Below are positions 1 to 64,000 of a DNA stretch of 64,000 bases, piece by piece; the stretch's first letter is position 1; every line of letters starts with the position of its first letter. The DNA lies in NCBI RefSeq assembly GCF_000832985.1, contig NZ_CP009920.1:186001-250000 (forward strand), written 5' to 3'. Under the pieces are notes generated by a model, which did not search any database, was not told where the DNA came from, and saw only the letters and a list, made by a program, of their open reading frames with translations. Source of the DNA: Priestia megaterium NBRC 15308 = ATCC 14581. GTDB taxonomy: Bacteria; Bacillota; Bacilli; Bacillales; Bacillaceae_H. The translations under genes and the position numbers were made by a program.

Positions 1-67
1 CTAAAAAATATAACTTCTTTATTTTATCATATTCATAACGCATCGGCTTTTTTTATCTTAGAATGAC

Positions 68-97
68 ATGACGTCTCTTACCTAAAATTGGTATACT
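68..97 (+). promoter_or_regulatory. Probable sigma-A promoter of the first gene
   Basis: A TATACT -10 box at 92-97 has an ATGACG -35-like box at 68-73, with 18 bases between. The start codon at 132 follows a strong AAGGAGG ribosome binding site. The -35 match is imperfect. Confidence 0.45.
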
Positions 98-131
98 GAT
101 AGAGTACAAGAATCGCCAAGGAGGATGATGT

Positions 132-1520
132 ATGAAAAAAGTAAAAGCTGCCCTTCCACTCGCTGTTTCTTTAGCACTCGGACTTCAAGTACTCCCTATG
201 TCCACTTCACCTGTTCAAGCTGAAGCAGCGGCAAATGCTGCTCATCATTCAGCAAAAGTTGAAGTCAAACGAGCAAACGCATTTTTAACGAATGTCGCCA
301 ACGGCAAAACAAAAGAAGCTAAGCGCTACTTTTCCCGCAGCCTGCAGTCCAAAATGAGTGAAGACAACCTAAAAATATGGTGGTCAGCTCTAACGGCTCA
401 GTTTGGTTCTGTAAAAAAGATTGGTACATCTGTACAAGGTGAAGTCAATACCGTTCATCGAAATATAGAAATCCCAATTGAATTTGAACACGTATCAGCT
501 ACTTTAACCGTTCGATTTAGTCAAAATCGTCAAATTGATGATTGGCGAATCGTACCGGAGGAGCGCCAGTTTTCGTTTTCCACACCGTCTTATGACACCC
601 CTAAGAACTACAGTGAAAAACAGCTTTCAATCGGCAAAGCACCTTACGAACTTCCAGCAACGCTTACTCTTCCAACACGTTCAAAACATCAAAATGTACC
701 CGTTGTCATATTAGTTCACGGATCAGGACCTTCTGATCAAGATGAAACGTTTATGAGCTTAAAGCCGTTTCGAGATCTGGCTTCTGGACTGGCTTCTCGA
801 GGAATCGCCGTTTTACGCTACAACAAGCGTACATACGAACATACAGCTAAAATGTCCGGTGAAAGTAAAATAAACGTTGACGATGAAACAACGGATGATG
901 CCGTACTCGCAGTCAAAGCAATGGCGAAACAAAAAGGTATCGACAGCCGCAATATTTTTATACTGGGACACAGTCAAGGCGGCATGATGATGCCCAGAAT
1001 TTTAAAGCAAACGCAGGACAAAAGCGTGCGCGGCTCTATTTTACTTGCTGCACCGAGCCGCACACTTCCAGAGTTAATGCTTGAACAATTTGCCTATCTT
1101 GTATCGCTGAATCAGCTTCCAAAAGAGCAGCTTACTTTTTTTCAGCAGCAGTTTGCCATTTTACAAGACCCAAGCTTTTCGCCAGCTCAGCCGCCAAAAG
1201 AGTTCCTGCTTGGCACGCCTTATTTTTGGTATGACTTAGCTCACTGGCACCCTGCAGAAGTCGCAAAATCTCAGGACACGCCTCTGCTTTTTTTACAAGG
1301 AGCGCGTGATTATCAAGTAACGACGGAAGATTTTGAAGGCTGGAAACAAAGCTTATCTCAGCGTTCCAACACTTCTTTTAAGCTTTATCCAAAGCTCAAC
1401 CACTTTTTCACAGAAGGAACTGGTGAAAAAAGCACGCCCGATGAATATGCTGTTTCAGCCAACATTCCTTCTTATGTCATTGATGATATTGTGAAATGGG
1501 TTCGTGAAACGAAAAAGTAA
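132..1520 (+). CDS. Secreted alpha/beta hydrolase with N-terminal DUF3887-like domain
   Basis: A 462-residue exported hydrolase. Residues 1-30 form a Sec signal peptide with a probable cleavage after VQA. Residues 40-150 resemble the DUF3887 domain that often precedes hydrolases in Bacilli. The hydrolase fold follows: an HGSGP oxyanion-type motif near 196, nucleophile Ser281 in GHSQG, acid Asp393 in QGARDY, and His424 in KLNHF, so the catalytic triad is complete. The family acts on esters or acyl groups outside the membrane; the substrate cannot be read from sequence. It is monocistronic, ending at a bidirectional terminator. Confidence 0.85.
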   Translation: MKKVKAALPLAVSLALGLQVLPMSTSPVQAEAAANAAHHSAKVEVKRANAFLTNVANGKTKEAKRYFSRSLQSKMSEDNLKIWWSALTAQFGSVKKIGTSVQGEVNTVHRNIEIPIEFEHVSATLTVRFSQNRQIDDWRIVPEERQFSFSTPSYDTPKNYSEKQLSIGKAPYELPATLTLPTRSKHQNVPVVILVHGSGPSDQDETFMSLKPFRDLASGLASRGIAVLRYNKRTYEHTAKMSGESKINVDDETTDDAVLAVKAMAKQKGIDSRNIFILGHSQGGMMMPRILKQTQDKSVRGSILLAAPSRTLPELMLEQFAYLVSLNQLPKEQLTFFQQQFAILQDPSFSPAQPPKEFLLGTPYFWYDLAHWHPAEVAKSQDTPLLFLQGARDYQVTTEDFEGWKQSLSQRSNTSFKLYPKLNHFFTEGTGEKSTPDEYAVSANIPSYVIDDIVKWVRETKK

Positions 1521-1521
1521 A

Positions 1522-1556
1522 GAAAAAAGAGCGGCTGTTTCCGCTCTTTTTTCTTT
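1522..1556. terminator. Bidirectional rho-independent terminator
   Basis: An AGAGCGG/CCGCTCT stem is flanked by A and T runs on both sides. It separates the hydrolase from the convergent ferredoxin gene. Confidence 0.85.
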
Positions 1557-1884
1557 ACTTTTTATTTAAGATGATATGCGACTGATCGGAAGAAGCGGTG
1601 GATTTTCTTCCTTTTCCCCAGCCTACAGCTTCCCGGTAACTTCCGAGCAAGTGCTGATTTATTACATGCTGTTCATTTACTTCTACAGTTTGTTCAGCTA
1701 AAGGCGTCACATATAAAGCATCTACCGGACAGTACAGTTCACACATAAAGCAAGTTTGACAATCGGATTGACGAGCTATGGAAGGAGCACCTCCCATTCG
1801 AGAGCGGTCAAAGACATTTGTTGGACAAACGGATACACAAAGATTGCAGTTAATACATCGGTCTTCACTAAGAAGCTCGATCAT
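1555..1884 (-). CDS. Ferredoxin-type protein with two [4Fe-4S] clusters
   Basis: A 109-residue electron-transfer protein. It has two full cluster motifs of the CxxCxxCxxxCP type, one at residues 10-21 and one near 42-53, and a roughly 50-residue tail without cysteines. Its start codon overlaps the stop of the upstream flavoprotein gene (TAATG), so the two are translationally coupled. The pairing resembles AprB/AprA-like or fumarate-reductase-like flavoprotein-ferredoxin modules. I infer that it shuttles electrons for the flavoprotein; the redox partner and substrate are unknown. Its place under a leader shared with sulfur-scavenging genes suggests sulfur metabolism. Confidence 0.8.
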   Translation of the reverse strand: MIELLSEDRCINCNLCVSVCPTNVFDRSRMGGAPSIARQSDCQTCFMCELYCPVDALYVTPLAEQTVEVNEQHVINQHLLGSYREAVGWGKGRKSTASSDQSHIILNKK

Positions 1885-3482
1885 TAAATAACCCCCTTTA
1901 CGCGATCAGAAGATTTTGTACCTAAGGGTCTCGCCCAGACTTCCTGCACCCCTCCGCTTAGAATGCGGTAGTGTTGCTTGGAATCCATAAACGGAAAATC
2001 GTCACGCCGGTGCATTCCTCGCGTTTCTTTCCTTTCTAATGCACTTGTATACATCCATCGCGCCGTTGCCGTCATGGCCGCAAGCTCTCGACTTCTCACG
2101 ATGTTTCTTTCTTTATCATATACTCCATTCTTCAACTCATCCCACACGGCATTTAACTTCATAAGGGAATCTTGCAGTCTTACTTCTGAACGGAACCAGT
2201 TTCGATCATATGGAAAGACTTCGCGCTGAACCGATGCTATCATTTCCTTCGTATCTGCTGCGTCAGAAGAAGCTACTGACTTTGTGATTCCTGACGCTTC
2301 TGATACGCCTTTTGCATGTCGACTTGCGGCATTTTTTCCTTGCTTAACAGCAAATGCTGCCGCTGCTTTTCCTGACCAGCAGCCTGAAGAGATAGCCCAC
2401 GCTGCATTATGGCTTCCTCCTCCCGTAAATCCTCCGCAAATTAATTCGCGCGTTGCCGCATCTCCGGCTGCATATAAACCTGGAATGTCGGTTCTACACG
2501 TTTCATCTGTAATGTGAATACCTCCTGTTCCTCTAACAGTTCCTTCAAAACGCAGGGTGATTGGAAACATTTGAGTAAAGGGATTTATATGAAGACGATC
2601 AAATGATAAAAAGAAATTTGGCTGTGATAAGCGCATGGCTTTTTGAATGCTTTCATCCGCTTTGTCCAGCCTTGCATAAACGGGCTGGGTCATTAACGTT
2701 CTGGCAATGATGGAACGTCCTTTATGAGAACCGGCTCCTTCAATCACTGTACCGTCTTCATAATAAAATGTAGCCCATTTATAAAATGCAGATTTTGTGA
2801 TTGGAGAAAAAGCTGGCGAAATTGAATAAGCATTTGAAAACTCCATACCTGAAAGGGCCGCACCTGCTTCTGTAGCTAATAAGTAACCGTCTCCTGTTAA
2901 AACATTTGTACCGAGTGCTCCGCTCAGAAATGCACACCCTCCCGTTGCAATCACAACTGCAGCAGCCTCTACTCTCCATGTTTCTTGCGTTTGATTATTG
3001 ATTCCGCACGCACCTGCCACACCGTGTTCATCTGCAAGAAGCTCCAGTGCGGGGCTGTGGTCCAAAATCTGAACGTCTGCTTTTTGAAGCTGACGCCGCA
3101 TTAATCTCATATATTCAGGACCTTGAAGAGTCGTTCGCTGAGAAATCCCTTTTTCATCTACTGGAAACGGATAGCCAAAATGCGCTAACTCATTTACTTG
3201 TTCAAACGTACAATCAAGCACTCGCTTCATCCAGCTTCTTTCGGCTAAATATCCTCCCAGCTCTTCCCTGCTTTTCATCGCGGTCATCTGTTCATCAGAA
3301 GTGGGCTTTACATACCAAACTCCTGTACCAGAAGGCGCAGTTGCTCCGCTCGTTCCGCAATATCCTTTATCAACAAGTGCAGCTTTTGCACCTTCTTTAA
3401 CTGCTTGCAGAGCTGCCCATGCACCAGCAGGGCCTCCTCCAATAATTAATACATCTGTATGAAAATGAAAGTCGGCAGTCAT
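1884..3482 (-). CDS. FAD-dependent oxidoreductase, fumarate reductase/AprA-like flavoprotein
   Basis: A 532-residue flavoprotein of the succinate dehydrogenase/fumarate reductase/APS reductase alpha superfamily. The N-terminal dinucleotide motif IIGGGPAGAWAA is at residues 12-23. A GGCAFLSG segment and a late GLYAAGDAATRE FAD-contact motif are present, and the C-terminal helical domain is intact. It forms a two-gene operon with the overlapping ferredoxin gene. The transcript carries the tandem-hairpin leader near 3630-3690. APS reduction, sulfonate oxidation or another sulfur-compound redox step are all possible; the sequence does not decide between them. There is no signal peptide, so it acts in the cytoplasm. 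Confidence 0.75.
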   Translation of the reverse strand: MTADFHFHTDVLIIGGGPAGAWAALQAVKEGAKAALVDKGYCGTSGATAPSGTGVWYVKPTSDEQMTAMKSREELGGYLAERSWMKRVLDCTFEQVNELAHFGYPFPVDEKGISQRTTLQGPEYMRLMRRQLQKADVQILDHSPALELLADEHGVAGACGINNQTQETWRVEAAAVVIATGGCAFLSGALGTNVLTGDGYLLATEAGAALSGMEFSNAYSISPAFSPITKSAFYKWATFYYEDGTVIEGAGSHKGRSIIARTLMTQPVYARLDKADESIQKAMRLSQPNFFLSFDRLHINPFTQMFPITLRFEGTVRGTGGIHITDETCRTDIPGLYAAGDAATRELICGGFTGGGSHNAAWAISSGCWSGKAAAAFAVKQGKNAASRHAKGVSEASGITKSVASSDAADTKEMIASVQREVFPYDRNWFRSEVRLQDSLMKLNAVWDELKNGVYDKERNIVRSRELAAMTATARWMYTSALERKETRGMHRRDDFPFMDSKQHYRILSGGVQEVWARPLGTKSSDRVKGVI

Positions 3483-3629
3483 ATACGGATCCTCCTCTTA
3501 AAATGTTTACGCTCTCAAAACCTTATTAAGAAAAAAACTTACTTACTGTCCATTCGACTATTTTACTCATCGCTAAATTTATACCAACTATTCCGTTCCA
3601 GAATCCAATTCTTCCATAGCAGCCGCTCA

Positions 3630-3690
3630 ATAAAAAAGGAGACCAGTCCATTTGTTTCACCACAATGGTCTGGCCTCCAGTTGCCTAGTA
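3630..3690 (-). promoter_or_regulatory. Tandem-hairpin leader, copy D (flavoprotein/ferredoxin operon)
   Basis: Read on the minus strand, a 4-bp hairpin CTAG-GCAA-CTGG (688-677 of kb 3) is followed directly by a long terminator stem. The stem pairs 678-664 with 638-652 with two mismatches and is followed by six T. It contains the 12-base core AGGCAACTGGAG shared with three other leaders in this window. Here the 3' arm of the small hairpin and the 5' arm of the terminator share bases, so the two helices may compete. Confidence 0.65.
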
Positions 3691-3746
3691 GGCGCGTTTT
3701 TTCGTACAGCGTCAGCAATACCTAGTAATTCACTTTGTTTAATTAT

Positions 3747-3775
3747 ATATTAAAAGTTTATGCTAGGATTGTCAA
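3747..3775 (-). promoter_or_regulatory. Promoter of the flavoprotein/ferredoxin operon
   Basis: On the minus strand, TTGACA (775-770) lies 17 bases before TAATAT (752-747). The transcript would start about 50 bases before the leader hairpins. Confidence 0.6.
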
Positions 3776-3821
3776 TGATTATGTTATTCTTAGAATTTAT
3801 TTCGATTGTTCGTATCTCGTA

Positions 3822-3851
3822 TTGACAACTCTATGAATTTTTTGGTAAATT
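3822..3851 (+). promoter_or_regulatory. Promoter of the MFS transporter gene
   Basis: TTGACA at 3822-3827 and TAAATT at 3846-3851 are 18 bases apart. A TATAGGAATT segment lies just downstream at 3866-3875. A GGAAT core also appears at the promoters of leaders B and C, and is compatible with a CymR-type sulfur regulator site. That last point is only an inference. Confidence 0.55.
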
Positions 3852-3882
3852 AATCTCACTAAACGTATAGGAATTAAAAAAA

Positions 3883-3936
3883 CCGACCAGACAACTGGAG
3901 GCTCTTATTCTTTTAAAAAGAATGAGAGCCTTTTTG
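3883..3936 (+). promoter_or_regulatory. Tandem-hairpin leader, copy A (MFS transporter)
   Basis: A small hairpin CCAG-ACAA-CTGG (3887-3898) abuts an 11-bp terminator stem (3900-3910 paired with 3920-3930) followed by five T. The core AGACAACTGGAG is at 3889-3900. The terminator lies between promoter and gene, so it must be regulated for the gene to be expressed. No SAM-I riboswitch core or T-box sequence is present in the short leader. Confidence 0.7.
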
Positions 3937-3974
3937 TTTCCTGAATTATATGTAATACGATAAGGAGGTCAAGT

Positions 3975-5405
3975 ATGGCAAGTGCTCAACCACACGTAAT
4001 TCAATCGCGTCAAGACATTATCAACTTTGTTAATTCAAATCCAGTTACCTCTAAAAGCTGGAAAATCATTTTAGTAGCGTTAGGCGGCATTTTTGTCGAT
4101 GCCTATGACTTTACCAGTCTTGGAATTGGAGCTGATCAGTTAAAAGAACAGTTTAACCTTTCTCCTGCCGGTCTTGGAAGTCTTACAGCTATTATGGCCC
4201 TTGGCGCTTTGTTAGGAGCCACTGTAGGAGGATACTACACGGACAAATTCGGCCGCAACAAAATGTTTTTAATTGATTTATTTTTTATGGTCTTCTCCGC
4301 TCTTGGCGCTGCTTTAGCAACTGATTTAGTTTGGTTGTTTATCTTTCGGTTTTTAATGGGCGTAGGCGTAGGGCTAGATGTTCCGGTAGCGCTCAGCTTT
4401 ATTGCAGAGTTCAGCAATTTAAAGAAAAAAGGTCAATACGTGAACTTGTGGTGTCCCCTGTGGTATGTGGCTGCAACTGTTACTGGACTTGTTGTTCTCC
4501 CTTTTTATCTGCTTGGGCAGCATGAAGATATTTGGCGCTGGTCGGTAGGATTTGGAGCTGTTGCTGCACTAATCGTGCTAATTTTGCGCTACCGCTACAT
4601 GGATGAAAGTCCGATGTGGGCCGCTCATCACCTTCCGCTTAAAGAAGCGGTCAAAGTGTTAGAGAAAACCTATGACATACAAGTCACAGTGGCTAAAAAT
4701 GCAAAAGAAGAACCATTATCTCGTTCAAAAAAACTGTCTTACAAAGCTATTTTCCAAGGGAAGTATCGGGCTCGGACATTTCTAGCTTCCATCATTACGG
4801 CTACTCAAAGTATGCAGTACTTTGCCGTTGGCTTCTATATCCCAACCATTTCTACGCTTATTTTTGGCAAAGGAATGATTTATGCAATTATCGGTACTCT
4901 TTTCTTTAATTTATTTGGGATTATTGGCGGCTTTACACAATCACGGCTAACTGAGCAAGTCGGTATAAGAAAGCTTGCCATTACAGGCTATACCATTTGT
5001 TCTTTAAGCTTAGTCCTGATGGGGCTCACAGGCGATACACATTTTATTGCGCTGCCAATTTTATTTATTGCTTTATTTATTTTCGGTCAATCTTTTGGAC
5101 CCGGAGCGCAAGGGATGACGATGGCTACTCTTTCTTACCCGACTGAACTGCGAGGGCTAGGCTCTGGATGGGGGCAAGGAACAACGCGTATTGGCAGTAT
5201 TTTAGGTTTTTACTTATTTCCGGTTGTCCTTTCAATTGGCGGGATCTATACGACGTTTCTGGTTCTTACAATCGTTCCCGTTATTGGGCTGATCGCGACG
5301 ATTCTTATTAAGTGGGAGCCTATTGGCACAGATGTCGAAAAAGAAGAAGAGCAAGAATTTGAAAGCGATAAAAGCTTTAGTAAAAAAAGTGAGGTCTATC
5401 ACTAG
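3975..5405 (+). CDS. MFS transporter (sugar/organic acid porter type)
   Basis: A 476-residue integral membrane transporter with about 12 membrane segments. The first inner loop carries the major-facilitator signature GYYTDKFGRNK near residue 85, and an RYRYMDESP segment closes the first half. The central cytoplasmic loop spans roughly residues 210-265 and the tail is acidic. The gene follows leader A, and a strong AAGGAGG site precedes its start. It is divergent from the flavoprotein operon, with both under related leaders, so the two probably respond to the same signal. I infer import of an organosulfur or related organic anion; no substrate can be assigned. Confidence 0.8.
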   Translation: MASAQPHVIQSRQDIINFVNSNPVTSKSWKIILVALGGIFVDAYDFTSLGIGADQLKEQFNLSPAGLGSLTAIMALGALLGATVGGYYTDKFGRNKMFLIDLFFMVFSALGAALATDLVWLFIFRFLMGVGVGLDVPVALSFIAEFSNLKKKGQYVNLWCPLWYVAATVTGLVVLPFYLLGQHEDIWRWSVGFGAVAALIVLILRYRYMDESPMWAAHHLPLKEAVKVLEKTYDIQVTVAKNAKEEPLSRSKKLSYKAIFQGKYRARTFLASIITATQSMQYFAVGFYIPTISTLIFGKGMIYAIIGTLFFNLFGIIGGFTQSRLTEQVGIRKLAITGYTICSLSLVLMGLTGDTHFIALPILFIALFIFGQSFGPGAQGMTMATLSYPTELRGLGSGWGQGTTRIGSILGFYLFPVVLSIGGIYTTFLVLTIVPVIGLIATILIKWEPIGTDVEKEEEQEFESDKSFSKKSEVYH

Positions 5406-5428
5406 CTATAATCCTAGTAAAAACGGAA

Positions 5429-5467
5429 AACACCTTCAAGTGCAGTGTGCTTGAAGGTGTTTTTTGT
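5429..5467 (+). terminator. Rho-independent terminator after the MFS gene
   Basis: A 12-bp stem (5429-5440 with 5450-5461) is followed by six T. Confidence 0.85.
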
Positions 5468-5499
5468 TAAAGGTCGATAAAATACATACTCGTAAAAGG

Positions 5500-6042
5500 C
5501 TATGCAAAGCGCCCCATCACTACCGTGTTATAGTACTTGCCGTCAGACAGCACCTTATCATTTTTTAATACTCCTTCTATTTCAAACCCGAACTTTGTAT
5601 ATAAATCAATCGCTTTTTTATTGGTCTCTAACACATTTAACGTCATTTTCTTCATGTCCGCGCTATCTGCCCACAGTATGGACTGCTGTAAAAGCTCTTT
5701 GCCAATTCCGTATCCCCAATGTTCTTTTGCGATGCACACGCCAAACTCTACTTTATGAGAAAATCGTTTCAATTCGTTGCCTTGGCACCTTGAAAATCCG
5801 ACGATTTCATTATGTACGCTTGCTACTAAAAATAAGTTTCGTTTACTTTCTGTGTCACGTTGAATAAGTTTTTTAAAATCGGATTCTTCCATACATCCTT
5901 CCCCTGGTTCACGATCTAAGTTTTCCGTTTCTCCGTCTAGCTGAACTCTAAGGTGAGACAGTTCGTGTGCATCGCTGGTGTCAGCTGAACGAATGATGTA
6001 CTGAAGTCCTTTTACATTATAGATTTGCTGGTTGATGACCAT
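5500..6042 (-). CDS. GNAT-family N-acetyltransferase
   Basis: A cytoplasmic acetyltransferase of about 180 residues. It shows the GNAT acetyl-CoA loop EHWGYGIGKELL (Q/RxxGxG/A type) and a C-terminal NKKAIDLYTKFGFEIEG motif typical of the fold. I chose the ATG at 6042 because TTGGAGGAATACG sits just before it; an in-frame upstream ATG at 6066 lacks such a site. The acceptor is unknown. It lies between sulfur-related transcripts but has no shared leader, so membership of that regulon is not supported. Confidence 0.75.
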   Translation of the reverse strand: MVINQQIYNVKGLQYIIRSADTSDAHELSHLRVQLDGETENLDREPGEGCMEESDFKKLIQRDTESKRNLFLVASVHNEIVGFSRCQGNELKRFSHKVEFGVCIAKEHWGYGIGKELLQQSILWADSADMKKMTLNVLETNKKAIDLYTKFGFEIEGVLKNDKVLSDGKYYNTVVMGRFA

Positions 6043-6134
6043 CGTATTCCTCCAAGCGTCTTTCATAAATCTATCAATTGAATTTAATTTCCTTTAATAT
6101 AAATATTATACATAAAGAAAGAGAGCTGAACGAG

Positions 6135-6599
6135 TTGCTTTGGTTACTGCTTTTAATTCTATACGGCATTTACAAGTTCTATAAATCAAGAAGATCTCTA
6201 ACGAAGTTTGACCATTTTTATGAGAAAGCGTTTGAGCTAGAAGAAAAAAAGCGATATGAAGATGCTCTTGATATACGCAATCAAGGGATCGAACTCCATA
6301 CCCTTACCGATTTAGAACGAGCTGATTTACATTTAGCAAATGGGCGTATGCTTTTAAAACTAAAGCAATACGAAGAAGCAACAAAACACTACGATGCCTC
6401 ATTTAAGCTAGCAAAATATGAAAAATTCCCTTACTCAGAAGGATTTGACGAAGTCATTGAAGCTTACTTGTATGCAGGGCGTAAAGAAGATGCGCTGATA
6501 ATAACCAACGACATGTTAAAACGGCAAAGCTATGATCAAAAATTTAAAAAGCTAGAGCCTTTAAAAGAAAAGCTTCTTTCATATGAAGATTCATGGTAA
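6135..6599 (+). CDS. TPR-like protein with N-terminal membrane segment
   Basis: A small protein, about 154 residues from the TTG at 6135, which follows an AAAGAGAG site. A hydrophobic stretch LLWLLLLILYGIYKF at the N-terminus would anchor it, with a cytoplasmic helical region of two or three TPR-like units (near ALDIRNQGIELH and EEATKHYDASFKLA). TPR domains mediate protein-protein contacts; no partner is visible. An in-frame start further upstream (6078, TTG) is possible but has no ribosome binding site. Confidence 0.6.
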   Translation: MLWLLLLILYGIYKFYKSRRSLTKFDHFYEKAFELEEKKRYEDALDIRNQGIELHTLTDLERADLHLANGRMLLKLKQYEEATKHYDASFKLAKYEKFPYSEGFDEVIEAYLYAGRKEDALIITNDMLKRQSYDQKFKKLEPLKEKLLSYEDSW

Positions 6600-6647
6600 A
6601 ATTAAACAATTGAAAGCGTATTATTAAGAGCGACTGAGGTGAACGTA

Positions 6648-6734
6648 ATGGTCATAACCGTCATTGTAGGAGTGCTGGGTTTAATTGGTTTAATTGCAGC
6701 AGGTTTTGCGACGAATTATAAAGATACGAAGTAA
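6648..6734 (+). CDS. 28-residue single-pass membrane peptide
   Basis: A short ORF starts at ATG 6648 behind GAGGTGAACGTA and ends at TAA 6732-6734. It encodes about 20 hydrophobic residues (VITVIVGVLGLIGLIAAGFA) and a short polar tail ending NYKDTK. A strong terminator follows at once. Good translation signals and the membrane-peptide composition support a real gene. I do not recognise the family. Confidence 0.5.
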   Translation: MVITVIVGVLGLIGLIAAGFATNYKDTK

Positions 6735-6740
6735 GGATAC

Positions 6741-6781
6741 ATAAAAAAGAACAAGAACCAAATAGGTTCTTGTTCTTTTTT
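6741..6781. terminator. Bidirectional terminator
   Basis: A 14-bp inverted repeat (AAGAACAAGAACC and its complement) with A/T flanks separates the small peptide gene from the convergent M20 gene. Confidence 0.85.
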
Positions 6782-7965
6782 TAACGAGCCAACAGCTTTT
6801 CTGTTATGCGCAAAAACATCTTTACGCCAATTTCAAGCGAGTCTTCATCTACCGTAAACTTCGGATGATGATGAGGGTATACGATGCCTTCTTCTTCATT
6901 TCGTGCTCCAATGTTAAAAAACGCCCCTTCCGTTTCCTGCAGGTAAGCTGAAAAATCTTCTCCTCCCATTTTAGGAGACAGCGTTTTAACCCGTTCTTTT
7001 CCATATTCTTCGATAGCTGTTTCTTCAATTAAACGCGTAATTTCTTTAGAGTTAATGACAGGATGATAGCCTTTTTCATATGTGAAGGTGTACTCTGCAC
7101 CGTAGGCTTCTGTTAGTCCTTTGACGATACGGTCAATTTGTGCCGGAACTTTTTCTCGCAGAGCCGCGTCAAAGCTGCGAACGGTTCCGTTCAGCTCCAC
7201 TTTATCAGGAAGTACGTTGTGCGTAGTTCCACCGTGGAATTGTGTAACCGATACGACTAATTTATCGATTGGATTCGTCGTTCTTGAAACAATCGTTTGA
7301 AGGTTTGTCACAATTTGCGCTCCTACAACGATAGCATCAACTGCTTCATGAGGCGCTGCGGCGTGTCCTCCTTTTCCTTTAATCGATATGTTAAACGTGT
7401 CAGGCGAAGCCATCATAGGACCTGCAAGCACGCCGATTTCTCCGACGGGAAGACCAGAATTCAAATGCGTACCAATTACGTAATCCACCCCTTCCACCAC
7501 GCCTTCTTTCACAAGCTCCTGCGCTCCTCCCGGCAGCAGCTCTTCTGCGTGTTGAAAAATCAAGCGAATTTCTCCTTTAAATTCATTTCCTAACTGAGAA
7601 AGAACAGAAGCTACTCCTAATAAAATAGCCGTGTGACCGTCATGTCCGCATGCATGCATCACGCCTTTATGAACAGAAGCAAATGCAAACGTGTTTTCTT
7701 CTTCAATCGGCAGCGCGTCCATATCCGCTCGAATCGCAACTACTTTCCCCTGCTCTTTTCCTATTAATCTAGCCACCACGCTTGTTGGTGTAGGACGCGT
7801 AATGATAAAGCTTCCAAACGAACGAAGCGTATCTTCAACGTACTGAGCCGTTCGATGCTCTTGAAACGATAATTCAGGATAGCGATGAAAATGTCTTCTC
7901 CACTCAATTACCTGCTTCTTTAAGCTTTCTGTGACGCTGTATTCACTGATTGATTTGACTGTCAT
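6781..7965 (-). CDS. M20-family amidohydrolase/N-deacylase
   Basis: A metal-dependent aminoacylase/deacetylase of about 394 residues. The M20D metal ligand motifs are visible: HACGHDGHTAILLG near residue 105, a QHAEELLPGGA motif with the catalytic Glu pair, and GTHLNSGLPVG. It ends at the window's convergent terminator. The ATG at 7965 follows GGGGGAG; its first 23 bases overlap the end of the monooxygenase gene, so the two are coupled. B. subtilis pairs YtnL or YxeP deacetylases with flavin monooxygenases in salvage of S-modified cysteines. I infer the same job here: removing an acyl group from N-acyl-cysteine or methionine-type intermediates. Confidence 0.8.
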   Translation of the reverse strand: MTVKSISEYSVTESLKKQVIEWRRHFHRYPELSFQEHRTAQYVEDTLRSFGSFIITRPTPTSVVARLIGKEQGKVVAIRADMDALPIEEENTFAFASVHKGVMHACGHDGHTAILLGVASVLSQLGNEFKGEIRLIFQHAEELLPGGAQELVKEGVVEGVDYVIGTHLNSGLPVGEIGVLAGPMMASPDTFNISIKGKGGHAAAPHEAVDAIVVGAQIVTNLQTIVSRTTNPIDKLVVSVTQFHGGTTHNVLPDKVELNGTVRSFDAALREKVPAQIDRIVKGLTEAYGAEYTFTYEKGYHPVINSKEITRLIEETAIEEYGKERVKTLSPKMGGEDFSAYLQETEGAFFNIGARNEEEGIVYPHHHPKFTVDEDSLEIGVKMFLRITEKLLAR

Positions 7966-9295
7966 AAACAAACTCCCCCTTTGTTTGACTATATCGATTG
8001 GCTGGAACGGAGAGATTTAAATTTCCGCGCAGCGTATCGCTTTCATATGAAGTGTCGTAAAGCCCATGCTCCTGTAAGATAGGCACCACTTTTTCCACAA
8101 ATTGATGAAACGTCTCGCTCATAAAAGGACGAAGCACAAATCCATCCGCTGCTTCTTGCTCATGCCATTTTTGCATTTCATCCGCAACGTGTTCAGGTGT
8201 CCCTGAAAACGGCGAACGCGGCAATATTGTTTCAAGCGCCACTTGTCTTAACGTTAACTTGCGAGCAGCCGCCGCTTGTTTAATTTTATTTGTCGTGCTT
8301 TGAAAGGCATTGGCTCCGATATCCCCTAACTCTGGAAACGGTGCGTCTACGTCAAATTGATGAAAGTCGTAGTCATCAAAAAAACGAGATAGATATGTAA
8401 TGGCATGATCAATTGGAATTAAAGCGGCAAGCTCTCTATATCTTCTTTCTACATCTTCCTCGCTATCTCCTATAATTAAATCAATACTTGGAAAAATGAG
8501 AAGCTCTTCGGGATTTCTTCCGTGATTTTTTGCTCTATTTTTCATATCTTGATAGAATGCCCGCGCTTCTTCTAGTGTATGTGCATTTGTATAAATCGCA
8601 TCGGCATTCTCTGCTCCGAATTCTCTTCCTCTTTCTGATGAACCTGCTTGAAACACAACCGGATGTCCCTGCTTTGAACGAGCAATATTTAACGGCCCTT
8701 GAACTTGAAAATGTTTACCTTTAAATCCAAGCGTATGCATTTTCTTTGGATCAAAAAACTGCCCGGTTTCTTTTTGATAGATAAAAGCATCGTCTTCCCA
8801 TGAATCCCACAGTCCTTTTACTGCATCGAGATGCTCTTTTGCAATTTCGTATCGCTCGCTGTGATGAGGAAGATATCCTCTGCTGTGATTGCGCGCTGCC
8901 CCTTCTTGCGGAGAAGTAACTACGTTCCATCCCGCTCTCCCGCCGCTTATATGATCAAGAGACATCAGCTGACGAGCGATTGTAAAAGGCTCACTGAAAC
9001 TTGTTGAAATCGTCCCGACTAGTCCGATGTGACTCGTAGAAGCAGCGAGAGCTGACAGCAGCGTAATTGGCTCAAAACGATTTAAAAAGTGAGGAATAGA
9101 CTTTTCAGATATGGCTAATCCATCTGCAATAAAGACAAAGCTGAACAGTCCTTTTTCCAATATACGCGCTTGTTTCTTATAAAACTCAATATTAATGCTC
9201 GCATCAGGCTCTGCGTCCGGATGTCTCCATCCATCCGTCGTATTTCCAAGGCCTTTAATATTTGCTCCTAGCTTTAGCTTTCTTTTTTCACTCAA
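7943..9295 (-). CDS. NtaA/SnaA/DszA-family flavin-dependent monooxygenase
   Basis: A 450-residue luciferase-like monooxygenase using FMNH2 from a separate reductase. The family segments FSEPFTIARQLMSLDHISGGRAGWNVVTS and FQAGSSERGREFGAENAD are present near residues 100-130 and 215-235. It starts at TTG 9295 behind AGGAGGAAGTATACG. It is cotranscribed and overlaps with the M20 deacylase, an arrangement like B. subtilis YtnJ-YtnL and YxeK-YxeP, which degrade N-acetylated S-substituted cysteine. Its transcript begins with leader B. Related enzymes also attack nitrilotriacetate or sulfones, so the substrate is inferred from context. Confidence 0.8.
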   Translation of the reverse strand: MSEKRKLKLGANIKGLGNTTDGWRHPDAEPDASINIEFYKKQARILEKGLFSFVFIADGLAISEKSIPHFLNRFEPITLLSALAASTSHIGLVGTISTSFSEPFTIARQLMSLDHISGGRAGWNVVTSPQEGAARNHSRGYLPHHSERYEIAKEHLDAVKGLWDSWEDDAFIYQKETGQFFDPKKMHTLGFKGKHFQVQGPLNIARSKQGHPVVFQAGSSERGREFGAENADAIYTNAHTLEEARAFYQDMKNRAKNHGRNPEELLIFPSIDLIIGDSEEDVERRYRELAALIPIDHAITYLSRFFDDYDFHQFDVDAPFPELGDIGANAFQSTTNKIKQAAAARKLTLRQVALETILPRSPFSGTPEHVADEMQKWHEQEAADGFVLRPFMSETFHQFVEKVVPILQEHGLYDTSYESDTLRGNLNLSVPANRYSQTKGEFVYDSQINQ

Positions 9296-9321
9296 CGTAT
9301 ACTTCCTCCTTTTTACGACAA

Positions 9322-9372
9322 ATAAAAAGAGATGCTTTGATTGTTCAAAGCATCTCCAGTCGTCTGGTCGAT
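9322..9372 (-). promoter_or_regulatory. Tandem-hairpin leader, copy B (monooxygenase/deacylase operon)
   Basis: On the minus strand, hairpin CCAG-ACGA-CTGG (9367-9356) is followed by a perfect 11-bp terminator stem (9355-9345 with 9340-9330) and a T-rich tract. The core is AGACGACTGGAG. This leader is longer than the others and has an extra 7-bp hairpin upstream (GCTATTT/AAATAGC, about 9391-9412). Confidence 0.7.
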
Positions 9373-9441
9373 TGTTTTTAAACGGCTATTTATTTAGAGC
9401 AAAATAGCTGTTGACCTCTCATTTATTTAGCTTATTTGAAT

Positions 9442-9468
9442 AGTATACTCACTATTCCTATAAGTCAA
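9442..9468 (-). promoter_or_regulatory. Promoter of the monooxygenase/deacylase operon
   Basis: On the minus strand, TTGACT (9468-9463) precedes TATACT at 15 bases or TACTAT at 17 bases. A TATAGGAATAGT segment fills the spacer and carries the GGAAT core also seen at the promoters of leaders A and C. Confidence 0.5.
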
Positions 9469-9557
9469 GTTTGTTTTTAGTTAAAATAAATGATCTCTTC
9501 TTTCTTTAACTAAACTTAATTACGATTTCATTCTTTTTAAATTTCTTAAAACTCATT

Positions 9558-9586
9558 TTGACTATCGGAATAACCGGTGATATAAC
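9558..9586 (+). promoter_or_regulatory. Promoter of the sfnG-like operon
   Basis: TTGACT at 9558-9563 and TATAAC at 9581-9586 have 17 bases between them. A TCGGAATAACC segment lies in the spacer. Confidence 0.55.
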
Positions 9587-9610
9587 TATATGTACATTCA
9601 GCATCCATAC

Positions 9611-9675
9611 TGCCTGTCAGGCTACTGAAGGCTCTTATCTTCTCTTCAACTTGAAGCGAGATAAGAGCCTTTGGC
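9611..9675 (+). promoter_or_regulatory. Tandem-hairpin leader, copy C (sfnG-like operon)
   Basis: Hairpin TCAG-GCTA-CTGA (9617-9628) abuts a 13-bp stem (9628-9640 with 9659-9671). The core is AGGCTACTGAAG. Both pairs that differ from copy A (T-A instead of C-G) are compensated, which supports a real RNA helix. The T tract after the stem is short (TTTGG), so this copy may terminate less well. Confidence 0.65.
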
Positions 9676-9741
9676 ATTTAAGGAGTTGAATGTTTAACCC
9701 AGCTCATTTATTTTCACTATTTAACTAAGGAGGCGTTACAT

Positions 9742-10815
9742 ATGAGTTTGCAATTTGCTTATTGGGCTCCGAACGTAAGCGGAGGTCTTGTCATTTCCAA
9801 CATTCCTCAAAAAACAGAGTGGTCATTTGAAGCGAACAGCCGGTATGCGCGAATTGCCGAGCAGGTGGGCTTTGATTATGTTCTCTTGCAAACTAGGTTT
9901 TTTGCAAGCTACGGAGCTGAAAATCAACTAGAAGCTGCGACTCTCGCTTCTGCTTTGGCCGCCACTACTAAAAAAATCAACATTATTACAGCAGTTCTTC
10001 CGGGGCTATGGCATCCCGGCGTATTTGCTAAAATTATTTCGACTATTGATCATATCAGCAGCGGACGCGTCTCAGTGAACGTTGTAAGCGGCTGGTTTAA
10101 AGGCGAATTTAACGGCTACGGCGAACCATGGCTAGATCATGATGAGCGCTACCGCCGTTCTGAAGAATTTATTAACGTGCTTCGAGAGCTATGGAAAAAC
10201 GAAACGACTACGTTCAAAGGAGACTTTTACCGATTAAATGACGCACCGTTAAAACCAAAGCCTCTTCAGCCGCCAAAAGTATTTCAAGGAGGAAACTCTA
10301 AAGCAGCCCGTGAAATGGCAGGCCGAGTATCAGACGTTTATTTCATGAACGGCAACTCGATTGAAAACTTAAAAAACCAAATTGAAGATGTAAAAGCAAA
10401 CGCAAACGGCCGTGATATTCAATTCGGTGTGAACGGGTTTGTCATTGTCCGTGAAACAGAAGAAAAAGCAAAACAAGTGCTAAAAGAAATTGTGCTACAA
10501 GCGGATAAAGAGGCCGTTGAAGGGTTTGAAAGTCAAGTGCAATTTGCGGGAAAAGCTTCTCCTCAAGGTGAAGGCATGTGGGCAAACTCTTCATTTGAAA
10601 ACTTAGTTCAGTACAATGATGGCTTTCGAACTGGCCTTATCGGAACGCCCGAACAAGTCGCCAATCAAATTATCGAACTGAAAAAAATCGGCGTGGATAT
10701 TATTTTGACAGGCTTTTTACATTATGAAGAAGAAATCAAAACGTTTGGCGAAACCATCATTCCGCTCGTAAGACAAAAAGAACAGGAGCTAAAAGAAAAA
10801 GCGGGCGCATTATAA
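9742..10815 (+). CDS. sfnG: SfnG-like FMNH2-dependent dimethyl sulfone monooxygenase
   Basis: A 357-residue luciferase-like monooxygenase. The opening FAYWAPNVSGGLVIS, the block VNVVSGWFKGEFNGYGEPWLDHDERYRRSEEF around residues 110-140 and the LKPKPLQPPKVFQGGNS segment match what I know of SfnG, which cleaves dimethyl sulfone to methanesulfinate. It starts at ATG 9742 behind AAGGAGG, downstream of leader C. It is followed after 42 bases by an acyl-CoA-dehydrogenase-like gene, the usual partner class (SfnB/DszC type) in sulfur scavenging. Other sulfone or sulfonate substrates are possible. Confidence 0.8.
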   Translation: MSLQFAYWAPNVSGGLVISNIPQKTEWSFEANSRYARIAEQVGFDYVLLQTRFFASYGAENQLEAATLASALAATTKKINIITAVLPGLWHPGVFAKIISTIDHISSGRVSVNVVSGWFKGEFNGYGEPWLDHDERYRRSEEFINVLRELWKNETTTFKGDFYRLNDAPLKPKPLQPPKVFQGGNSKAAREMAGRVSDVYFMNGNSIENLKNQIEDVKANANGRDIQFGVNGFVIVRETEEKAKQVLKEIVLQADKEAVEGFESQVQFAGKASPQGEGMWANSSFENLVQYNDGFRTGLIGTPEQVANQIIELKKIGVDIILTGFLHYEEEIKTFGETIIPLVRQKEQELKEKAGAL

Positions 10816-10857
10816 ATAGTTTATCGTAACAAACATTAAAATTTTTGGAGGTATGTT

Positions 10858-12078
10858 ATGTCAGTCGAAGTTTCTGCACGTCCTTTATACAATCAATCAA
10901 CGCGCGCTTATTACGCGTCCATCCGCGAGAAAATCACTTCTCTTGTAGATGAAGTGATCCGGCCTAATGCAGCCCTTACAGATGAAGAAGGCGTTTTTCC
11001 ACGAAAAAATTTAGAAGCGCTTATTAAAGCCGGCTGGGGAAACATTCTTGTACCAAAGGCATACAGCGGCTTAGAACTTGATCACGTGGCTTTTGCGATT
11101 GTAGCTGAAGAAATTGCAAAAGCTTGTGCTTCCACTGCTTTGGTTTACGTGATGCATGTCGGAGCAATTCAAACTATTACGCTGTACGGAAACGACGATC
11201 AAAAGAAACGCTGGTTGCAACCAATTGACCAAGGACTGATTGGTACGTACTCTACAAGTGAAAAAGCCTCAGGAGGACACTGGTGGTACAACTTCAGTCA
11301 AGCGCAGCGAAATGGCGAAGATTATGTAGTTAATGCTGACAAATCCTTTACTACGAGCGCCGGGCAAGCTGATTTTTATATCGTCCAAACACGCAGTCCT
11401 GAAGCACAAGAAGCAACGGATATTAGCTTTTTTATTGTAGATGGAAAATCAGACGGCATCACCGCAAGTCCATGGGAAGCGCTGGGCGTTCGCGGCAATC
11501 ACAGCGGTCCGATTTCTTATAAAAATGTACACGTGCCAAAAGAAGATCTTCTAGGCAGTGAAGAAACAGGGAAAGAAATCGTCTTAAACGGCGTTTCCCC
11601 TATTTATTTAATTGGCCTTGGTTCTGCTTGGCTTGGCGTAGCGGAACATGCGCTAGAGCTTGCGGTTAACCATGCAACGCGAACGATTCACCGCGATTTT
11701 AATAACCAGCTTAGCGACTATCAAGTCATTCGCCAGCAGATTGCCGAAGCAAAAGTCCTCATTGAAAGCACCAAACCATGGCAAATTGACTTGGCAGAAC
11801 AGCTTGATATTTTACAAGCTGAACAAAAAGCACAGGGTGTTCTTACCCTTCCGCTGACTGAATTTAAAGTTCATGCTTCAGAAGTAGCCAACAAAGCAAC
11901 GCGAATTGCATTGGATGTAAGCGGCGGATACGGCTATAAAAAAGGCCCTATTGAACGCTTGTTTCGAGATGCCAGAGCGGGCATTGCTATGGGTCCTTCT
12001 AATAATATTGCCAGAGAATGGATCGGAAAGAATCTTGTAGGACTTCCGCTTGAACTTTGGATTAAAGGAGGAGAGTAA
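10858..12078 (+). CDS. Acyl-CoA-dehydrogenase-family flavin oxidoreductase (SfnB/DszC-like)
   Basis: A 406-residue protein of the acyl-CoA dehydrogenase fold. The helical N-terminal domain, a middle beta domain (STSEKASGGHWWYN and ADKSFTTSAGQADFY near residues 135-170) and the C-terminal helical bundle ending with GGYGYKKGPIERLFRDARAG are all present. Members next to flavin monooxygenases usually serve sulfur acquisition rather than beta-oxidation. It follows SfnG closely with a GGAGG site and shares its leader. I infer flavin-dependent oxidation of an organosulfur intermediate; true acyl-CoA dehydrogenation is the alternative. Confidence 0.75.
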   Translation: MSVEVSARPLYNQSTRAYYASIREKITSLVDEVIRPNAALTDEEGVFPRKNLEALIKAGWGNILVPKAYSGLELDHVAFAIVAEEIAKACASTALVYVMHVGAIQTITLYGNDDQKKRWLQPIDQGLIGTYSTSEKASGGHWWYNFSQAQRNGEDYVVNADKSFTTSAGQADFYIVQTRSPEAQEATDISFFIVDGKSDGITASPWEALGVRGNHSGPISYKNVHVPKEDLLGSEETGKEIVLNGVSPIYLIGLGSAWLGVAEHALELAVNHATRTIHRDFNNQLSDYQVIRQQIAEAKVLIESTKPWQIDLAEQLDILQAEQKAQGVLTLPLTEFKVHASEVANKATRIALDVSGGYGYKKGPIERLFRDARAGIAMGPSNNIAREWIGKNLVGLPLELWIKGGE

Positions 12079-12091
12079 AGTTTAATATCGT

Positions 12092-12128
12092 AAAAAAAGA
12101 GAATCCTCTATAGAGATTCTCTTTTTAA
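12092..12128. terminator. Bidirectional terminator
   Basis: AAAAGAGAATCTC-type inverted repeat with A and T flanks. It ends the sfnG operon and the convergent dehydrogenase gene. Confidence 0.8.
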
Positions 12129-13040
12129 ATTTTTTAACGTAACAACTACACTCCCTATTTTATGTCCGGTTTCTACATACTCATGAGCTTCTGGAATTTG
12201 TTCTAAAAAGTAGCATCTATCAATCACTGATTTTATCCTCCCTTCTTCCATCAGCTTTTTAAGAAGTAATAAATCTTCCGTCTGCACTTTGGCAATTCCT
12301 TGCCCTTCGACTGAAACAAAGCGTCCATTTAAGGCTAACGCTCCCTTGCACTGATTTTTTGTGATTTTTCCAATAGCATCAAAAATAAGATTATATCTTT
12401 CTTCTTTTTTATTAAAATCTTCGTTTTGGTAGTCGATGACGTAATCTGCTCCTAAAGATTTTACTAGTTCACTATTTTTAGCACTGCACACGCCTGTCAC
12501 TTCAGCTCCGTAATAGCTCGCAAGCTGTACAGCGGCAGTTCCTACAGCACCTGAAGCACCGTAGATAAGCACTTTTTGCCCGGCTTGAATGTTTCCTTTT
12601 CTAAAAAAATGCAGCGCCGTCGTGCCTCCGAAAGAAATAGAGGCGGCTTCTTCATGGGTTACATTCTCTGGCTTTACGGCTATCGTCCCCTTTTCTGGTA
12701 AGCAGATATATTCCGCATATCCTCCGAACTTCATGCCTGTCATCGCAAAAAGCTGGTCGCCTTTTTTGAAACGCGTTACGTTCTTTCCGACGTCCTCTAC
12801 TTCTCCGGCCAGCTCTACGCCTAGTATTGATTTTCTAGGCTTCCGTAATCCTAAAACTATTCGCATTGGAAGCCATAACAGCAGTGGACTGTTAAAGCTC
12901 CTCACTCTGCAGTCGCCCGATGTGACCGTGGTGGCATGAATTTTTATCAGTATTTCATTCTCTTTTGGAATAGGCTTTTCCACTTCTTCAAGCTGAAGAA
13001 CATCTGGTTTACCATACTTTGTACATACCATTGCTTTCAT
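12108..13040 (-). CDS. NAD(P)-dependent medium-chain alcohol dehydrogenase/quinone oxidoreductase-like
   Basis: A zinc-free MDR-family enzyme of about 310 residues. The N-terminal GroES-like fold holds VTSGDCRVR and ILGVELAGEVEDVG, and the Rossmann domain holds IYGASGAVGTAAVQLASYYGAEVTG. The zinc-ligand cysteine loop of classical alcohol dehydrogenases is missing, as in quinone oxidoreductases. I set the start at 13040 because AAGGAGAGCTGTT precedes that ATG; ten more in-frame codons exist upstream. Likely an NADPH-dependent reductase of quinones or enals, substrate unknown. Monocistronic. Confidence 0.8.
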   Translation of the reverse strand: MKAMVCTKYGKPDVLQLEEVEKPIPKENEILIKIHATTVTSGDCRVRSFNSPLLLWLPMRIVLGLRKPRKSILGVELAGEVEDVGKNVTRFKKGDQLFAMTGMKFGGYAEYICLPEKGTIAVKPENVTHEEAASISFGGTTALHFFRKGNIQAGQKVLIYGASGAVGTAAVQLASYYGAEVTGVCSAKNSELVKSLGADYVIDYQNEDFNKKEERYNLIFDAIGKITKNQCKGALALNGRFVSVEGQGIAKVQTEDLLLLKKLMEEGRIKSVIDRCYFLEQIPEAHEYVETGHKIGSVVVTLKNLKRESL

Positions 13041-13204
13041 AACAGCTCTCCTTTTTTCACTAGAGTTCAATATATGTTTATAAACTATGCTCGTCGAAAG
13101 CTATTCTTTCACATTTTATAAAGAACGCTGGTGAATCTACTATCACATATGGTAAATAAAAGGATATTGCTATAAAATAAGTATAAAAACAGAAAGCGTG
13201 GTAC

Positions 13205-13903
13205 GTGTTATTGTTTAAACTTCTTTTAATTGAAGACGATGTAACGCTGTTTAACGAACTGAAAGAACGGTTGGAGCAATGGTCTTATGATGTTTACGGC
13301 ATCCGTGATTTCAGTAACGTTATGCAGGAGTTTAGCGAGGTAAAACCTGATTTAGTTATTATGGATATTCAGCTGCCGAAATATGACGGATTTCACTGGT
13401 GCAGAATGATTCGTTCTCATTCAAAAATCCCTATTATTTTTCTATCTTCACGTGATCATCCTTCTGATATGGTAATGTCTATGCAGTTTGGAGCAGACGA
13501 CTTTGTGCAAAAGCCGTTTCATTTTGATGTGCTTGTAGCAAAAATACAGGCCCTTCTCCGCCGCGTGTATAATTACAGCGTTGAACAAGTAAACCTTCTT
13601 TCATGGCAAGGAGCTACGATTGATTATGAAAAAAACAAAATATCAACCGAATCTACAGCTATTGATTTAACCAAAAATGAAATCTTTATTTTAAAATGCC
13701 TAATACAAAAAAAGAATACGATTGTAAGTCGAGATGAACTGATTAATAGTTTGTGGGAAGATAAACGGTTTATCAGTGATAATACGCTGACGGTAAACGT
13801 CAATCGCCTGCGAAAAAAATTAGATGAAATTGGACTGGGAACTTTTATTGAAACAAAAGTCGGCCAAGGCTACGTAGCGATTGAAGAGGAACGCTATGAT
13901 TAA
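13205..13903 (+). CDS. bceR: BceR-like response regulator
   Basis: An OmpR-family regulator of 232 residues: receiver domain with Asp54 in VIMDIQLPKYDG, and a C-terminal winged helix. LSSRDHPSDMVMSMQFGADD and IETKVGQGY closely resemble B. subtilis BceR. It activates the adjacent ABC transporter gene when antimicrobial peptides are sensed. I kept GTG 13205, eight bases after AGAAAG; TTG 13211 would give the MFKLLLIEDD start seen in B. subtilis. The gene overlaps bceS. Confidence 0.9.
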   Translation: MLLFKLLLIEDDVTLFNELKERLEQWSYDVYGIRDFSNVMQEFSEVKPDLVIMDIQLPKYDGFHWCRMIRSHSKIPIIFLSSRDHPSDMVMSMQFGADDFVQKPFHFDVLVAKIQALLRRVYNYSVEQVNLLSWQGATIDYEKNKISTESTAIDLTKNEIFILKCLIQKKNTIVSRDELINSLWEDKRFISDNTLTVNVNRLRKKLDEIGLGTFIETKVGQGYVAIEEERYD

Positions 13904-14900
13904 ACTCTTTATTCGCGAGCGTCTAAGCTGGATTCTTTTCTTTTTTATGATGCATCTTTTTATGCTTTTTATCGCTTATATTGATAGCTCCATTCCTGTG
14001 TCTTCGATTCTTTATATCGTGTTTATATCATCAATTGTCTTTCTTATTTTTTGCGTCTTCCGCTATCATAAAGAAACGAAATTTTATCAAGGGTTAAAAG
14101 ATGAAGAGGATTTCTTTGATTCTTCTACTCTTTCTCATCCGCTGCGCCCCTTTGAAAAGATTGTTCAGCGAAATCTGATGCAACAATTAGAACAAGCGAA
14201 AAAAGATGGCGTGCAGACTCAGCTGTACGTGACGCAGGAAAAAGATGAACTGTTAGCTTGGATTCACGAAATTAAAACGCCGTTAACTGCGATGCATTTA
14301 ATAATTGAACGCTTAGAAAATCGAGAAGTTAAAGCAAACTTGACGTTCGAGTGGCTACGTATTCATTTTTTACTTGATCAACAGCTGCATCAAAAGCGCA
14401 TTTTCTTTATCCAAAATGATATGTATATTGAACATCTGGATTTAGAGTCCCTTATTTTCACTGAAATCAAAACGCTGCAAGCTTGGTGCATGCAAAAAAA
14501 TATTGGGTTTGATGTGGACCTACAGGCAGAACGTGTACTGTGTGATGCAAAGTGGCTTTCGTTTATTATGAGACAGCTGTTAACAAACGCAGTTAAGTAC
14601 AGTGAAGAATCTGATGTGATGATTAGAAGCTACGAGCACCGCGGTCAAGTATACATCGAGGTAAAAGATAACGGACGGGGCATTTCTCCTCAAGATATGC
14701 CGCGCATTTTTGAGAAAGGTTTCACCTCAACTACGCAGCATGAAGACGGCCGCGCTACAGGCATGGGTCTGTATCTCGCTCAAAAAGCGGCGCACGCTCT
14801 TTCGATTCATATTGGCGTGCAGTCTGCTCTTAATGAAGGCACAACTTTTACACTTGCCTTTCCTAAATCAAATGATTTTGTGGATATGAAAAGCATGTGA
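13896..14900 (+). CDS. bceS: BceS-like sensor histidine kinase (intramembrane-sensing)
   Basis: A 334-residue kinase with two N-terminal membrane helices (about residues 12-30 and 36-54), almost no external loop, phospho-acceptor His124 in AWIHEIKTPL, and an ATPase domain with DNGRGI and GMGLYLA boxes. This is the BceS type that senses through its ABC transporter. ATG 13896 follows GAAGAGGAA and overlaps the end of bceR by 8 bases. Its stop codon lies inside the BceR operator. Confidence 0.9.
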   Translation: MIKLFIRERLSWILFFFMMHLFMLFIAYIDSSIPVSSILYIVFISSIVFLIFCVFRYHKETKFYQGLKDEEDFFDSSTLSHPLRPFEKIVQRNLMQQLEQAKKDGVQTQLYVTQEKDELLAWIHEIKTPLTAMHLIIERLENREVKANLTFEWLRIHFLLDQQLHQKRIFFIQNDMYIEHLDLESLIFTEIKTLQAWCMQKNIGFDVDLQAERVLCDAKWLSFIMRQLLTNAVKYSEESDVMIRSYEHRGQVYIEVKDNGRGISPQDMPRIFEKGFTSTTQHEDGRATGMGLYLAQKAAHALSIHIGVQSALNEGTTFTLAFPKSNDFVDMKSM

Positions 14901-14917
14901 CAAAAATGTCACATGCT
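14892..14917. promoter_or_regulatory. BceR-type operator upstream of bceA
   Basis: A perfect 11-bp inverted repeat (14892-14902 and 14907-14917) contains TGACA-AAAA-TGTCA. This fits the known BceR-family site TNACA-N4-TGTNA exactly. A TATAAT box at 14965-14970 lacks a recognisable -35 box, as expected for an activator-dependent promoter. The repeat could also act as a hairpin at the end of bceS mRNA. Confidence 0.8.
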
Positions 14918-15000
14918 TTCGTTATTTGTTCGGTGAATCAAAGGAAAACGAAAGTCCCTTTTTTTATAATAAACGTATCAGATCAAAGGAGTGAGTACAT

Positions 15001-15762
15001 ATGAACATATTAGAAGCAACTAATATTCATAAAAGCTACGGAAATAAATTTAATAGACAAGAAGTATTAAAAGGCGTAGACATTACGATTATGAAAGGAG
15101 AATTTGTAGGAATTATGGGCGCTTCAGGCTCAGGCAAGACGACTCTTCTGAACGTGCTTTCCTCCATTGATAAAATCAACGGCGGAACCATCAAAATCGA
15201 AGGAAATGAAATTAGCAGAATGAAAGAAAAGCAGTTAGCAAACTTCCGAAAAACACATTTAGGCTTTATTTTTCAAGACTATAACTTGCTCGATACGCTG
15301 ACAGTGAAAGAAAATATCCTCTTGCCTCTTTCTGTTGCAAAAACTCCTTCAGCAGTAGCTCACAAAAAATTTGATGCGCTGGCCAAACAGCTCGGCATCT
15401 ATGAGCTGAAAGACAAATATCCAAGTGAAATTTCCGGGGGACAAAAACAGCGTACTTCCGCTGCAAGAGCCTTTATTCATGAGCCAAGCATGATTTTTGC
15501 TGATGAACCCACAGGTGCTCTTGATTCAAAAGCAGCCAGCGATTTGTTAAACAAACTGACCGATCTTAATGACAAAAGAAGTGCAAGTATTGTGATGGTA
15601 ACGCATGACCCAGTGGCAGCCAGCTATTGCAGCAAAGTCATTTTTATAAAAGACGGACAAATTTATACGCAGCTGTACAAAGGGGATCAAACGCAAAAAG
15701 CCTTTTTTGACGATATTATGAAAACTCAAGGCGTGCTAGGCGGAGTTCAACATGAACATTAA
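15001..15762 (+). CDS. bceA: BceA-like ABC transporter ATPase
   Basis: A 253-residue ATPase of the MacB/LolD/BceA family. The Walker A motif GASGSGKTT is near residue 40, the Q-loop FQDYNLLDT near 95, the signature SGGQKQR near 145 and Walker [13 protein letters not shown] near 165. It powers removal of bacitracin-type or lantibiotic peptides from their lipid targets. It is preceded by GGAGTGAGTAC and by the BceR operator, and overlaps bceB by 11 bases. Confidence 0.9.
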
Positions 15763-17698
15763 TCAGCTGATTTTCCGAAACTTCAAAAAGAATGTAAAAA
15801 ACTATTATTTATACGTTTTTGCGCTGATGTTCAGCGCAGCTTTATATTTTGCTTTTGTAACGCTGCAGTATGATCCGGCTCTTGATGCAACCAAAGGTTC
15901 CATTAAAGGAGGCGCAGCGGTTCGGGCCGCTTCTGTTTTACTTGTAGCCATCGTTTCTATCTTTCTATTATATGCAAATACGATTTTTATTAAGCGGCGC
16001 AGTAAAGAAATTGGCTTATTTCAGCTAATTGGCATGACCAAAACAAGAATTTTCCGTATTTTGACCGCTGAAAATTTTATGCTGTACTTTAGCTCGCTGA
16101 TTGTCGGCATTTTAATTGGGTTTTCGTTTTCAAAAGTAATCATTATGATTTTATTTAAAATTACGGACACCAAAGGTATCGCAAAACTTCATTTTTCTGA
16201 AGAAGCCTTGATTCAAACGCTGATTGTGTTCGGCGCTATTTATTTGCTGATTATGACGATGAACTATCTTTTTATTAAAAGACAGACCATTTTGGCTTTA
16301 TTCCGAGTTACTTCATCGACAGAAGGCAAAACAAAAAAAATCAGTATACTTGAAATTATTATTGGAATTCTTGGCATTATTTTTATCGCTTCAGGCTATT
16401 ATATTTCTGCCAAGTTGTTTGATGGATCTTTTACAAGCATGAATGCTTTAGCAATCGCCATGATATCTATTTTAGCTTTAGTTATCATAGGTACTTACTT
16501 GTTTTATAAAGGCTCCGTTCGTTTTCTATTAAATCTCATGCGAAAAAGCAAAAATGGCTACTTGACGATTAACGACGTATTATCTCTTTCTTCCATTATG
16601 TTTCGGATGAAATCAAACGCGTTATTACTAACGGTTATTACGACTGTATCCGCTCTTGCTATCGGTTTTTTATGCTTGAGCTACATTTCCTATTACTCTG
16701 CTGAAAAGTCGGCCGGAGATTATGTACCTAATGATTTTGCTATCAATAATTCAAAAGACGCTGCTTCGTTTAAAGCCGCGCTGGATCGAAAGAAAATAGC
16801 CTACACGGAAAAAAAGATCGACGTCATCCAAGTAAAAGCAAACGTAAAAAACATTCTAGAAAATGATTTGGAAAGTCCAATGGTGGACTCGTCCGCTATG
16901 ACGATTCCAATGATTAGTGAAAAATCCGTTAGTGGTGTAGATGTAGCTCCAAACGAAACCTTGTTTACCGGCTATAATAATATGCTTCAAAAAACAATGG
17001 CCTTTAAAGATTCAGGGCGTATTGAGCTAAAAGGTAAGCAAAAAGTAATTCCACAAAAGTTTGTAGGATTAAATCGAAAGTTTCTTCTACCTATTTATTT
17101 TACAGGAGGCGGTTTACCTACTGCGATTGTTGATAATTCCATATTTAATAAGTTTAAACAAGACGCAGATCCTTCTATTCAAAAAGAATCTTCTCTCTAC
17201 ACTGGAATAGATATATCAAAAGAAGATGACCTACCAAAAGCAAATGAGCTTTTCGGAGAGATGAAATTCAGCGATAATAGCTTAAATAACTCACGTATAG
17301 AAATGGCAGCGAGTCAAAAACAAAATATGGGTCTAATCATGTTCATTGTTGCTTTTCTAGGACTGGCATTTTTAATTACATCGGGCTGCATTCTTTATTT
17401 TAAACAAATGGACGAAAGTGAAGATGAAAAGCCGAACTATACAATTCTTAGAAAGCTCGGCTTCACCGAACAAGATTTATTAAAAGGCATTAAAATAAAG
17501 CAGCTCTTTAATTTCGGCATACCTTTAATCGTAGGCTTGCTTCACAGCTATTTTGCCGTGCAATCCGGCTGGTTCTTGTTTGGAACGGAGGTTTGGACAC
17601 CAATGATTATTGTCATGATTGTCTATACGGCACTCTACTCTATCTTTGGTATTTTATCTGTTCTTTACTATAAAAAAATTATTAAAGAAGCTCTTTAA
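15752..17698 (+). CDS. bceB: BceB-like ABC transporter permease
   Basis: A 648-residue permease with the ten-helix BceB layout. Four N-terminal helices carry the FtsX-like pattern [26 protein letters not shown] near residue 85. A large external domain of about 200 residues (roughly 320-530) sits between helices 7 and 8. That domain determines peptide specificity in the family and signals to BceS. The exact antibiotic cannot be read from it. It ends the bceRSAB module at a strong terminator. Confidence 0.9.
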
Positions 17699-17738
17699 AG
17701 ATAAAAAGCACAAGCTATAGCTTGTGCTTTTTATCTTT
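17697..17738. terminator. Bidirectional terminator after bceB
   Basis: A near-perfect inverted repeat with AAAAAGCACAAGC arms and A/T flanks serves bceB and the convergent acetyltransferase gene. Confidence 0.9.
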
Positions 17739-17746
17739 ATATGCCA

Positions 17747-18361
17747 TTAATTGCTGGCATTTTCTTTATTTCCCTGACTGGCTGCATGTAAAAAACTTTC
17801 TAGTCGCTTTTTGACAAACGGCCACTCATTGTCAATTATACTGAAGATAACCGAATCTCGTACGTATCCATCAGGTAAAACCATATGTTTTCTGCTGATG
17901 CCTTCCTGGGTAGCCCCTAACCGTTTAATAGCAGCTCTGGACCTATTGTTTCGCACATCCGTTTTGAATTGAACGCGGTGAAGCTTCAGCTCTTCAAAAC
18001 AGTATTTCAACAATAAATACTTACACTCCGTATTAACCCGGGTGCGCCACACGGATGGATGATACCACGTCCACCCTATTTCTACGCTTTTGTTGGGAAG
18101 TGATATATCTAAAAATCTTGTGCTTCCTAAAATTGAATGTGACTCTATATCAAACACAGCAAAAGGCAGCTCTCTTCCCTCTTGCTTGGCTTTTAAAGCA
18201 CTTTCAATCAGCCGTTTCATATCACTTAGACTATGAACTTTTATCGGGAGATGCTCCCAAATTTCTTTCGGTTTTGCAGCTTCATATAATTCTTGTTCAT
18301 GTATTTTTTCAAGCGGCATTAGCTTTACCGCTGTTCCTGCAAGCTCAACTGACTGTAACAT
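17747..18361 (-). CDS. GNAT N-acetyltransferase, RimJ/RimL type
   Basis: A 204-residue acetyltransferase. GSTRFLDISLPNKSVEIGWTWYHPSVWRT and the C-terminal NNRSRAAIKRLGATQEG motif identify the RimJ/RimL-like branch that modifies N-terminal amines or amino acids. It starts at ATG 18361 behind AAGGAGCGAGGTT. The substrate is unknown; adjacency to bceRSAB may be chance. Confidence 0.8.
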   Translation of the reverse strand: MLQSVELAGTAVKLMPLEKIHEQELYEAAKPKEIWEHLPIKVHSLSDMKRLIESALKAKQEGRELPFAVFDIESHSILGSTRFLDISLPNKSVEIGWTWYHPSVWRTRVNTECKYLLLKYCFEELKLHRVQFKTDVRNNRSRAAIKRLGATQEGISRKHMVLPDGYVRDSVIFSIIDNEWPFVKKRLESFLHAASQGNKENASN

Positions 18362-18471
18362 AACCTCGCTCCTTTTCGATACATTTAAAGTAAATGTTAA
18401 TACGTGTATATGTACTGAAAAAGGGTCAGTTTCTGCTTATTGGAAGGTATCACTTTCAGCATATATATCTA

Positions 18472-19071
18472 TTAATCAGCTAAGTGTTTTTTGAGAAACT
18501 CACTTATTGTTTGGAAGGCTTGGTCCGCTGATTCTTTATTAAAGGCTTGTGAAAAAGGATTCATAAAACCATGACCACCATAAAACTTTTTGATTTCCAA
18601 AAGCGGCTCTCTTTTTTGGACTAGTGAGTTTATTAAACAGTCTACATCAAATGTTTGCTCTTCAGCAGGAAAAATAAGAAGAGTTGGGCAAACAGGACTT
18701 CTATTTACATAATCTCTAATACGTGATCCGTAACAGCCAATCACAAAGTTACACAAATTGCTTTCACTGCATAGCCACGACATTGTTGCTCCTACACTGA
18801 AGCCTATAACTCCTACTTCTTCATATTCTTGTTTTAGTTGAATTAACATGTTAGTAATTTGTCTTGAACCCTCATCCATACCAATGTTTTGAACAAAGTT
18901 TTGATAAGCCATTCCTTCTTCTTTATAGCTATAAGGAACGTCGTTAGATAATAAATTAGGACAGATAATATCTGCCTCTAACTTAGACAATTTCTCTTTC
19001 ATAAAATTCATATGATCGTTCACACCGTATATTTCATGAATTAATAAAATGGCTTTATTTGATTTTTTCAT
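18472..19071 (-). CDS. Dienelactone-hydrolase-like alpha/beta hydrolase
   Basis: A 199-residue hydrolase of the dienelactone hydrolase family. ILLIHEIYGVNDHM lies at the N-terminus, the nucleophile elbow GFSVGAT near residue 93, an acid region near FPAEEQTFDVD, and His in YGGHGFMNP near 165. The nucleophile is Ser rather than the Cys of classical dienelactone hydrolases. The start codon is five bases after the aminotransferase stop and has no strong binding site of its own, so it probably relies on translational coupling. Substrate unknown. Confidence 0.75.
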   Translation of the reverse strand: MKKSNKAILLIHEIYGVNDHMNFMKEKLSKLEADIICPNLLSNDVPYSYKEEGMAYQNFVQNIGMDEGSRQITNMLIQLKQEYEEVGVIGFSVGATMSWLCSESNLCNFVIGCYGSRIRDYVNRSPVCPTLLIFPAEEQTFDVDCLINSLVQKREPLLEIKKFYGGHGFMNPFSQAFNKESADQAFQTISEFLKKHLAD

Positions 19072-19076
19072 TTCTT

Positions 19077-20279
19077 TTATAAAACAGTCGTTTCTCTCGC
19101 CAGTTCACGGTGCAATACGTCTCCCATGCGCTTCATGCCTTCAACGATTTGTTCAGCGGACATATTAGAATAATTCAAGCGCAGCGCATTGTTTCTTGTA
19201 CCGTTTGGAAAGAATGGCGTTCCAGGCACACAGGCTACGTTATTTTTTAGACATTCTGAAAAGATATGTGCTGAATCGATTCCTTGGGGCAGTTCTACCC
19301 AAATAAACAATCCGCCTTCTGGCTTACTGTAAGACAAATTCTCCGGAAAAAATTCCTCAAGGCACGATAGCATTTGGGTACATCGCTCTTTGTATACGGC
19401 TTTAATTTTTTGAATGTGCGCTTCGATATCGTAAAGCTCCATGTACTTAGCCGTTACGCGCTGAGCAAAGCTGTCCGTATGCAAGTCAGCCACTTGCTTA
19501 AACGCTACGTACTTATCAATGAAAGCTTCGTCTGCACATACCCAGCCGATTCGAAGACCTGGTGCAAAAATTTTAGAGAATGTGCTGATGTAAATCACTC
19601 TGTTTTCTGTATCAAAATGCTTAACCGGCGGCAGCGCTTCTCCTGCAAATCGGACTCCTCCGTACGGATTATCTTCTACAATCAGCACGTCGTATGCGTT
19701 CGCAAGTTCGATCATTCGCTGACGTCTTTCTCGCGTTAAGGTGCGCCCTGTAGGATTTTGAAAATCAGGAATCGTATAAATAAATTTAGCCTGTGGATTT
19801 TCCTGAAGCTTTTTCTCTAGCTCTTCCATAATCATTCCATCTTCGTCCATGTCTACTTCTACAAACGTCGCATTGTAGGATTTAAATACGTTAATGGCCG
19901 CTAGGTACGTTGGGCTTTCACAGATTACCACGTCTCCGTCATTAAGGAACAGTCTTCCGGTAAGATCGATTGCCTGCTGAGATCCGGACGTAATTAAAAT
20001 GTTCGAAATCGTGGACTCAATGCCGATGTCCTGCATTCGTTTAGAAATTGCTTCTCGTAAAGGGATATACCCCTCTGTTGTACTATATTGAAGCGAAGCG
20101 GCTCCGTCTTCACTTAATACGGCGCGGCACGCATCGTTCATTGCTTCAACGGGAAATAGCTCCGGTGCTGGAAGTCCTCCTGCAAACGAAATGACTTCTG
20201 GTCGTTCCGTTACTTTTAAGATTTCACGCGTTTCAGAGGATTTTACAAGACTAGCTCGTTGGGCAAATTTATCTTTCAT
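19077..20279 (-). CDS. PLP-dependent aminotransferase (class I/II, LysN/2-aminoadipate type)
   Basis: A 400-residue aminotransferase without the GntR domain of MocR proteins. ISFAGGLPAPELFP at the N-terminus, the YTIPDFQNPTGRT motif near residue 170 and the PLP lysine in STFSKIFAPGLRIGW near 235 are clear. Relatives transfer amino groups of 2-aminoadipate, leucine or aromatic amino acids. It starts at ATG 20279 behind AAAAGGAATGATCATCA. The upstream leader can form a terminator-like stem and an alternative stem, which hints at attenuation by an amino-acid-related signal. Confidence 0.85.
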   Translation of the reverse strand: MKDKFAQRASLVKSSETREILKVTERPEVISFAGGLPAPELFPVEAMNDACRAVLSEDGAASLQYSTTEGYIPLREAISKRMQDIGIESTISNILITSGSQQAIDLTGRLFLNDGDVVICESPTYLAAINVFKSYNATFVEVDMDEDGMIMEELEKKLQENPQAKFIYTIPDFQNPTGRTLTRERRQRMIELANAYDVLIVEDNPYGGVRFAGEALPPVKHFDTENRVIYISTFSKIFAPGLRIGWVCADEAFIDKYVAFKQVADLHTDSFAQRVTAKYMELYDIEAHIQKIKAVYKERCTQMLSCLEEFFPENLSYSKPEGGLFIWVELPQGIDSAHIFSECLKNNVACVPGTPFFPNGTRNNALRLNYSNMSAEQIVEGMKRMGDVLHRELARETTVL

Positions 20280-20360
20280 TGATGATCATTCCTTTTCTAG
20301 ATTTTAAACTTTTAATAACGAGTTAATTATTCGAATAGTCAGAAAAATTAAAGCAAAAAC

Positions 20361-20490
20361 CTTCCCTGTGAGCTCAGGCTTCTTTTAAGCCTTGGAAGAT
20401 GCCTTTTTAATAGACAACCAGCATCTGCTTGCTCTCTGACTCTTCATTTCTTCTTGATGTCACGTTCTCCTTTCGGTACATATTTTTCTT
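20361..20490 (-). promoter_or_regulatory. Structured leader with possible attenuator upstream of the aminotransferase gene
   Basis: On the minus strand, a CTTCC/GGAAG stem (20398-20394 with 20365-20361) encloses an AGGCTT/AAGCCT hairpin and is followed by GTTTTTGCTT, like a weak terminator. The 5' arm of that stem overlaps GCATCT (20402-20397), which can instead pair with AGATGC (20426-20421). The two pairings exclude each other. An AGAGAGC segment nearby recalls T-box stem I, but no T-box antiterminator sequence is present. Confidence 0.4.
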
Positions 20491-20748
20491 ATTCACTATT
20501 TGTAATACAAATCAAAGGTCGTACGATAAATATGGCCTTGTATTTAATGTATGTTAAAAAGGATAACATAAAAATCAAATAAATAAACAATAAATTCTAT
20601 AAATTCTTAATTTTTTATGCAAATATATTTATCTTAGTAAATTATTTTGTAAGATCCCTTCCCTTTTCATTGACCTTCCGTGTAAAACCCTTTATAATCC
20701 TTATTAAATCGATAAGGTTTAAAGGTTTTAGTACAGGAGTGATAAAAA
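20491..20748. other. AT-rich intergenic stretch between divergent genes
   Basis: This stretch separates the minus-strand leader from the plus-strand small gene at 20749. It is very AT-rich. A TATAAT-like box lies near 20693 and an AGGAGTG ribosome binding site near 20735. I see no coding sequence or clear repeat. Confidence 0.4.
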
Positions 20749-20925
20749 GTGAAATGGCTTCATTTGCTGTTTAATGAACGATGCCCTAAATGCAAGCAAG
20801 TGTTAAATACATCAAAATCCAATGCGCTTCGCTCTACTGTTGTAAAAGTATGTCCGTCTAACCACTATCAAAAAGAATTTCATCCTGCGCTTGAAATGTT
20901 TGTGGAAAGTGATGAAGTACTATAA
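20749..20925 (+). CDS. 58-residue CxxC zinc-ribbon-like protein
   Basis: A short ORF starts at GTG 20749 eight bases after AGGAGTG and ends at TAA 20923-20925, immediately before a strong terminator. It has a CPKC pair at residues 11-14 and a single later Cys in VKVCPSNHYQKEFH with a nearby His, so one treble-clef-like metal site is possible. The tail is acidic. I do not recognise the family. Translation signals and the terminator support a real gene. Confidence 0.6.
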   Translation: MKWLHLLFNERCPKCKQVLNTSKSNALRSTVVKVCPSNHYQKEFHPALEMFVESDEVL

Positions 20926-20967
20926 AAAAAGCTAACGCTATGGATTCCCATAGCGTTAGCTTTTTTT
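20924..20967. terminator. Bidirectional terminator
   Basis: A long inverted repeat with AGCTAACGCTATGG arms and A7/T7 flanks ends the small CxxC gene and the convergent exporter operon. Confidence 0.9.
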
Positions 20968-21742
20968 ATAGCAGCCCCCACCAAATCTTAATTGCCGTTG
21001 CTAAAATTAAACCGGCAAGGATCCACTGAAGCACTTTTGTATTCATTTTCTGCCCCACTTTTGCACCGATTGGAGAGGCAATCAGGCTTGCACCAACTAA
21101 AATAAGTGCAGGGATGAACGGGACTTGGTGAGTGACCAGTTTTCCAACCGTTGATCCAATAGAGGAAATAAAGGTAACGGCTAGTGAAGTTGCGATGGTA
21201 ATCCGAGTTGGGATTTTAAGTACCACGAGCATGACAGGAACTAAAATAAAGGCTCCTCCTGCTCCTAACACGCCTGCTACGGCTCCGATAAGCAGTGATA
21301 AAATAGAAGCTAATCCTTTATTGAATTGAAGTTTGCCTTCTTTTATCTCATCTAACTTTTTCTTTGGAATAAACATCATAATAACCGCAATAAGAGCTAA
21401 AACTCCATATACAACATTTAATCCTTGTTCATTCATATAATGTGAGCTGTAGCTTCCAAGCATGCTTCCGATTAGAATATTGCTGCCCATATATATAATT
21501 AATGATTTGTTTAAAAATCCGCTTTTTCGATACACCCATACGCCGCCTATTGTCGCAAAGAACACTTGAACAGCTCCTGCACCTGAGACTTGATGAGCCG
21601 TTAATGCTCCTACTCCTACTAATGGAGGAATATATAACAGCATCGGATAATTAATAACAGACCCGCCAATACCGACCATACCGGAAATAAACGACCCAAT
21701 AAATCCAATAAGAAAAAGCGTGATGATAAATGTAAGATCCAT
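20966..21742 (-). CDS. tauE: TauE/SafE (TSUP) family sulfite exporter
   Basis: A 258-residue membrane protein with about eight helices and the duplicated TSUP pattern: [22 protein letters not shown] at the N-terminus and [20 protein letters not shown] near residue 155. Family members export sulfite, thiosulfate or other organosulfur anions. It is the last gene of the persulfide cluster and follows tusA closely. I infer that it expels sulfite made by the persulfide dioxygenase encoded two genes upstream. Confidence 0.85.
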
Positions 21743-21812
21743 CTATAGTCGCTCCGTTTCATATAAGGAAAGGGTACCTTTTACAAGAGATACCCTTTTC
21801 GTCCATTATTTC

Positions 21813-22037
21813 TTATCCTTTTTTAATCCAAAACTTAAAAACGTCGCCTTCTTCTGTCTGAAGAAGCTCGTGACCACCAGATTGTGCCCAGGCTGCAAGA
21901 TCGTTTTTTGCTCCTTTATCCGTTGCATGAATTTCTAACACTTGACCTGCTTCTAGTTCATTCATTGCTTTTTTTGTTTTAACAATCGGCATTGGACATG
22001 CCAGCCCTTTTGCATCTAGTACTTTAGTTGATTCCAT
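21813..22037 (-). CDS. tusA: TusA-like sulfur carrier
   Basis: A 74-residue TusA/SirA-fold protein. The signature LDAKGLACPMPIVKTKKAM contains the persulfide-carrying Cys14. It would accept sulfane sulfur from a rhodanese and hand it on. It is one of three TusA-type domains in the cluster, all with nearly the same N-terminal motif. No separate operator is visible, so it is probably read from the upstream promoter together with the dioxygenase and exporter genes. Confidence 0.9.
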   Translation of the reverse strand: MESTKVLDAKGLACPMPIVKTKKAMNELEAGQVLEIHATDKGAKNDLAAWAQSGGHELLQTEEGDVFKFWIKKG

Positions 22038-22072
22038 TTCTCTCTCTCCTTTGTTTAAGTTGAACTTTTTAC

Positions 22073-23200
22073 TTAGCGAATCGCACAGCGGTTTGGTCCA
22101 ATTTCCATTTCACGCTGTTTTTCTTCATCTGGACTTACTTTCCCCATATTGGTTTCACGGATGTCTTGATATGCATTTGGCTGCGGCGGTAAGTTATCTG
22201 TTACTAAGTGTCTGAACTCTGCTTCGTCTTTAATGTTTAATCCGTGATTTTCTGCAAACAAAGTACCTAACTTTTCAGCTACGCTGCCGTTATCATTTAG
22301 CTCATCAATAATCATAAAATGAGCTGGCAATACGATTAACTCATCTGATAATGCTTTATAGCGTTTATAAAGCGTCTCGCGCAGATCGCCTACCCAGTCT
22401 TCAGCCATACCAGCTAAATCAGGACGTCCAATTGAATCGATGAACAAAATATCACCTGAAAGTAAGTATTGATCGTCTACGATGAAAGAAGTTGATCCAA
22501 TCGTATGCCCCGGTGAATAAAGAGGCTGAATCGTAATCGCTGTGTTACCAATCACGACATCACTGCCTTCTTCTAAAGGCTTGTAGTCAAAAATCACTTC
22601 TTCTGCATCTTTTGGAGGCAGCCAGTAAGCTGCATTTGTTGCTTCAGCAATAACTCTTCCTCCTGAAATGTGATCTGCATGAAGGTGAGTATCAAACACA
22701 TGCTTAACTGTGACACCAAGTTCTTTGGCAAAGTTAATATACACATCCGCCATACGCGTCGCATCAATAATAGCCGCTTCACCGTTCGATACGATCATAT
22801 AAGATAAGCATCCTTTACCGATACGAACAAACTGATAGACCTCTCCGCCATCTTTCAAATCGCCGACTTTAACAGGCTCTAAATATTCACTCCATGCTTT
22901 CATACCGCCTTTAAGGTAAGATACGGTAAGACCCGCTTCTGAAAGCATGTCAGCTACCATCACTGATGAACCTTCTTTGGCGCAGACAACTAACACTTCT
23001 TTATCAGAAGGGATTTTTTCTAAGATTTCTTCTACTCCGTCTAAAAGATCGAAATACGGCACGTTTAAATGCTGGAATTGATGACCTTCAATTTTCCAAT
23101 CGCTAAAATCACTTTCGTTACGAACGTCCAAGATAAATAGCGGTTCTTTATTAATAATTTTAGCTGTAACTTCTTTTGCAGTAAGTACATGCACTGTCAT
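22073..23200 (-). CDS. Rhodanese-persulfide dioxygenase fusion (CstB-like function)
   Basis: A 375-residue two-domain enzyme. Residues 5-108 are a rhodanese domain with active Cys73 in VVCAKEGSS. Residues 115-360 are a metallo-beta-lactamase fold with [10 protein letters not shown] (His172, His174, Asp176, His177), SPGHT (His231), SGD (Asp249) and a GRPDL motif typical of persulfide dioxygenases. It would oxidise low-molecular-weight persulfide to sulfite. The rhodanese domain is N-terminal, whereas in S. aureus CstB it is C-terminal. A CstR-type operator overlaps the ribosome binding site. Confidence 0.85.
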
Positions 23201-23206
23201 ATCAAA

Positions 23207-23222
23207 ATACCTCCCTAGGTAT
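23207..23222 (-). promoter_or_regulatory. CstR-type operator 4
   Basis: ATACCTCCCTAGGTAT, a near-palindrome with ATACC/GGTAT arms. On the minus strand it contains the GGGAGG ribosome binding site of the dioxygenase gene, so a bound repressor would cover the start region. Confidence 0.7.
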
Positions 23223-23262
23223 ATGAACTATCAAAATTTTTTAATCCATTATAATCGATTGG

Positions 23263-23814
23263 TTATTCTACTTTACCTGTCCAGTCACGCATACCAGGAG
23301 CCACGTTAATTACGTTTTTAAATCCTTGCTTTTTCATCGTTTGCCCTGCCATTTCACTTCGTCTTCCAGAGTGGCAAATAATATAAATTTCATTCTCTTT
23401 ATTTAGCTCATTCGAACGTTTTTCTACTTCACCAAGCGGAATATGAACTGCGCCTGGAATATGAGCTTCATCGTATTCTTCTACTTCGCGAACGTCTAAA
23501 ATATGAAGATGTTCATCATTCTCTACTTTTTTCGCAAATTCTTCTAATGAAATTTCAGGAATTGGCGTTACGTTTTCTTCAGCGCCGCCTTTACGAAGAA
23601 AGTGGTGAAGAACGTCACCTGCTGTCTCTGTACCTAAATACTCATGACCTGTGCTTTTTGCCCACGCTTGTAAGTCAGCCGTAGAGCCTTTATCCGTTGC
23701 TTGAATTTCTAGGACTTGACCTGCTTCTAGTTCATTCATTTTCTTCTTTGTTTTTACGATTGGCATTGGACATGCTAGCCCTTTTGCATCTAATACGAAG
23801 TTTGCTTGCATCAT
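23263..23814 (-). CDS. TusA-rhodanese fusion sulfurtransferase
   Basis: A 183-residue fusion. The N-terminal TusA domain has Cys15 in GLACPMP (residues 1-75). The C-terminal rhodanese domain (85-183) has active Cys147 in ICHSGRRS. Such fusions pass sulfane sulfur between two cysteines in one chain, as in S. aureus CstA-like systems, which also include a further domain. It starts at ATG 23814 behind AAGGAGG. An operator lies just upstream. Confidence 0.85.
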   Translation of the reverse strand: MMQANFVLDAKGLACPMPIVKTKKKMNELEAGQVLEIQATDKGSTADLQAWAKSTGHEYLGTETAGDVLHHFLRKGGAEENVTPIPEISLEEFAKKVENDEHLHILDVREVEEYDEAHIPGAVHIPLGEVEKRSNELNKENEIYIICHSGRRSEMAGQTMKKQGFKNVINVAPGMRDWTGKVE

Positions 23815-23836
23815 TTCTTTTTCCTCCTTGGTTTAA

Positions 23837-23852
23837 ATACTAGTAGGGGTAT
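23837..23852 (-). promoter_or_regulatory. CstR-type operator 5
   Basis: ATACTAGTAGGGGTAT, with ATAC/GTAT ends and a G-rich half like the other sites. It lies just upstream of the TusA-rhodanese fusion gene. Confidence 0.6.
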
Positions 23853-23869
23853 ATTTTTATCTAAAAAAA

Positions 23870-24166
23870 TTAGACCGTTTCCCCTTTCCACTCCATCATT
23901 CCGCCGGTCATATTCGTTACACTGTAGCCTTGCTGCTCAAGAAAACGAGCTGCCATTCCGCTTCTGCCACCAGAACGACAGACAACAATATAATTCTTTG
24001 CTTTATCTAGCTCATGCATACGGTATTCCAATAAAGGAAGCGGAATATTTAACGCGTTTGGTATTTTACCTGTTTTTACTTCCTCTACTTCACGCACGTC
24101 TAAAATATGAACTTGTTCTTGCTTTTTTACTAATTGTTCTACTTCTTGTGCTGCTATTGCCTTCAC
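23870..24166 (-). CDS. Single-domain rhodanese
   Basis: A 98-residue cytoplasmic rhodanese with HILDVREVEEV at residues 20-30 and active Cys63 in the loop CRSGGRSG. It transfers sulfane sulfur to thiol acceptors, or builds glutathione-like (here bacillithiol) persulfide. It lies in the persulfide operon between a membrane-anchored rhodanese and the TusA fusion. Confidence 0.85.
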   Translation of the reverse strand: MKAIAAQEVEQLVKKQEQVHILDVREVEEVKTGKIPNALNIPLPLLEYRMHELDKAKNYIVVCRSGGRSGMAARFLEQQGYSVTNMTGGMMEWKGETV

Positions 24167-24188
24167 CCTGCATCTCCTCCTTCTTGAT

Positions 24189-24545
24189 TTATCTCCACGT
24201 ATTCATGCCGCCTTTAACGTTGGTGATGGATGTAAAACCTTGCTTTTTCAACAGTTTACTTGCTTTCATACTTCTCATTCCGCTTTGACAAATAACGACT
24301 ACTTCTCTGTCTTTTGAAAGCTGGCCTGTTTGCGCTGGCAGTTCTGATAAAGGAATGTTTCGAAACCCTTTAATATGTTTGGTACGAAATTCATGCGGTG
24401 TTCGCACATCGATAAACTGTTTATGTTTATTTTTTAACTCTGCTTTTAATTCCATCGTCGATATTTGCTGTATTCCTTTTACTGGTGCAAAACGCTGATA
24501 CAAAAACCACAACAGAAAGATGATAATAAGCGCATTGATAATCAT
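24189..24545 (-). CDS. Membrane-anchored rhodanese
   Basis: A 118-residue protein with an N-terminal membrane helix (residues 3-16) followed by a rhodanese domain with QFIDVRTPHEF and active Cys86 in CQSGMRS. The helix would hold sulfurtransferase activity at the membrane. The same layout, but without the catalytic Cys, is seen in the protein encoded upstream of cstR, which suggests duplication. Confidence 0.85.
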   Translation of the reverse strand: MIINALIIIFLLWFLYQRFAPVKGIQQISTMELKAELKNKHKQFIDVRTPHEFRTKHIKGFRNIPLSELPAQTGQLSKDREVVVICQSGMRSMKASKLLKKQGFTSITNVKGGMNTWR

Positions 24546-24572
24546 ATTAACCCTCGCTTCATGAGTTATCTT

Positions 24573-25055
24573 TTAGATGAATAAGTTTACGTTTCCGTCT
24601 TCTGCGTCGGCTAAATACGCCGCTACGCCTGCATATTCAATATTATCTAGTAGCTCTTTTTCCTGTAACCCTAGAAGGTCCATCGTCATCGTACAAGCCA
24701 CTAGCTTCACATCTTGTTCTTGCGCCATTTCGATAAGCTGCGGCAAGGTTAGGGCATTATGCTTTTTCATTACGTTTTTAATCATTTTAGGTCCCATACC
24801 TGCAAAATTCATTTTAGATAAGCCCATTTTATCCGCACCGCGCGGCATCATTTTGCCAAACATCTTTTCTAAAAATCCTTTTTTCACCGGCACCATTTCT
24901 TCTTTACGAAGCGCATTCAATCCCCAAAACGTATGGAATATCGTCACTTCATGATCATAAGCAGCTGCTCCGTTGGCAATAATATAAGCTGCCATCGCTT
25001 TGTCATAATCACCGCTAAATAATACAATTGTTGTTCGTTTCTTTTGTTCACTCAT
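24573..25055 (-). CDS. DsrE/DsrF/DrsH-like sulfur-transfer protein
   Basis: A 160-residue protein of the DsrE-like family. The start KKRTTIVLFSGDYDKAMAAYIIA, the middle block WGLNALRK and the cysteine segment VKLVACTMTMDLLGL (Cys near residue 121) fit peroxiredoxin-like DsrE2 proteins that take part in sulfur trafficking with TusA and rhodaneses. An operator precedes it. Confidence 0.8.
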   Translation of the reverse strand: MSEQKKRTTIVLFSGDYDKAMAAYIIANGAAAYDHEVTIFHTFWGLNALRKEEMVPVKKGFLEKMFGKMMPRGADKMGLSKMNFAGMGPKMIKNVMKKHNALTLPQLIEMAQEQDVKLVACTMTMDLLGLQEKELLDNIEYAGVAAYLADAEDGNVNLFI

Positions 25056-25067
25056 GTTGTTCCTCCT

Positions 25068-25085
25068 ATTACCCTATGGGGTATA
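25068..25085 (-). promoter_or_regulatory. CstR-type operator 2
   Basis: A TTACCCTATGGGGTATAT sequence with TACCC/GGGTA arms, 13-30 bases upstream of the DsrE-like gene. Confidence 0.7.
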
Positions 25086-25100
25086 TTTAATTCTAAAAAA

Positions 25101-25328
25101 TTAGCTCTTTTGAATGTAAAAGATAAATGTACTGCCTTCTTCTTTAAAATAAATAAGCTCGTGTCCTGTTGATTTTGCCCACGCTGTTAAATCACTTTTA
25201 GCACCTTTATCTGTCGTTTGCACTTCTAATACTTGACCTGTTGTTAAAGTATCCATTGCTTTTTTTGTTTTTACGATTGGCATTGGACAAGCTAATCCTT
25301 TTGCATCTAAAACTTGATCAATTTTCAT
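25101..25328 (-). CDS. tusA: TusA-like sulfur carrier
   Basis: A 75-residue TusA-fold protein with Cys14 in GLACPMPIVKTKK. It is a close paralogue of the one encoded at 21813-22037, with a divergent C-terminal half (YFKEEGSTFIFYIQKS). It has its own promoter and operator, so it heads the main transcript of the cluster. Confidence 0.9.
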   Translation of the reverse strand: MKIDQVLDAKGLACPMPIVKTKKAMDTLTTGQVLEVQTTDKGAKSDLTAWAKSTGHELIYFKEEGSTFIFYIQKS

Positions 25329-25356
25329 CGTATTTCTCTCTCCTTTTTATATACAT

Positions 25357-25372
25357 ATACCTGTAAGGGTAT
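25357..25372 (-). promoter_or_regulatory. CstR-type operator 3 with promoter
   Basis: ATACCTGTAAGGGTAT. Just upstream on the minus strand are a TATAAT -10 box (25378-25373) and a TTGACG -35-like box. The operator therefore lies at the transcription start, a good place for repression. Confidence 0.7.
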
Positions 25373-25420
25373 ATTATACTAAATAATGATATTCGTCAAC
25401 CTTAAACAAGGTGACAATGA

Positions 25421-25681
25421 TTAACGACTTTTCACTAACAGCTGTACAGCTTCTTTCACTAAACCTTCCGTTGACTCTCCTTGCTCCAGGCTTTCTCTGA
25501 CGCACTGTTCAAGATTGCTGCTCACAATGACTCCCATTGTGCGATCAATGGCACTTCTTGCAGCAGATAATTGAGTCACGACGTCTCGGCAGTCTTTTCC
25601 TTGCTCCATCATGCTAAGCACGCCTTTTAGCTGCCCTTCAATTCGGCGCAGGCGATTTTTCACCTGTTGGTTATACTCCAT
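25421..25681 (-). CDS. cstR: CstR, persulfide-sensing CsoR-family repressor
   Basis: An 86-residue all-helical repressor. Cys31 (KDCRDV) and Cys60 (LEQCV) sit at the positions of the two persulfide-sensing cysteines of S. aureus CstR. The histidine that completes the copper site in CsoR is replaced by Asn56, so copper sensing is unlikely. It would repress the cluster until persulfide crosslinks the two cysteines. Its start overlaps the upstream pseudo-rhodanese gene by 11 bases, so it is autoregulated through operator 1. Confidence 0.88.
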   Translation of the reverse strand: MEYNQQVKNRLRRIEGQLKGVLSMMEQGKDCRDVVTQLSAARSAIDRTMGVIVSSNLEQCVRESLEQGESTEGLVKEAVQLLVKSR

Positions 25682-26030
25682 AATCGAATACCCCTTTCTT
25701 TCCTTTACTTTTACACACTGCTAACTCATAGCTGCGTACTTCAAAACCTTTTTTTCGTAAGAACCGTACGCCTAAATTTAACTCCACTCTATCTCCGGCA
25801 ATCAGATGAACGCTGCCCTGTGGAATTTCTGAATAAAAGCGTTTGAGATATGCATACGGAATAACTATACTAATCGAATCGTGAACTTCATGATAATGAC
25901 GAATATCTACAACCGTTCGCCCAAGTTCTTTTGCTTCAGATTCACGTATGCACTGTATTCTTTTAACGGGATAATAACGTCTGTATGCAATAAATAAAAT
26001 AGCAAGCAACAACACTGCTATATAGAGCAT
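25671..26030 (-). CDS. Membrane-anchored degenerate rhodanese lacking the active Cys
   Basis: A protein of about 119 residues with an N-terminal membrane helix (LYIAVLLLAILFIAY) and a rhodanese-like domain. Aligned with the active rhodanese at 24189-24545, the loop CQSGMRS is replaced by AGDRVEL, so the catalytic Cys is Ala. Other cysteines (RIQCIRE and LAVCKSK) remain. ATG 26030 has the best spacing to AAGGCGG. It is cotranscribed and overlapping with cstR. A role in sensing or scaffolding rather than catalysis is inferred. Confidence 0.7.
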   Translation of the reverse strand: MLYIAVLLLAILFIAYRRYYPVKRIQCIRESEAKELGRTVVDIRHYHEVHDSISIVIPYAYLKRFYSEIPQGSVHLIAGDRVELNLGVRFLRKKGFEVRSYELAVCKSKGKKGVFDYGV

Positions 26031-26077
26031 AACCATCACCGCCTTGCTATTGAATTAATGTTGTTTACACGCTCTAT

Positions 26078-26110
26078 ATTATACCCCTATAGGTATATTG
26101 TCAAGCGAGA
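26078..26110 (-). promoter_or_regulatory. Promoter and CstR-type operator 1
   Basis: ATACCCCTATAGGTAT (26081-26096) fills the space between a TTGACA -35 box and a TATAAT -10 box (26083-26078) read on the minus strand. It is the clearest of the five sites and controls the pseudo-rhodanese-cstR transcript. Confidence 0.75.
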
Positions 26111-26319
26111 AAATTATATTTAATTTTGATGATTTACATGAATCCTTTCATACGAACCAATCCACTTTATCCACCTTAGAAATCATGAATGTTTTCTTTA
26201 ACCTGCTTTATTGTGTGTACCCCCTCCCCTATAGACTAAACAGACTTTTCCGTTTTCATACATCACCTGGGCTCATATAAATTAATAAAAAATAAGCTTA
26301 CTGCACCATTCACCATCTG

Positions 26320-26366
26320 CGCACAAAAGGTCCAGTTCTCCTTGGGAACTGGACCTTTTGTGTTAA
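26320..26366 (-). terminator. Terminator of the repeat-protein gene
   Basis: A 15-bp stem (AAAAGGTCCAGTTC arms) with an A/T-rich tail, just downstream of the repeat-protein gene. Nothing coding is evident between it and operator 1 (26110-26320). Confidence 0.85.
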
Positions 26367-26374
26367 AAAGCTGA

Positions 26375-26692
26375 TTAGCTTTGATGATAAATATTATGCC
26401 ATTGATTCCATGAACTGTGTGGATGCTGCTGGTGCCACTGGTTCCATGGCACATATGGATTTTGCTGATGCCACTGATTCCACGTGCCGTGCGGATATTG
26501 ATGATGCCACTGATTCCAAGGTGTATATGGATGTTGTTGATGCCATTGATTCCATGTGCCGTGCGGATACTGTTTATGCCACTGCTCCCAAGGTACATGA
26601 GGATGTTGCTGATGCCATTGATTCCACGTGCCTTGAGGATGCTGGTGATGCCATTGTTCCCATGGAATGTAATGTTGCTGTCCTTGATGCAT
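26375..26692 (-). CDS. His/Trp/Gln-rich tandem-repeat protein
   Basis: A 105-residue protein built of eight 12-residue units with consensus W-[NE]-Q-W-H-x-Q-x-P-x-x-x, from about residue 11 to 103. There is no signal peptide, cysteine or membrane segment. Start ATG 26692 follows AAGGAG ten bases upstream, and a strong terminator follows. A CATATGATGT element about 30 bases upstream resembles a sigma-K -10 region, so a spore coat role is possible. The dense His/Trp spacing could bind metal. I do not recognise the family. Confidence 0.75.
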   Translation of the reverse strand: MHQGQQHYIPWEQWHHQHPQGTWNQWHQQHPHVPWEQWHKQYPHGTWNQWHQQHPYTPWNQWHHQYPHGTWNQWHQQNPYVPWNQWHQQHPHSSWNQWHNIYHQS

Positions 26693-26810
26693 ATTTCGTC
26701 AACTCCTTTTCCTTTGCCACATCATATGTTCATTTTTTGATTTAGAGCTTATCTTTTTTAAAATATAGGGGGTTAATTATTTGTAAATTACACATTTCTT
26801 ACCCTTATTA

Positions 26811-27005
26811 ATGACCATCTTACTTATAGGTATGAGCTCTTCTCTTATAAGCGGAAGCGCAAACTTATCTGGAATTATAGAATGGGTATTTCTTATGATC
26901 AGCCTTATTGCTAATATTACTGCCGTGATTGCCCTTTCTTTACACGAATTTGTCTACCTTTCTATGAAAAAGGCTGAGAAAAACCTAAAAGAAACGTTTA
27001 AATGA
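26811..27005 (+). CDS. Small membrane protein
   Basis: A 64-residue ORF with one strong membrane segment (about residues 22-45) and a basic tail. A strong terminator follows directly after the stop, which supports expression. The ATG has no clear ribosome binding site; an AGGGGG lies 38 bases upstream. Function unknown and the start is uncertain. Confidence 0.45.
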   Translation: MTILLIGMSSSLISGSANLSGIIEWVFLMISLIANITAVIALSLHEFVYLSMKKAEKNLKETFK

Positions 27006-27008
27006 ACA

Positions 27009-27050
27009 TAAGCAAAAGAAGCAGGTTTCTTATAAGAAATCTGCTTCTTT
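27009..27050 (+). terminator. Rho-independent terminator
   Basis: A stem with AAAAGAAGCAG/CTGCTTCTTTT arms around a TTTCTTATAAGAAA loop stem, followed by T residues. Confidence 0.85.
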
Positions 27051-27112
27051 TTCCTGCTTTTATTGAACTGGTTTTTCTCGACTTCTATACACCAAAAGAT
27101 GCATGTAGCTCT

Positions 27113-27640
27113 TTATTCGGAAGGAGATGGAAATCTTGCTGCTTCGAAATGCGACACATTTTCTGTTGTGACAATTGTGCCGTCAACATTACTTTCCGCG
27201 AAGACTTCAACTCGATCTCCTTTTTCTAAATTGTAAATAGTAGAGACCGATACTACGTTAACAAATATAGTGTTTCCTCCAAAGAAATCGTTATCAATCG
27301 CGATAACCGCCGTACCATTGACACGAATTTCTACGCGCGCTCGATAATCGACAGTCGTATCGTTAGGAAGAAATCCAATTGTAGCAACAAGGGAATATAC
27401 GCCATCTTTTTTGGGGCGAAAAACAGACGTAACAGGATTGTATTCATTTGCTAAATCAAATTGTTTAAACTGATAAGAAACTTTTACAGGAGTGTTTGCT
27501 GATACGGGCTGGTTTGTAAGGTTAAGAGCACGAAATGCTGAGTCTCTTGTATTTCCTTGTTTGGAAGAACAATGATGATGTTTCTTAGAAAAATGAGCCT
27601 TTTCTACATAATATTTATCATCTTTTTTAATTGTAATCAT
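27113..27640 (-). CDS. C1q/TNF-like jelly-roll protein, probable spore surface protein
   Basis: A 175-residue protein. A short basic N-terminus with HHH and one Cys precedes a C1q-like beta-sandwich (residues 33-172). The domain shows SAFRALNLTNQP, F-x-N-E-Y-N-P-V, DGVYSLVATIGF and GDRVEVFAESNVDG, in the order seen in C-terminal domains of BclA-type exosporium proteins. No collagen-like repeat is present. The sequence AAAGAAAGGATGATTA across its start is shared with the repeat glycosyltransferase gene near 59 kb, so the two may be co-expressed in the mother cell. Confidence 0.65.
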   Translation of the reverse strand: MITIKKDDKYYVEKAHFSKKHHHCSSKQGNTRDSAFRALNLTNQPVSANTPVKVSYQFKQFDLANEYNPVTSVFRPKKDGVYSLVATIGFLPNDTTVDYRARVEIRVNGTAVIAIDNDFFGGNTIFVNVVSVSTIYNLEKGDRVEVFAESNVDGTIVTTENVSHFEAARFPSPSE

Positions 27641-27751
27641 CCTTTCTTTATGTGTCTCTCTATTTTATTCATTCGCAGGAATAATGCTTGGATGCTTGTC
27701 CTTTAACACATAATTTTCACTAGAGGAAACGATAGATTTCTAAGCTTCCCA

Positions 27752-27786
27752 CAAAAAAACACCTTCTCATTCGAGAAGGTGTTTAG
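27752..27786 (-). terminator. Terminator of fabI
   Basis: An AACACCTTCTC/GAGAAGGTGTT stem with a T7 tract on the minus strand. Confidence 0.85.
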
Positions 27787-27789
27787 GAA

Positions 27790-28569
27790 TTAACCTACAA
27801 TATTATAACCAGCGTCTACGTGTACGATTTCTCCTGTTACACCGCGTGAAAGATGGCTCAGTAATACAACCGTCATGTCGCCAACTTCTGCTTGCGTTAC
27901 GTTACGCTTAAGAGGTGCTTTTTCTTCAACATGGTGAAGAATTTGGTTAAAGTCAGAAATGCCTTTCGCTGCAAGCGTACGAATTGGGCCTGCTGAAATC
28001 GCATTTACGCGGATATTGTCTTTTCCTAAGTCTAATGCTAAGTATTTTACTGAAGACTCAAGCGCTGCTTTCGCTACGCCCATTACGTTATAGCCTTCAA
28101 CTGCACGTTCTGCACCAAGATAGCTCATTGCCACAAGAGAACCGCCTTCTGTCATAAGAGGTTTTGCTGCTTTTGCTACCGCGATAAGTGAATAAGCGCT
28201 TGTATCTTGAGCAAATGCATATCCGCTTCTTGATGTATTAATAAACTCGCCGTTTAAATCTTCTGAATGAGCAAACGCAACAGAGTGAATCACTCCGTGA
28301 ACTATGCCTGCTTCTTCTCCGATTTTTTTGAACGCTGCTTCAATGCTTTCGTCGCTGTTTACATCACATTCTGCAATTAATGATGCTTGAATTTCATTTT
28401 TTTCTAGCAGCTTGTTTAACTTTCCTAGTGAACGTTCTTTACGGTATGTAAAAATTAAGTTTGCTCCTACTTGATGAAGGGCTTTTGCAACACCCCAAGC
28501 AATACTTCTGTCGTTGGCAACTCCCATGATCACAATGTTCTTGTTCTTTAATTGTAATAAATCTTCCAT
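27790..28569 (-). CDS. fabI: Enoyl-ACP reductase FabI
   Basis: A short-chain-dehydrogenase-type reductase of about 259 residues that completes each fatty acid elongation cycle with NAD(P)H. VMGVANDRSIAWGVAKAL binds the cofactor, and YNVMGVAK is the FabI Tyr-x6-Lys catalytic pair. RVNAISAGPIRTLAAKGISDF is the classic FabI block. I chose ATG 28569, six bases after GGAGG; the in-frame TTG at 28581 is part of that site. It is monocistronic, in contrast to the fab operons, and is the expected triclosan/isoniazid-type target. Confidence 0.92.
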   Translation of the reverse strand: MEDLLQLKNKNIVIMGVANDRSIAWGVAKALHQVGANLIFTYRKERSLGKLNKLLEKNEIQASLIAECDVNSDESIEAAFKKIGEEAGIVHGVIHSVAFAHSEDLNGEFINTSRSGYAFAQDTSAYSLIAVAKAAKPLMTEGGSLVAMSYLGAERAVEGYNVMGVAKAALESSVKYLALDLGKDNIRVNAISAGPIRTLAAKGISDFNQILHHVEEKAPLKRNVTQAEVGDMTVVLLSHLSRGVTGEIVHVDAGYNIVG

Positions 28570-28699
28570 ATTATCCTCCAAAAAAAATTAGTCATCAATG
28601 ATGACTAATAGGTAATTGTATAGCTTTATTATAGCACAAAGATGCGCTTAGTTCCTAAGAGTCTTATGAATTAACCGATTTTGCTATATAAATAATCTT

Positions 28700-29572
28700 C
28701 TACTTATCCGAATCCTGCAGCCATGCTTGCGTTGTTTCAGCAAATTTTTTGGCTGCAGGTGAAAGATGATAACGAGTAGCTAGACCAATTGAACGGTAGC
28801 TGTCTACTTGAAACGGAATCGCACGCAGCTCTTGCGGGATCGAATCCAAAAGCATTTCAGGTAAAATGCTAATTCCTAAGTGATGCGTAACCATCGATAA
28901 AATAGCACTTTCATCCATTAATTCAAAACGAATGTCAGGCTGAATGCCACGTTCTTCAAACAATTGCTTAATATCATGATAACCGCCGTATGTCGGCATA
29001 ATAAACGGTTCTTTCTCTAGATCTTCAAAAGAAACGGTTTTCTGATGGTATAGAGCACTTTGATTCGATACGACGCACAGCAGCCGGTCTTTTTTTAAAG
29101 AAATAATATGAAATTGACTTGAATGCGTAATGTTGATAAAGCCGCAGTCTATTTCTCCGCTCAGCAGCCACTGTTCAATTTCAAGGTAATCGCCTTCTTT
29201 AAGCTGAATTTGAATCTCAGGGTAGTTTTTTTCCATAAGCTGAATAATTTCGGGGAGCCACTTGGTCGATACGCTTTTAAAAATACCGATTTTGATGGTT
29301 CCTTTCGCAAGTCCTAAGAGACTGGCTGCTTCTTGATGAACTTTTTCATTTTCTTGGAGCACATTCCGAATAGCAAGAAGCATCGCTTCGCCTTCTGTTG
29401 TTAAGGTAATACCTGATCTGTTTCGATTCACAAGCGGAAATCCAAATTCTGTTTCAAGATTTGTAATGGCATGACTGACCGCTGACTGCGTGAGCGCCAG
29501 CGCATCTGCCGCTTTTGTAAAGCTTCTCACTTCCGCTACTTTGTTTAAAATTTCATATTTCACTAAGCTCAT
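28700..29572 (-). CDS. LysR-family transcriptional regulator
   Basis: A regulator of about 290 residues: winged-helix domain in the first 60 residues (RSFTKAADALALTQSAVSHAITNLE) and a periplasmic-binding-like effector domain. Start ATG 29572 follows AAGGCGGGAG; the first in-frame ATG (29590) lies inside a palindromic operator and has no binding site. It is divergent from a DMT-family exporter gene and probably controls it. Confidence 0.85.
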   Translation of the reverse strand: MSLVKYEILNKVAEVRSFTKAADALALTQSAVSHAITNLETEFGFPLVNRNRSGITLTTEGEAMLLAIRNVLQENEKVHQEAASLLGLAKGTIKIGIFKSVSTKWLPEIIQLMEKNYPEIQIQLKEGDYLEIEQWLLSGEIDCGFINITHSSQFHIISLKKDRLLCVVSNQSALYHQKTVSFEDLEKEPFIMPTYGGYHDIKQLFEERGIQPDIRFELMDESAILSMVTHHLGISILPEMLLDSIPQELRAIPFQVDSYRSIGLATRYHLSPAAKKFAETTQAWLQDSDK

Positions 29573-29585
29573 TTTCTCCCGCCTT

Positions 29586-29606
29586 AACATGAATTTAATT
29601 CATGTT
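29586..29606. promoter_or_regulatory. Palindromic operator between LysR and EamA genes
   Basis: A perfect 9-bp inverted repeat, AACATGAAT-TTA-ATTCATGTT, with the size and position of a LysR-type regulator site in a divergent promoter region. Confidence 0.6.
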
Positions 29607-29686
29607 CATCATTATAAAGATTCATTTTATTAATATCAAATTCCTTTGTATACTGTGAGTACATCATAAACAATGGAGGGTTGAAC

Positions 29687-30580
29687 GTGAGTTACCGCAC
29701 ACGAGCAAATATGATGATGGTTGGTGTAAATGTATTTTGGGGCATGTCGTACGTGTTTATGAAAATGGGGCTGAGTTCGCTCGGGTCATTTACTATCATT
29801 GCACTTAGATGTTTAATTGCTTTTTTGATTGCCGGACTGTTTTTCTATAAGCCTTTACTACATATCACGCGCAAAATGATTTTATCATCCGCTATTTTAG
29901 GCTTTTTACTGTTTTCAGTTTTTTCATTTGTCACGTTTGGCGTCAGCATGACGTCTGCTTCAAATGCCGGATTTCTTGTCAGTTTAACGGTCATTTTTGT
30001 TCCATTGCTCAACTGCCTGTTAGTAAAGAAGCTTCCTTCTTGGCCGATTGGGCTCGGTATTATCACTACCCTAACCGGTATAGGTGTTTTAACTTTAAAG
30101 CACTCCTTTCATATGAATACTGGTGATGTACTTTGCATTGGAACGGCGCTATGTTATGCCATTCATATTACGCTGACCGGCACGTTTACGAAAAACGAAA
30201 ATCCAATTGCTCTCGGCATTTTACAGCTAGGTTTTGCTGGATTATTTGCACTGATTTGCAGTTTTTTATTTGAACATCCCAGCATTCCAGCTACTTTATC
30301 ATCATGGATTGCGATTTTAGGTCTTGGCGTTCTTTGCAGCGCGATTGGATTCATTTGTCAAGCTATTGCGCAGCGCTATACAACTCCTACTCACACAGGA
30401 CTTATTTTTGCAACAGAGCCTATTTTTGCTGCGCTTTTTGCCGTTCTTTTTTTGCATGAGCTGTTTACGCTTAAAGAACTGATTGGTTCTATTATTGTGG
30501 TTGCGGGGATTTTAATTGCTCAGTTAGACAATTTGCTACTAAAAAAAAGAGTTCATTATCAAGAGACATTGCCAAAGTAA
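29687..30580 (+). CDS. EamA/DMT-family transporter
   Basis: A membrane protein of about 297 residues with ten helices in two EamA repeats (NVFWGMSYVFMKMGLSSLG early, AIGFICQAIAQRYTTPTHTGLIFATEPIFAALF late). The family exports amino acids, nucleotides or metabolites. GTG 29687 lies six bases after GGAGGG; TTG 29681 directly abuts the site. It is probably activated by the divergent LysR protein. Confidence 0.85.
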   Translation: MSYRTRANMMMVGVNVFWGMSYVFMKMGLSSLGSFTIIALRCLIAFLIAGLFFYKPLLHITRKMILSSAILGFLLFSVFSFVTFGVSMTSASNAGFLVSLTVIFVPLLNCLLVKKLPSWPIGLGIITTLTGIGVLTLKHSFHMNTGDVLCIGTALCYAIHITLTGTFTKNENPIALGILQLGFAGLFALICSFLFEHPSIPATLSSWIAILGLGVLCSAIGFICQAIAQRYTTPTHTGLIFATEPIFAALFAVLFLHELFTLKELIGSIIVVAGILIAQLDNLLLKKRVHYQETLPK

Positions 30581-30581
30581 A

Positions 30582-30614
30582 AGCCGCTAGATTCGTTTAC
30601 CTAGCGGCTTTTGT
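30582..30614 (+). terminator. Rho-independent terminator
   Basis: An AAAAGCCGCTAG/CTAGCGGCTTTT stem right after the transporter stop. Confidence 0.85.
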
Positions 30615-30732
30615 TATTAAGCTAAAGTATAAGCTTTCTTTTAGCAGTCCCAACACCTATCTCTATTTTTCTTTTAATGGATGCTAGTATTTTTCAAAGT
30701 CTATTGAAAAAAGCACGTCTAGGAGAACGACT

Positions 30733-31152
30733 GTGAAGCTTATTAAACGAATACTTGCAACTATTACTTCATCGATATGCGGCGGTGCAGTTTGCATCGA
30801 AATATTTGAATTAAATTCCCTTGGCTATACAAGTATATTAGATTATTTATCGACTTTGCTTATTGGTGTATATCTTACGGCTCCATTCATCATTATAGTA
30901 GGCCTCCCTTGTTCAATAGCTATAACAAGCATCATGAAATACATAAATTCACTTAAGATATTAATTGAACTAATTCTATATCTTCTTTTCGGTATCGTTG
31001 GAGCACTCGCCGTATTAACTTTATTTTTGCTAAGCGACGGGATATCCGCTTTTAGTCTCTTCCCGCGAATCCTCATTGTAACGTTGAGCTGCTCATTGCC
31101 GTTTGGGTTATCATCCATCCTTATAAACAGGCTATATAAAAAGACGATCTAA
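30733..31152 (+). CDS. Four-helix membrane protein, UPF0715-like
   Basis: A 139-residue hydrophobic protein with four predicted membrane segments. GTG 30733 follows AGGAGAACGACT. The layout and size recall the UPF0715 group (YwlA/YopD) of Bacilli, but I cannot confirm this. The stop codon is part of an AAAAAGACG/CGTCTTTTT terminator stem. Function unknown. Confidence 0.55.
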   Translation: MKLIKRILATITSSICGGAVCIEIFELNSLGYTSILDYLSTLLIGVYLTAPFIIIVGLPCSIAITSIMKYINSLKILIELILYLLFGIVGALAVLTLFLLSDGISAFSLFPRILIVTLSCSLPFGLSSILINRLYKKTI

Positions 31153-31251
31153 TATGCATAGACCGTCTTTTTTATATGTTTTGCTACAAACACAGCTCTC
31201 ATATCTATCGTGCATTACAATAACCGATATGATTTTGCACAAAGGCTTAGC

Positions 31252-31743
31252 TTATACCTTATATGTATAAAACTTTTTATCTACGTTCATCACCGGGAAA
31301 TTCTCAGGCAGCTTTTCTTTCTCTATATGTTGAAACCCATTTTTCTCATAAAATCGATGAGCAGCTCTGTATTGTAATGTGGTTCCTAAATATATTCTTT
31401 CCACTTCTCTCTGTTTTGCCCACGCGATGGCTGTATGCAATAACCGGTGAGCTGTTTTGAAGTTCGCTCCTCTATAAGACTTTGCTACAAACATTTTCCG
31501 CAGCGCTACTTGACGGCTGCCAATGTCTATTAAAGCTACGCTTCCTACTACTCTTTCGTTGCAAACAGCAACCCAGAAGTTTCCGTTTCCCTGTTGATAA
31601 AAGCTTTCGATTTCAAACAAATCAGGCTGATCTTTTTCCGTTATTGGAACTTGGTATTCTTGCTGCTGAATATGAAGAATTAAATCTACTACTTGCTGTT
31701 GATACTTGCTCGTATATGGCTGAATAATGATACTTTCACTCAA
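31252..31743 (-). CDS. GNAT N-acetyltransferase
   Basis: A 163-residue acetyltransferase. VAVCNERVVGSVALIDIGSRQVALRKMFVAKSYRGANFKTAHRLL covers the core strands and the acetyl-CoA loop; here the usual RxxGxG is RGANFK, a weaker version. The C-terminal AHRFYEKNGFQHIEKEKLP is standard. TTG 31743 follows AGAGGGGGTAGAG. Substrate unknown. Confidence 0.75.
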   Translation of the reverse strand: MSESIIIQPYTSKYQQQVVDLILHIQQQEYQVPITEKDQPDLFEIESFYQQGNGNFWVAVCNERVVGSVALIDIGSRQVALRKMFVAKSYRGANFKTAHRLLHTAIAWAKQREVERIYLGTTLQYRAAHRFYEKNGFQHIEKEKLPENFPVMNVDKKFYTYKV

Positions 31744-31766
31744 AAACTCTACCCCCTCTAATTACT

Positions 31767-31958
31767 TTACTCCACCTTGCTTTTGACTGTTTTTAATAAT
31801 GTATAACCTATGTTTATTACAAAACCAATCACCGCACCTACAAGAATTGATATCACACCTACAGCGATAAAATCTCCTTTAGTCGGCTGAAATAAATTCA
31901 TGGAAAGCAAACCAAACATAAAAAGCATTGGAATAAGATAACTCAGCATCTTTTTCAC
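31767..31958 (-). CDS. Small two-helix membrane protein
   Basis: A 63-residue protein with two membrane segments (about residues 5-23 and 29-55). GTG 31958 lies seven bases after AAAGAGG. It is just upstream of the GNAT gene on the same strand and may be cotranscribed. No recognisable family. Confidence 0.55.
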   Translation of the reverse strand: MKKMLSYLIPMLFMFGLLSMNLFQPTKGDFIAVGVISILVGAVIGFVINIGYTLLKTVKSKVE

Positions 31959-32069
31959 CTTAGTACCTCTTTCCCTATCTCCATAAATCTTGTAACCATT
32001 TTATCGTATATCAACTTCCTATTTATTACAATCTTTCTCTTTTTTCGTATCTTCATTAGGGAAATAAAG

Positions 32070-32118
32070 AAAAAAGCGCCTGCCTCTCGTTCCTTACTAA
32101 TTGAGAGACAGACATTTT
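32070..32118 (-). terminator. Terminator of the gntR-type gene
   Basis: A GCCTGCCTCTC/GAGAGACAGAC imperfect stem flanked by A and T runs. Confidence 0.7.
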
Positions 32119-32119
32119 T

Positions 32120-32830
32120 TTATAAAACATGACTCGTTGCTTGTAAAAAGAACTGAGATTGTTCATAGTTGTACGTCACTTTTGAAAAGTCAAACGGCTG
32201 GCCGTTGGCTAAGTGGAAAAGCGTTTCAATAAATAATTTAGGATCGCCTTCTTTTAATCCTAAGTACGTAGCTTCTTCTTCGTTCAGCTTGCCAACGTGA
32301 AGATATAGATCAGAAAACCCGATTTTTAAGCCAAGTCCTTCTTTAATGTAATGAAAAATAGACTGAGAAACAATTTCGTTATTCAAGTACGTAACGATGG
32401 ATTTATTATAAAACGATTCTTCTAGACAAAGCGTCTGACCGTTGATATACCGTACTCTTTTTACATAATAGACGTCACTATTTTCTTCTATGTTTAAATT
32501 TAACGCGGCTTCTTGCGTCGGCTTTCGTACATCTAACTCAATCACTTCCGACGTTAACTGAAAATCTTCAAGTTCACTCGTGAATCCTTGATTGGAAAGC
32601 AAGCCAATATAGCCTGTTCGTTTATGACGACGGACAAAAATGCCGCTTCCTCTTACTTGAAAAACCACGCCTTTTTTCTCAAGCAGATCTAAGGCCTTTG
32701 TTACCGTACTTTTGCTTGCCTTAAACTGCGCCATCAGCGTTTCTAATACCGGCAGCTTATCTCCTTGCTGAAGCTTATGGTCTTCAATATAGGTTTCAAT
32801 TTCAATTGCAATTTGTTGGTATTTAATCAT
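32120..32830 (-). CDS. GntR/UTRA-family repressor of the beta-glucoside operon
   Basis: A 236-residue repressor: GntR winged helix (residues 1-70, LMAQFKASKSTVTKALDLLEKKG) and a UTRA effector domain (80-235). Family members sense sugar phosphates. It is divergent from the PTS operon, and a perfect 16-bp palindrome lies between them. I infer that it represses bglP and the glucosidase gene until a phosphorylated beta-glucoside binds. LicT-type antitermination is not needed, as no RAT site is visible. Confidence 0.85.
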   Translation of the reverse strand: MIKYQQIAIEIETYIEDHKLQQGDKLPVLETLMAQFKASKSTVTKALDLLEKKGVVFQVRGSGIFVRRHKRTGYIGLLSNQGFTSELEDFQLTSEVIELDVRKPTQEAALNLNIEENSDVYYVKRVRYINGQTLCLEESFYNKSIVTYLNNEIVSQSIFHYIKEGLGLKIGFSDLYLHVGKLNEEEATYLGLKEGDPKLFIETLFHLANGQPFDFSKVTYNYEQSQFFLQATSHVL

Positions 32831-32937
32831 AGCTATACCTCTTTACTGAATTTGTCTCAAGAATAACACGATTATACCATAATCTAACTCTATACCATAA
32901 ACTTTAATTATTCATTAATTATTATTTTATTAGGGTA

Positions 32938-32966
32938 TTGATAAATTGTATCGATACAATTATACT
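32938..32966 (+). promoter_or_regulatory. bgl promoter with GntR-type operator
   Basis: TTGATA (32938-32943) and TATACT (32961-32966) are 17 bases apart. The perfect palindrome ATTGTATCGATACAAT (32945-32960) occupies the whole spacer, so repressor and RNA polymerase would exclude each other. Confidence 0.75.
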
Positions 32967-32998
32967 GAAAGCGTATAATCAACAAGGGGGTTGAACAT

Positions 32999-36335
<3,337 letters not shown>

Positions 36336-36339
36336 GAAA

Positions 36340-36392
36340 TCAGAAAAGCGGGGTTCCTGCGTGAAAACACAGGAATCCCGCTTTTTTAAAAC
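36340..36392 (+). terminator. Terminator of the bgl operon
   Basis: A GAAAAGCGGGGTTCCTG/CAGGAATCCCGCTTTT stem with a T tract. Confidence 0.85.
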
Positions 36393-36415
36393 ATGTAAAA
36401 ATAAAGACAAATACG

Positions 36416-36565
36416 TTATCTCGGTTTATCTACTAGCTGTGTTTGCGCAATTTCCGTTTGCTTAATTCCCGCTCGTTGAATTTCATCAGCAAACGATTCA
36501 TGTTTCAGCGTTTTGATTACCTTTTCGCTTCCATCCCGAAGAGTATACACTCTAAATTCATACAT
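36416..36565 (-). CDS. 49-residue hypothetical protein
   Basis: A short ORF starts at ATG 36565 behind AGGAGAGGGTAGAGT and ends at TAA 36418-36416. The protein opens MYEFRVYTLRDGSEKVI and is charged, soluble and without cysteines. The excellent ribosome binding site supports it. I do not recognise the family. Confidence 0.55.
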   Translation of the reverse strand: MYEFRVYTLRDGSEKVIKTLKHESFADEIQRAGIKQTEIAQTQLVDKPR

Positions 36566-36710
36566 ACTCTACCCTCTCCTTTATGCTATGATTGATGCGA
36601 TACATTAGATGCGCTCCTGTAAAAGCAACTCATAATAGAGGTAACTTTTTTCTCTTCTTTACTTTACCCACTTTTTAGGAAACTAGACAAAGAGATTTAA
36701 TCCGACGTGA

Positions 36711-36741
36711 TAAAAGCCTTTGCAGCAAGCAAAGGCTTTTA
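36711..36741 (-). terminator. Terminator of the NCS1 permease gene
   Basis: A perfect TAAAAGCCTTTGC/GCAAAGGCTTTTA stem. Confidence 0.85.
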
Positions 36742-36752
36742 TCGATGGAATG

Positions 36753-38150
36753 TTAGTATTCAAAGATGGTTCCTTTTTTAAATTTTGAATGTTTAAAAGC
36801 AAATTTCGTTAAAAGAATATACGCAACTCCTGCAACTACCACTCCTATAATCCAGCCTAAATCGACTTCGATAAACGCAGCACCTGCGCCGATGAGCATC
36901 GCAAGCATGGCGCATGGATTGTAGCCGGAAAACGGCCCTTTTTCTTGATACAATTCTTCTACGTTTACTCTTTGTTTTCGTAAAATATAGTAATCAACCA
37001 GTAAAATAGAAACAATTGGACCTAAAAAAGCAGAGTAAATCAAAATGAACAAACCAAGACCTGCAGCTGATGAATCTTGAACAAGCACCCAAGGGAACGA
37101 GCAAAAGGCAAGCAGTCCAGTAATGGTAACCGCCAGTTTATAATTTGCTTTTGTCAGCAGCGTAATCACATACGTAGGCGGAATAATATTTGCCACCATA
37201 TTTACGGCAATAACGCCAATCACAATAAAAGCCGATACAGCAACGGTAATATATGAATTATCCACTACAACCGCGAACGCTTTAACTGGATTGGAAATAC
37301 CCGTAGCAGAAGCAAGCATTGCCCCGATTGTAAGAACGAATCCGTAGGCTACTAGAATTGGTGTAAAGTATAAGAACCCACGCTTTGTGTCGCTAATTCC
37401 TGGCTTCAGTTCTCTAGAGTAATCGGCTGCGCTTAGAAAAATCGCTGCATAATTCCCCATGAACATCATAATGAAAGAAAAGAACGGAAGTCCCCATGAA
37501 CCTTTTGTATCTACCCACTTCTCCCCTACTACCTCACTATGAGAAGTTAAAAGAACGCCAAATACATAAACAAGGCCAAGCAATATGATGATTGAAGCAA
37601 GCATCTCTACCCATTTAACCGCGTGGAAGCTGTACAGAGAAAGCACGATTTGCAGCAGCTGAATGATAATAAAGCAAAGAACAAGATTATCAAAAGACCC
37701 TTTAGTCACAATTTTCCCGATTTCGTTTAAAGCGGTACCGCCTGTCCAGCTTTGGAAACCATACCAAATGATAGCTGGAATACCTCGTAAAAGAGACGAT
37801 ATGACGGATCCTTTTATTCCAAAAGACATTCGAAGCTGCATCACATACGGTATGCCCGTCTTATAGCCAATTCGATCGTTTAACACAAAAAAAGTAGAAA
37901 TAATACCAATGGCAATAATCGCTGCCACAAACGTTTGAAAAAGATTTAATACCGCAGTACCTGCTACTACTATGCTTGCGCCAAGCGTCATATTTCCTAA
38001 ATTAACGCCGTCTCCAATCCACATAAACATATAGGACATCGGAGTTAGCTTTCGATCACTTTCCGCTTTTGGCTTTAGTGACGGATCAAGGCCTGCATCT
38101 TGATGAGAATGCACCTCTTCTATAACGGAACTTGTTGCATTTGTAGACAC
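36753..38150 (-). CDS. NCS1-family nucleobase/allantoin permease
   Basis: A 465-residue transporter with about 12 helices. An N-terminal polar region is followed by MWIGDGVNLGNMTLGAS, then IPAIIWYGFQSWTGG, both typical of NCS1 proteins such as PucI and CodB. It moves cytosine, allantoin, hydantoins or similar with a cation. GTG 38150 follows AAGGAG. No catabolic gene adjoins it, so the substrate is open. Confidence 0.85.
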   Translation of the reverse strand: MSTNATSSVIEEVHSHQDAGLDPSLKPKAESDRKLTPMSYMFMWIGDGVNLGNMTLGASIVVAGTAVLNLFQTFVAAIIAIGIISTFFVLNDRIGYKTGIPYVMQLRMSFGIKGSVISSLLRGIPAIIWYGFQSWTGGTALNEIGKIVTKGSFDNLVLCFIIIQLLQIVLSLYSFHAVKWVEMLASIIILLGLVYVFGVLLTSHSEVVGEKWVDTKGSWGLPFFSFIMMFMGNYAAIFLSAADYSRELKPGISDTKRGFLYFTPILVAYGFVLTIGAMLASATGISNPVKAFAVVVDNSYITVAVSAFIVIGVIAVNMVANIIPPTYVITLLTKANYKLAVTITGLLAFCSFPWVLVQDSSAAGLGLFILIYSAFLGPIVSILLVDYYILRKQRVNVEELYQEKGPFSGYNPCAMLAMLIGAGAAFIEVDLGWIIGVVVAGVAYILLTKFAFKHSKFKKGTIFEY

Positions 38151-38345
38151 TATACACTCAACTCCTTTTTTATGATGTTTCCACTCTTATTACTAACATT
38201 TAATGTGAGTTAACTTAACATGTACATAGTGTATACGAATTTCAACGCAAGTTCATTATTATTTATGTGAATTTTCTGATATTATTTTGTGCGATTTGAC
38301 TAATTTTTGACCTCAGCTCGCAACATATAGAAGTTGATGATAATA

Positions 38346-38382
38346 AAAAATCCAAGCGCTTATAATAAACGCTTGGATGAGT
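38346..38382 (-). terminator. Terminator of the Excalibur gene
   Basis: A CCAAGCG/CGCTTGG stem with an A/T flank, downstream of the gene on the minus strand. Confidence 0.75.
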
Positions 38383-38395
38383 GATGAGCTAGTAT

Positions 38396-38659
38396 TTATT
38401 TTTCACAGGCAATGTAGTCTTTATCTCGATCTAGCTTTGTATTGGCATCATACAGTGATTTTGACACATACGGTTTGTACTTTGTTTTGCCGCCTTTATT
38501 TGTTACATTAGCCGCACGAGCTACGCCGCCTTTGTAGTCTTTGTTTAATTCCGTACAGTTTTTGTAAGATTTAGCTGCCGCATCTACGTTTGAAACTGTG
38601 CTAAAAGATACGCTCGTTAATAAACCGAAAGATAGAACAATTGGAAAAATCTTTTTCAA
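38396..38659 (-). CDS. Secreted Excalibur calcium-binding-domain protein
   Basis: An 87-residue secreted protein. The signal peptide (residues 1-28, cleavage near VDA-A) is followed by an Excalibur domain: YKNCTELNKDYKGGVA at the start and the Ca-loop-like DRDKDYIACE at the end, with the paired cysteines. The domain is common in Bacillus surface proteins and may bind calcium. TTG 38659 follows AAGGAAG. Cellular role unknown. Confidence 0.8.
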   Translation of the reverse strand: MKKIFPIVLSFGLLTSVSFSTVSNVDAAAKSYKNCTELNKDYKGGVARAANVTNKGGKTKYKPYVSKSLYDANTKLDRDKDYIACEK

Positions 38660-38756
38660 AAGAGATACTTCCTTCCTATATTTTTTCTAATTAATAATAG
38701 AATGTTCTATCGATCTTTTCAATTTTTTTTTACATTTAAACTACTATTATCCAATT

Positions 38757-39689
38757 TTATTTACGAGTAACTTTAAGAGTCTTCACCGCTTGTTTAGCCG
38801 CTTCTGCAATTAGTTTATCATTATACTCTGCATCTTTTTCCGTACGATTGGAGAGGATCGCAAGAACAATTGGATCTCCTTTTGGCGGCCAAAGGATAGC
38901 AATATCATTTCGCGTCGCGTATGAGCCTGCGCCTGTCTTATCGGCTACTTCCCAGCTTTTCGGCACGCCCGCTCGTATTAACGCATCCCCTGTTGTGTTT
39001 CGCTTCATCAAATCTGTTAAAAGTGCACGTTTGTCTTCAGGAAGTGCCTGTCCAAGTACATATTTTTGAAGACTTGCAGCGAGTGCTCTTGGTGTACTTG
39101 TATCGTGGGTTTCTCCTGGATTCACTTCATTTAAATCCGGTTCAAAGCGCTCAGGCAGCGTCACATCGTCTCCTATGTTTTCTAAAGCTTCTTTAAATCC
39201 ATCCGGTCCGCCCAGCTGCTGCAGAATTAAGTTCCCTGCCGTATTGTCGCTGTAGCGAAGCGATGCATCTGCGAGTTCTCGAAGAGTCATGCCTGTATCT
39301 ACGTGTTTTTCTGTAATTGGATTGTAGTTTACAAGGTCATCGCGCGTATAAAAGATTCGTTCGTTGAGATCTTCAATTGACTTCTGCTGTAAAAGTGCAC
39401 CGACAGCGAGAGCCTTATGAGTAGACGCATAAGCAAAACGCTCGTCCGGGTGATACGTTACCGTTTTATTGGTGCCTGTATCTAATGCAAAAACGCCAAG
39501 ATTCGCATCATATTTTTCTTCAAGCTTAGCAAACTCTCGATCACTCTTTGTTTCTTGTCTTTGACATTTTACCGTTTCAGCATGTACCTCGCTGCTTGAA
39601 AAGCCTACAACCGCCGCGCACGAAAGAGCGAATACAGGCAGCATTTTTTGGAGCTTTGAAGCGCGAAACATCTTTTTCCATGTCTTCAT
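38757..39689 (-). CDS. Class A beta-lactamase
   Basis: A 310-residue exported penicillinase. The signal peptide ends near VHA-E37. All catalytic motifs are intact: Ser89-x-x-Lys92 (STHK), Ser147-Asp-Asn149, Glu183 in EPDLN (the ExxLN of the omega loop) and Lys251-Thr-Gly. It hydrolyses beta-lactams outside the membrane. No blaR1/blaI genes adjoin it, so it is not obviously inducible from this locus. A typical lipobox is absent, so secretion rather than lipid anchoring is likely. Confidence 0.93.
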   Translation of the reverse strand: MKTWKKMFRASKLQKMLPVFALSCAAVVGFSSSEVHAETVKCQRQETKSDREFAKLEEKYDANLGVFALDTGTNKTVTYHPDERFAYASTHKALAVGALLQQKSIEDLNERIFYTRDDLVNYNPITEKHVDTGMTLRELADASLRYSDNTAGNLILQQLGGPDGFKEALENIGDDVTLPERFEPDLNEVNPGETHDTSTPRALAASLQKYVLGQALPEDKRALLTDLMKRNTTGDALIRAGVPKSWEVADKTGAGSYATRNDIAILWPPKGDPIVLAILSNRTEKDAEYNDKLIAEAAKQAVKTLKVTRK

Positions 39690-39860
39690 TACCCTTCAAC
39701 ACCTTTCAAAAAAAGTATTTAGTATGTATTCTCTTAGGTAGAGATTACCAACAATGCTATTTTATCAATTGTTTACTCTCACAAACATGATAGTTTTATC
39801 ACATTTATATAATAAAAGTGTCTCACACTGAAGATGAGCAGTATAAAAACCGTAAGTACT

Positions 39861-40406
39861 TTAAAAAATAGGCGGCGTAACGGAAAATAAAATAACGGCT
39901 TTCTCTTCAAACGTATTCTCCCATTTATGATTCAGATGCGAAGGAATTTTGACACTATCTCCTTTTTCTAACACGTATACTTCCTCGTCCAAATACACTT
40001 TAATTTTCCCTTCTAAGACGTATGCCACTTCCTCTCCTTTATGTGCTAAAGGAGTTTCTGATGAAGCCATCATCGGCGGTACTTCCATAATGGCCGTAGC
40101 TAGATTCCCTGTGAAATCGGGCGATAGCAGCGAATACGTTAGCTCTTTTACCTTCATTGTTTTACGCTCATTCGACCTTACGACTAAATGAGATGTATTT
40201 ATTTCTTCGAGCAAAAAGCTGAAGGTAGGCACATCGAGGCTTTTTGCTAAAAGTTTAAGCGTTGAAATGGACGGGTTAGCTAATCCCCGTTCAATTTGAC
40301 TTAACATAGATGGCGTGATGTCCGCTAATTTTGCTAAGTCTCGACTGCTTAGCCCCTTTTCTTTTCGAAATTTCTCTACTTTTTTTCCAATATCTATGTT
40401 TTCCAT
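39861..40406 (-). CDS. XRE-family regulator with C-terminal cupin domain
   Basis: A 181-residue regulator: helix-turn-helix at residues 9-64 (LSSRDLAKLADITPSMLSQIERG) and a cupin sensor domain at 105-180. Such proteins often control amino-acid or polyamine genes. It is divergent from a LysE-family exporter gene; two palindromes between them are candidate operators. I infer repression of the exporter. Confidence 0.85.
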   Translation of the reverse strand: MENIDIGKKVEKFRKEKGLSSRDLAKLADITPSMLSQIERGLANPSISTLKLLAKSLDVPTFSFLLEEINTSHLVVRSNERKTMKVKELTYSLLSPDFTGNLATAIMEVPPMMASSETPLAHKGEEVAYVLEGKIKVYLDEEVYVLEKGDSVKIPSHLNHKWENTFEEKAVILFSVTPPIF

Positions 40407-40447
40407 GATGATTCCTCCGTAAAAGATGTTTAATTACATTTAATTTT

Positions 40448-40496
40448 ATTAAGTTAAACTTAATAAACGACGTTACTTATGTTAAATTATATTTAA
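40448..40496. promoter_or_regulatory. Two AT-rich palindromes between the XRE-cupin and LysE genes
   Basis: ATTAAGTT-A-AACTTAAT at 40448-40464 and TTAAAT-TAT-ATTTAA at 40482-40496 are both perfect inverted repeats in the divergent promoter region. They are likely binding sites for the XRE-cupin protein. Confidence 0.55.
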
Positions 40497-40543
40497 TAAA
40501 TAAATTACAATTTAATACTATCACAGTAAGGAGGAAGAAAAAA

Positions 40544-41161
40544 ATGAATGACATCTTGACCTTTTTGGTTCTTACATTATTTGTGATTATGAGTCCTGGT
40601 ATTGATACTGCTCTTATTACCAAACGAACGATGGCAGATGGACAAACGGGCGGCTATAAAATGGCATTAGGCTTAGCGAGCGGTTCTTTAGTTCACACAC
40701 TCGCCGCTACGTTTGGTTTATCAGCTCTTCTTCTTCAGTCAGCTCTTGCATTTGAAATCGTAAAATACGCAGGAGCCGTCTATTTAATGTACTTAGGAAT
40801 TTCTGCTTTCCTTTCTAAAAAAAGCGATACAGGTTCTTCTGCAAAAGAAGAAAAAACAAAAGAAACATCTGCTTTTCGTCAAGGTCTGGTCTCAAACGTC
40901 CTTAATCCAAAAGTGGCGGTATTTTTCTTAACTTTTTTACCTCAATTTGTTCAAAATGATCAAAACGTAACTCTTCAATTACTTCTGATGGGAATAACGT
41001 ATACGATCCTCGCTATCACGTGGTTTTTCGTATTCGTCTTTTTTATTAACTATTTACGAAAATGGCTTACAACACCTAGCGTGCAGCGCTTTATGGACAA
41101 AGCAACGGGCGTGGTGTTAATTGGATTTGGATTAAAGCTGGCTTTTGAAAAACATAAATAA
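40544..41161 (+). CDS. LysE/RhtB-family amino acid exporter
   Basis: A 205-residue exporter with about six membrane segments. The opening MSPGIDTALITKRTMADGQTGGYKMALGLASGSLVH contains the family's PGPD-like motif (PGIDT), and the segment NVLNPKVAVFFLTFLPQF is standard. It would expel excess amino acids or derivatives. AAGGAGG precedes its start; a bidirectional terminator follows. Confidence 0.88.
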   Translation: MNDILTFLVLTLFVIMSPGIDTALITKRTMADGQTGGYKMALGLASGSLVHTLAATFGLSALLLQSALAFEIVKYAGAVYLMYLGISAFLSKKSDTGSSAKEEKTKETSAFRQGLVSNVLNPKVAVFFLTFLPQFVQNDQNVTLQLLLMGITYTILAITWFFVFVFFINYLRKWLTTPSVQRFMDKATGVVLIGFGLKLAFEKHK

Positions 41162-41204
41162 CAAAAAAGCTATCTGTTTCAGATAGCTTTTTTGTTATTT
41201 ATGC
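41160..41204. terminator. Bidirectional terminator
   Basis: An AACAAAAAAGCTATCTG/CAGATAGCTTTTTTGTT inverted repeat between convergent genes. Confidence 0.9.
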
Positions 41205-41509
41205 ACTTCAGGTTCATAGAGATAGACTTTAAGGTCAAGCTTTCCATCCGAAGAAACGATTATTCCTTCCGCTTCGAGTGAATGTTTTTGAACAAGGTGC
41301 ATTTCTTCGTCTTTAAATCCAATTTCTCCTTTGGAGTTGATAACTCGGTGCCAAGGGAGTTTATATTTCTTACTCATCGAGTGCAATACTCGTACAACTT
41401 GCCTTGCACCTCGCGGACTACCAGCCAGGCGGGCGATTTGTCCGTATGTCATTACTTTCCCGGATGGTATTTGTTTAATAAGTGCTACTGCTCGTTCTGT
41501 AAAACTCAA
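41195..41509 (-). CDS. Alkyltransferase-like (ATL) DNA-damage protein
   Basis: A 104-residue relative of the O6-alkylguanine transferase DNA-binding domain. IPSGKVMTYGQIARLAGSPRGARQVVRVL forms the helix-turn-helix and arginine finger. The active motif PCHR is PWHR, so the alkyl-accepting Cys is Trp. Such ATL proteins bind alkylated guanine, flip it out and flag it for nucleotide excision repair instead of repairing it directly. TTG 41509 follows AAGGAGGAGCGAC. Confidence 0.88.
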   Translation of the reverse strand: MSFTERAVALIKQIPSGKVMTYGQIARLAGSPRGARQVVRVLHSMSKKYKLPWHRVINSKGEIGFKDEEMHLVQKHSLEAEGIIVSSDGKLDLKVYLYEPEVHK

Positions 41510-41859
41510 GTCGCTCCTCCTTTCGTTTCTTCTTTAGTACAACATTACCATATTAAATAAACAGTGAAGGAATCACTCGATTTTTCTTCAGCAACATTAT
41601 AAGATAATAAGAAGTACGCTCATCATTGTTTAACATACTCCAAACAAATACTTACTGATTATTTCCTATTCTTCAACTAACAAATCTTTGTGCGAGTGGC
41701 AGCTTATACCTCATTTATGACACTGTGATTATAAAAACGTTACAGAAACCAACACAGCAAGGTACGTAGAAGCGTTACATGATAAGATAAACAGTAGATA
41801 CTAATACAATTTCAAATTGATGCTGACGAATAAGTAATCATTTAAAAAGTGGTGAGAAA
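41510..41859. other. Intergenic stretch without recognised features
   Basis: AT-rich sequence upstream of the MerR-like gene. I see no gene, clear promoter, repeat or structured RNA in it. Confidence 0.4.
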
Positions 41860-42417
41860 ATGACAAAATGGCTTAGTGTAAAAGAATTATCTAAAGAAAC
41901 AAGTATTCCTACTTCAACCATCAGAAGATATATAGATAAATTCCAATATTTCTTTATACAAAAAGAGGATCATCGACCAAAACAATATGAAGCTGCGGCT
42001 GCGACCGTTTTACTGAAAATTAAGCAGCTTTATGATGAGGGTTATCAAGCAGAAGAAATTAATGAATCTCTGCAAAAAGAATTCTCTTTGACTACAAGCG
42101 AGGATCAAGCTGCCGTGTCTCTAGAAGAAGCCGAAGACAAAGAGGACATAGAGAACACAGCAGAAACCGCTGACCAGCCCGAGGCCGACGACCAGCAGCC
42201 GACAACTTCTGAACTTCCTGTACAGCCTTCACCCCAACAAGAACCTGATACAAAACAAATTCTTCAGGAAAAAGACAAGCAGCTTATTCAATCTTTGCGT
42301 AAAAGCTTGCGTGAGCAGCAGGCCATTTCAGAATTAGTAGAAGCTTCAAAAGAAAGCAGCGTAGTAGGTAAAAAAAGATCGATTTTAAAACGATTATTCA
42401 AACGAAAAAAGGACTAA
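41860..42417 (+). CDS. MerR-like DNA-binding protein with DUF3967-type C-terminus
   Basis: A 185-residue protein. Residues 1-70 form a MerR-type helix-turn-helix (WLSVKELSKETSIPTSTIRRYIDKF). Residues 75-135 are acidic, Gln/Pro-rich and disordered. Residues 138-160 form a coiled coil (ILQEKDKQLIQSLRKSLREQQ), and the last 15 are strongly basic. The layout fits DUF3967 proteins and recalls RacA, the chromosome anchoring protein, which has a similar length. The basic tail may touch membrane or DNA. Function uncertain. Confidence 0.6.
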   Translation: MTKWLSVKELSKETSIPTSTIRRYIDKFQYFFIQKEDHRPKQYEAAAATVLLKIKQLYDEGYQAEEINESLQKEFSLTTSEDQAAVSLEEAEDKEDIENTAETADQPEADDQQPTTSELPVQPSPQQEPDTKQILQEKDKQLIQSLRKSLREQQAISELVEASKESSVVGKKRSILKRLFKRKKD

Positions 42418-42449
42418 ATTTGTAAACAAGCCTAGGCCATGAAACATCT

Positions 42450-43334
42450 TTATTTCTGATCATTAAATTTATGTAAAACAAAGTTTCTAAACTGTTTAAC
42501 AGCCGGTGATAGATATCTTCCTTCAATCCATGCTAGTCCAATTACTCGGTGACAGTTGGCTTTAGCTAATGGGATTTTCACTATTTTGCTTTGATCTATT
42601 CCGTGTAAATCTGGAAGGATAGAAATTCCTAAACCGGCTCCTACAAGTCCCGCTACGGTGTCAGCTTCCTCTCCTTCAAACATAATGTGAGGCTTTCCCC
42701 CTGTCTCTTCAAATAACTGCTCAAACGTAAGACGAAGAGAAAAACCTTCTTTTAAGTGAATAAATGATTCCTCAGCAATTTCTTCTAGTGCAATTCTTTC
42801 ACGATCAGCATACCGGTGATTTTTCGGTACGATCACAAACAGCTCTTCACTCCAAAGATGATGCCACTTAATGAACGATTTTTCTTCCATAGGCGCAATC
42901 AAACAAAGGTCCAGTTCACCGAGCTCCAGCTGCTCAAGAAGCACGTGAGAAGGACTTTGCCTCAGCTGAAAATTCACTTTAGGATATAAGCTGCGAAACG
43001 ACGCAATTAAATCTGGAATTAAATCCGTGCTGAGCGTATGCAAAAATCCAAGTGACACCTGCCCTTTCTCAGGATCTAGCAGCGCTTGAATTTCCTCTTG
43101 TCCTTTATCAAATTCTTTCATCATATTATCTACACGCTTCAAAAAGACTTTACCGTATTGATTCAATCGAATGGAACGTCCTTGCCGGTCAAATAGCGGC
43201 GCTCCTACTTCCTCTTCAAAACGAGCGATTGAACGACTGAGCGCAGGCTGCGTAATTAACAGCTTTTCTGCTGCGCGCGTCATATGCTGCGTACGTGCTA
43301 GCGTTTGAAAATATTTAAACTGCTGCCATTCCAT
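42450..43334 (-). CDS. LysR-family transcriptional regulator
   Basis: A regulator of about 294 residues with a winged helix (FQTLARTQHMTRAAEKLLITQPALSRSIARFE) and an effector domain of the CzcR/CitR-like subgroup. I chose ATG 43334 (MEWQQFKYF), ten bases after AAGGAG. No adjacent divergent gene suggests a target. Effector unknown. Confidence 0.85.
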   Translation of the reverse strand: MEWQQFKYFQTLARTQHMTRAAEKLLITQPALSRSIARFEEEVGAPLFDRQGRSIRLNQYGKVFLKRVDNMMKEFDKGQEEIQALLDPEKGQVSLGFLHTLSTDLIPDLIASFRSLYPKVNFQLRQSPSHVLLEQLELGELDLCLIAPMEEKSFIKWHHLWSEELFVIVPKNHRYADRERIALEEIAEESFIHLKEGFSLRLTFEQLFEETGGKPHIMFEGEEADTVAGLVGAGLGISILPDLHGIDQSKIVKIPLAKANCHRVIGLAWIEGRYLSPAVKQFRNFVLHKFNDQK

Positions 43335-43693
43335 TTTGTACCATCTCCTTATCAAGCGGCTCTACTCATTACATAGATGTATGAAAAATATGATTATAAT
43401 GAATTATACATTATAAATTAGAAGATGCTACTATAAAAAATGGAAACATACTTGAGGATGTTTTTAGTTCCTCTTGTCGATTGCTGTATACGGCACTTAT
43501 TAAAATTTTATACTCATCATTTTCTAGCAGAAAGAAGAATTTGTCTTGAACCGTAAGGAAAGTTATTAAAAAGCTAACTAAGATATCATAGTAACTATAC
43601 ATCAAAAAGACCTTTCTATCACCATAAAAGAAAGGTCTTTTTTGAGAATGTAACACACATTTTTTCTTATATGTACCTCTTAAAGTAAACGTT
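43335..43693. other. Intergenic stretch holding a terminator
   Basis: A strong AAAAGACCTTTCT/AGAAAGGTCTTTT stem near 43605-43642 ends the VOC-protein transcript on the minus strand. Nothing else coding is convincing; an 81-codon reading frame here runs through the terminator. Confidence 0.6.
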
Positions 43694-44083
43694 TTAAAGT
43701 TTAACCCGTTCTACTAACTGCAGCAATTCATCATTAGGTCCGTGAAATAAAATCATACGACCGCCTTCAAGTGTTGGCTGAGGTTCCGGTGATAAAAATT
43801 CAATTCCTTTGCTCTTATAATGTTGAATTGCCTTATTTATATCTTCTACCGTAAAGGCAAGGTGGTTAACAATCCCGCTTTTGTTATACTCTCCAATCGG
43901 ATCAATATCTCGAATGAGCTCAATTTCCATACCCGGCTGTTCTTCAAGATACAAAAAAGCCATCTCTCTTTTCTCGTTAGATCCTTGAAGGCGAACTTTA
44001 AAGCCAAACATATCCCCGTAGTAGTGAATCGTCTCATCCATATTTCCAACAATAATTGCTGTATGTTCCATTTTTTTAATCAT
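43694..44083 (-). CDS. VOC-family (glyoxalase-like) protein
   Basis: A 129-residue protein with the paired beta-alpha-beta-beta-beta fold of glyoxalase I: MEHTAIIVGNMDETIHYYGDMFGFKV at the start, metal-ligand candidates His near residue 7 and Glu in PGMEIELI, and HLAFTVEDINKAI then LLQLVE. ATG 44083 follows GGGAG seven bases away; reading upstream gives no plausible protein. It is a small-molecule lyase, dioxygenase or resistance protein; the substrate is unknown. Confidence 0.8.
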   Translation of the reverse strand: MIKKMEHTAIIVGNMDETIHYYGDMFGFKVRLQGSNEKREMAFLYLEEQPGMEIELIRDIDPIGEYNKSGIVNHLAFTVEDINKAIQHYKSKGIEFLSPEPQPTLEGGRMILFHGPNDELLQLVERVKL

Positions 44084-44214
44084 CCATCTTCTCCCTTTCC
44101 CCTTGTTTAGTAAGTACAAGTAAACTATACAACAATTTAGGCAATATGTATTTACATATGTAAAGAAATTCAAGCACTCTATCAATGAGTCGGCTACGAG
44201 TTGAAAAATAACAA

Positions 44215-44243
44215 ACAAAAAAACAAACCCAATTGGTTTGTTT
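44215..44243 (-). terminator. Terminator of rnpB
   Basis: An AACAAACC/GGGTTTGTT stem followed by seven T on the minus strand, just beyond the 3' end of the RNase P RNA. Confidence 0.8.
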
Positions 44244-44265
44244 TGATTACATATTTATAGTCAGT

Positions 44266-44676
44266 CTCTGTTTCAACAACGTTCGATAAGCCATGTTTTG
44301 TACCTTTGTACTGCAAACGATTTTACTCTCGTACTCAGGCGGTAATCATCTATCTACGATTACACATGTAACCGTCCGTCTCTCCGTTGAATTCCTTAGA
44401 GACAGTTCCCCTACCATTGTTTGGGTTTCTCGCTCGTGGGGTTTACCGCGTTCCACCTTTGCTGTTTCCAGCAAAGCTTCGTCACTGTGGCACTTTCAGG
44501 GATACTCGACCATATCCGAGGACTTAGGTGGTTTTTCCCGCCGTCAGCTAAGCTATAAGCCAAGCTGCCCTAGCTTATTTTTTCACTAGGCACGAACACT
44601 ACGGGCATCTCAGCACCGTGCGAGCATGGACTTTCCTCTACATCAAATGATGCAGCGATTACCTGAACGTTATTTC
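44266..44676 (-). ncRNA. rnpB: RNase P RNA, Bacillus (B) type
   Basis: The catalytic RNA that cleaves the 5' leader from tRNA precursors. Read on the minus strand it follows B. subtilis rnpB in order: GGTAATCGCTGC, AGAGGAAAGTCCATGCTCGC, CGGTGCTGAGATGCCCGTAG, AAAGTGCCACAGTGACGAAGC, GTGGAACGCGGTAAACCCC, AGATGATTACCGCCTGAGTA and the closing ACATGGCTTATCGAACGTT. Its ends pair (AACGTTC with GAACGTT) to form P1. Length is about 410 bases, normal for the B type. The exact ends are estimated. Confidence 0.95.
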
Positions 44677-44691
44677 AGATCGTGTATGAGT

Positions 44692-44720
44692 AGTATATGC
44701 GTTTTAGCTTGCCGAATCAA
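44692..44720 (-). promoter_or_regulatory. rnpB promoter
   Basis: On the minus strand, TTGATT (44720-44715) and TATACT (44697-44692) are 17 bases apart, placing the start just before the mature 5' end. Confidence 0.7.
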
Positions 44721-44918
44721 ATGTAACTTTTGGTATGGATTCCATGTCAATTTTTGCAGTAAATTAAATAAAATAACTTGTTTCTGTACAATCTTTTTAG
44801 TAGATGAAACATCCGTAAGCCCAAGAAATATTCGCTTCATCCATTTCTAAGGGGGATACTTTGTTTCTCTGTAGAATACTCTATAAACCACATAAAAAGA
44901 TGACAGAGGTGATGAAAA

Positions 44919-45737
44919 ATGAAGGCTGACTTAAAATTTGATTTTCATACCCATCACGACCGATGCGGACATGCTCGCGGAACGATTCGAGATTATATAG
45001 AGGCATCTATTGATAAAGGCCTTGATATCATTGGGATTTCGGATCATTCTCCTTATTTCGCAAGCGAAGAAGACCAGCCGTATCCTCACATTGCGATGGG
45101 AAAAAGCGCATTCTCCGGATATGTAGCTGAGATTTTGAAACTAAAAGAAGAATATAAAGAAAAAATTGAAGTGCTGTTAGGCGTAGAGTCTGATTTCTTT
45201 CCCGATCATGCAAAAATATATCGTAGCTACTATGAAAAATATCCGTTTGACTACATAATCGGCTCTGTCCATCAAGTTGATGAAGTCAGCATCTTTCATA
45301 AAACGCGCTGGGAAGGCCTTTCTCAGCAAGAAAAGCAGCGCACGAAAGAAACGTATTATCAATTGATCGAAGAATCCGCCCGAAGCAGAATGTTTCAGAT
45401 TCTTGGCCATATTGATGCCATGAAAGGATTCTATCCTTCTTTTTCTTCTATTCAGACAGCTGTTATTGATCAAACGCTAAAAGTGATTTCAGCACATGAC
45501 ATTGCCATAGAAGTGAATACATCAGGCAAAACCAAAGACTGCGGAGGCTGGTATCCTGCAGACGATATTTTGGAAAGAGCTCTGCACTACGGGGTACGCA
45601 TGACATTTGGCTCCGATGCTCATGATCCGGAGCGCATTGGCGACGACTTTGAACTCGTAAAAAAGCGCCTTAAAGAAATCGGCTTTAAGGATTGGGTCTT
45701 TTTTAGACAGAAAAAAATGCAGGTGACACCTTTGTAA
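44919..45737 (+). CDS. hisJ: Histidinol-phosphatase-like PHP-domain phosphoesterase
   Basis: A 272-residue PHP-family metallo-phosphatase. FDFHTHHDRCGHARG at residues 8-22, ISDHSPY near 42, GVESDFF near 92, GSVHQVD near 117, GHID near 163 and GSDAHDPERIG near 238 supply the trinuclear metal ligands. It matches the HisJ/HisK type that dephosphorylates histidinol phosphate. It lies outside any his operon here, as hisJ does in B. subtilis. Related PHP enzymes with other substrates are possible. Confidence 0.8.
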   Translation: MKADLKFDFHTHHDRCGHARGTIRDYIEASIDKGLDIIGISDHSPYFASEEDQPYPHIAMGKSAFSGYVAEILKLKEEYKEKIEVLLGVESDFFPDHAKIYRSYYEKYPFDYIIGSVHQVDEVSIFHKTRWEGLSQQEKQRTKETYYQLIEESARSRMFQILGHIDAMKGFYPSFSSIQTAVIDQTLKVISAHDIAIEVNTSGKTKDCGGWYPADDILERALHYGVRMTFGSDAHDPERIGDDFELVKKRLKEIGFKDWVFFRQKKMQVTPL

Positions 45738-45761
45738 AACAGTAAACTTAAATACAAATAC

Positions 45762-45822
45762 AAATATGCCTGAAGACACGCAGATGAAGGAACATCCCGT
45801 GTTTTCAGGCATGTGTTTTTCA
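45762..45822. terminator. Terminator after the PHP gene
   Basis: An ATGCCTGAAgACACG/CGTGTtTTCAGGCAT stem followed by GTGTTTTT. Confidence 0.8.
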
Positions 45823-46033
45823 CCGAGAAACTTTGACTTTTGTAGCTGAAGATAAATCTTCTCCGTTCGTTTCAATTACTTGTTGTTTAGGCACCATTTT
45901 TTCATCGTCCAGACCTATCCTTATAGTCCCTCTACTATCTCCAACACTACTAATTTCCTACATAAAATAACCACATTTCATTTCAATTGTGCTACATTTA
46001 ACTAAAAATGATTTCTTAATGAGGGACACGATT

Positions 46034-47614
46034 GTGAATTTAGATTTAACAGCTTATATAACGCTTATCTGTACGTCCGGTGTTCTTAATTTATACTTGT
46101 GCTTTTACGTGTTTATTAAACGTCACCACTACAGCAATATTGCGCATTTATTTATTCTTCATACAGGTTTCACCGCTATTTATTGTATGGGTGCGGCCTT
46201 TAGCTTACTATCTGTTAATCTTGAGGAAATGAAATTTTGGACCGTCGTTCAATACGTGGGCATGCCTTTTTCGCCTCCTGCAGGGCTGCTGTTTGTTATG
46301 CAGTATGTCGGCATAAAGGTAAGGAAAAAGCATATTTTTGCGCTTTTCATCATTCCTTTTATTAGTTTGATCATGGTCGCAACAAATGACTGGCATCACC
46401 TTCATTACCGCGTGTTTGAAATTGACCCAGTTTTAGGTGCTCCTTACATTCATCAAGAAATTGGACCATGGTATACGATTCACGGCATGTTCATCTTTTC
46501 GTCTATGTTCGTTGCTTTTTTGCTCGCCGTTTACCGCTGGAAAGAAACAGCCAAAGCTTACCGCCTGCAGTTAATTGCATTAATGGTCGGGCAATTAGTC
46601 CCTATCGTCACAGCTTTTGTCTATTTAATGGGCTTTACGCCGCAGGGAATTGATCCAGTTCCTATGGTTTTATGGGTTTCTTCTTTTTTATATTTATGGT
46701 CCATTAACTCATCCCGTATGTTTACAGTTATGCCCGTTGCGAAAGATGCGATATTTAACAGCATTAATGACGGTGTTATCGTGCTTGATGAAGCTTACAG
46801 ATTAATTGAATTTAACTTAGCGTCGAAGAACATGTTTCCGCAGCTGAAAAAAGCGATGTTTGGAAAACGGTTTGCTGATATTTGGTTCACGCTATCGGGC
46901 AGTTCATTTCCTTTTACATTCGAAAATAAAAACAGCAGTCAAGAGCTGCAGCTTTTTTTCGCGGACCAATCTCAGTATACGTATCAAGTTCGCACCTCTC
47001 CTTTGCAGTATGCTAACAACAGTCACGGGTTGCTGCTTATTTTTACGGATATCACGGAGCTAAAAAGACTTCAGCTAAAGCTTGAAAATCAAGCTTATTA
47101 CGATGAGCTGACGCAAATTTATAACCGCAGGGCATTTTTTCAGCACAGCAAGCAAGCGTTCGAAGAAGCAAAAAAGTCTGCATCTTCTTTTACGCTTCTT
47201 ATACTTGATATTGATTATTTTAAAAAAGTGAACGATACGTATGGTCATTATACCGGCGATCAGGTGCTTGTACATGTCGTAAAAGCCTGCCAGTCCGTAT
47301 TACCGCAAGGAGCGCTTTTTGCTCGGTACGGCGGTGAAGAATTTGTACTCACGCTAAAGGGCTATACATCATCAGAAGCTGAGGTCCTTGCCAATCAGCT
47401 TCGCAGGCACGTTGAGACTCAGCCCTTACGTATCAATGAAGAAACCATTTCTGTTACGCTAAGCCTTGGAGTAGCCCAAGCAGCAAAACAAGAAAACGAC
47501 ACGTTGGATGACCTTTTAAATAAAGCAGATATTGCTCTGTACGCTGCCAAACAAAACGGACGCAACCAAGTACGTTTGTATGAAGAGAAAAAAGAAATGC
47601 TAAAAAGAACCTGA
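46034..47614 (+). CDS. Seven-helix membrane sensor diguanylate cyclase (7TM-PAS-GGDEF)
   Basis: A signalling protein of about 526 residues. Seven membrane helices of the histidine-kinase-N type fill residues 1-220, a PAS-like domain residues 230-340 (SINDGVIVLDEAYRLIEFN), and a GGDEF domain 360-520. Its active motif is RYGGEEF. The RxxD product-inhibition site before it is absent (PQGA in that place). It would make cyclic di-GMP in response to a membrane or cytoplasmic signal. GTG 46034 follows GAGGG; upstream in-frame codons lack a binding site. Confidence 0.85.
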   Translation: MNLDLTAYITLICTSGVLNLYLCFYVFIKRHHYSNIAHLFILHTGFTAIYCMGAAFSLLSVNLEEMKFWTVVQYVGMPFSPPAGLLFVMQYVGIKVRKKHIFALFIIPFISLIMVATNDWHHLHYRVFEIDPVLGAPYIHQEIGPWYTIHGMFIFSSMFVAFLLAVYRWKETAKAYRLQLIALMVGQLVPIVTAFVYLMGFTPQGIDPVPMVLWVSSFLYLWSINSSRMFTVMPVAKDAIFNSINDGVIVLDEAYRLIEFNLASKNMFPQLKKAMFGKRFADIWFTLSGSSFPFTFENKNSSQELQLFFADQSQYTYQVRTSPLQYANNSHGLLLIFTDITELKRLQLKLENQAYYDELTQIYNRRAFFQHSKQAFEEAKKSASSFTLLILDIDYFKKVNDTYGHYTGDQVLVHVVKACQSVLPQGALFARYGGEEFVLTLKGYTSSEAEVLANQLRRHVETQPLRINEETISVTLSLGVAQAAKQENDTLDDLLNKADIALYAAKQNGRNQVRLYEEKKEMLKRT

Positions 47615-47642
47615 ACATCATTGTTTCGGTTCTTTTTGCTTT
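47604..47642 (+). terminator. Rho-independent terminator
   Basis: An AAAAAGAACC/GGTTCTTTTT stem overlapping the end of the GGDEF gene. Confidence 0.75.
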
Positions 47643-47758
47643 TGACTAATATTCTTTCATTTATCAAGTAAAAGGGCTAAAAGACTTGATTTTGTTTATG
47701 TATTTGAAAACCGCTCATCTTATAAACTGTATGTAGATCAAAAAAAGGAGAGATAGAG

Positions 47759-48523
47759 ATGAAGATTACACATATTCGAAATGCTACCTTACTTGTTGAA
47801 TACGAGGGAAAAACGTTTTTAATTGATCCTATGTTAGCGGAAAAAGGAACTTACCCCCCTTTTTCAAATTCGAGCAGACAAGATCAAAACAACCCTTTAG
47901 TGAACTTACCGATATCCGTTGAAGAAATTATTGCTGATGTAGATGCGGTTATTGTTACTCACCTCCATTTAGACCATTTTGACGATGCCGCTAAACAGGC
48001 GTTACCAAACGATATCAAAATGTTCGTTCAAAATGAAGAAGATGCCGCAGTAGTAAAAGAAGCTGGTTTTAAAAATGTAGAAGTACTTACGCAAAACACG
48101 GTTTTTGAAGGCGTTGAATTAATCAAAACAAAAGGCGAGCACGGAAGAGGAGAAATTTTAAAGCGTACTGGTTTAGTGTGCGGCGTTGTTTTTAAACATA
48201 AGAGTGAAAAAACCCTCTATATAGCTGGAGACACGGTATGGTATGCCGCTGTTGAAGAAGAAATCAACACCCATCAACCGGATGTCATTGTCGTAAATGG
48301 CGGTGATAATCAGTTTTTAGAAGGCGGTTCTCTTGTAATGGGGAAAGAAGATATTTACGAAGTATACAAAGCAGCTCCTAAGGCTACGATTATTTCTGTC
48401 CATATGGAAGCTGTAAACCACTGGACGCTATCAAGGGAAGAATTAAAAGGCTTTATCAAAGAAAAAGACATGACATCTCACGTCTTTGTTCCAGATGATG
48501 GCGAGGTTTATATTTTTAAGTAG
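47759..48523 (+). CDS. MBL-fold metallo-hydrolase (UlaG-like)
   Basis: A 254-residue metallo-beta-lactamase-fold hydrolase. The metal motif THLHLDHFDD is near residue 67; AGDTVW near 152 and a late SVHMEAVNHW histidine segment complete the site. IDPMLAEKGTYPP resembles UlaG-like lactonases and YtkL-type proteins. AAGGAGAGATAGAG precedes the start. Substrate unknown. Confidence 0.8.
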   Translation: MKITHIRNATLLVEYEGKTFLIDPMLAEKGTYPPFSNSSRQDQNNPLVNLPISVEEIIADVDAVIVTHLHLDHFDDAAKQALPNDIKMFVQNEEDAAVVKEAGFKNVEVLTQNTVFEGVELIKTKGEHGRGEILKRTGLVCGVVFKHKSEKTLYIAGDTVWYAAVEEEINTHQPDVIVVNGGDNQFLEGGSLVMGKEDIYEVYKAAPKATIISVHMEAVNHWTLSREELKGFIKEKDMTSHVFVPDDGEVYIFK

Positions 48524-48524
48524 A

Positions 48525-48847
48525 AGAGATTGAGACATAACAAAATCATTCCAATGTAAAGACGGACAAATGAGATCGCATGAATCGCTCGCTTATGACA
48601 CCGCCGTTGATTTCCGTGCAAGACTACGCTTTCCGCGGGCGACAGATGAGCCTCCTCGTCGCTTGCGCTCCTGCGGGGTCTCATCTGTTCCGCTTTTCCC
48701 GCAGGAGTCTTCGCCTTGCCCTCCAATCTACGGCTAGAAGTAACTAAATTGAGTAAACCTACCTTCCCTCTGCCAATAAAAAATTCGACCGATTCATCGT
48801 TCAGGTCACCCTTCAACTAACATACTTTTGCCCCAGCCTCTTTTTAT
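48525..48847. repeat. Interspersed fold-back repeat, full-length copy with GC-rich core
   Basis: A non-coding element of about 320 bases between genes. Its ends are imperfect inverted repeats (AGAGATTGAGACATAA at left; AAAGAGGCTGGGGCAAAA on the complement at right). The core (about 48625-48715) is GC-rich and folds back: GCGGG and ACAGATGAG on the left pair with CTCATCTGT and CCCGC on the right. It resembles MITE-like repeats I remember from Bacillus genomes. A second, core-less copy lies at 54757-55022. Confidence 0.65.
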
Positions 48848-48861
48848 AGCCGTTTCATTTA

Positions 48862-49851
48862 TCAAGTAGTAGTCGTAGTAGCAACCGCTGAAGTGCTCGC
48901 AATAACCGCTAGCATAGCCGCTTGCTGAGCTTGAATAATAGTTTCAATCGTTGTATAGATGCCCGTTTCGACCAGTCTAGAATCCTTCAGCTTTTCACTG
49001 ATAACCAAATTAACCGCCAGCATAACATTGATGTCTTTCTGCCATTTAAAAAGTTTGTCTGCGTTTAGCTGTTTCACTACTTCATGGATGGTTTCAATTT
49101 CAGTTTCTGGTTTTTCAAATAGTGCTAATAAGCCAATGACCGGGTAATGCATCGCTTTCACTTTGATACCTGCCGATTCACAGGCTTCTTTTACAGATAC
49201 GCATATTTCAATAAGGGTATCCGCATGTAGGTTTTTATCGATTGCGAGAATATGACTTAAAAATTGAAGGTCATTTCCTTTTTTAAATCCATGCTGCCCC
49301 AATGTGGTATAGAAGTGTTCAATTTCATGCATCAAATCATCAACAGACTCGCTCGTTTCAGCTAATAAAACGGCAAGAGGTACATCACCGCTTGATGTAA
49401 GGAAGAGATGCTTTTTTTTCATGCCTTGATAAATTTCTACTGACCTTCGAACCGTTTCTTTATGACTTCGACTTGACTCATTCGACAGCATAGCGGAAGC
49501 CGCGATATACGTAAATGCGCCTCTCGTAAACCCGCCTTGTACCAATTGATCATATACATCCAGAAATACATGAAACGTTTCTTTTGGATTCTCATAGCAG
49601 GTATCTAGCATGGCTGCAATCGTAAACCTCTGCGATGATTTTAATGTAGAAAACATTCCTACTTGATTTTTAATATAGTCACTTAACTCAATATAAGGCT
49701 GAAGCTGAAGCGATTTGCCTTTCACTACATACATAGAAGCGATAGCCATAAACTGCTTCGGATCTGCCACTTTCCATTTGAGTTCATTTTTTAAGCTGAT
49801 ATAAAAACCTCTATACTGATCTACTTTTTGTTGAATCGTTTCCGGTAGCAT
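48862..49851 (-). CDS. DUF4003-family protein
   Basis: A 329-residue cytoplasmic helical protein. The block LTSSGDVPLAVLLAETSESVDDLMHEIEHFY near residue 150 and RGAFTYIAASAML near 115 fit my memory of the DUF4003 family of Bacilli, whose role is unknown. ATG 49851 follows AAAGGACGTGTTGAT; earlier in-frame codons give an implausible leader. The C-terminus ends in an Ala/Thr run (TSAVATTTTT). Confidence 0.7.
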   Translation of the reverse strand: MLPETIQQKVDQYRGFYISLKNELKWKVADPKQFMAIASMYVVKGKSLQLQPYIELSDYIKNQVGMFSTLKSSQRFTIAAMLDTCYENPKETFHVFLDVYDQLVQGGFTRGAFTYIAASAMLSNESSRSHKETVRRSVEIYQGMKKKHLFLTSSGDVPLAVLLAETSESVDDLMHEIEHFYTTLGQHGFKKGNDLQFLSHILAIDKNLHADTLIEICVSVKEACESAGIKVKAMHYPVIGLLALFEKPETEIETIHEVVKQLNADKLFKWQKDINVMLAVNLVISEKLKDSRLVETGIYTTIETIIQAQQAAMLAVIASTSAVATTTTT

Positions 49852-49944
49852 ATCAACACGTCCTTTATTCGTCGTTAGCTTATATACGCAACACTTCAAT
49901 AAAAGTTTCAATATTTGGTAAATACGCCGTACATTTATGACAAT

Positions 49945-49985
49945 ACGAAAAAGACCCCCCAATATTCCGAGGTCTTTTTCATTCA
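49945..49985 (-). terminator. Terminator of the glucose dehydrogenase gene
   Basis: An AAAAAGACC/GGTCTTTTT stem, downstream of the gene on the minus strand. Confidence 0.8.
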
Positions 49986-49995
49986 GTTCTACCTA

Positions 49996-51228
<1,233 letters not shown>

Positions 51229-51861
51229 ATGACTATGACTACAAAAGACTTTAACGAAATTGCTTTAAAACGCCGTTCAATTAAAAATTATGATCCTTCA
51301 GTAAAAATCAGCCGTGAGGAAATGGAGGAAATTCTTACAGAAGCTATGCGCGCTCCTTCTTCTGTTAATATGCAGCCGTGGCGCTTTGTTGTAATTGAAA
51401 CGCCGGAAGGCAAAGAAAAATTAGCTAAACTTGCGAAATTTAACAGTGAACAAGTTCATACATCTTCAGCTGTTATTGCCGTGTTTGGTGACATGAACAA
51501 CGTCGAATATGCAGACGAGATTTTCGGAAAAGCAGTAGAGCTTGGCTATATGCCTCAGGACATTAAAGAACAGCAGCTAAATTTCTTTAAGCCGATCTAC
51601 GAAAACATGCCAAAAGCAGATATGAAAGACATCGTGCTAATTGATTCAGGTCTTGTATCTATGCAGCTTATGCTTGTTGCTCGCGCTCACGGATATGATA
51701 CAAATCCAATCGGCGGATACGAAAAACACTTAATCGCAGAAGAATTCGGTTTAGATAAAGAACGTTATCTTCCAATTATGCTTATCTCAATCGGGAAAGC
51801 GGCAAGCGAAGGCCATGCTTCTTACCGTTTACCGGTCAATACGGTTACAACTTGGAAATAA
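51229..51861 (+). CDS. Nitroreductase-family FMN enzyme
   Basis: A nitroreductase of about 210 residues. RRSIKNYDPS at the N-terminus and EAMRAPSSVNMQPWRFVVIE bind FMN; the family also shows DSGLVSMQLMLVARAHGYDTNPIGGY. It reduces quinones, nitro compounds or related substrates with NAD(P)H as a homodimer. The second of three in-frame ATGs (51229) has the best spacing from AAAGGA. An aldehyde dehydrogenase gene follows after 63 bases, suggesting joint detoxification. Confidence 0.85.
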   Translation: MTMTTKDFNEIALKRRSIKNYDPSVKISREEMEEILTEAMRAPSSVNMQPWRFVVIETPEGKEKLAKLAKFNSEQVHTSSAVIAVFGDMNNVEYADEIFGKAVELGYMPQDIKEQQLNFFKPIYENMPKADMKDIVLIDSGLVSMQLMLVARAHGYDTNPIGGYEKHLIAEEFGLDKERYLPIMLISIGKAASEGHASYRLPVNTVTTWK

Positions 51862-51924
51862 GCAGTAGCTAGTTCTATTTAGTAAATAAAGGGCTAAAAT
51901 TGTGAAGTAAAAGGAGATTTTCTG

Positions 51925-53229
51925 ATGAATAACTATCAAGAACTTACAAAAAAACAGCTTTCATTCTTTAATAGCGGTAAAACAAAAGACGTTGCGTTCC
52001 GTATCGAAACGCTAAAGAAATTAAGAGAACTTGTTGTACGTCATGAAGACGACATTTTAAAAGCAGTAAAAGCTGACCTTAACAAACCAGAATTTGAAGC
52101 AAAACGTGCAGAAGTTGGTCTTGTGCTAAGTGAAATCGACTTTGCAGTTGAGAATCTTGCAGAATGGACAGCGGCAAAAGAAGTAGAAACACCATCTACT
52201 CACGCAGGAGCAAAAAGCTACATTTATCAAGATCCATACGGTTTAGCTCTAGTGATTGCACCTTGGAACTATCCGTTCCAACTTGCTGTATCACCAGTAG
52301 TAGGCGCGATTGCTGCAGGTAACTGCGTGGTGTTAAAGCCTTCTGAATTAACACCTCATACGTCAAGCCTTCTTGCTAAGATGTTTAATGAAAACTTCCC
52401 TGAAGAACACTTGACGGTAGTCGAAGGTGAAGTGGAAACAAGCACGGCTTTACTAAAAGAAAACTTTGATTACATCTTCTTTACAGGAAGTACAATGGTC
52501 GGCAAAATTGTGGCAGAAGCTGCTGCTAAACATTTAACGCCTGTGACGCTTGAGCTAGGCGGAAAAAGTCCTACAATTGTACACGAAGATGCAAATATTG
52601 AAGAAGCAGCAAAACGCATTGCGCGCGGTAAATTTGCAAATGCTGGTCAAACTTGCGTAGCGCCAGACTACATTCTTGTTCAGCGAAATGTAAAAGACGA
52701 GCTCCTAGCTAACCTAAAACAAGTCGTAACAAACACGTACGGCAAAGATGTTTCACAAAATCTAGACTTCCCTCACGTAGTGAGCCAAAAGCATTTTGAT
52801 CGTCTTAGCAGCTTCTTAACAAACGGAGATATTGTTTTTGGAGGCAAAACGGATCGTTCTCGTCTGTTTATTGAACCAACTGTTCTTGATAACATCTCAT
52901 GGGAAGACAATGTGATGCAAGATGAAATCTTTGGACCAATTCTTCCAGTCATCGTATACGATGAAATCTCAGAAGTAATCCAAGCAATCGTAAAACGTCC
53001 AAAACCATTAGCACTTTATCTTTTCTCTGAAGATGAAGCAGTCCAAGATCACATCTTAAACAGCGTGTCATTCGGCGGCGGCTCTATCAATGATACGATT
53101 AACCATATGACGTCTCACTACCTTCCATTTGGCGGCGTTGGTGACAGCGGAATGGGTGCGTATCACGGAAAAGCAAGCTTTGATACATTTTCACATGCTA
53201 AAAGCATCTTAAAACGTTCAAATAAATAA
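51925..53229 (+). CDS. Aldehyde dehydrogenase (class 3/YwdH-like)
   Basis: A 434-residue NAD(P)-dependent aldehyde dehydrogenase. IAPWNYPFQLAVSP, the FTGSTMVGK cofactor loop near residue 192, catalytic Glu in VTLELGGKSP near 213 and catalytic Cys in NAGQTCVAPDY near 247 are all present. It is shorter at the C-terminus than many relatives, as in class 3 fatty-aldehyde enzymes. It follows the nitroreductase gene with its own AAAGGAG site. Confidence 0.9.
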   Translation: MNNYQELTKKQLSFFNSGKTKDVAFRIETLKKLRELVVRHEDDILKAVKADLNKPEFEAKRAEVGLVLSEIDFAVENLAEWTAAKEVETPSTHAGAKSYIYQDPYGLALVIAPWNYPFQLAVSPVVGAIAAGNCVVLKPSELTPHTSSLLAKMFNENFPEEHLTVVEGEVETSTALLKENFDYIFFTGSTMVGKIVAEAAAKHLTPVTLELGGKSPTIVHEDANIEEAAKRIARGKFANAGQTCVAPDYILVQRNVKDELLANLKQVVTNTYGKDVSQNLDFPHVVSQKHFDRLSSFLTNGDIVFGGKTDRSRLFIEPTVLDNISWEDNVMQDEIFGPILPVIVYDEISEVIQAIVKRPKPLALYLFSEDEAVQDHILNSVSFGGGSINDTINHMTSHYLPFGGVGDSGMGAYHGKASFDTFSHAKSILKRSNK

Positions 53230-53230
53230 A

Positions 53231-53264
53231 GAAAAAGCCGAAGTCAGCGTCTGACTTCGGTTTT
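53231..53264. terminator. Bidirectional terminator
   Basis: An AAAAAGCCGAAGTCAG/CTGACTTCGGTTTTT inverted repeat. Confidence 0.9.
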
Positions 53265-53265
53265 T

Positions 53266-54636
53266 TTATTCCTTCATCTGTTTGGCGATTTGTTCATATT
53301 GCTCTTCTTTTTTTGTAGAAACCGCTAAATCACAAAGAATATGCAAAAAGTACTTTTTATCTTGAACAAATAAATACTCTTCTTCAAAGCCTTTAGAAAT
53401 GTATACAGCAAACTCCCAAATATCGTCGTAATAAGCCGGTCCAATGGCCTCAGCGAGATTTCCAAGCGTTTTGAGCAGCTCCATCGTGATGATAATATTC
53501 CGTCTCGCATAGTGCCGGATATTAGCGAATCCATCATATAAAAAGTCCTCAAATTTTTTATCAGGAATCACCATTCGTATCACGCCGCTGTCATCCACTA
53601 AATAAGAAGAAAATTGACTAACTTCACAAATTTCCCGAAGAATATCGCTAATTTGATGAATGGAGTTAACCGCCGTTTTGAAATCATCATTCCCCAGTGA
53701 TTTAACTGCCATCTCCACAAACTTCGTAATGATATACGTAGTATCTTGAATATCAGTCTGAGATTTCCCTACATGGATATATTGGTGAAAGACGGTACAA
53801 TCCATTTCATCGTGCTCTGTCGAATCTCTATGCCAATAATAAAACAATACGGTTCCGCTGAGCACATAATCCCCTACTTCACGCTCCATTTTTATAACTA
53901 AATTATGCTCTTTGGCGCAGTGAATCAATCGGCTGTAGTTCAGCGTTTGAATATAGCCGGATGTTTGAATACATACCGGCTTTTTCTCTCCTTCTGGAAA
54001 AGAAAATTGTTCGCTATGACTAGACTTTGTTCGGTGAATCTCCAGTTCCTCTCGAATCGTTGTCTTAATCGCTTTTATGGACGCTGTTTTCATCGATTGA
54101 GTCATATGATTTACTTGCAGCCACCTAACAGAATGATTAATAAAGTAGACAAACGTACCCGCACTAAAAACAGACAGGGCTGTCGTCACAAACGGAATCG
54201 CAAAATATCCGTTTACTTGAGAGCTGTTTAAAAATAAAAACACAAAAAGTGTATACAAAAAACTCCCTATGAAAATACCCAGAATTCGCTGAGTAGACTT
54301 AGAAGAAGCAAAGTTTTTTAACACGCGAGGAGAAAACTGAGCTGCAAATGATGTAAATACAACAAGCATTAAGTTGAAGGTAAACGTCGTAATCGATAGA
54401 ATTCCCGGCATAATCGTACTTACTAACGTATTGGTTAAATCCATGTTGATTGAAAAAAATGAAGGAACCTTCTCTCCTACTTTGCAGTAATAGTCGAGAA
54501 ACAGCGTCAGCACAGCTAAAAGAACAGAAAAAAAAGCATAAATTAAGGGACTAAACCATATTTGACTAGTTAATTCATCTTTAAAAGCACGAGGAGAAAG
54601 CTGTTTCCTTGCCGCTATCCATCTAAATGTATTCAT
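53266..54636 (-). CDS. DUF2254-family membrane protein
   Basis: A 456-residue protein with four N-terminal membrane helices (residues 25-170), including the family block LVSTIMPGILSITTFTFNLMLVVFTSFAAQFSPR, and a large cytoplasmic C-terminal domain. It fits the uncharacterised DUF2254 family. AAGGAAGGTTTTAT precedes the start. Function unknown; channel or transport roles have no support from the sequence alone. Confidence 0.8.
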   Translation of the reverse strand: MNTFRWIAARKQLSPRAFKDELTSQIWFSPLIYAFFSVLLAVLTLFLDYYCKVGEKVPSFFSINMDLTNTLVSTIMPGILSITTFTFNLMLVVFTSFAAQFSPRVLKNFASSKSTQRILGIFIGSFLYTLFVFLFLNSSQVNGYFAIPFVTTALSVFSAGTFVYFINHSVRWLQVNHMTQSMKTASIKAIKTTIREELEIHRTKSSHSEQFSFPEGEKKPVCIQTSGYIQTLNYSRLIHCAKEHNLVIKMEREVGDYVLSGTVLFYYWHRDSTEHDEMDCTVFHQYIHVGKSQTDIQDTTYIITKFVEMAVKSLGNDDFKTAVNSIHQISDILREICEVSQFSSYLVDDSGVIRMVIPDKKFEDFLYDGFANIRHYARRNIIITMELLKTLGNLAEAIGPAYYDDIWEFAVYISKGFEEEYLFVQDKKYFLHILCDLAVSTKKEEQYEQIAKQMKE

Positions 54637-54756
54637 ATAAAACCTTCCTTTTTATTTGTAAATCTCTAGCTTTTTTCTTAGTTCCCTTAATTTTTCTAAT
54701 TATGCTTATATAATGGAAAAAATCTATTTTTTAAGGTATAACTGTACAAAGAAAAA

Positions 54757-55022
54757 AAAGAGGTTGAGACATACCTAATTAATTCGATTTAAATACGCAC
54801 AAATAGGATACATGAGCTGGACCGCTTGTGACACCGCAGTTGATTTACGTCCAAGACTTCGTCTTGCCCTTCAATCAACTGCTAGAAGTAACTGAATGAA
54901 TATATGAAAGCTATGTTCACCACGTAAATAAAAAATCCGAACGCGTCGGATTCTCAATCAAGAATCCATCTCGTTCGGATTTTCTTTCAAGTAACCTAAT
55001 CTTATCTCAGCTTTTTTTTACT
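54757..55022. repeat. Interspersed repeat, core-less copy
   Basis: A relative of the element at 48525-48847. Shared parts are the left end AAAGAGGTTGAGACATA, CGCTTGTGACACCGC, GTTGATTTACGTCCAAGACT and CTGCTAGAAGTAACTGAA. The roughly 90-base GC-rich fold-back core is missing: CCAAGACT joins straight to TCGTCTTGCCCT. A second hairpin (AAATCCGAACG and its complement, about 54926-54983) lies at the right and would end the TPM transcript. Confidence 0.65.
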
Positions 55023-55031
55023 CTTATCTTT

Positions 55032-55802
55032 TTACCAGCCCCGGCTCGCTCCGCCGCCTCCAGAGCTGCCGCCTCCCCCTCCGCGAGGACCGCTGCCGTT
55101 GCCACCGCCACCGCCTCTTCCTCCAAATATGACAAGGAAGTTTAGCAGAAATTGCGTGATCGCTCCTTTAAAAAAGACGAAGTCTAGAATAAGTAAGCCC
55201 ACAATAACAGCTGCAATCAGCAGCGTTTGAAGAGTTGTTAAATGAACACCGCTATCAGAGGGCGGAGATGCTTTTGGCACTTTTTGTTCAAAATCTGTTC
55301 CTAAATCATACTCTTTCACCACTTGGTTATAAACAGCTTTGTATGTGCTTTCTAGCGCCGTATCGTATTTTCCATTTTTCAAGTTAGGAATAGCATAAGA
55401 ATCTAAAATTTCTCCCGATTTGATATCGGTGATAGCTCCTTCTAACCCATATCCTACTTCGATTCGGATTTTTCGTTCTTTTTTAGCGAGCAAAATAAGA
55501 ACGCCATTGTTCAGCTTTTTATCACCTAGTTTGTACTTTCGAAACGCTTCATTCGCGTACTCTTCTACATCCGCATCACCTAATGAATTCACGGTAAGAA
55601 TCGCTACTTGAGCTTTCGTTTCATCATCCAATTTTCTGCCCATTTGGTTTATTTCAGCTTTTTCCTGATCGTTTAATAAATGAGCAAAATCTTGAACGTA
55701 AATATCGCCTACCGGATTTGGAATATCAGGTGCAGCAAAAGCAACGCTTACCATATTACATAAAAGAGACAATAATAAAGCAAACGAAGCAAGAAATTTC
55801 AT
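55032..55802 (-). CDS. TPM-domain membrane protein with Gly-rich tail
   Basis: A protein of about 256 residues. The signal peptide ends at AFA-AP (residue 24); the TPM domain (30-165) shows PVGDIYVQDFAHLLN and RKIRIEVGYGLEGAITD. A membrane helix spans about 187-210, followed by a Gly-rich tail (GGGG-Ser type). ATG 55802 overlaps the lemA stop (TGATG). TPM and LemA proteins are regularly encoded together and probably act at the membrane; the function is unsettled. Confidence 0.85.
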   Translation of the reverse strand: MKFLASFALLLSLLCNMVSVAFAAPDIPNPVGDIYVQDFAHLLNDQEKAEINQMGRKLDDETKAQVAILTVNSLGDADVEEYANEAFRKYKLGDKKLNNGVLILLAKKERKIRIEVGYGLEGAITDIKSGEILDSYAIPNLKNGKYDTALESTYKAVYNQVVKEYDLGTDFEQKVPKASPPSDSGVHLTTLQTLLIAAVIVGLLILDFVFFKGAITQFLLNFLVIFGGRGGGGGNGSGPRGGGGGSSGGGGASRGW

Positions 55803-56371
55803 CACTTATCGCTCCCAAAATCAACTTTCGGCGCTTCTTTTTCTTCATTTGTTACTTCAAAATACGGTTTTTTTTCAAAGCCGAACGTACCCGCTAACAT
55901 GCTTTTAGGAAATCTCTTAACCGATTTATTGTATTTCGCAACTTCATCGTTATAGTCTTTACGTGCTACAGCGAGTCGATTTTCCGTTCCTTCTAAACTA
56001 TCCATTAAGCTTCTGAAGTTTTCATTCGCTTTTAAATCCGGATATTTTTCAACCACTACGAGCAGGCGGCTTAATGCGCCGCTTAACTGTTGATTAGCAT
56101 CAGCTTTATCTTCAGGAGTTTTCGCTCCCGCTAGCTGCGCTCTTGCCTGAGTGACTGAATCAATTGCTTCCTGCTCATGCTTAGCATAGCCTTTGACCGT
56201 TTCGACTAAGTTCGGAATTAGATCAGCTCTTCTTTTTAATTGATTATCTATTTGGGAAAATTTATTATCTACATCTTCCTCTGCGCTAACAAGGCTATTG
56301 TAAGAGCTCACTCCGTAAATTACAACAAGCACTAACACAATGATCGTAGCGATCAAACCTTTGTTTTTCAA
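55802..56371 (-). CDS. lemA: LemA-family membrane protein
   Basis: A 189-residue protein. One N-terminal membrane helix (residues 4-21) is followed by a long helical bundle: NKFSQIDNQLKRRADLIPNLVETVKGYAKHEQEAI is the family hallmark. TTG 56371 lies seven bases after AAAGAGG. It is translationally coupled to the TPM gene. The family is widespread and of unknown function. Confidence 0.9.
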   Translation of the reverse strand: MKNKGLIATIIVLVLVVIYGVSSYNSLVSAEEDVDNKFSQIDNQLKRRADLIPNLVETVKGYAKHEQEAIDSVTQARAQLAGAKTPEDKADANQQLSGALSRLLVVVEKYPDLKANENFRSLMDSLEGTENRLAVARKDYNDEVAKYNKSVKRFPKSMLAGTFGFEKKPYFEVTNEEKEAPKVDFGSDK

Positions 56372-56589
56372 TGTACTACCTCTTTTCTTCATCAAAATTA
56401 TGTATCTACTTACTAGTACGAATCATACCCTAAAAAGATTCATTTTTTACCAATTTTATTTGTATTGCACGTCTAAGTAAGACATCTCCTAACAATCAAT
56501 CCCTCTATAAGGTGAAATACTTTTCTCTACCTAGTCTTTCTATCAATTAGCACATGTAACCCTTCTCGATTTTATCTTGTTTCACAATA

Positions 56590-56626
56590 GAAAAAAAGGA
56601 ATACCTCTTGGCTATTCCTTTTTTAG
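56590..56626 (-). terminator. Terminator of the deacetylase gene
   Basis: An AAAAAAGGAATA/TATTCCTTTTTT stem, just downstream of the gene on the minus strand. Confidence 0.8.
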
Positions 56627-56627
56627 C

Positions 56628-57248
56628 TTAAGGCCATCCTTCAATCTTGTATGCGACTCGGTGAAATTCAGGAACCGTTACAAATTGATAGTCGTTTTTT
56701 ATTAAATACTTAATAAGTTTCGGCAATGAAGCAACAATTTGATCTCGCGCTCCGCTGCCGTATCGATCCCCATCGTGCATGACAATAAGATTCTTTTCTT
56801 GTAAATTTTTAATCGTATATTTGCATATGGCCAATGGATCTTCCTCACGCCAATCCTGACTATCTACATTCCATAGAACAGACGTCATTCCCAATTCCTT
56901 AATAGCAGCAAGAGCTGTATCATTTATCGAACTGTAAGGTGCACGAAATAGCTTAGGAGAATAACCTATTATTTTCTCTATTTGAATATTTGTAGAAGTG
57001 ATTTCTTTCCATAATTCACGTTTAGAAAGAGTTGTAATATCAGGATGACTCCACGTATGATTTCCAATTACGTGCTTTGCTCTATGAATACGTCGGATCA
57101 GCTTCGGAAATTTTTCCGCTTCTGCACCTACGACAAAAAAGGTCGCACGTACATTATACCTTTTTAGAATTTTTAAAATAGCAGCCGTGTAGGCTGAGGG
57201 TCCATCATCAAACGTTAACGCAACATATTTTGGTGAATTTTGATTCAT
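56628..57248 (-). CDS. Polysaccharide deacetylase (CE4)
   Basis: A 206-residue NodB-domain enzyme. Motif 1 TFDDGPS, motif 2 HTWSHPD, motif 3 RAPYSS and motif 5 MHDGD are intact, so metal and catalytic residues are present. ATG 57248 follows AAGGGGAG. There is no signal peptide, so it is either cytoplasmic or released by mother-cell lysis. It would remove acetyl groups from peptidoglycan, chitin-like or other amino sugars. It lies after the repeat glycosyltransferase but is separated by a terminator. Confidence 0.85.
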   Translation of the reverse strand: MNQNSPKYVALTFDDGPSAYTAAILKILKRYNVRATFFVVGAEAEKFPKLIRRIHRAKHVIGNHTWSHPDITTLSKRELWKEITSTNIQIEKIIGYSPKLFRAPYSSINDTALAAIKELGMTSVLWNVDSQDWREEDPLAICKYTIKNLQEKNLIVMHDGDRYGSGARDQIVASLPKLIKYLIKNDYQFVTVPEFHRVAYKIEGWP

Positions 57249-57282
57249 ATGTTCTCCCCTTATATAAAATAGATATAGAAAT

Positions 57283-57320
57283 AAACCCCTCACTTTGTGG
57301 GTGTAAGCTGAGGGGCTTTT
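57283..57320 (-). terminator. Terminator of the glycosyltransferase gene
   Basis: A CCCCTCA/TGAGGGG stem followed by TTTATTT on the minus strand. Confidence 0.75.
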
Positions 57321-57375
57321 ACGGCGAGATAATTTTCAAGAGATGATGTTATATCTTTTTCTGCATACAATACTG

Positions 57376-59106
57376 CTATAGGTAATAGATTTGTTCAAAA
57401 GAACTCGCCAAGTAGTCAAATCCGCGAGGCCGCAGTGTTTCAAACTGCTGAATAATTTTTATTCTTTCCTCTGAGCCTCCAGGAAGATCGTAGAGTTTCG
57501 TCACAGGCTGTCCATTATTTAAATATTCAATAATTCTAAAAAGCATGACGCGAAAAGCATGTTTAAATTCATTATATTCGCCAGGAAAACGTTCCTCCAG
57601 CTGATTATATTCAACTAATGTTTTATGCATATGCATAAACGGAAGCTCTTTCCATTCAAGAGATAAAATAAGAACGTCTATATGTGGGTGTTTGTTAACA
57701 AAACGATAGTGGTTACCCCACTGCTCTTTCACTTTCCGCTTCGATATTCCATGTTCTTGATGATAGGCAACTGTAGAGGGATCTAAAACAAACTGTACGC
57801 CATTTTTATACAATCGATACCCAAGCTCCCAGTCTTCCGCCCCGTAGCCGATAAACGTCTCATCAAAAAGACCGGATTTTTTTAAGTTCGCTTTTCTTAC
57901 TGATACATTCCCACTTAAAAAGGCAATATAAGGTAGCGTAAATCCTTCAAGTCGCTCTCCGAAATGTTTTAGCCCGCTGTTAAGAAAATAACGATTAGGA
58001 AAGGATAAACGTTGAAAACGGTTTGTATCAATATCTTCTTTTGTTACAAGAGGACAAGGAACATTTGAATGCTGCTTCGTCTGTTCATAGTTTTCATACA
58101 ATCTTCTATACTCAGGATCCCTACCGATTAGTTCTTTCAAGTGAGCCATTTGATCTTTATTATAGTCTGGCATAATAAACGTATAGACTCCCTCATAATG
58201 CATGGCTCCAGTAACTACAAGATTTGATTCATGCATATGATGTTTATAATGATTTTCAATAAAAACAGGGGGAGCCAGCATTTCTCCGTCTAAAAAGATT
58301 AAAAGATCTCCTTCAGCATGATTAATTCCTATATTACGTACTGAGGAACGCCCTTTATTTTGTTTCATTTGAATATATTTAAATTTGAACGGAACATCCA
58401 CTTCTTTTAAAATGTTGGACGTGTTATCAGAAGACGCATCATCGACTAAAATAACTTCATATTCAGCGTGGGGAAACGTTTGTTTTGATAAACCGTAAAG
58501 CGAAAGAGAGGTTTGATGATACTTATTGTACGTAGGCATAACGATGCTAACTTTAATAGGATGCTTGTGATTGTTTTTTATACTCATTTTATATAATGGA
58601 TAGTCTGTTATATCAACTTTATTGGTTTCATTCACTGCGTCAGCTTTGTCGTATGGTTTATTGGTTTCATTCACTGCATCAGCTTTGTCGTATGGCTTAT
58701 TGGTTTCATTCACTGCATCAGCTTTGTCGTATGGCTTATTGGTTTCATTCACTGCGTCAGCTTTGTCGTATGGTTTATTGGTTTCATTCGCTGCATCAGC
58801 TTTGTCGTATGGTTTATTGGTTTCATTCACTGCATCAGCTTTGTCGTATGATTTATTGGTTTCGTTTGCTGTATTAACTTTGTCGCGTGATTTATTTTTT
58901 TTGTTCCCCTTATTAACTTTGTCGCGTAATTTATCCACTTTGTTAGTTGAGTCGTCTGACCTATTCCCTTTATTTTTTTTATCCTTTGACTTATTAAGTT
59001 TATCTTTGAGCTTTTTTAAGGAATGTGGACTATTGTTTTTCTTTCTAATATAATACTTTCCATCTTCAGGGTTGTAGTAGTATTCATACGAGTCTATTTT
59101 AATCAT
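57376..59106 (-). CDS. Family 2 glycosyltransferase with N-terminal 13-residue repeats
   Basis: A 576-residue protein. Residues 1-24 are Tyr-rich (SYEYYYNPEDGKYYIRKK) and 25-84 are Lys/Asn/Asp-rich. Residues 85-162 are six tandem units NETNKPYDKADAV. The GT2 domain spans about 185-430 (VSIVMPTYNKYHQTS, VILVDDASSD, FLDGE as the metal motif), followed by a Glyco_transf_7C-like GAEDWELGYRLYKNG. The repeats look like an expanded low-complexity tether. The upstream motif shared with the C1q-like gene suggests sporulation and modification of a spore-surface polymer. Confidence 0.75.
   Translation of the reverse strand: MIKIDSYEYYYNPEDGKYYIRKKNNSPHSLKKLKDKLNKSKDKKNKGNRSDDSTNKVDKLRDKVNKGNKKNKSRDKVNTANETNKSYDKADAVNETNKPYDKADAANETNKPYDKADAVNETNKPYDKADAVNETNKPYDKADAVNETNKPYDKADAVNETNKVDITDYPLYKMSIKNNHKHPIKVSIVMPTYNKYHQTSLSLYGLSKQTFPHAEYEVILVDDASSDNTSNILKEVDVPFKFKYIQMKQNKGRSSVRNIGINHAEGDLLIFLDGEMLAPPVFIENHYKHHMHESNLVVTGAMHYEGVYTFIMPDYNKDQMAHLKELIGRDPEYRRLYENYEQTKQHSNVPCPLVTKEDIDTNRFQRLSFPNRYFLNSGLKHFGERLEGFTLPYIAFLSGNVSVRKANLKKSGLFDETFIGYGAEDWELGYRLYKNGVQFVLDPSTVAYHQEHGISKRKVKEQWGNHYRFVNKHPHIDVLILSLEWKELPFMHMHKTLVEYNQLEERFPGEYNEFKHAFRVMLFRIIEYLNNGQPVTKLYDLPGGSEERIKIIQQFETLRPRGFDYLASSFEQIYYL
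58620..58853. repeat. Six 39-bp tandem repeats inside the glycosyltransferase gene
   Basis: Six in-frame units of 39 bases differ at only a few positions and are flanked by degenerate copies. They encode the NETNK-YDKADA units. They are contiguous with no spacers, so this is a coding minisatellite and not a CRISPR array. Copy number is likely variable between strains. Confidence 0.9.
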
Positions 59107-59272
59107 CCTTTCTTTGTTTTTCCTCTATATACTATTCAATAAATGACCGGGTGCTTGTACAATATATAATTTTTTTTAGAAAAGGCGTATATAATAGATT
59201 CGGGAACTTTGGTAGATCGTTCTATCGAATTAGAAACACATTCTCTTATCATAAATAAGTGTTCTACTTCTC

Positions 59273-59332
59273 AGTATAAAAAAGCTGCTTACAACTTCAT
59301 ACGTTATAAGCAGCTCCCTTTTATAGCTGATT
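59273..59332 (-). terminator. Terminator of the GerP-like gene
   Basis: A GAGCTGCTTATAA/TTATAAGCAGC-type stem (AGCTGCTTA arms near 59284 and 59308) with an A/T flank. Confidence 0.7.
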
Positions 59333-59563
59333 TCCATATACCCCATCAATATTCGCAACAGCCGTTTGATCAAATATATCTGCATCCATATTTGTATTTT
59401 TCATTCGCGCACAAGCAGCTGAAATGTCTCCATATGTTGAGTTGATTCCAACAGATTTAACATCCGCTGTGTGTCCGTTGTGAAGAACTTCTCCAAAATT
59501 CATCGATCCGTTTCTTGCCATACCATTAATTCTCGTGTTACAGATGTTAATAACTCCTGCCAT
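59321..59563 (-). CDS. GerPA/GerPF-like spore germination protein
   Basis: A protein of about 80 residues. The opening AGVINICNTRINGMARNGSMNFGEVLHNGHTADVKSVG has the V-x-x-I-N-I...G-x-x-N-F-G-x pattern of GerPA/GerPF proteins, which sit in the coat and help germinants pass. The C-terminal half is longer and contains a Cys (AACARMK). ATG 59563 lies eight bases after AAAGGTGG. A CATACGATGT element upstream resembles a sigma-K -10 region. It stands alone rather than in a gerP operon. Confidence 0.7.
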   Translation of the reverse strand: MAGVINICNTRINGMARNGSMNFGEVLHNGHTADVKSVGINSTYGDISAACARMKNTNMDADIFDQTAVANIDGVYGNQL

Positions 59564-59783
59564 GACCATACCACCTTTTCTTAAAATGAATTCGTACATC
59601 GTATGCTTTGACAAGCCTATTTGTGAAAAGTTTTCAAGAAGTGAAAAGCAAGGTACAAATACTAGTGAAATTATTCATTTCACCCTGCTTCACCCAAAGT
59701 TTCCACATGTTTTTATGCTTTTTCTGTTACAATAAATGCATAAGTTATTTTTCATCCATATTGTTTGAAGGAGGATACGTAAT

Positions 59784-60101
59784 ATGGACGAACCAAAAGA
59801 TATTCAACCTAAAGTAGAAAAAAGTTTCGAACTGATTGGCAAGAAGTGGACAGGATTAATCATTTATGTGCTTATGAGCGGTCCTAAACGCTTTAGTGAA
59901 TTAAATGAAAGTATACCAGCCTTAAGCAGAAGGCTTTTGACAGAACGAATTAAAGAGCTTGAAGACCACGGAATTGTTGTCCGAAATGTCATTCCGGACC
60001 GCCCTATTCGTTCTGAATATTCGCTGACTCAAAAAGGAACGGAGTTAGGTAAAATATTAGGGCCGATTAGCCAGTGGGCAGAAAGCTGGGTGCAAGATTA
60101 A
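59784..60101 (+). CDS. HxlR-family redox/electrophile-responsive regulator
   Basis: A 105-residue winged-helix protein of the HxlR/YodB type. GKKWTGLIIYVLMSGPKRFSELNESIPALSRRLLTERIKELEDHGIV is the DNA-binding core. The conserved N-terminal Cys used by YodB/HypR for quinone sensing is absent (no Cys in the protein), so a different trigger or ligand is likely. It is followed after 30 bases by an azoreductase gene and probably controls both azoreductases. AAGGAGG precedes its start. Confidence 0.85.
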   Translation: MDEPKDIQPKVEKSFELIGKKWTGLIIYVLMSGPKRFSELNESIPALSRRLLTERIKELEDHGIVVRNVIPDRPIRSEYSLTQKGTELGKILGPISQWAESWVQD

Positions 60102-60131
60102 TAAAACTACTCCATAGAAAGGATGAGCATC

Positions 60132-60767
60132 ATGGCAAATGTTCTCTATATTACTGCACACCCTTTAGCTGAAGACGAATCACTTAGCATGGCTGTGGGG
60201 AAAGAATTTATCGACGTATATAAGCAAACACATCCAGAAGATGATGTAGTTCATTTAGATTTATATCAAGCAGATATTCCATACTTAGATGCAGACGTAT
60301 TTAACGGCTGGAAAAAGCTTCGTTCTCACTCTTCCATCCAGGATTTATCAACGGATGAACGATTAAAAGTGGGACGATTAGCCGAACTAGGCGGACAGTT
60401 CGTACTCGCTGACAAATATATTTTTGTCACGCCAATGTGGAATTTCTCTGTTCCTGCGATTATGAAAACGTACATTGATGCGATTACCGTGTCAGGTAAA
60501 ACCTTTACATATACAAAAGAAGGCGCTCAGGGATTGCTTAAAGGAAAAAAAGCGATTCATATTCAATCCCGCGGAGACGTGTATTCAGAAGGCCCTGAAA
60601 TGGCAAGAGAAATGGGCCACCGCTATTTAGAAATTATGATGGACTTCTTTGGAATCGAAGCGTTTGAAAGCATTATTATCGAAGGGCAAGTAAAATTCCC
60701 GGATCAAATTCCGCAAATTAAAGAAAAAGCACTCCAAACAGCCCATTCAATGGCCAAAACGTTTTAA
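60132..60767 (+). CDS. azoR: FMN-dependent NADH:quinone/azo oxidoreductase
   Basis: A 211-residue flavodoxin-like AzoR enzyme. YITAHPLAEDESLSMAVGKEF binds FMN phosphate and [20 protein letters not shown] is the family signature. It reduces quinones and azo compounds by two electrons to protect against thiol-reactive electrophiles. ATG 60132 is chosen for its spacing from GAAAGG; ATG 60123 is too close. Cotranscribed with the HxlR gene. Confidence 0.9.
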   Translation: MANVLYITAHPLAEDESLSMAVGKEFIDVYKQTHPEDDVVHLDLYQADIPYLDADVFNGWKKLRSHSSIQDLSTDERLKVGRLAELGGQFVLADKYIFVTPMWNFSVPAIMKTYIDAITVSGKTFTYTKEGAQGLLKGKKAIHIQSRGDVYSEGPEMAREMGHRYLEIMMDFFGIEAFESIIIEGQVKFPDQIPQIKEKALQTAHSMAKTF

Positions 60768-60773
60768 ATTCAA

Positions 60774-60816
60774 TAGAAAAGAAAAAGACCTCGAAGCAGA
60801 TCGAGGTCTTTTTCTT
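60774..60816 (+). terminator. Rho-independent terminator
   Basis: An AAAAAGACCTCGA/TCGAGGTCTTTTT stem. Confidence 0.9.
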
Positions 60817-60918
60817 TCCTCTTCCCTCCCTTATATTTCCCTTGAAATAATGATCACCTTCCTGCTCGTTTTACGCTGAAAATAGATTTAAAGGAAAGAT
60901 AAAAAGCTGTTATTTTTT

Positions 60919-60934
60919 GTTACTATTAATAACG
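60919..60934. promoter_or_regulatory. HxlR-type operator, distal copy
   Basis: GTTACTATTAATAACG, identical to the copy at 61158-61173. The GTTA/TAAC ends resemble YodB-family sites. It lies 320 bases before the second azoreductase. Confidence 0.55.
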
Positions 60935-61148
60935 CATGAAGCAAAAATGTACGATTTTTCTTTTTCGTTTTTTAATTATCTACGTTCAAAAAAGATGGTT
61001 CCTCTAAATGAATAACGTTTAAAATAACACTTTAAAATGAAATAAACCTTTGTTTTTAAAGGGATTATCTACAAAACTCAAAAGCGTAATACTCTTAAAA
61101 ACGTTTGTGAATATGATAAAACCCAATAAAAAACCTTTGACTAAATTT

Positions 61149-61173
61149 GTTACGTAAGTTACTATTAATAACG
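61149..61173. promoter_or_regulatory. HxlR-type operator, proximal copy
   Basis: The same 16-base sequence (61158-61173), preceded by the overlapping palindrome TTACGTAA (61150-61157). It lies about 80 bases before the azoreductase start. No gene is convincing in the 480-base region before the second azoreductase. Confidence 0.6.
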
Positions 61174-61252
61174 TAGTAGATGTTTCCGAACATATTATCT
61201 TTAATTCATGAAACAACATTTATATATTGAAGACAGAAAGGTGAAAAGAATT

Positions 61253-61888
61253 ATGGCAAAAGTATTATATATTACAGCAAACCCTAACGATGCTACGCAA
61301 TCATTCAGTATGGCTGCGGGAGATGCATTCATTAACGAGTATAAAGAAGTAAACCCAACGGATGAGATTGTTCACGTTAATTTATATCAAGAACATATCC
61401 CTCACATCGACGGCGATGTATTCAGCGGATGGGGTAAACTTGGAAGCGGCGCAGAATTTGACGCGCTTACTCCTGAAGAACAGCGCAAAGTTGCTCGTTT
61501 AAACGAGTTAAGTGACCAATTTGCTCAAGCGGACAAATATGTATTTGTTACACCAATGTGGAACTTCTCATTCCCACCAGTGATGAAAGCATATTTAGAT
61601 GCTGTAGCAGTAGCTGGAAAATCATTTAAATATACAGCAGAAGGTTCTGTAGGTCTATTAACAGATAAAAAAGCGTATCATATTCAAGCAAACGGCGGTA
61701 TCTACTCTCGCGGCCCTGCTGGTGAATTAGAAATGGGTCACCGCTATATGCGCATTATGATGAACTTCTTCGGCGTTCCCTCTATCGGAAGCCTATTTGT
61801 AGAAGGACAGGCTGCAATGCCAGATAAAGCACAAGAAATTAAAGAAGACGGCATTGCTCGCGCTAAAGAAGCTGCACGTACGTTTTAA
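61253..61888 (+). CDS. azoR: FMN-dependent NADH:quinone/azo oxidoreductase, second copy
   Basis: A 211-residue paralogue of the preceding azoreductase. [21 protein letters not shown] and [20 protein letters not shown] mark the FMN site. ATG 61253 follows AAAGGTG. It has its own regulatory region with the proximal operator. Two tandem azoreductases with one HxlR gene suggest induction by quinones or azo dyes. Confidence 0.9.
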
Positions 61889-61896
61889 TAAAAACT

Positions 61897-61948
61897 GCAA
61901 GCATGAAAAAAAGGAACATCTCCCCATGTTCCTTTTTTTCATGCTTGC
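61897..61948. terminator. Very long bidirectional terminator
   Basis: A perfect 23-bp inverted repeat around a 6-base loop, including A7 and T7 runs, between the convergent azoreductase and acetyltransferase genes. Confidence 0.9.
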
Positions 61949-61950
61949 AT

Positions 61951-62490
61951 TTATACCTTTGCTTCCCCGCGCAGCAGCGAATAAACATATGTATCAAACG
62001 GGATGCCGTTTTGGTACAGGTACTCTCTTAGCGTCCCTTCCTTTTTAAATCCTAATTTGCTCAACAAGGCGATAGATCCACTATTTTGCGTAAATACAAT
62101 CGCTCCTATACGATTGTATTGAAGTTCGTTGAAGTCATAAGAAATCGCTTCATGAACGGCTTCTGTCGCGTATCCTTTGTTCCAATACTCCGGAAAAAGA
62201 GCATAGCTTACGTTCGCTTTCTTATGCTCAGAAGACCACTCTTGAAACCCTATTGTTCCAATCAGCTTTTCTTTTCCTTTTAGCTGAATCCCCCATTTAA
62301 TCAATTGCTTTTCTTCGTAGCCTTTGGAAAAATTCTTAATGATCTCCTTCACTTGGTTGATCGATTCTAAAGGTTTTTGCCCGTAATAGCGCAGAACCTC
62401 TTCATCAGAAAAGCATTCTAAAATCTCACCGGCATCATCTTCTACAATTTTTCTTAACATCAGCCGTTTTGTCTCTAATTCTGGAAACAT
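61951..62490 (-). CDS. GNAT N-acetyltransferase, RimJ/RimL type
   Basis: A 179-residue acetyltransferase. ETKRLMLRKIVEDDAGEIL at the N-terminus, YALFPEYWNKGYATEAVHEAI as the acetyl-CoA loop, and NSGSIALLSKLGFKKEGTLREYLYQNG at the C-terminus are typical of ribosomal-protein-serine-acetyltransferase relatives. GAGGGAAGAAA precedes ATG 62490. Substrate unknown. Confidence 0.85.
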   Translation of the reverse strand: MFPELETKRLMLRKIVEDDAGEILECFSDEEVLRYYGQKPLESINQVKEIIKNFSKGYEEKQLIKWGIQLKGKEKLIGTIGFQEWSSEHKKANVSYALFPEYWNKGYATEAVHEAISYDFNELQYNRIGAIVFTQNSGSIALLSKLGFKKEGTLREYLYQNGIPFDTYVYSLLRGEAKV

Positions 62491-62688
62491 TTTCTTCCCT
62501 CTTTTCTGCGCAGCTTATCTATCTACGGTAAAGCATACTATTCTCCTCTCAACTAGCAATATCCTGCTAAAATCCTACCCGGGAGGACTCATTTCCTATC
62601 CAAATAGTCGATTTACAGCGGAGATAGTGGTATTTTATATAGTGGGCATAAGTTGCTTTTTATCAACACAGAGGCGGTGAACGCAGAA

Positions 62689-62898
62689 ATGAACCAAGAT
62701 AAAGAATTGCTGTCCACGATACACGCTCTTCAAAAAGAGCTGCAGCAAGAAAAAGAAAACCGTGCGTATATGCAAAAAGATATGGACGAACTAAGAAGCG
62801 CTTTATTACAATCAGAACAAGTAAAACAAAACTTAATTGATCAGCTAGAAAAGAAAGTCGATTTGATTTTAACGTTGATTCAAAAAGGAGACACATAA
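62689..62898 (+). CDS. Small coiled-coil protein
   Basis: A soluble protein of about 69 residues forming one long heptad helix (LLSTIHALQKELQQEKENRAYMQKDMDELRSALLQSEQ). The start is uncertain: ATG 62689 lies after GGCGGTG; an in-frame ATG at 62653 is possible. The next gene starts four bases after the stop, so the two are coupled. No family recognised. Confidence 0.55.
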   Translation: MNQDKELLSTIHALQKELQQEKENRAYMQKDMDELRSALLQSEQVKQNLIDQLEKKVDLILTLIQKGDT

Positions 62899-62902
62899 AG
62901 GA

Positions 62903-63415
62903 ATGGATTTTTTTAAAAACAGCAAAATACTATACACTATTGTGGCACTTGTTATTGCCCTCATCGCTGTATTTACCAACAATTCGCCCATTTCCCTCAT
63001 TCAGCAGCATGAAAATTCAAGCAGCACATCGAGTAGCACATCGGACACTACATCAAGCAACCAATGCTCTGCAGAGACTCAAAGCGACAGGTTATTTACC
63101 GGCAAAGAACTTGTCTTACAAGAAGGAAATGATAAATACGGATATTGCCACATTATCGCGCATATGCAAAAACCAGGCGTTGACAACTATCAAGGTAAAA
63201 GCCAATTCAGTAAGTATTTAAATGAAAAACAAGCGATGTCTGTTGCTGAAGAAGTCATCAACGAAGGCGAAGACGGCACCAACAATAAATCTGGCAACTA
63301 CGTTAAAGAAAAGTATATTAGTTCTTTAAACCAAGAAGTTAGAGTTGTGTATACTGACTACAGAGGCAAAGACTACGACTACAGCGTAACGACCATGTAT
63401 CCAATTGGTCATTAA
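62903..63415 (+). CDS. Membrane-anchored or secreted hypothetical protein
   Basis: A 170-residue protein. One N-terminal hydrophobic helix (residues 10-27) is followed by a Ser/Thr-rich linker (HENSSSTSSSTSDTTSSN) and an extracellular domain of about 115 residues with two cysteines (NQCSAE and GYCHIIAH) that could pair. It is coupled to the small coiled-coil gene. A terminator separates it from the tyrosinase gene. I do not recognise the domain. Confidence 0.6.
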   Translation: MDFFKNSKILYTIVALVIALIAVFTNNSPISLIQQHENSSSTSSSTSDTTSSNQCSAETQSDRLFTGKELVLQEGNDKYGYCHIIAHMQKPGVDNYQGKSQFSKYLNEKQAMSVAEEVINEGEDGTNNKSGNYVKEKYISSLNQEVRVVYTDYRGKDYDYSVTTMYPIGH

Positions 63416-63423
63416 TAATAATG

Positions 63424-63462
63424 CAGTGAATAAAAGCAGGCGCATGCCTGTTTTTTTTATTT
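63424..63462 (+). terminator. Rho-independent terminator
   Basis: A CAGGC-GCAT-GCCTG hairpin followed by seven or more T. Confidence 0.75.
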
Positions 63463-63498
63463 TACCTCTATTTATGATTTACACCTTTAAAAAAGTCT

Positions 63499-63512
63499 CT
63501 GTAAATTTACAG
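63499..63512. promoter_or_regulatory. Perfect palindrome upstream of the tyrosinase gene
   Basis: CTGTAAATTTACAG lies 81 bases before the start codon, in the probable promoter region. It is a plausible regulator site; the protein that binds it is unknown. Confidence 0.45.
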
Positions 63513-63592
63513 TAGCACTTTTACCTCTTGGACATATTCTAAATATAAAAAAGAAACAGCCCCTTGCTTCTTTTTTAGAAAGAGGTTAAAAA

Positions 63593-64000
63593 ATGAGTAA
63601 CAAGTACAGAGTTAGAAAAAACGTATTACATCTTACCGACACGGAAAAAAGAGATTTTGTTCGTACCGTGCTAATACTAAAGGAAAAAGGGATATATGAC
63701 CGCTATATAGCCTGGCATGGTGCAGCAGGTAAATTTCATACTCCTCCGGGCAGCGATCGAAATGCAGCACATATGAGTTCTGCTTTTTTACCGTGGCATC
63801 GTGAATACCTTTTACGATTCGAACGTGACCTTCAGTCAATCAATCCAGAAGTAACCCTTCCTTATTGGGAATGGGAAACGGACGCACAGATGCAGGATCC
63901 CTCACAATCACAAATTTGGAGTGCAGATTTTATGGGAGGAAACGGAAATCCCATAAAAGATTTTATCGTCGATACCGGGCCATTTGCAGCTGGGCGCTGG
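63593..64000 (+). CDS. Tyrosinase (5' part, cut by the window end)
   Basis: The first 136 residues of a type 3 copper oxidase. His42 (AWHGAAG), His60 (RNAAH) and His69 (FLPWHREYLLRFE) are the CuA ligands at the same numbers as in B. megaterium tyrosinase. PYWEWETD follows as expected. The enzyme hydroxylates monophenols and oxidises diphenols to quinones, giving melanin. There is no signal peptide. AGAGG precedes ATG 63593. The CuB half lies beyond the window. Confidence 0.93.
   Translation, partial: MSNKYRVRKNVLHLTDTEKRDFVRTVLILKEKGIYDRYIAWHGAAGKFHTPPGSDRNAAHMSSAFLPWHREYLLRFERDLQSINPEVTLPYWEWETDAQMQDPSQSQIWSADFMGGNGNPIKDFIVDTGPFAAGRW

Follow-up and report, generated by a model that had tools for sequence, protein, structure and literature searches.

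In RAT leaders (BglG, SacY, LicT), a short protein-stabilised hairpin overlaps an intrinsic terminator in its 5' arm; the hairpin has two asymmetric internal loops and the RAT consensus, and is bound by a CAT-domain/PRD protein. ANTAR targets comprise two hairpins and a hexaloop with A1 and G4. SAM-I riboswitches control sulfur genes by termination, and a SAM riboswitch opens in SAM shortage, when sulfur genes are needed. In the LoaP-dfn system, as the available part of its description has it, a NusG paralog binds a UNCG hairpin situated away from the terminator in leaders of antibiotic operons (PMC12691694). An attenuator with a premature terminator was noted for a sulfonate operon in 2010 (PMC2965389); the available passage covers neither structure nor factor nor phage copies and does not clearly name the organism, and this attenuator is quite possibly a member of the family described below.

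The element analysed here occurs in four leaders within a stretch of 64,000 nucleotides of the Priestia megaterium genome (the window). It consists of a stem P1 (2-4 bp), a small internal loop, a stem P2 (4 bp, YYRG/CYRR) and a 4- or 5-nt loop that is NCNA in most cases, with the consensus core NNYY-KR-YYRG-loop-CYRR-A-RRNN, in which the P2 letters and the A are fixed by our scan. P1, which the initial annotation of this DNA had missed, is formed by bases 5' of the small hairpin together with the first bases of the terminator 5' arm. Because the 3' strand of P1 doubles as the terminator start, antiterminator and terminator are mutually exclusive: the leader RNA can adopt either the hairpin or the stabler intrinsic terminator using the same strand. 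The element is an antiterminator that shares a strand with its terminator, rather than an independent neighbouring hairpin. The four copies and their surroundings are as follows.

1555..1884, minus: 4Fe-4S ferredoxin, partner of the FAD flavoprotein (family search)
1884..3482, minus: FAD-binding flavoprotein, fumarate/APS-reductase-like, first gene behind copy 1 (NCBIfam matches all below cut-off)
3639..3676, minus: intrinsic terminator of copy 1, 5' arm common with the antiterminator (fold, -16.4 kcal/mol)
3672..3694, minus: antiterminator copy 1, CGCC-TA-CTAG-GCAA-CTGG-A-GGCC (hairpin reading and fold)
3633-3694, minus: covariance-model match of copy 1, 45.2 bits (copy itself in model)
3747..3775, minus: promoter-like TTGACA-17-TAATAT upstream of copy 1 (consensus match only)
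3822..3851, plus: promoter-like TTGACA-18-TAAATT upstream of copy 2 (consensus match only)
3881..3903, plus: antiterminator copy 2, AACC-GA-CCAG-ACAA-CTGG-A-GGCT, P1 only 2 bp (hairpin reading and fold)
3881-3938, plus: covariance-model match of copy 2, 65.2 bits (copy itself in model)
3899..3932, plus: intrinsic terminator of copy 2 (terminator scan; fold, -19.7 kcal/mol)
3975..5405, plus: MFS transporter, best match the aromatic acid/H+ symport family (below cut-off)
6781..7971, minus: M20 amidohydrolase/peptidase, right behind the NtaA/DmoA gene (TIGR01891, above cut-off)
7943..9295, minus: NtaA/DmoA-family FMN-dependent monooxygenase (TIGR03860, 527 bits, above cut-off)
9329..9355, minus: intrinsic terminator of copy 3 (terminator scan; fold, -13.8 kcal/mol)
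9351..9373, minus: antiterminator copy 3, AATC-GA-CCAG-ACGA-CTGG-A-GATG (hairpin reading and fold)
9323-9373, minus: covariance-model match of copy 3, 47.2 bits (copy itself in model)
9440..9468, minus: promoter-like TTGACT-17-TACTAT upstream of copy 3 (consensus match only)
9558..9586, plus: promoter-like TTGACT-17-TATAAC upstream of copy 4 (sequence reading; absent from promoter scan)
9611..9633, plus: antiterminator copy 4, TGCC-TG-TCAG-GCTA-CTGA-A-GGCT (hairpin reading and fold)
9611-9677, plus: covariance-model match of copy 4, 50.5 bits (copy itself in model)
9629..9671, plus: terminator hairpin of copy 4, strong stem, poor U tract TTTGGCATTT (fold, -23.0 kcal/mol)
9742..10815, plus: dimethylsulfone monooxygenase SfnG (TIGR04021, 576.5 bits, above cut-off)
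10858..12078, plus: acyl-CoA-dehydrogenase-like oxidoreductase, SfnB/DszC-like, right behind sfnG (weak matches)

The initial annotation had described a 12-base core shared by four leaders, and the window scan finds AGRCNACTGRAG exact in all of them, at 3675-3686 (minus), 3889-3900 (plus), 9354-9365 (minus) and 9619-9630 (plus). Its tetraloops (ACAA, ACGA, GCTA and GCAA) agree with our reading of the sequence, and sequence together with the terminator scan places the small hairpin directly against a terminator in each copy, as it had stated. The RCNA loop that it proposed fits the four window copies, but across the family loop position 1 is any base; the internal loop is variable as well. Placement between promoter and gene is backed by promoter-like consensus matches, but such sites are not in excess in the window scan (32 vs 30.5 in shuffles); terminator-like sites are (31 vs 16.4). 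That all four transcripts concern organosulfur compounds holds by family match for SfnG and NtaA/DmoA, while neither the MFS transporter nor the FAD/ferredoxin pair receives a name at equivalog level. The FAD/ferredoxin pair recurs behind an element in another locus (L089), and L080 has the beginning of a similar FAD gene in this position.

By itself the 12-mer core is no proof: with at most one mismatch the window holds six matches where 2.5 are expected, and at least six were seen in 4/100 shuffles. A chance repeat is ruled out by the combination of hairpin, terminator and covariation, even though the 12-mer alone is not significant. The P. megaterium genome has nine exact cores, and a terminator hairpin abuts only the four in the window. 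Of the remaining five, the one in L007 is followed, some 20 nt on, by a terminator at a gene end, and none was seen for the other four in the 120 nt inspected. The core with an abutting terminator was found again in other genera, ahead of sulfur genes. In fold computations the nascent RNA of every window copy forms the antiterminator hairpin (-5.9 to -10.6 kcal/mol), and the four terminators reach -13.8 to -23.0 kcal/mol; the protein-free terminators are about 6 to 13.5 kcal/mol stabler than the antiterminators.

Covariation was assessed on instances from a strict scan, which requires YYRG/CYRR, four P2 pairs, an A after P2, terminator pairs 9/10 and T 4/8; this set therefore has P2 pairing, a closing G-C and a bulged A by construction. 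P1 pairing was not required. The scan gave 166 instances, four of which were removed for an atypical internal loop, and P1 was tested on 82 distinct sequences with 4-nt loops (5-nt loops excluded; a few are possibly chance hairpins). P1 pairs in 86.6% of cells vs 69.8% in shuffles, with 66 double-change cells vs 23, and pairing is far lower in slid registers. One search pattern set two P1 bases to Y-C; in the pattern used for viruses several were fixed, and the covariance model has P1 base preferences. A recount omitting the 16 pattern-fetched rows gave 87.9% vs 70.5%, a value reached in 0/2000 shuffles; the 47 sulfur-type rows among those kept gave 86.7% vs 77.0%, again reached in 0/2000. Covariation of the small-hairpin pairs, noted from the four copies, has independent support in the model alignment, where one P2 pair is CG 10 times, UA five times and never mispaired (the pattern permitted C-A and U-G); that of P1 had been overlooked.

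Compared with the described systems, the element resembles RAT in that its antiterminator hairpin overlaps a terminator in the leader and has an asymmetric internal loop. It differs in having one internal loop, another sequence and another terminal loop, in showing no sugar/PTS genes among the downstream families listed, and in the proteins linked to it, YezD and XtrA (see below). The earlier failure to match it to RAT or ANTAR stands as regards the RAT consensus, the two internal loops and the window loops, but the terminator overlap is RAT-like. ANTAR was rejected, as was LoaP, on window loops that do not match: the four window copies have tetraloops (the family scan admitted loops of 4-5 nt only). 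With LoaP-dfn the element shares a small Bacillus leader hairpin plus an intrinsic terminator, and protein-dependent read-through, which is LoaP's and is here proposed; it differs by its hairpin joined to the terminator, by the sulfur regulon and by the lack of UNCG among the loops listed. No element matches the SAM-I (S box) family RF00162, from which size and fold also differ, and no Rfam T-box family matched in the element searches; the initial annotation had likewise matched it to neither. Rfam searches of the elements found nothing at gathering level, in line with the expectation of no known family; seven sub-gathering matches, to plastid, microRNA and snoRNA models and one to PyrR away from the elements, were rejected. 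The mir-600 match among these overlies the copy 4 terminator on the opposite strand.

A covariance model (R1) rests on 15 sequences, of which four are the window copies, three are orthologues from the same genus and eight are further sequences. It matches 94/397 Bacillales genomes at E<=1e-5 and 157/397 at E 0.1. The matches precede genes for sulfate, sulfonate and methionine uptake, SfnG- and SsuD-like monooxygenase, TauD and CysH-like genes. Phages carry a variant, so the element is not confined to sulfur. Sixty-eight first downstream ORFs were collected (four elements had none) and 57 were family-scanned, leaving out three repeats, six close orthologues, one ORF behind a spurious hairpin and one doubtful case. 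The names ArpU-like, CysH-like and SsuD/SsuA/SsuC/SsuB-like, and those of a riboflavin-kinase-like frame (L038), a DUF2325-like protein (L084) and a cystine-binding-like protein (L075), rest on resemblance rather than a family search. Beyond the window, P. megaterium has seven further copies. Four are R1 matches at E<=0.01, one of which, the copy ahead of an SsuD-like gene, is without the bulged A; the R1 search gave two more, L074:257-307 and L075:421-481, and one more copy was read in the yezD leader, in a locus ordered element-yezD-element-fbpA-element-sulfate-binding protein. In B. spizizenii TU-B-10, a relative of B. subtilis, R1 has a single match at E<=0.01; it falls in the leader of a gene for an ABC ATPase, which we read as ssuB.

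The distribution of the element follows two small protein families of 50-70 aa. YezD (DUF2292) or XtrA is present in 92/94 genomes with R1 matches at E<=1e-5 vs 152/303 others, in counts that ignore kinship. Of the two genomes with a strong match and neither factor, one (G282) appears to be a false positive, judging from the best two of its four matches (L307, L309). The two families also follow the class of element. The 27 XtrA-only genomes comprise 22 with phage-type elements only, one mixed, one sulfur-type and three without a strict instance, and the 38 YezD-only genomes 28 with sulfur-type only, one mixed, six without a strict instance and three not fetched. Among classed genomes this means 22/24 phage-type plus one mixed for XtrA only, and 28/29 sulfur-type plus one mixed for YezD only; these counts replace an earlier table that lost genomes through identical-sequence removal, and take the second hairpin of G231 as spurious. 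Classed sulfur-type carriers with a strong R1 match all have YezD (PF10055) except G308, which has a convincing copy and no match to either protein, and G345, which has XtrA only. Of 240 genomes without any R1 match, 78 have YezD only, 22 XtrA only and 11 both; when yezD loci were fetched from 19 of these 89 YezD-bearing genomes, the hairpin was seen at 15/20.

Position points the same way. The core lies within 140 nt past the yezD stop in 45/77 named loci vs 14/3420 control windows (three of 80 named loci had no yezD frame by the search pattern), and four loci (L185, L202, L206, L212) show the order yezD-element-CysH-like. Among viral loci whose upstream DNA spans 1600 nt or more, XtrA lies upstream in 26/26. 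This may mean no more than that XtrA stays next to the element within a single phage lineage. In the B. subtilis group the strict scan found no element near yezD, with 150 nt downstream read in three members. A SAM riboswitch stands ahead of yezD in ten distinct loci overall, and in L277 and L288 one lies on the opposite strand. A universal SAM-riboswitch relay is ruled out, as only 4/80 named yezD loci have one ahead.

We consider it probable, on sequence grounds, that the element is a protein-operated transcription antiterminator, a reading that suits a hairpin of only about 23 nt tracking the distribution of YezD and XtrA and from yezD sometimes lying behind a SAM riboswitch. By default the terminator would win; a small RNA-binding protein holding the hairpin would let polymerase pass. 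Distribution and position make YezD the putative factor for the sulfur regulon and XtrA that for phage copies, and we favour the view that each binds the hairpin to give read-through, YezD when sulfur is short. Shortage would cause YezD to be made, in some lineages through a SAM riboswitch opening ahead of yezD and in others by positive feedback through the element copy in its own leader. Once made, YezD would open the operon that encodes it and would do so in trans for further sulfur-scavenging operons. All four copies in the window would be targets of this trans action; the only yezD of P. megaterium lies elsewhere, in the sulfate-uptake locus. Of the earlier proposal of an RNA switch or protein-binding attenuator that senses sulfur, the termination-control leader tied to sulfur genes stands, but the sensing need not be the hairpin's: a protein-operated switch with sensing upstream fits.

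Another factor might bind instead (a general RNA-binding protein, a NusG paralog such as LoaP, or FbpA/FbpB), with YezD a mere regulon member. We regard this as unlikely, yet worth weighing: yezD and FbpA/FbpB genes alike stand behind elements, in the PDB the YezD model matches nothing below E 2.5, and LoaP, in the available text, does bind a small Bacillus leader hairpin (PMC12691694). However, that hairpin is a UNCG one apart from the terminator (PMC12691694), and the 92/94 co-occurrence and the class-factor match are unexplained by a general factor. The Fbp proteins were rejected: FbpB is unspecific (37/38 YezD-only element genomes and 43/43 sampled element-free genomes) and FbpA is missing from 7/38 of the former. 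A CymR-like GGAAT box, in 20/91 upstream regions vs 203/1820 control windows, was too weak. That the hairpin binds a sulfur compound directly, as a minimal metabolite riboswitch, is very improbable; a conserved small loop, an internal loop and the strong tie to one pathway would suit it, but the element measures only some 23 nt, with variation in the internal loop and at loop position 1, phages carry it too, and its distribution tracks two small proteins. It is also very improbable that YezD and XtrA promote termination; structure and co-occurrence leave the sign to inference, but in the window copies the protein-free terminators are already the stabler form, and yezD often precedes the genes under control and at some loci follows a SAM riboswitch.

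The YezD and XtrA families were also compared with each other. Profile alignment (hhalign) gave weak similarity (probability 10-14%, E 0.002-0.003), its score being reached in 1/300 column shuffles in local mode and 17/200 in another mode; that of an ungapped block was reached in 0/2000. Sequence comparison and predicted models (pTM 0.45-0.50) indicate a similar beta-hairpin stretch common to both. Sequence matches of YezD in the PDB were set aside, 10/13 being designed propellers. More tentatively, with the balance slightly against it, YezD and PBSX-type XtrA may form one family of minimal antiterminators, with a two-step relay from SAM riboswitch to YezD to the whole sulfur-scavenging regulon in some bacilli, and with temperate phages gating part of their own expression through a hairpin and protein of this type. 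Within the literature searched, we found no assignment of YezD or XtrA as such a factor. If correct, the antiterminator reading would provide a mechanism for sulfonate and sulfate operon control in Bacillales and functions for two uncharacterised small families, DUF2292 and PBSX XtrA, and would link a host nutrient regulon to phage gene control. The switch is testable in standard laboratory strains; both DUF2292 and PBSX XtrA are present in the Bacillus subtilis control genome.

The exact 12-base core occurs four times in the window, within 6 kb, arranged as two divergent pairs in the sulfur gene cluster, and all four copies abut terminators, as the initial annotation had claimed for leaders of sulfur-cluster transcripts. 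Nine exact cores were found genome-wide, and only those in the window abut a terminator. Of the window elements, one has a FAD/ferredoxin pair behind it and another an MFS transporter; a third precedes an NtaA/DmoA monooxygenase, accompanied by an M20 hydrolase, and the fourth SfnG, accompanied by an acyl-CoA-dehydrogenase-like enzyme. The flavoprotein pair recurs behind an element at a fetched locus (L numbers):

Window 1555-3482: FAD flavoprotein and ferredoxin (APS-reductase-like pair), behind element
L089:794-2756: FAD flavoprotein and ferredoxin (APS-reductase-like pair), behind element

Rfam gave no family at gathering score at the window elements, in line with the earlier statement that they could not be matched to SAM-I, T-box, RAT or ANTAR elements. 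Copy 4, before sfnG (window 9629-9680), has a strong terminator stem and a poor U tract (TTTGGCATTT), also seen in same-genus orthologues, and its termination may be leaky.

Side-by-side reading of the copies revealed that the start of the terminator arm pairs with bases 5' of the small hairpin, forming a lower stem, P1 (AGTC/GACT, TGCC/GGCA, AGCT/AGCT, GACC/GGTC, GTTC/GGAC and CACT/GGTG). Among 82 distinct 23-mers, 86.6% of P1 cells are paired versus 69.8% after shuffling, and 66 cells versus 23 are changed on both sides; the covariation score is 0.61 versus 0.32, with slid registers reaching at most 0.17. The weakest pair is the outermost, unpaired in 33 of the 82. Without the 16 pattern-fetched rows, pairing is 87.9% versus 70.5% (66 rows), and in sulfur-type rows alone 86.7% versus 77.0% (47 rows); none of 2000 shuffles reached the observed value in either case. 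Compensatory changes had been proposed for the small hairpin itself (P2), where the exchanges are CG/UA, CG/UA and AU/GC. The scan behind these exchanges demanded P2 letters and pairing; independent evidence comes from one pair (CG in 10, UA in 5, none mispaired) at which the search pattern would also have admitted C-A and U-G. Folding indicates that all four window RNAs form the hairpin before the terminator 3' arm is made, and that the terminators exceed the antiterminator hairpins in stability by about 6 to 13.5 kcal/mol. The bulged A finds a partner in copies 1 and 4, whose internal loops read TA and TG: it pairs with the U, so that only one base stays bulged. P1 of copy 2 comprises two pairs only. 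Such an arrangement of hairpin and terminator is that of a termination/antitermination switch, and we consider the element very probably to be such a switch of a sulfur regulon.

A search of 397 Bacillales genomes with the extended pattern YCKRYYRGRCNACTGRAG gave matches in 22. Outside the genus it found hairpin-terminator pairs at L027, L030, L033, L035, L036, L038, L039 and L043, and clear chance matches within genes at other loci. A covariance model (R1) made from 15 sequences matched 157 of the 397 genomes (74 of 135 genera) at E<=0.1 and 94 genomes at E<=1e-5. This search, of a kind that the initial annotation had called for, placed sulfur-type copies before sulfate-binding, monooxygenase and TauD-type genes. 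Of 68 genes found behind sulfur-type copies 57 were scanned, and the Pfam matches listed (25 of 46 families) include luciferase-like monooxygenases (10), ABC ATPases (7), solute-binding proteins (7; NCBIfam sulfate-binding models also match 7), FMN reductases (4), DUF2292 (4), transporter membrane parts (3), FAD proteins (3), Rrf2, FbpA, FbpB and NIL domains (2 each), and TauD, a Cys/Met PLP enzyme and PALP (1 each). The two Rrf2-family regulators stand behind elements at L073 and L192, so a regulator acting at the DNA level may lie under the control of the antitermination layer. Riboflavin-kinase-like proteins behind elements plausibly supply FMN for FMN-dependent monooxygenases, and small paralogues of Fur-regulated basic proteins may spare sulfur much as the iron-sparing response spares iron. 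The loci are:

L076:3600-4058 (-): riboflavin-kinase-like protein (Pfam Flavokinase)
L038, start: riboflavin-kinase-like protein, named by resemblance alone
L074:339-491, L084:3180-3371, L097:986-1165 and L076:2846-2986: small FbpA/FbpB paralogues behind sulfur elements
L090:5066-5368: DUF2325-type small protein in sulfur operon of element (Pfam)
L084:4703-4951: DUF2325-type small protein in sulfur operon of element (resemblance)

A phage-type element (TCTACCAGNCNACTGGAGGACAC) was present in 48 IMG/VR stretches, with phage genes, some resembling ArpU, downstream of it. It stands downstream of xtrA (PF17356), and in bacteria yezD (PF10055) adjoins elements. Same-strand XtrA lies upstream in 30 of the 48 stretches; in the 18 without it the available upstream sequence is no longer than 1572 nt, and every one of the 26 stretches that extend 1600 nt or more upstream has XtrA. 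YezD occurs in 190 and XtrA in 96 of the 397 genomes, and one or both in 92 of the 94 strong-match genomes versus 152 of the 303 others (odds ratio 46, Fisher p 1.6e-20, uncorrected for kinship). The copies in these 94 genomes (G numbers), classed by sequence, are distributed as follows:

XtrA only (27): 22 phage-type, 1 mixed (G231), 1 sulfur-type (G345), 3 fetched without a strict instance
YezD only (38): 28 sulfur-type, 1 mixed (G220), 6 without a strict instance, 3 outside the fetched set
Both (27): 11 sulfur-type, 7 phage-type, 1 mixed, 8 outside the fetched set
Neither (2): G308 sulfur-type, G282 outside the classed set

The second hairpin of G231 lies inside an ORF and was read as spurious; G220 has a GTTC-type copy directly after yezD. 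The matches of G282 look false on reading, and in G308 the copy ahead of tauD is convincing and YezD gives no match even at E 10. The 89 genomes with YezD and no R1 match are often misses of R1: a hairpin was found at 15 of 20 yezD loci from 19 of them, in 14 of the 15 at most about 160 nt beyond the yezD gene on its downstream side. Among the 77 loci with a frame in the best 80 named yezD loci, 45 carry the core within 140 nt after the yezD stop; in control windows taken from these loci the count is 14 of 3420. It is probably YezD, and in phages XtrA, that operates the element. FbpB served as a control family and is not specific in this way; it is present in 37 of the 38 YezD-only element genomes yet also in 43 of 43 genomes free of element and factor (every third of 129).

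Profile comparison of YezD and XtrA pairs YGSVEIVIHDSQITQIDR with HGETKIITHQGKVKRVKF (probability 10-14%, E 0.002-0.003). The score was reached by 1 of 300 column shuffles and, under the different settings of an initial run, by 17 of 200; that of an ungapped 24-column block was reached by none of 2000. Column shuffling also removes strand alternation. AlphaFold models show a helix and beta-hairpin for YezD (pLDDT 74, pTM 0.45) and beta-hairpins for XtrA (pLDDT 82, pTM 0.50). The likeness is suggestive, short of proof, and we give even chances to the two being one protein family.

The only yezD over the cut-off in the window's genome (C6:4267151-4267258) has, by reading, an element in its own leader, which would create a positive feedback loop; downstream follow an element, fbpA, an element and a sulfate-binding protein. 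The order yezD, element, CysH-like gene was seen at L185, L202, L206 and L212. A SAM riboswitch precedes yezD at ten distinct loci (L062, L202, L212, L257, L262, L273, L298, L199, L203 and L207; L101 duplicates L273) and is a minority arrangement, seen at 4 of 80 named loci.

Some of what is described here may have been published before: a common attenuator preceding an ABC operon for sulfonate is mentioned by Naville and Gautheret 2010 (PMC2965389), who suggest that it has a role in sulfonate metabolism. In Table 4 of a Bacillus methanolicus transcriptome study (PMC4342826), genes for sulfonate, MFS and methionine-uptake proteins are preceded by SAM plus "PyrR" annotations, and the latter might be the element studied here. 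YezD is given as unknown in PMC10714963 and PMC6385201, the latter reporting that loss of yezD caused no drop in survival during deep starvation. An antitermination function for YezD, DUF2292 or XtrA appeared in none of the titles and abstract beginnings listed, a coverage mostly outside subscription journals and preprints. Elsewhere, the window carries an ordinary RNA gene:

Window 44282-44670 (-): class B RNase P RNA
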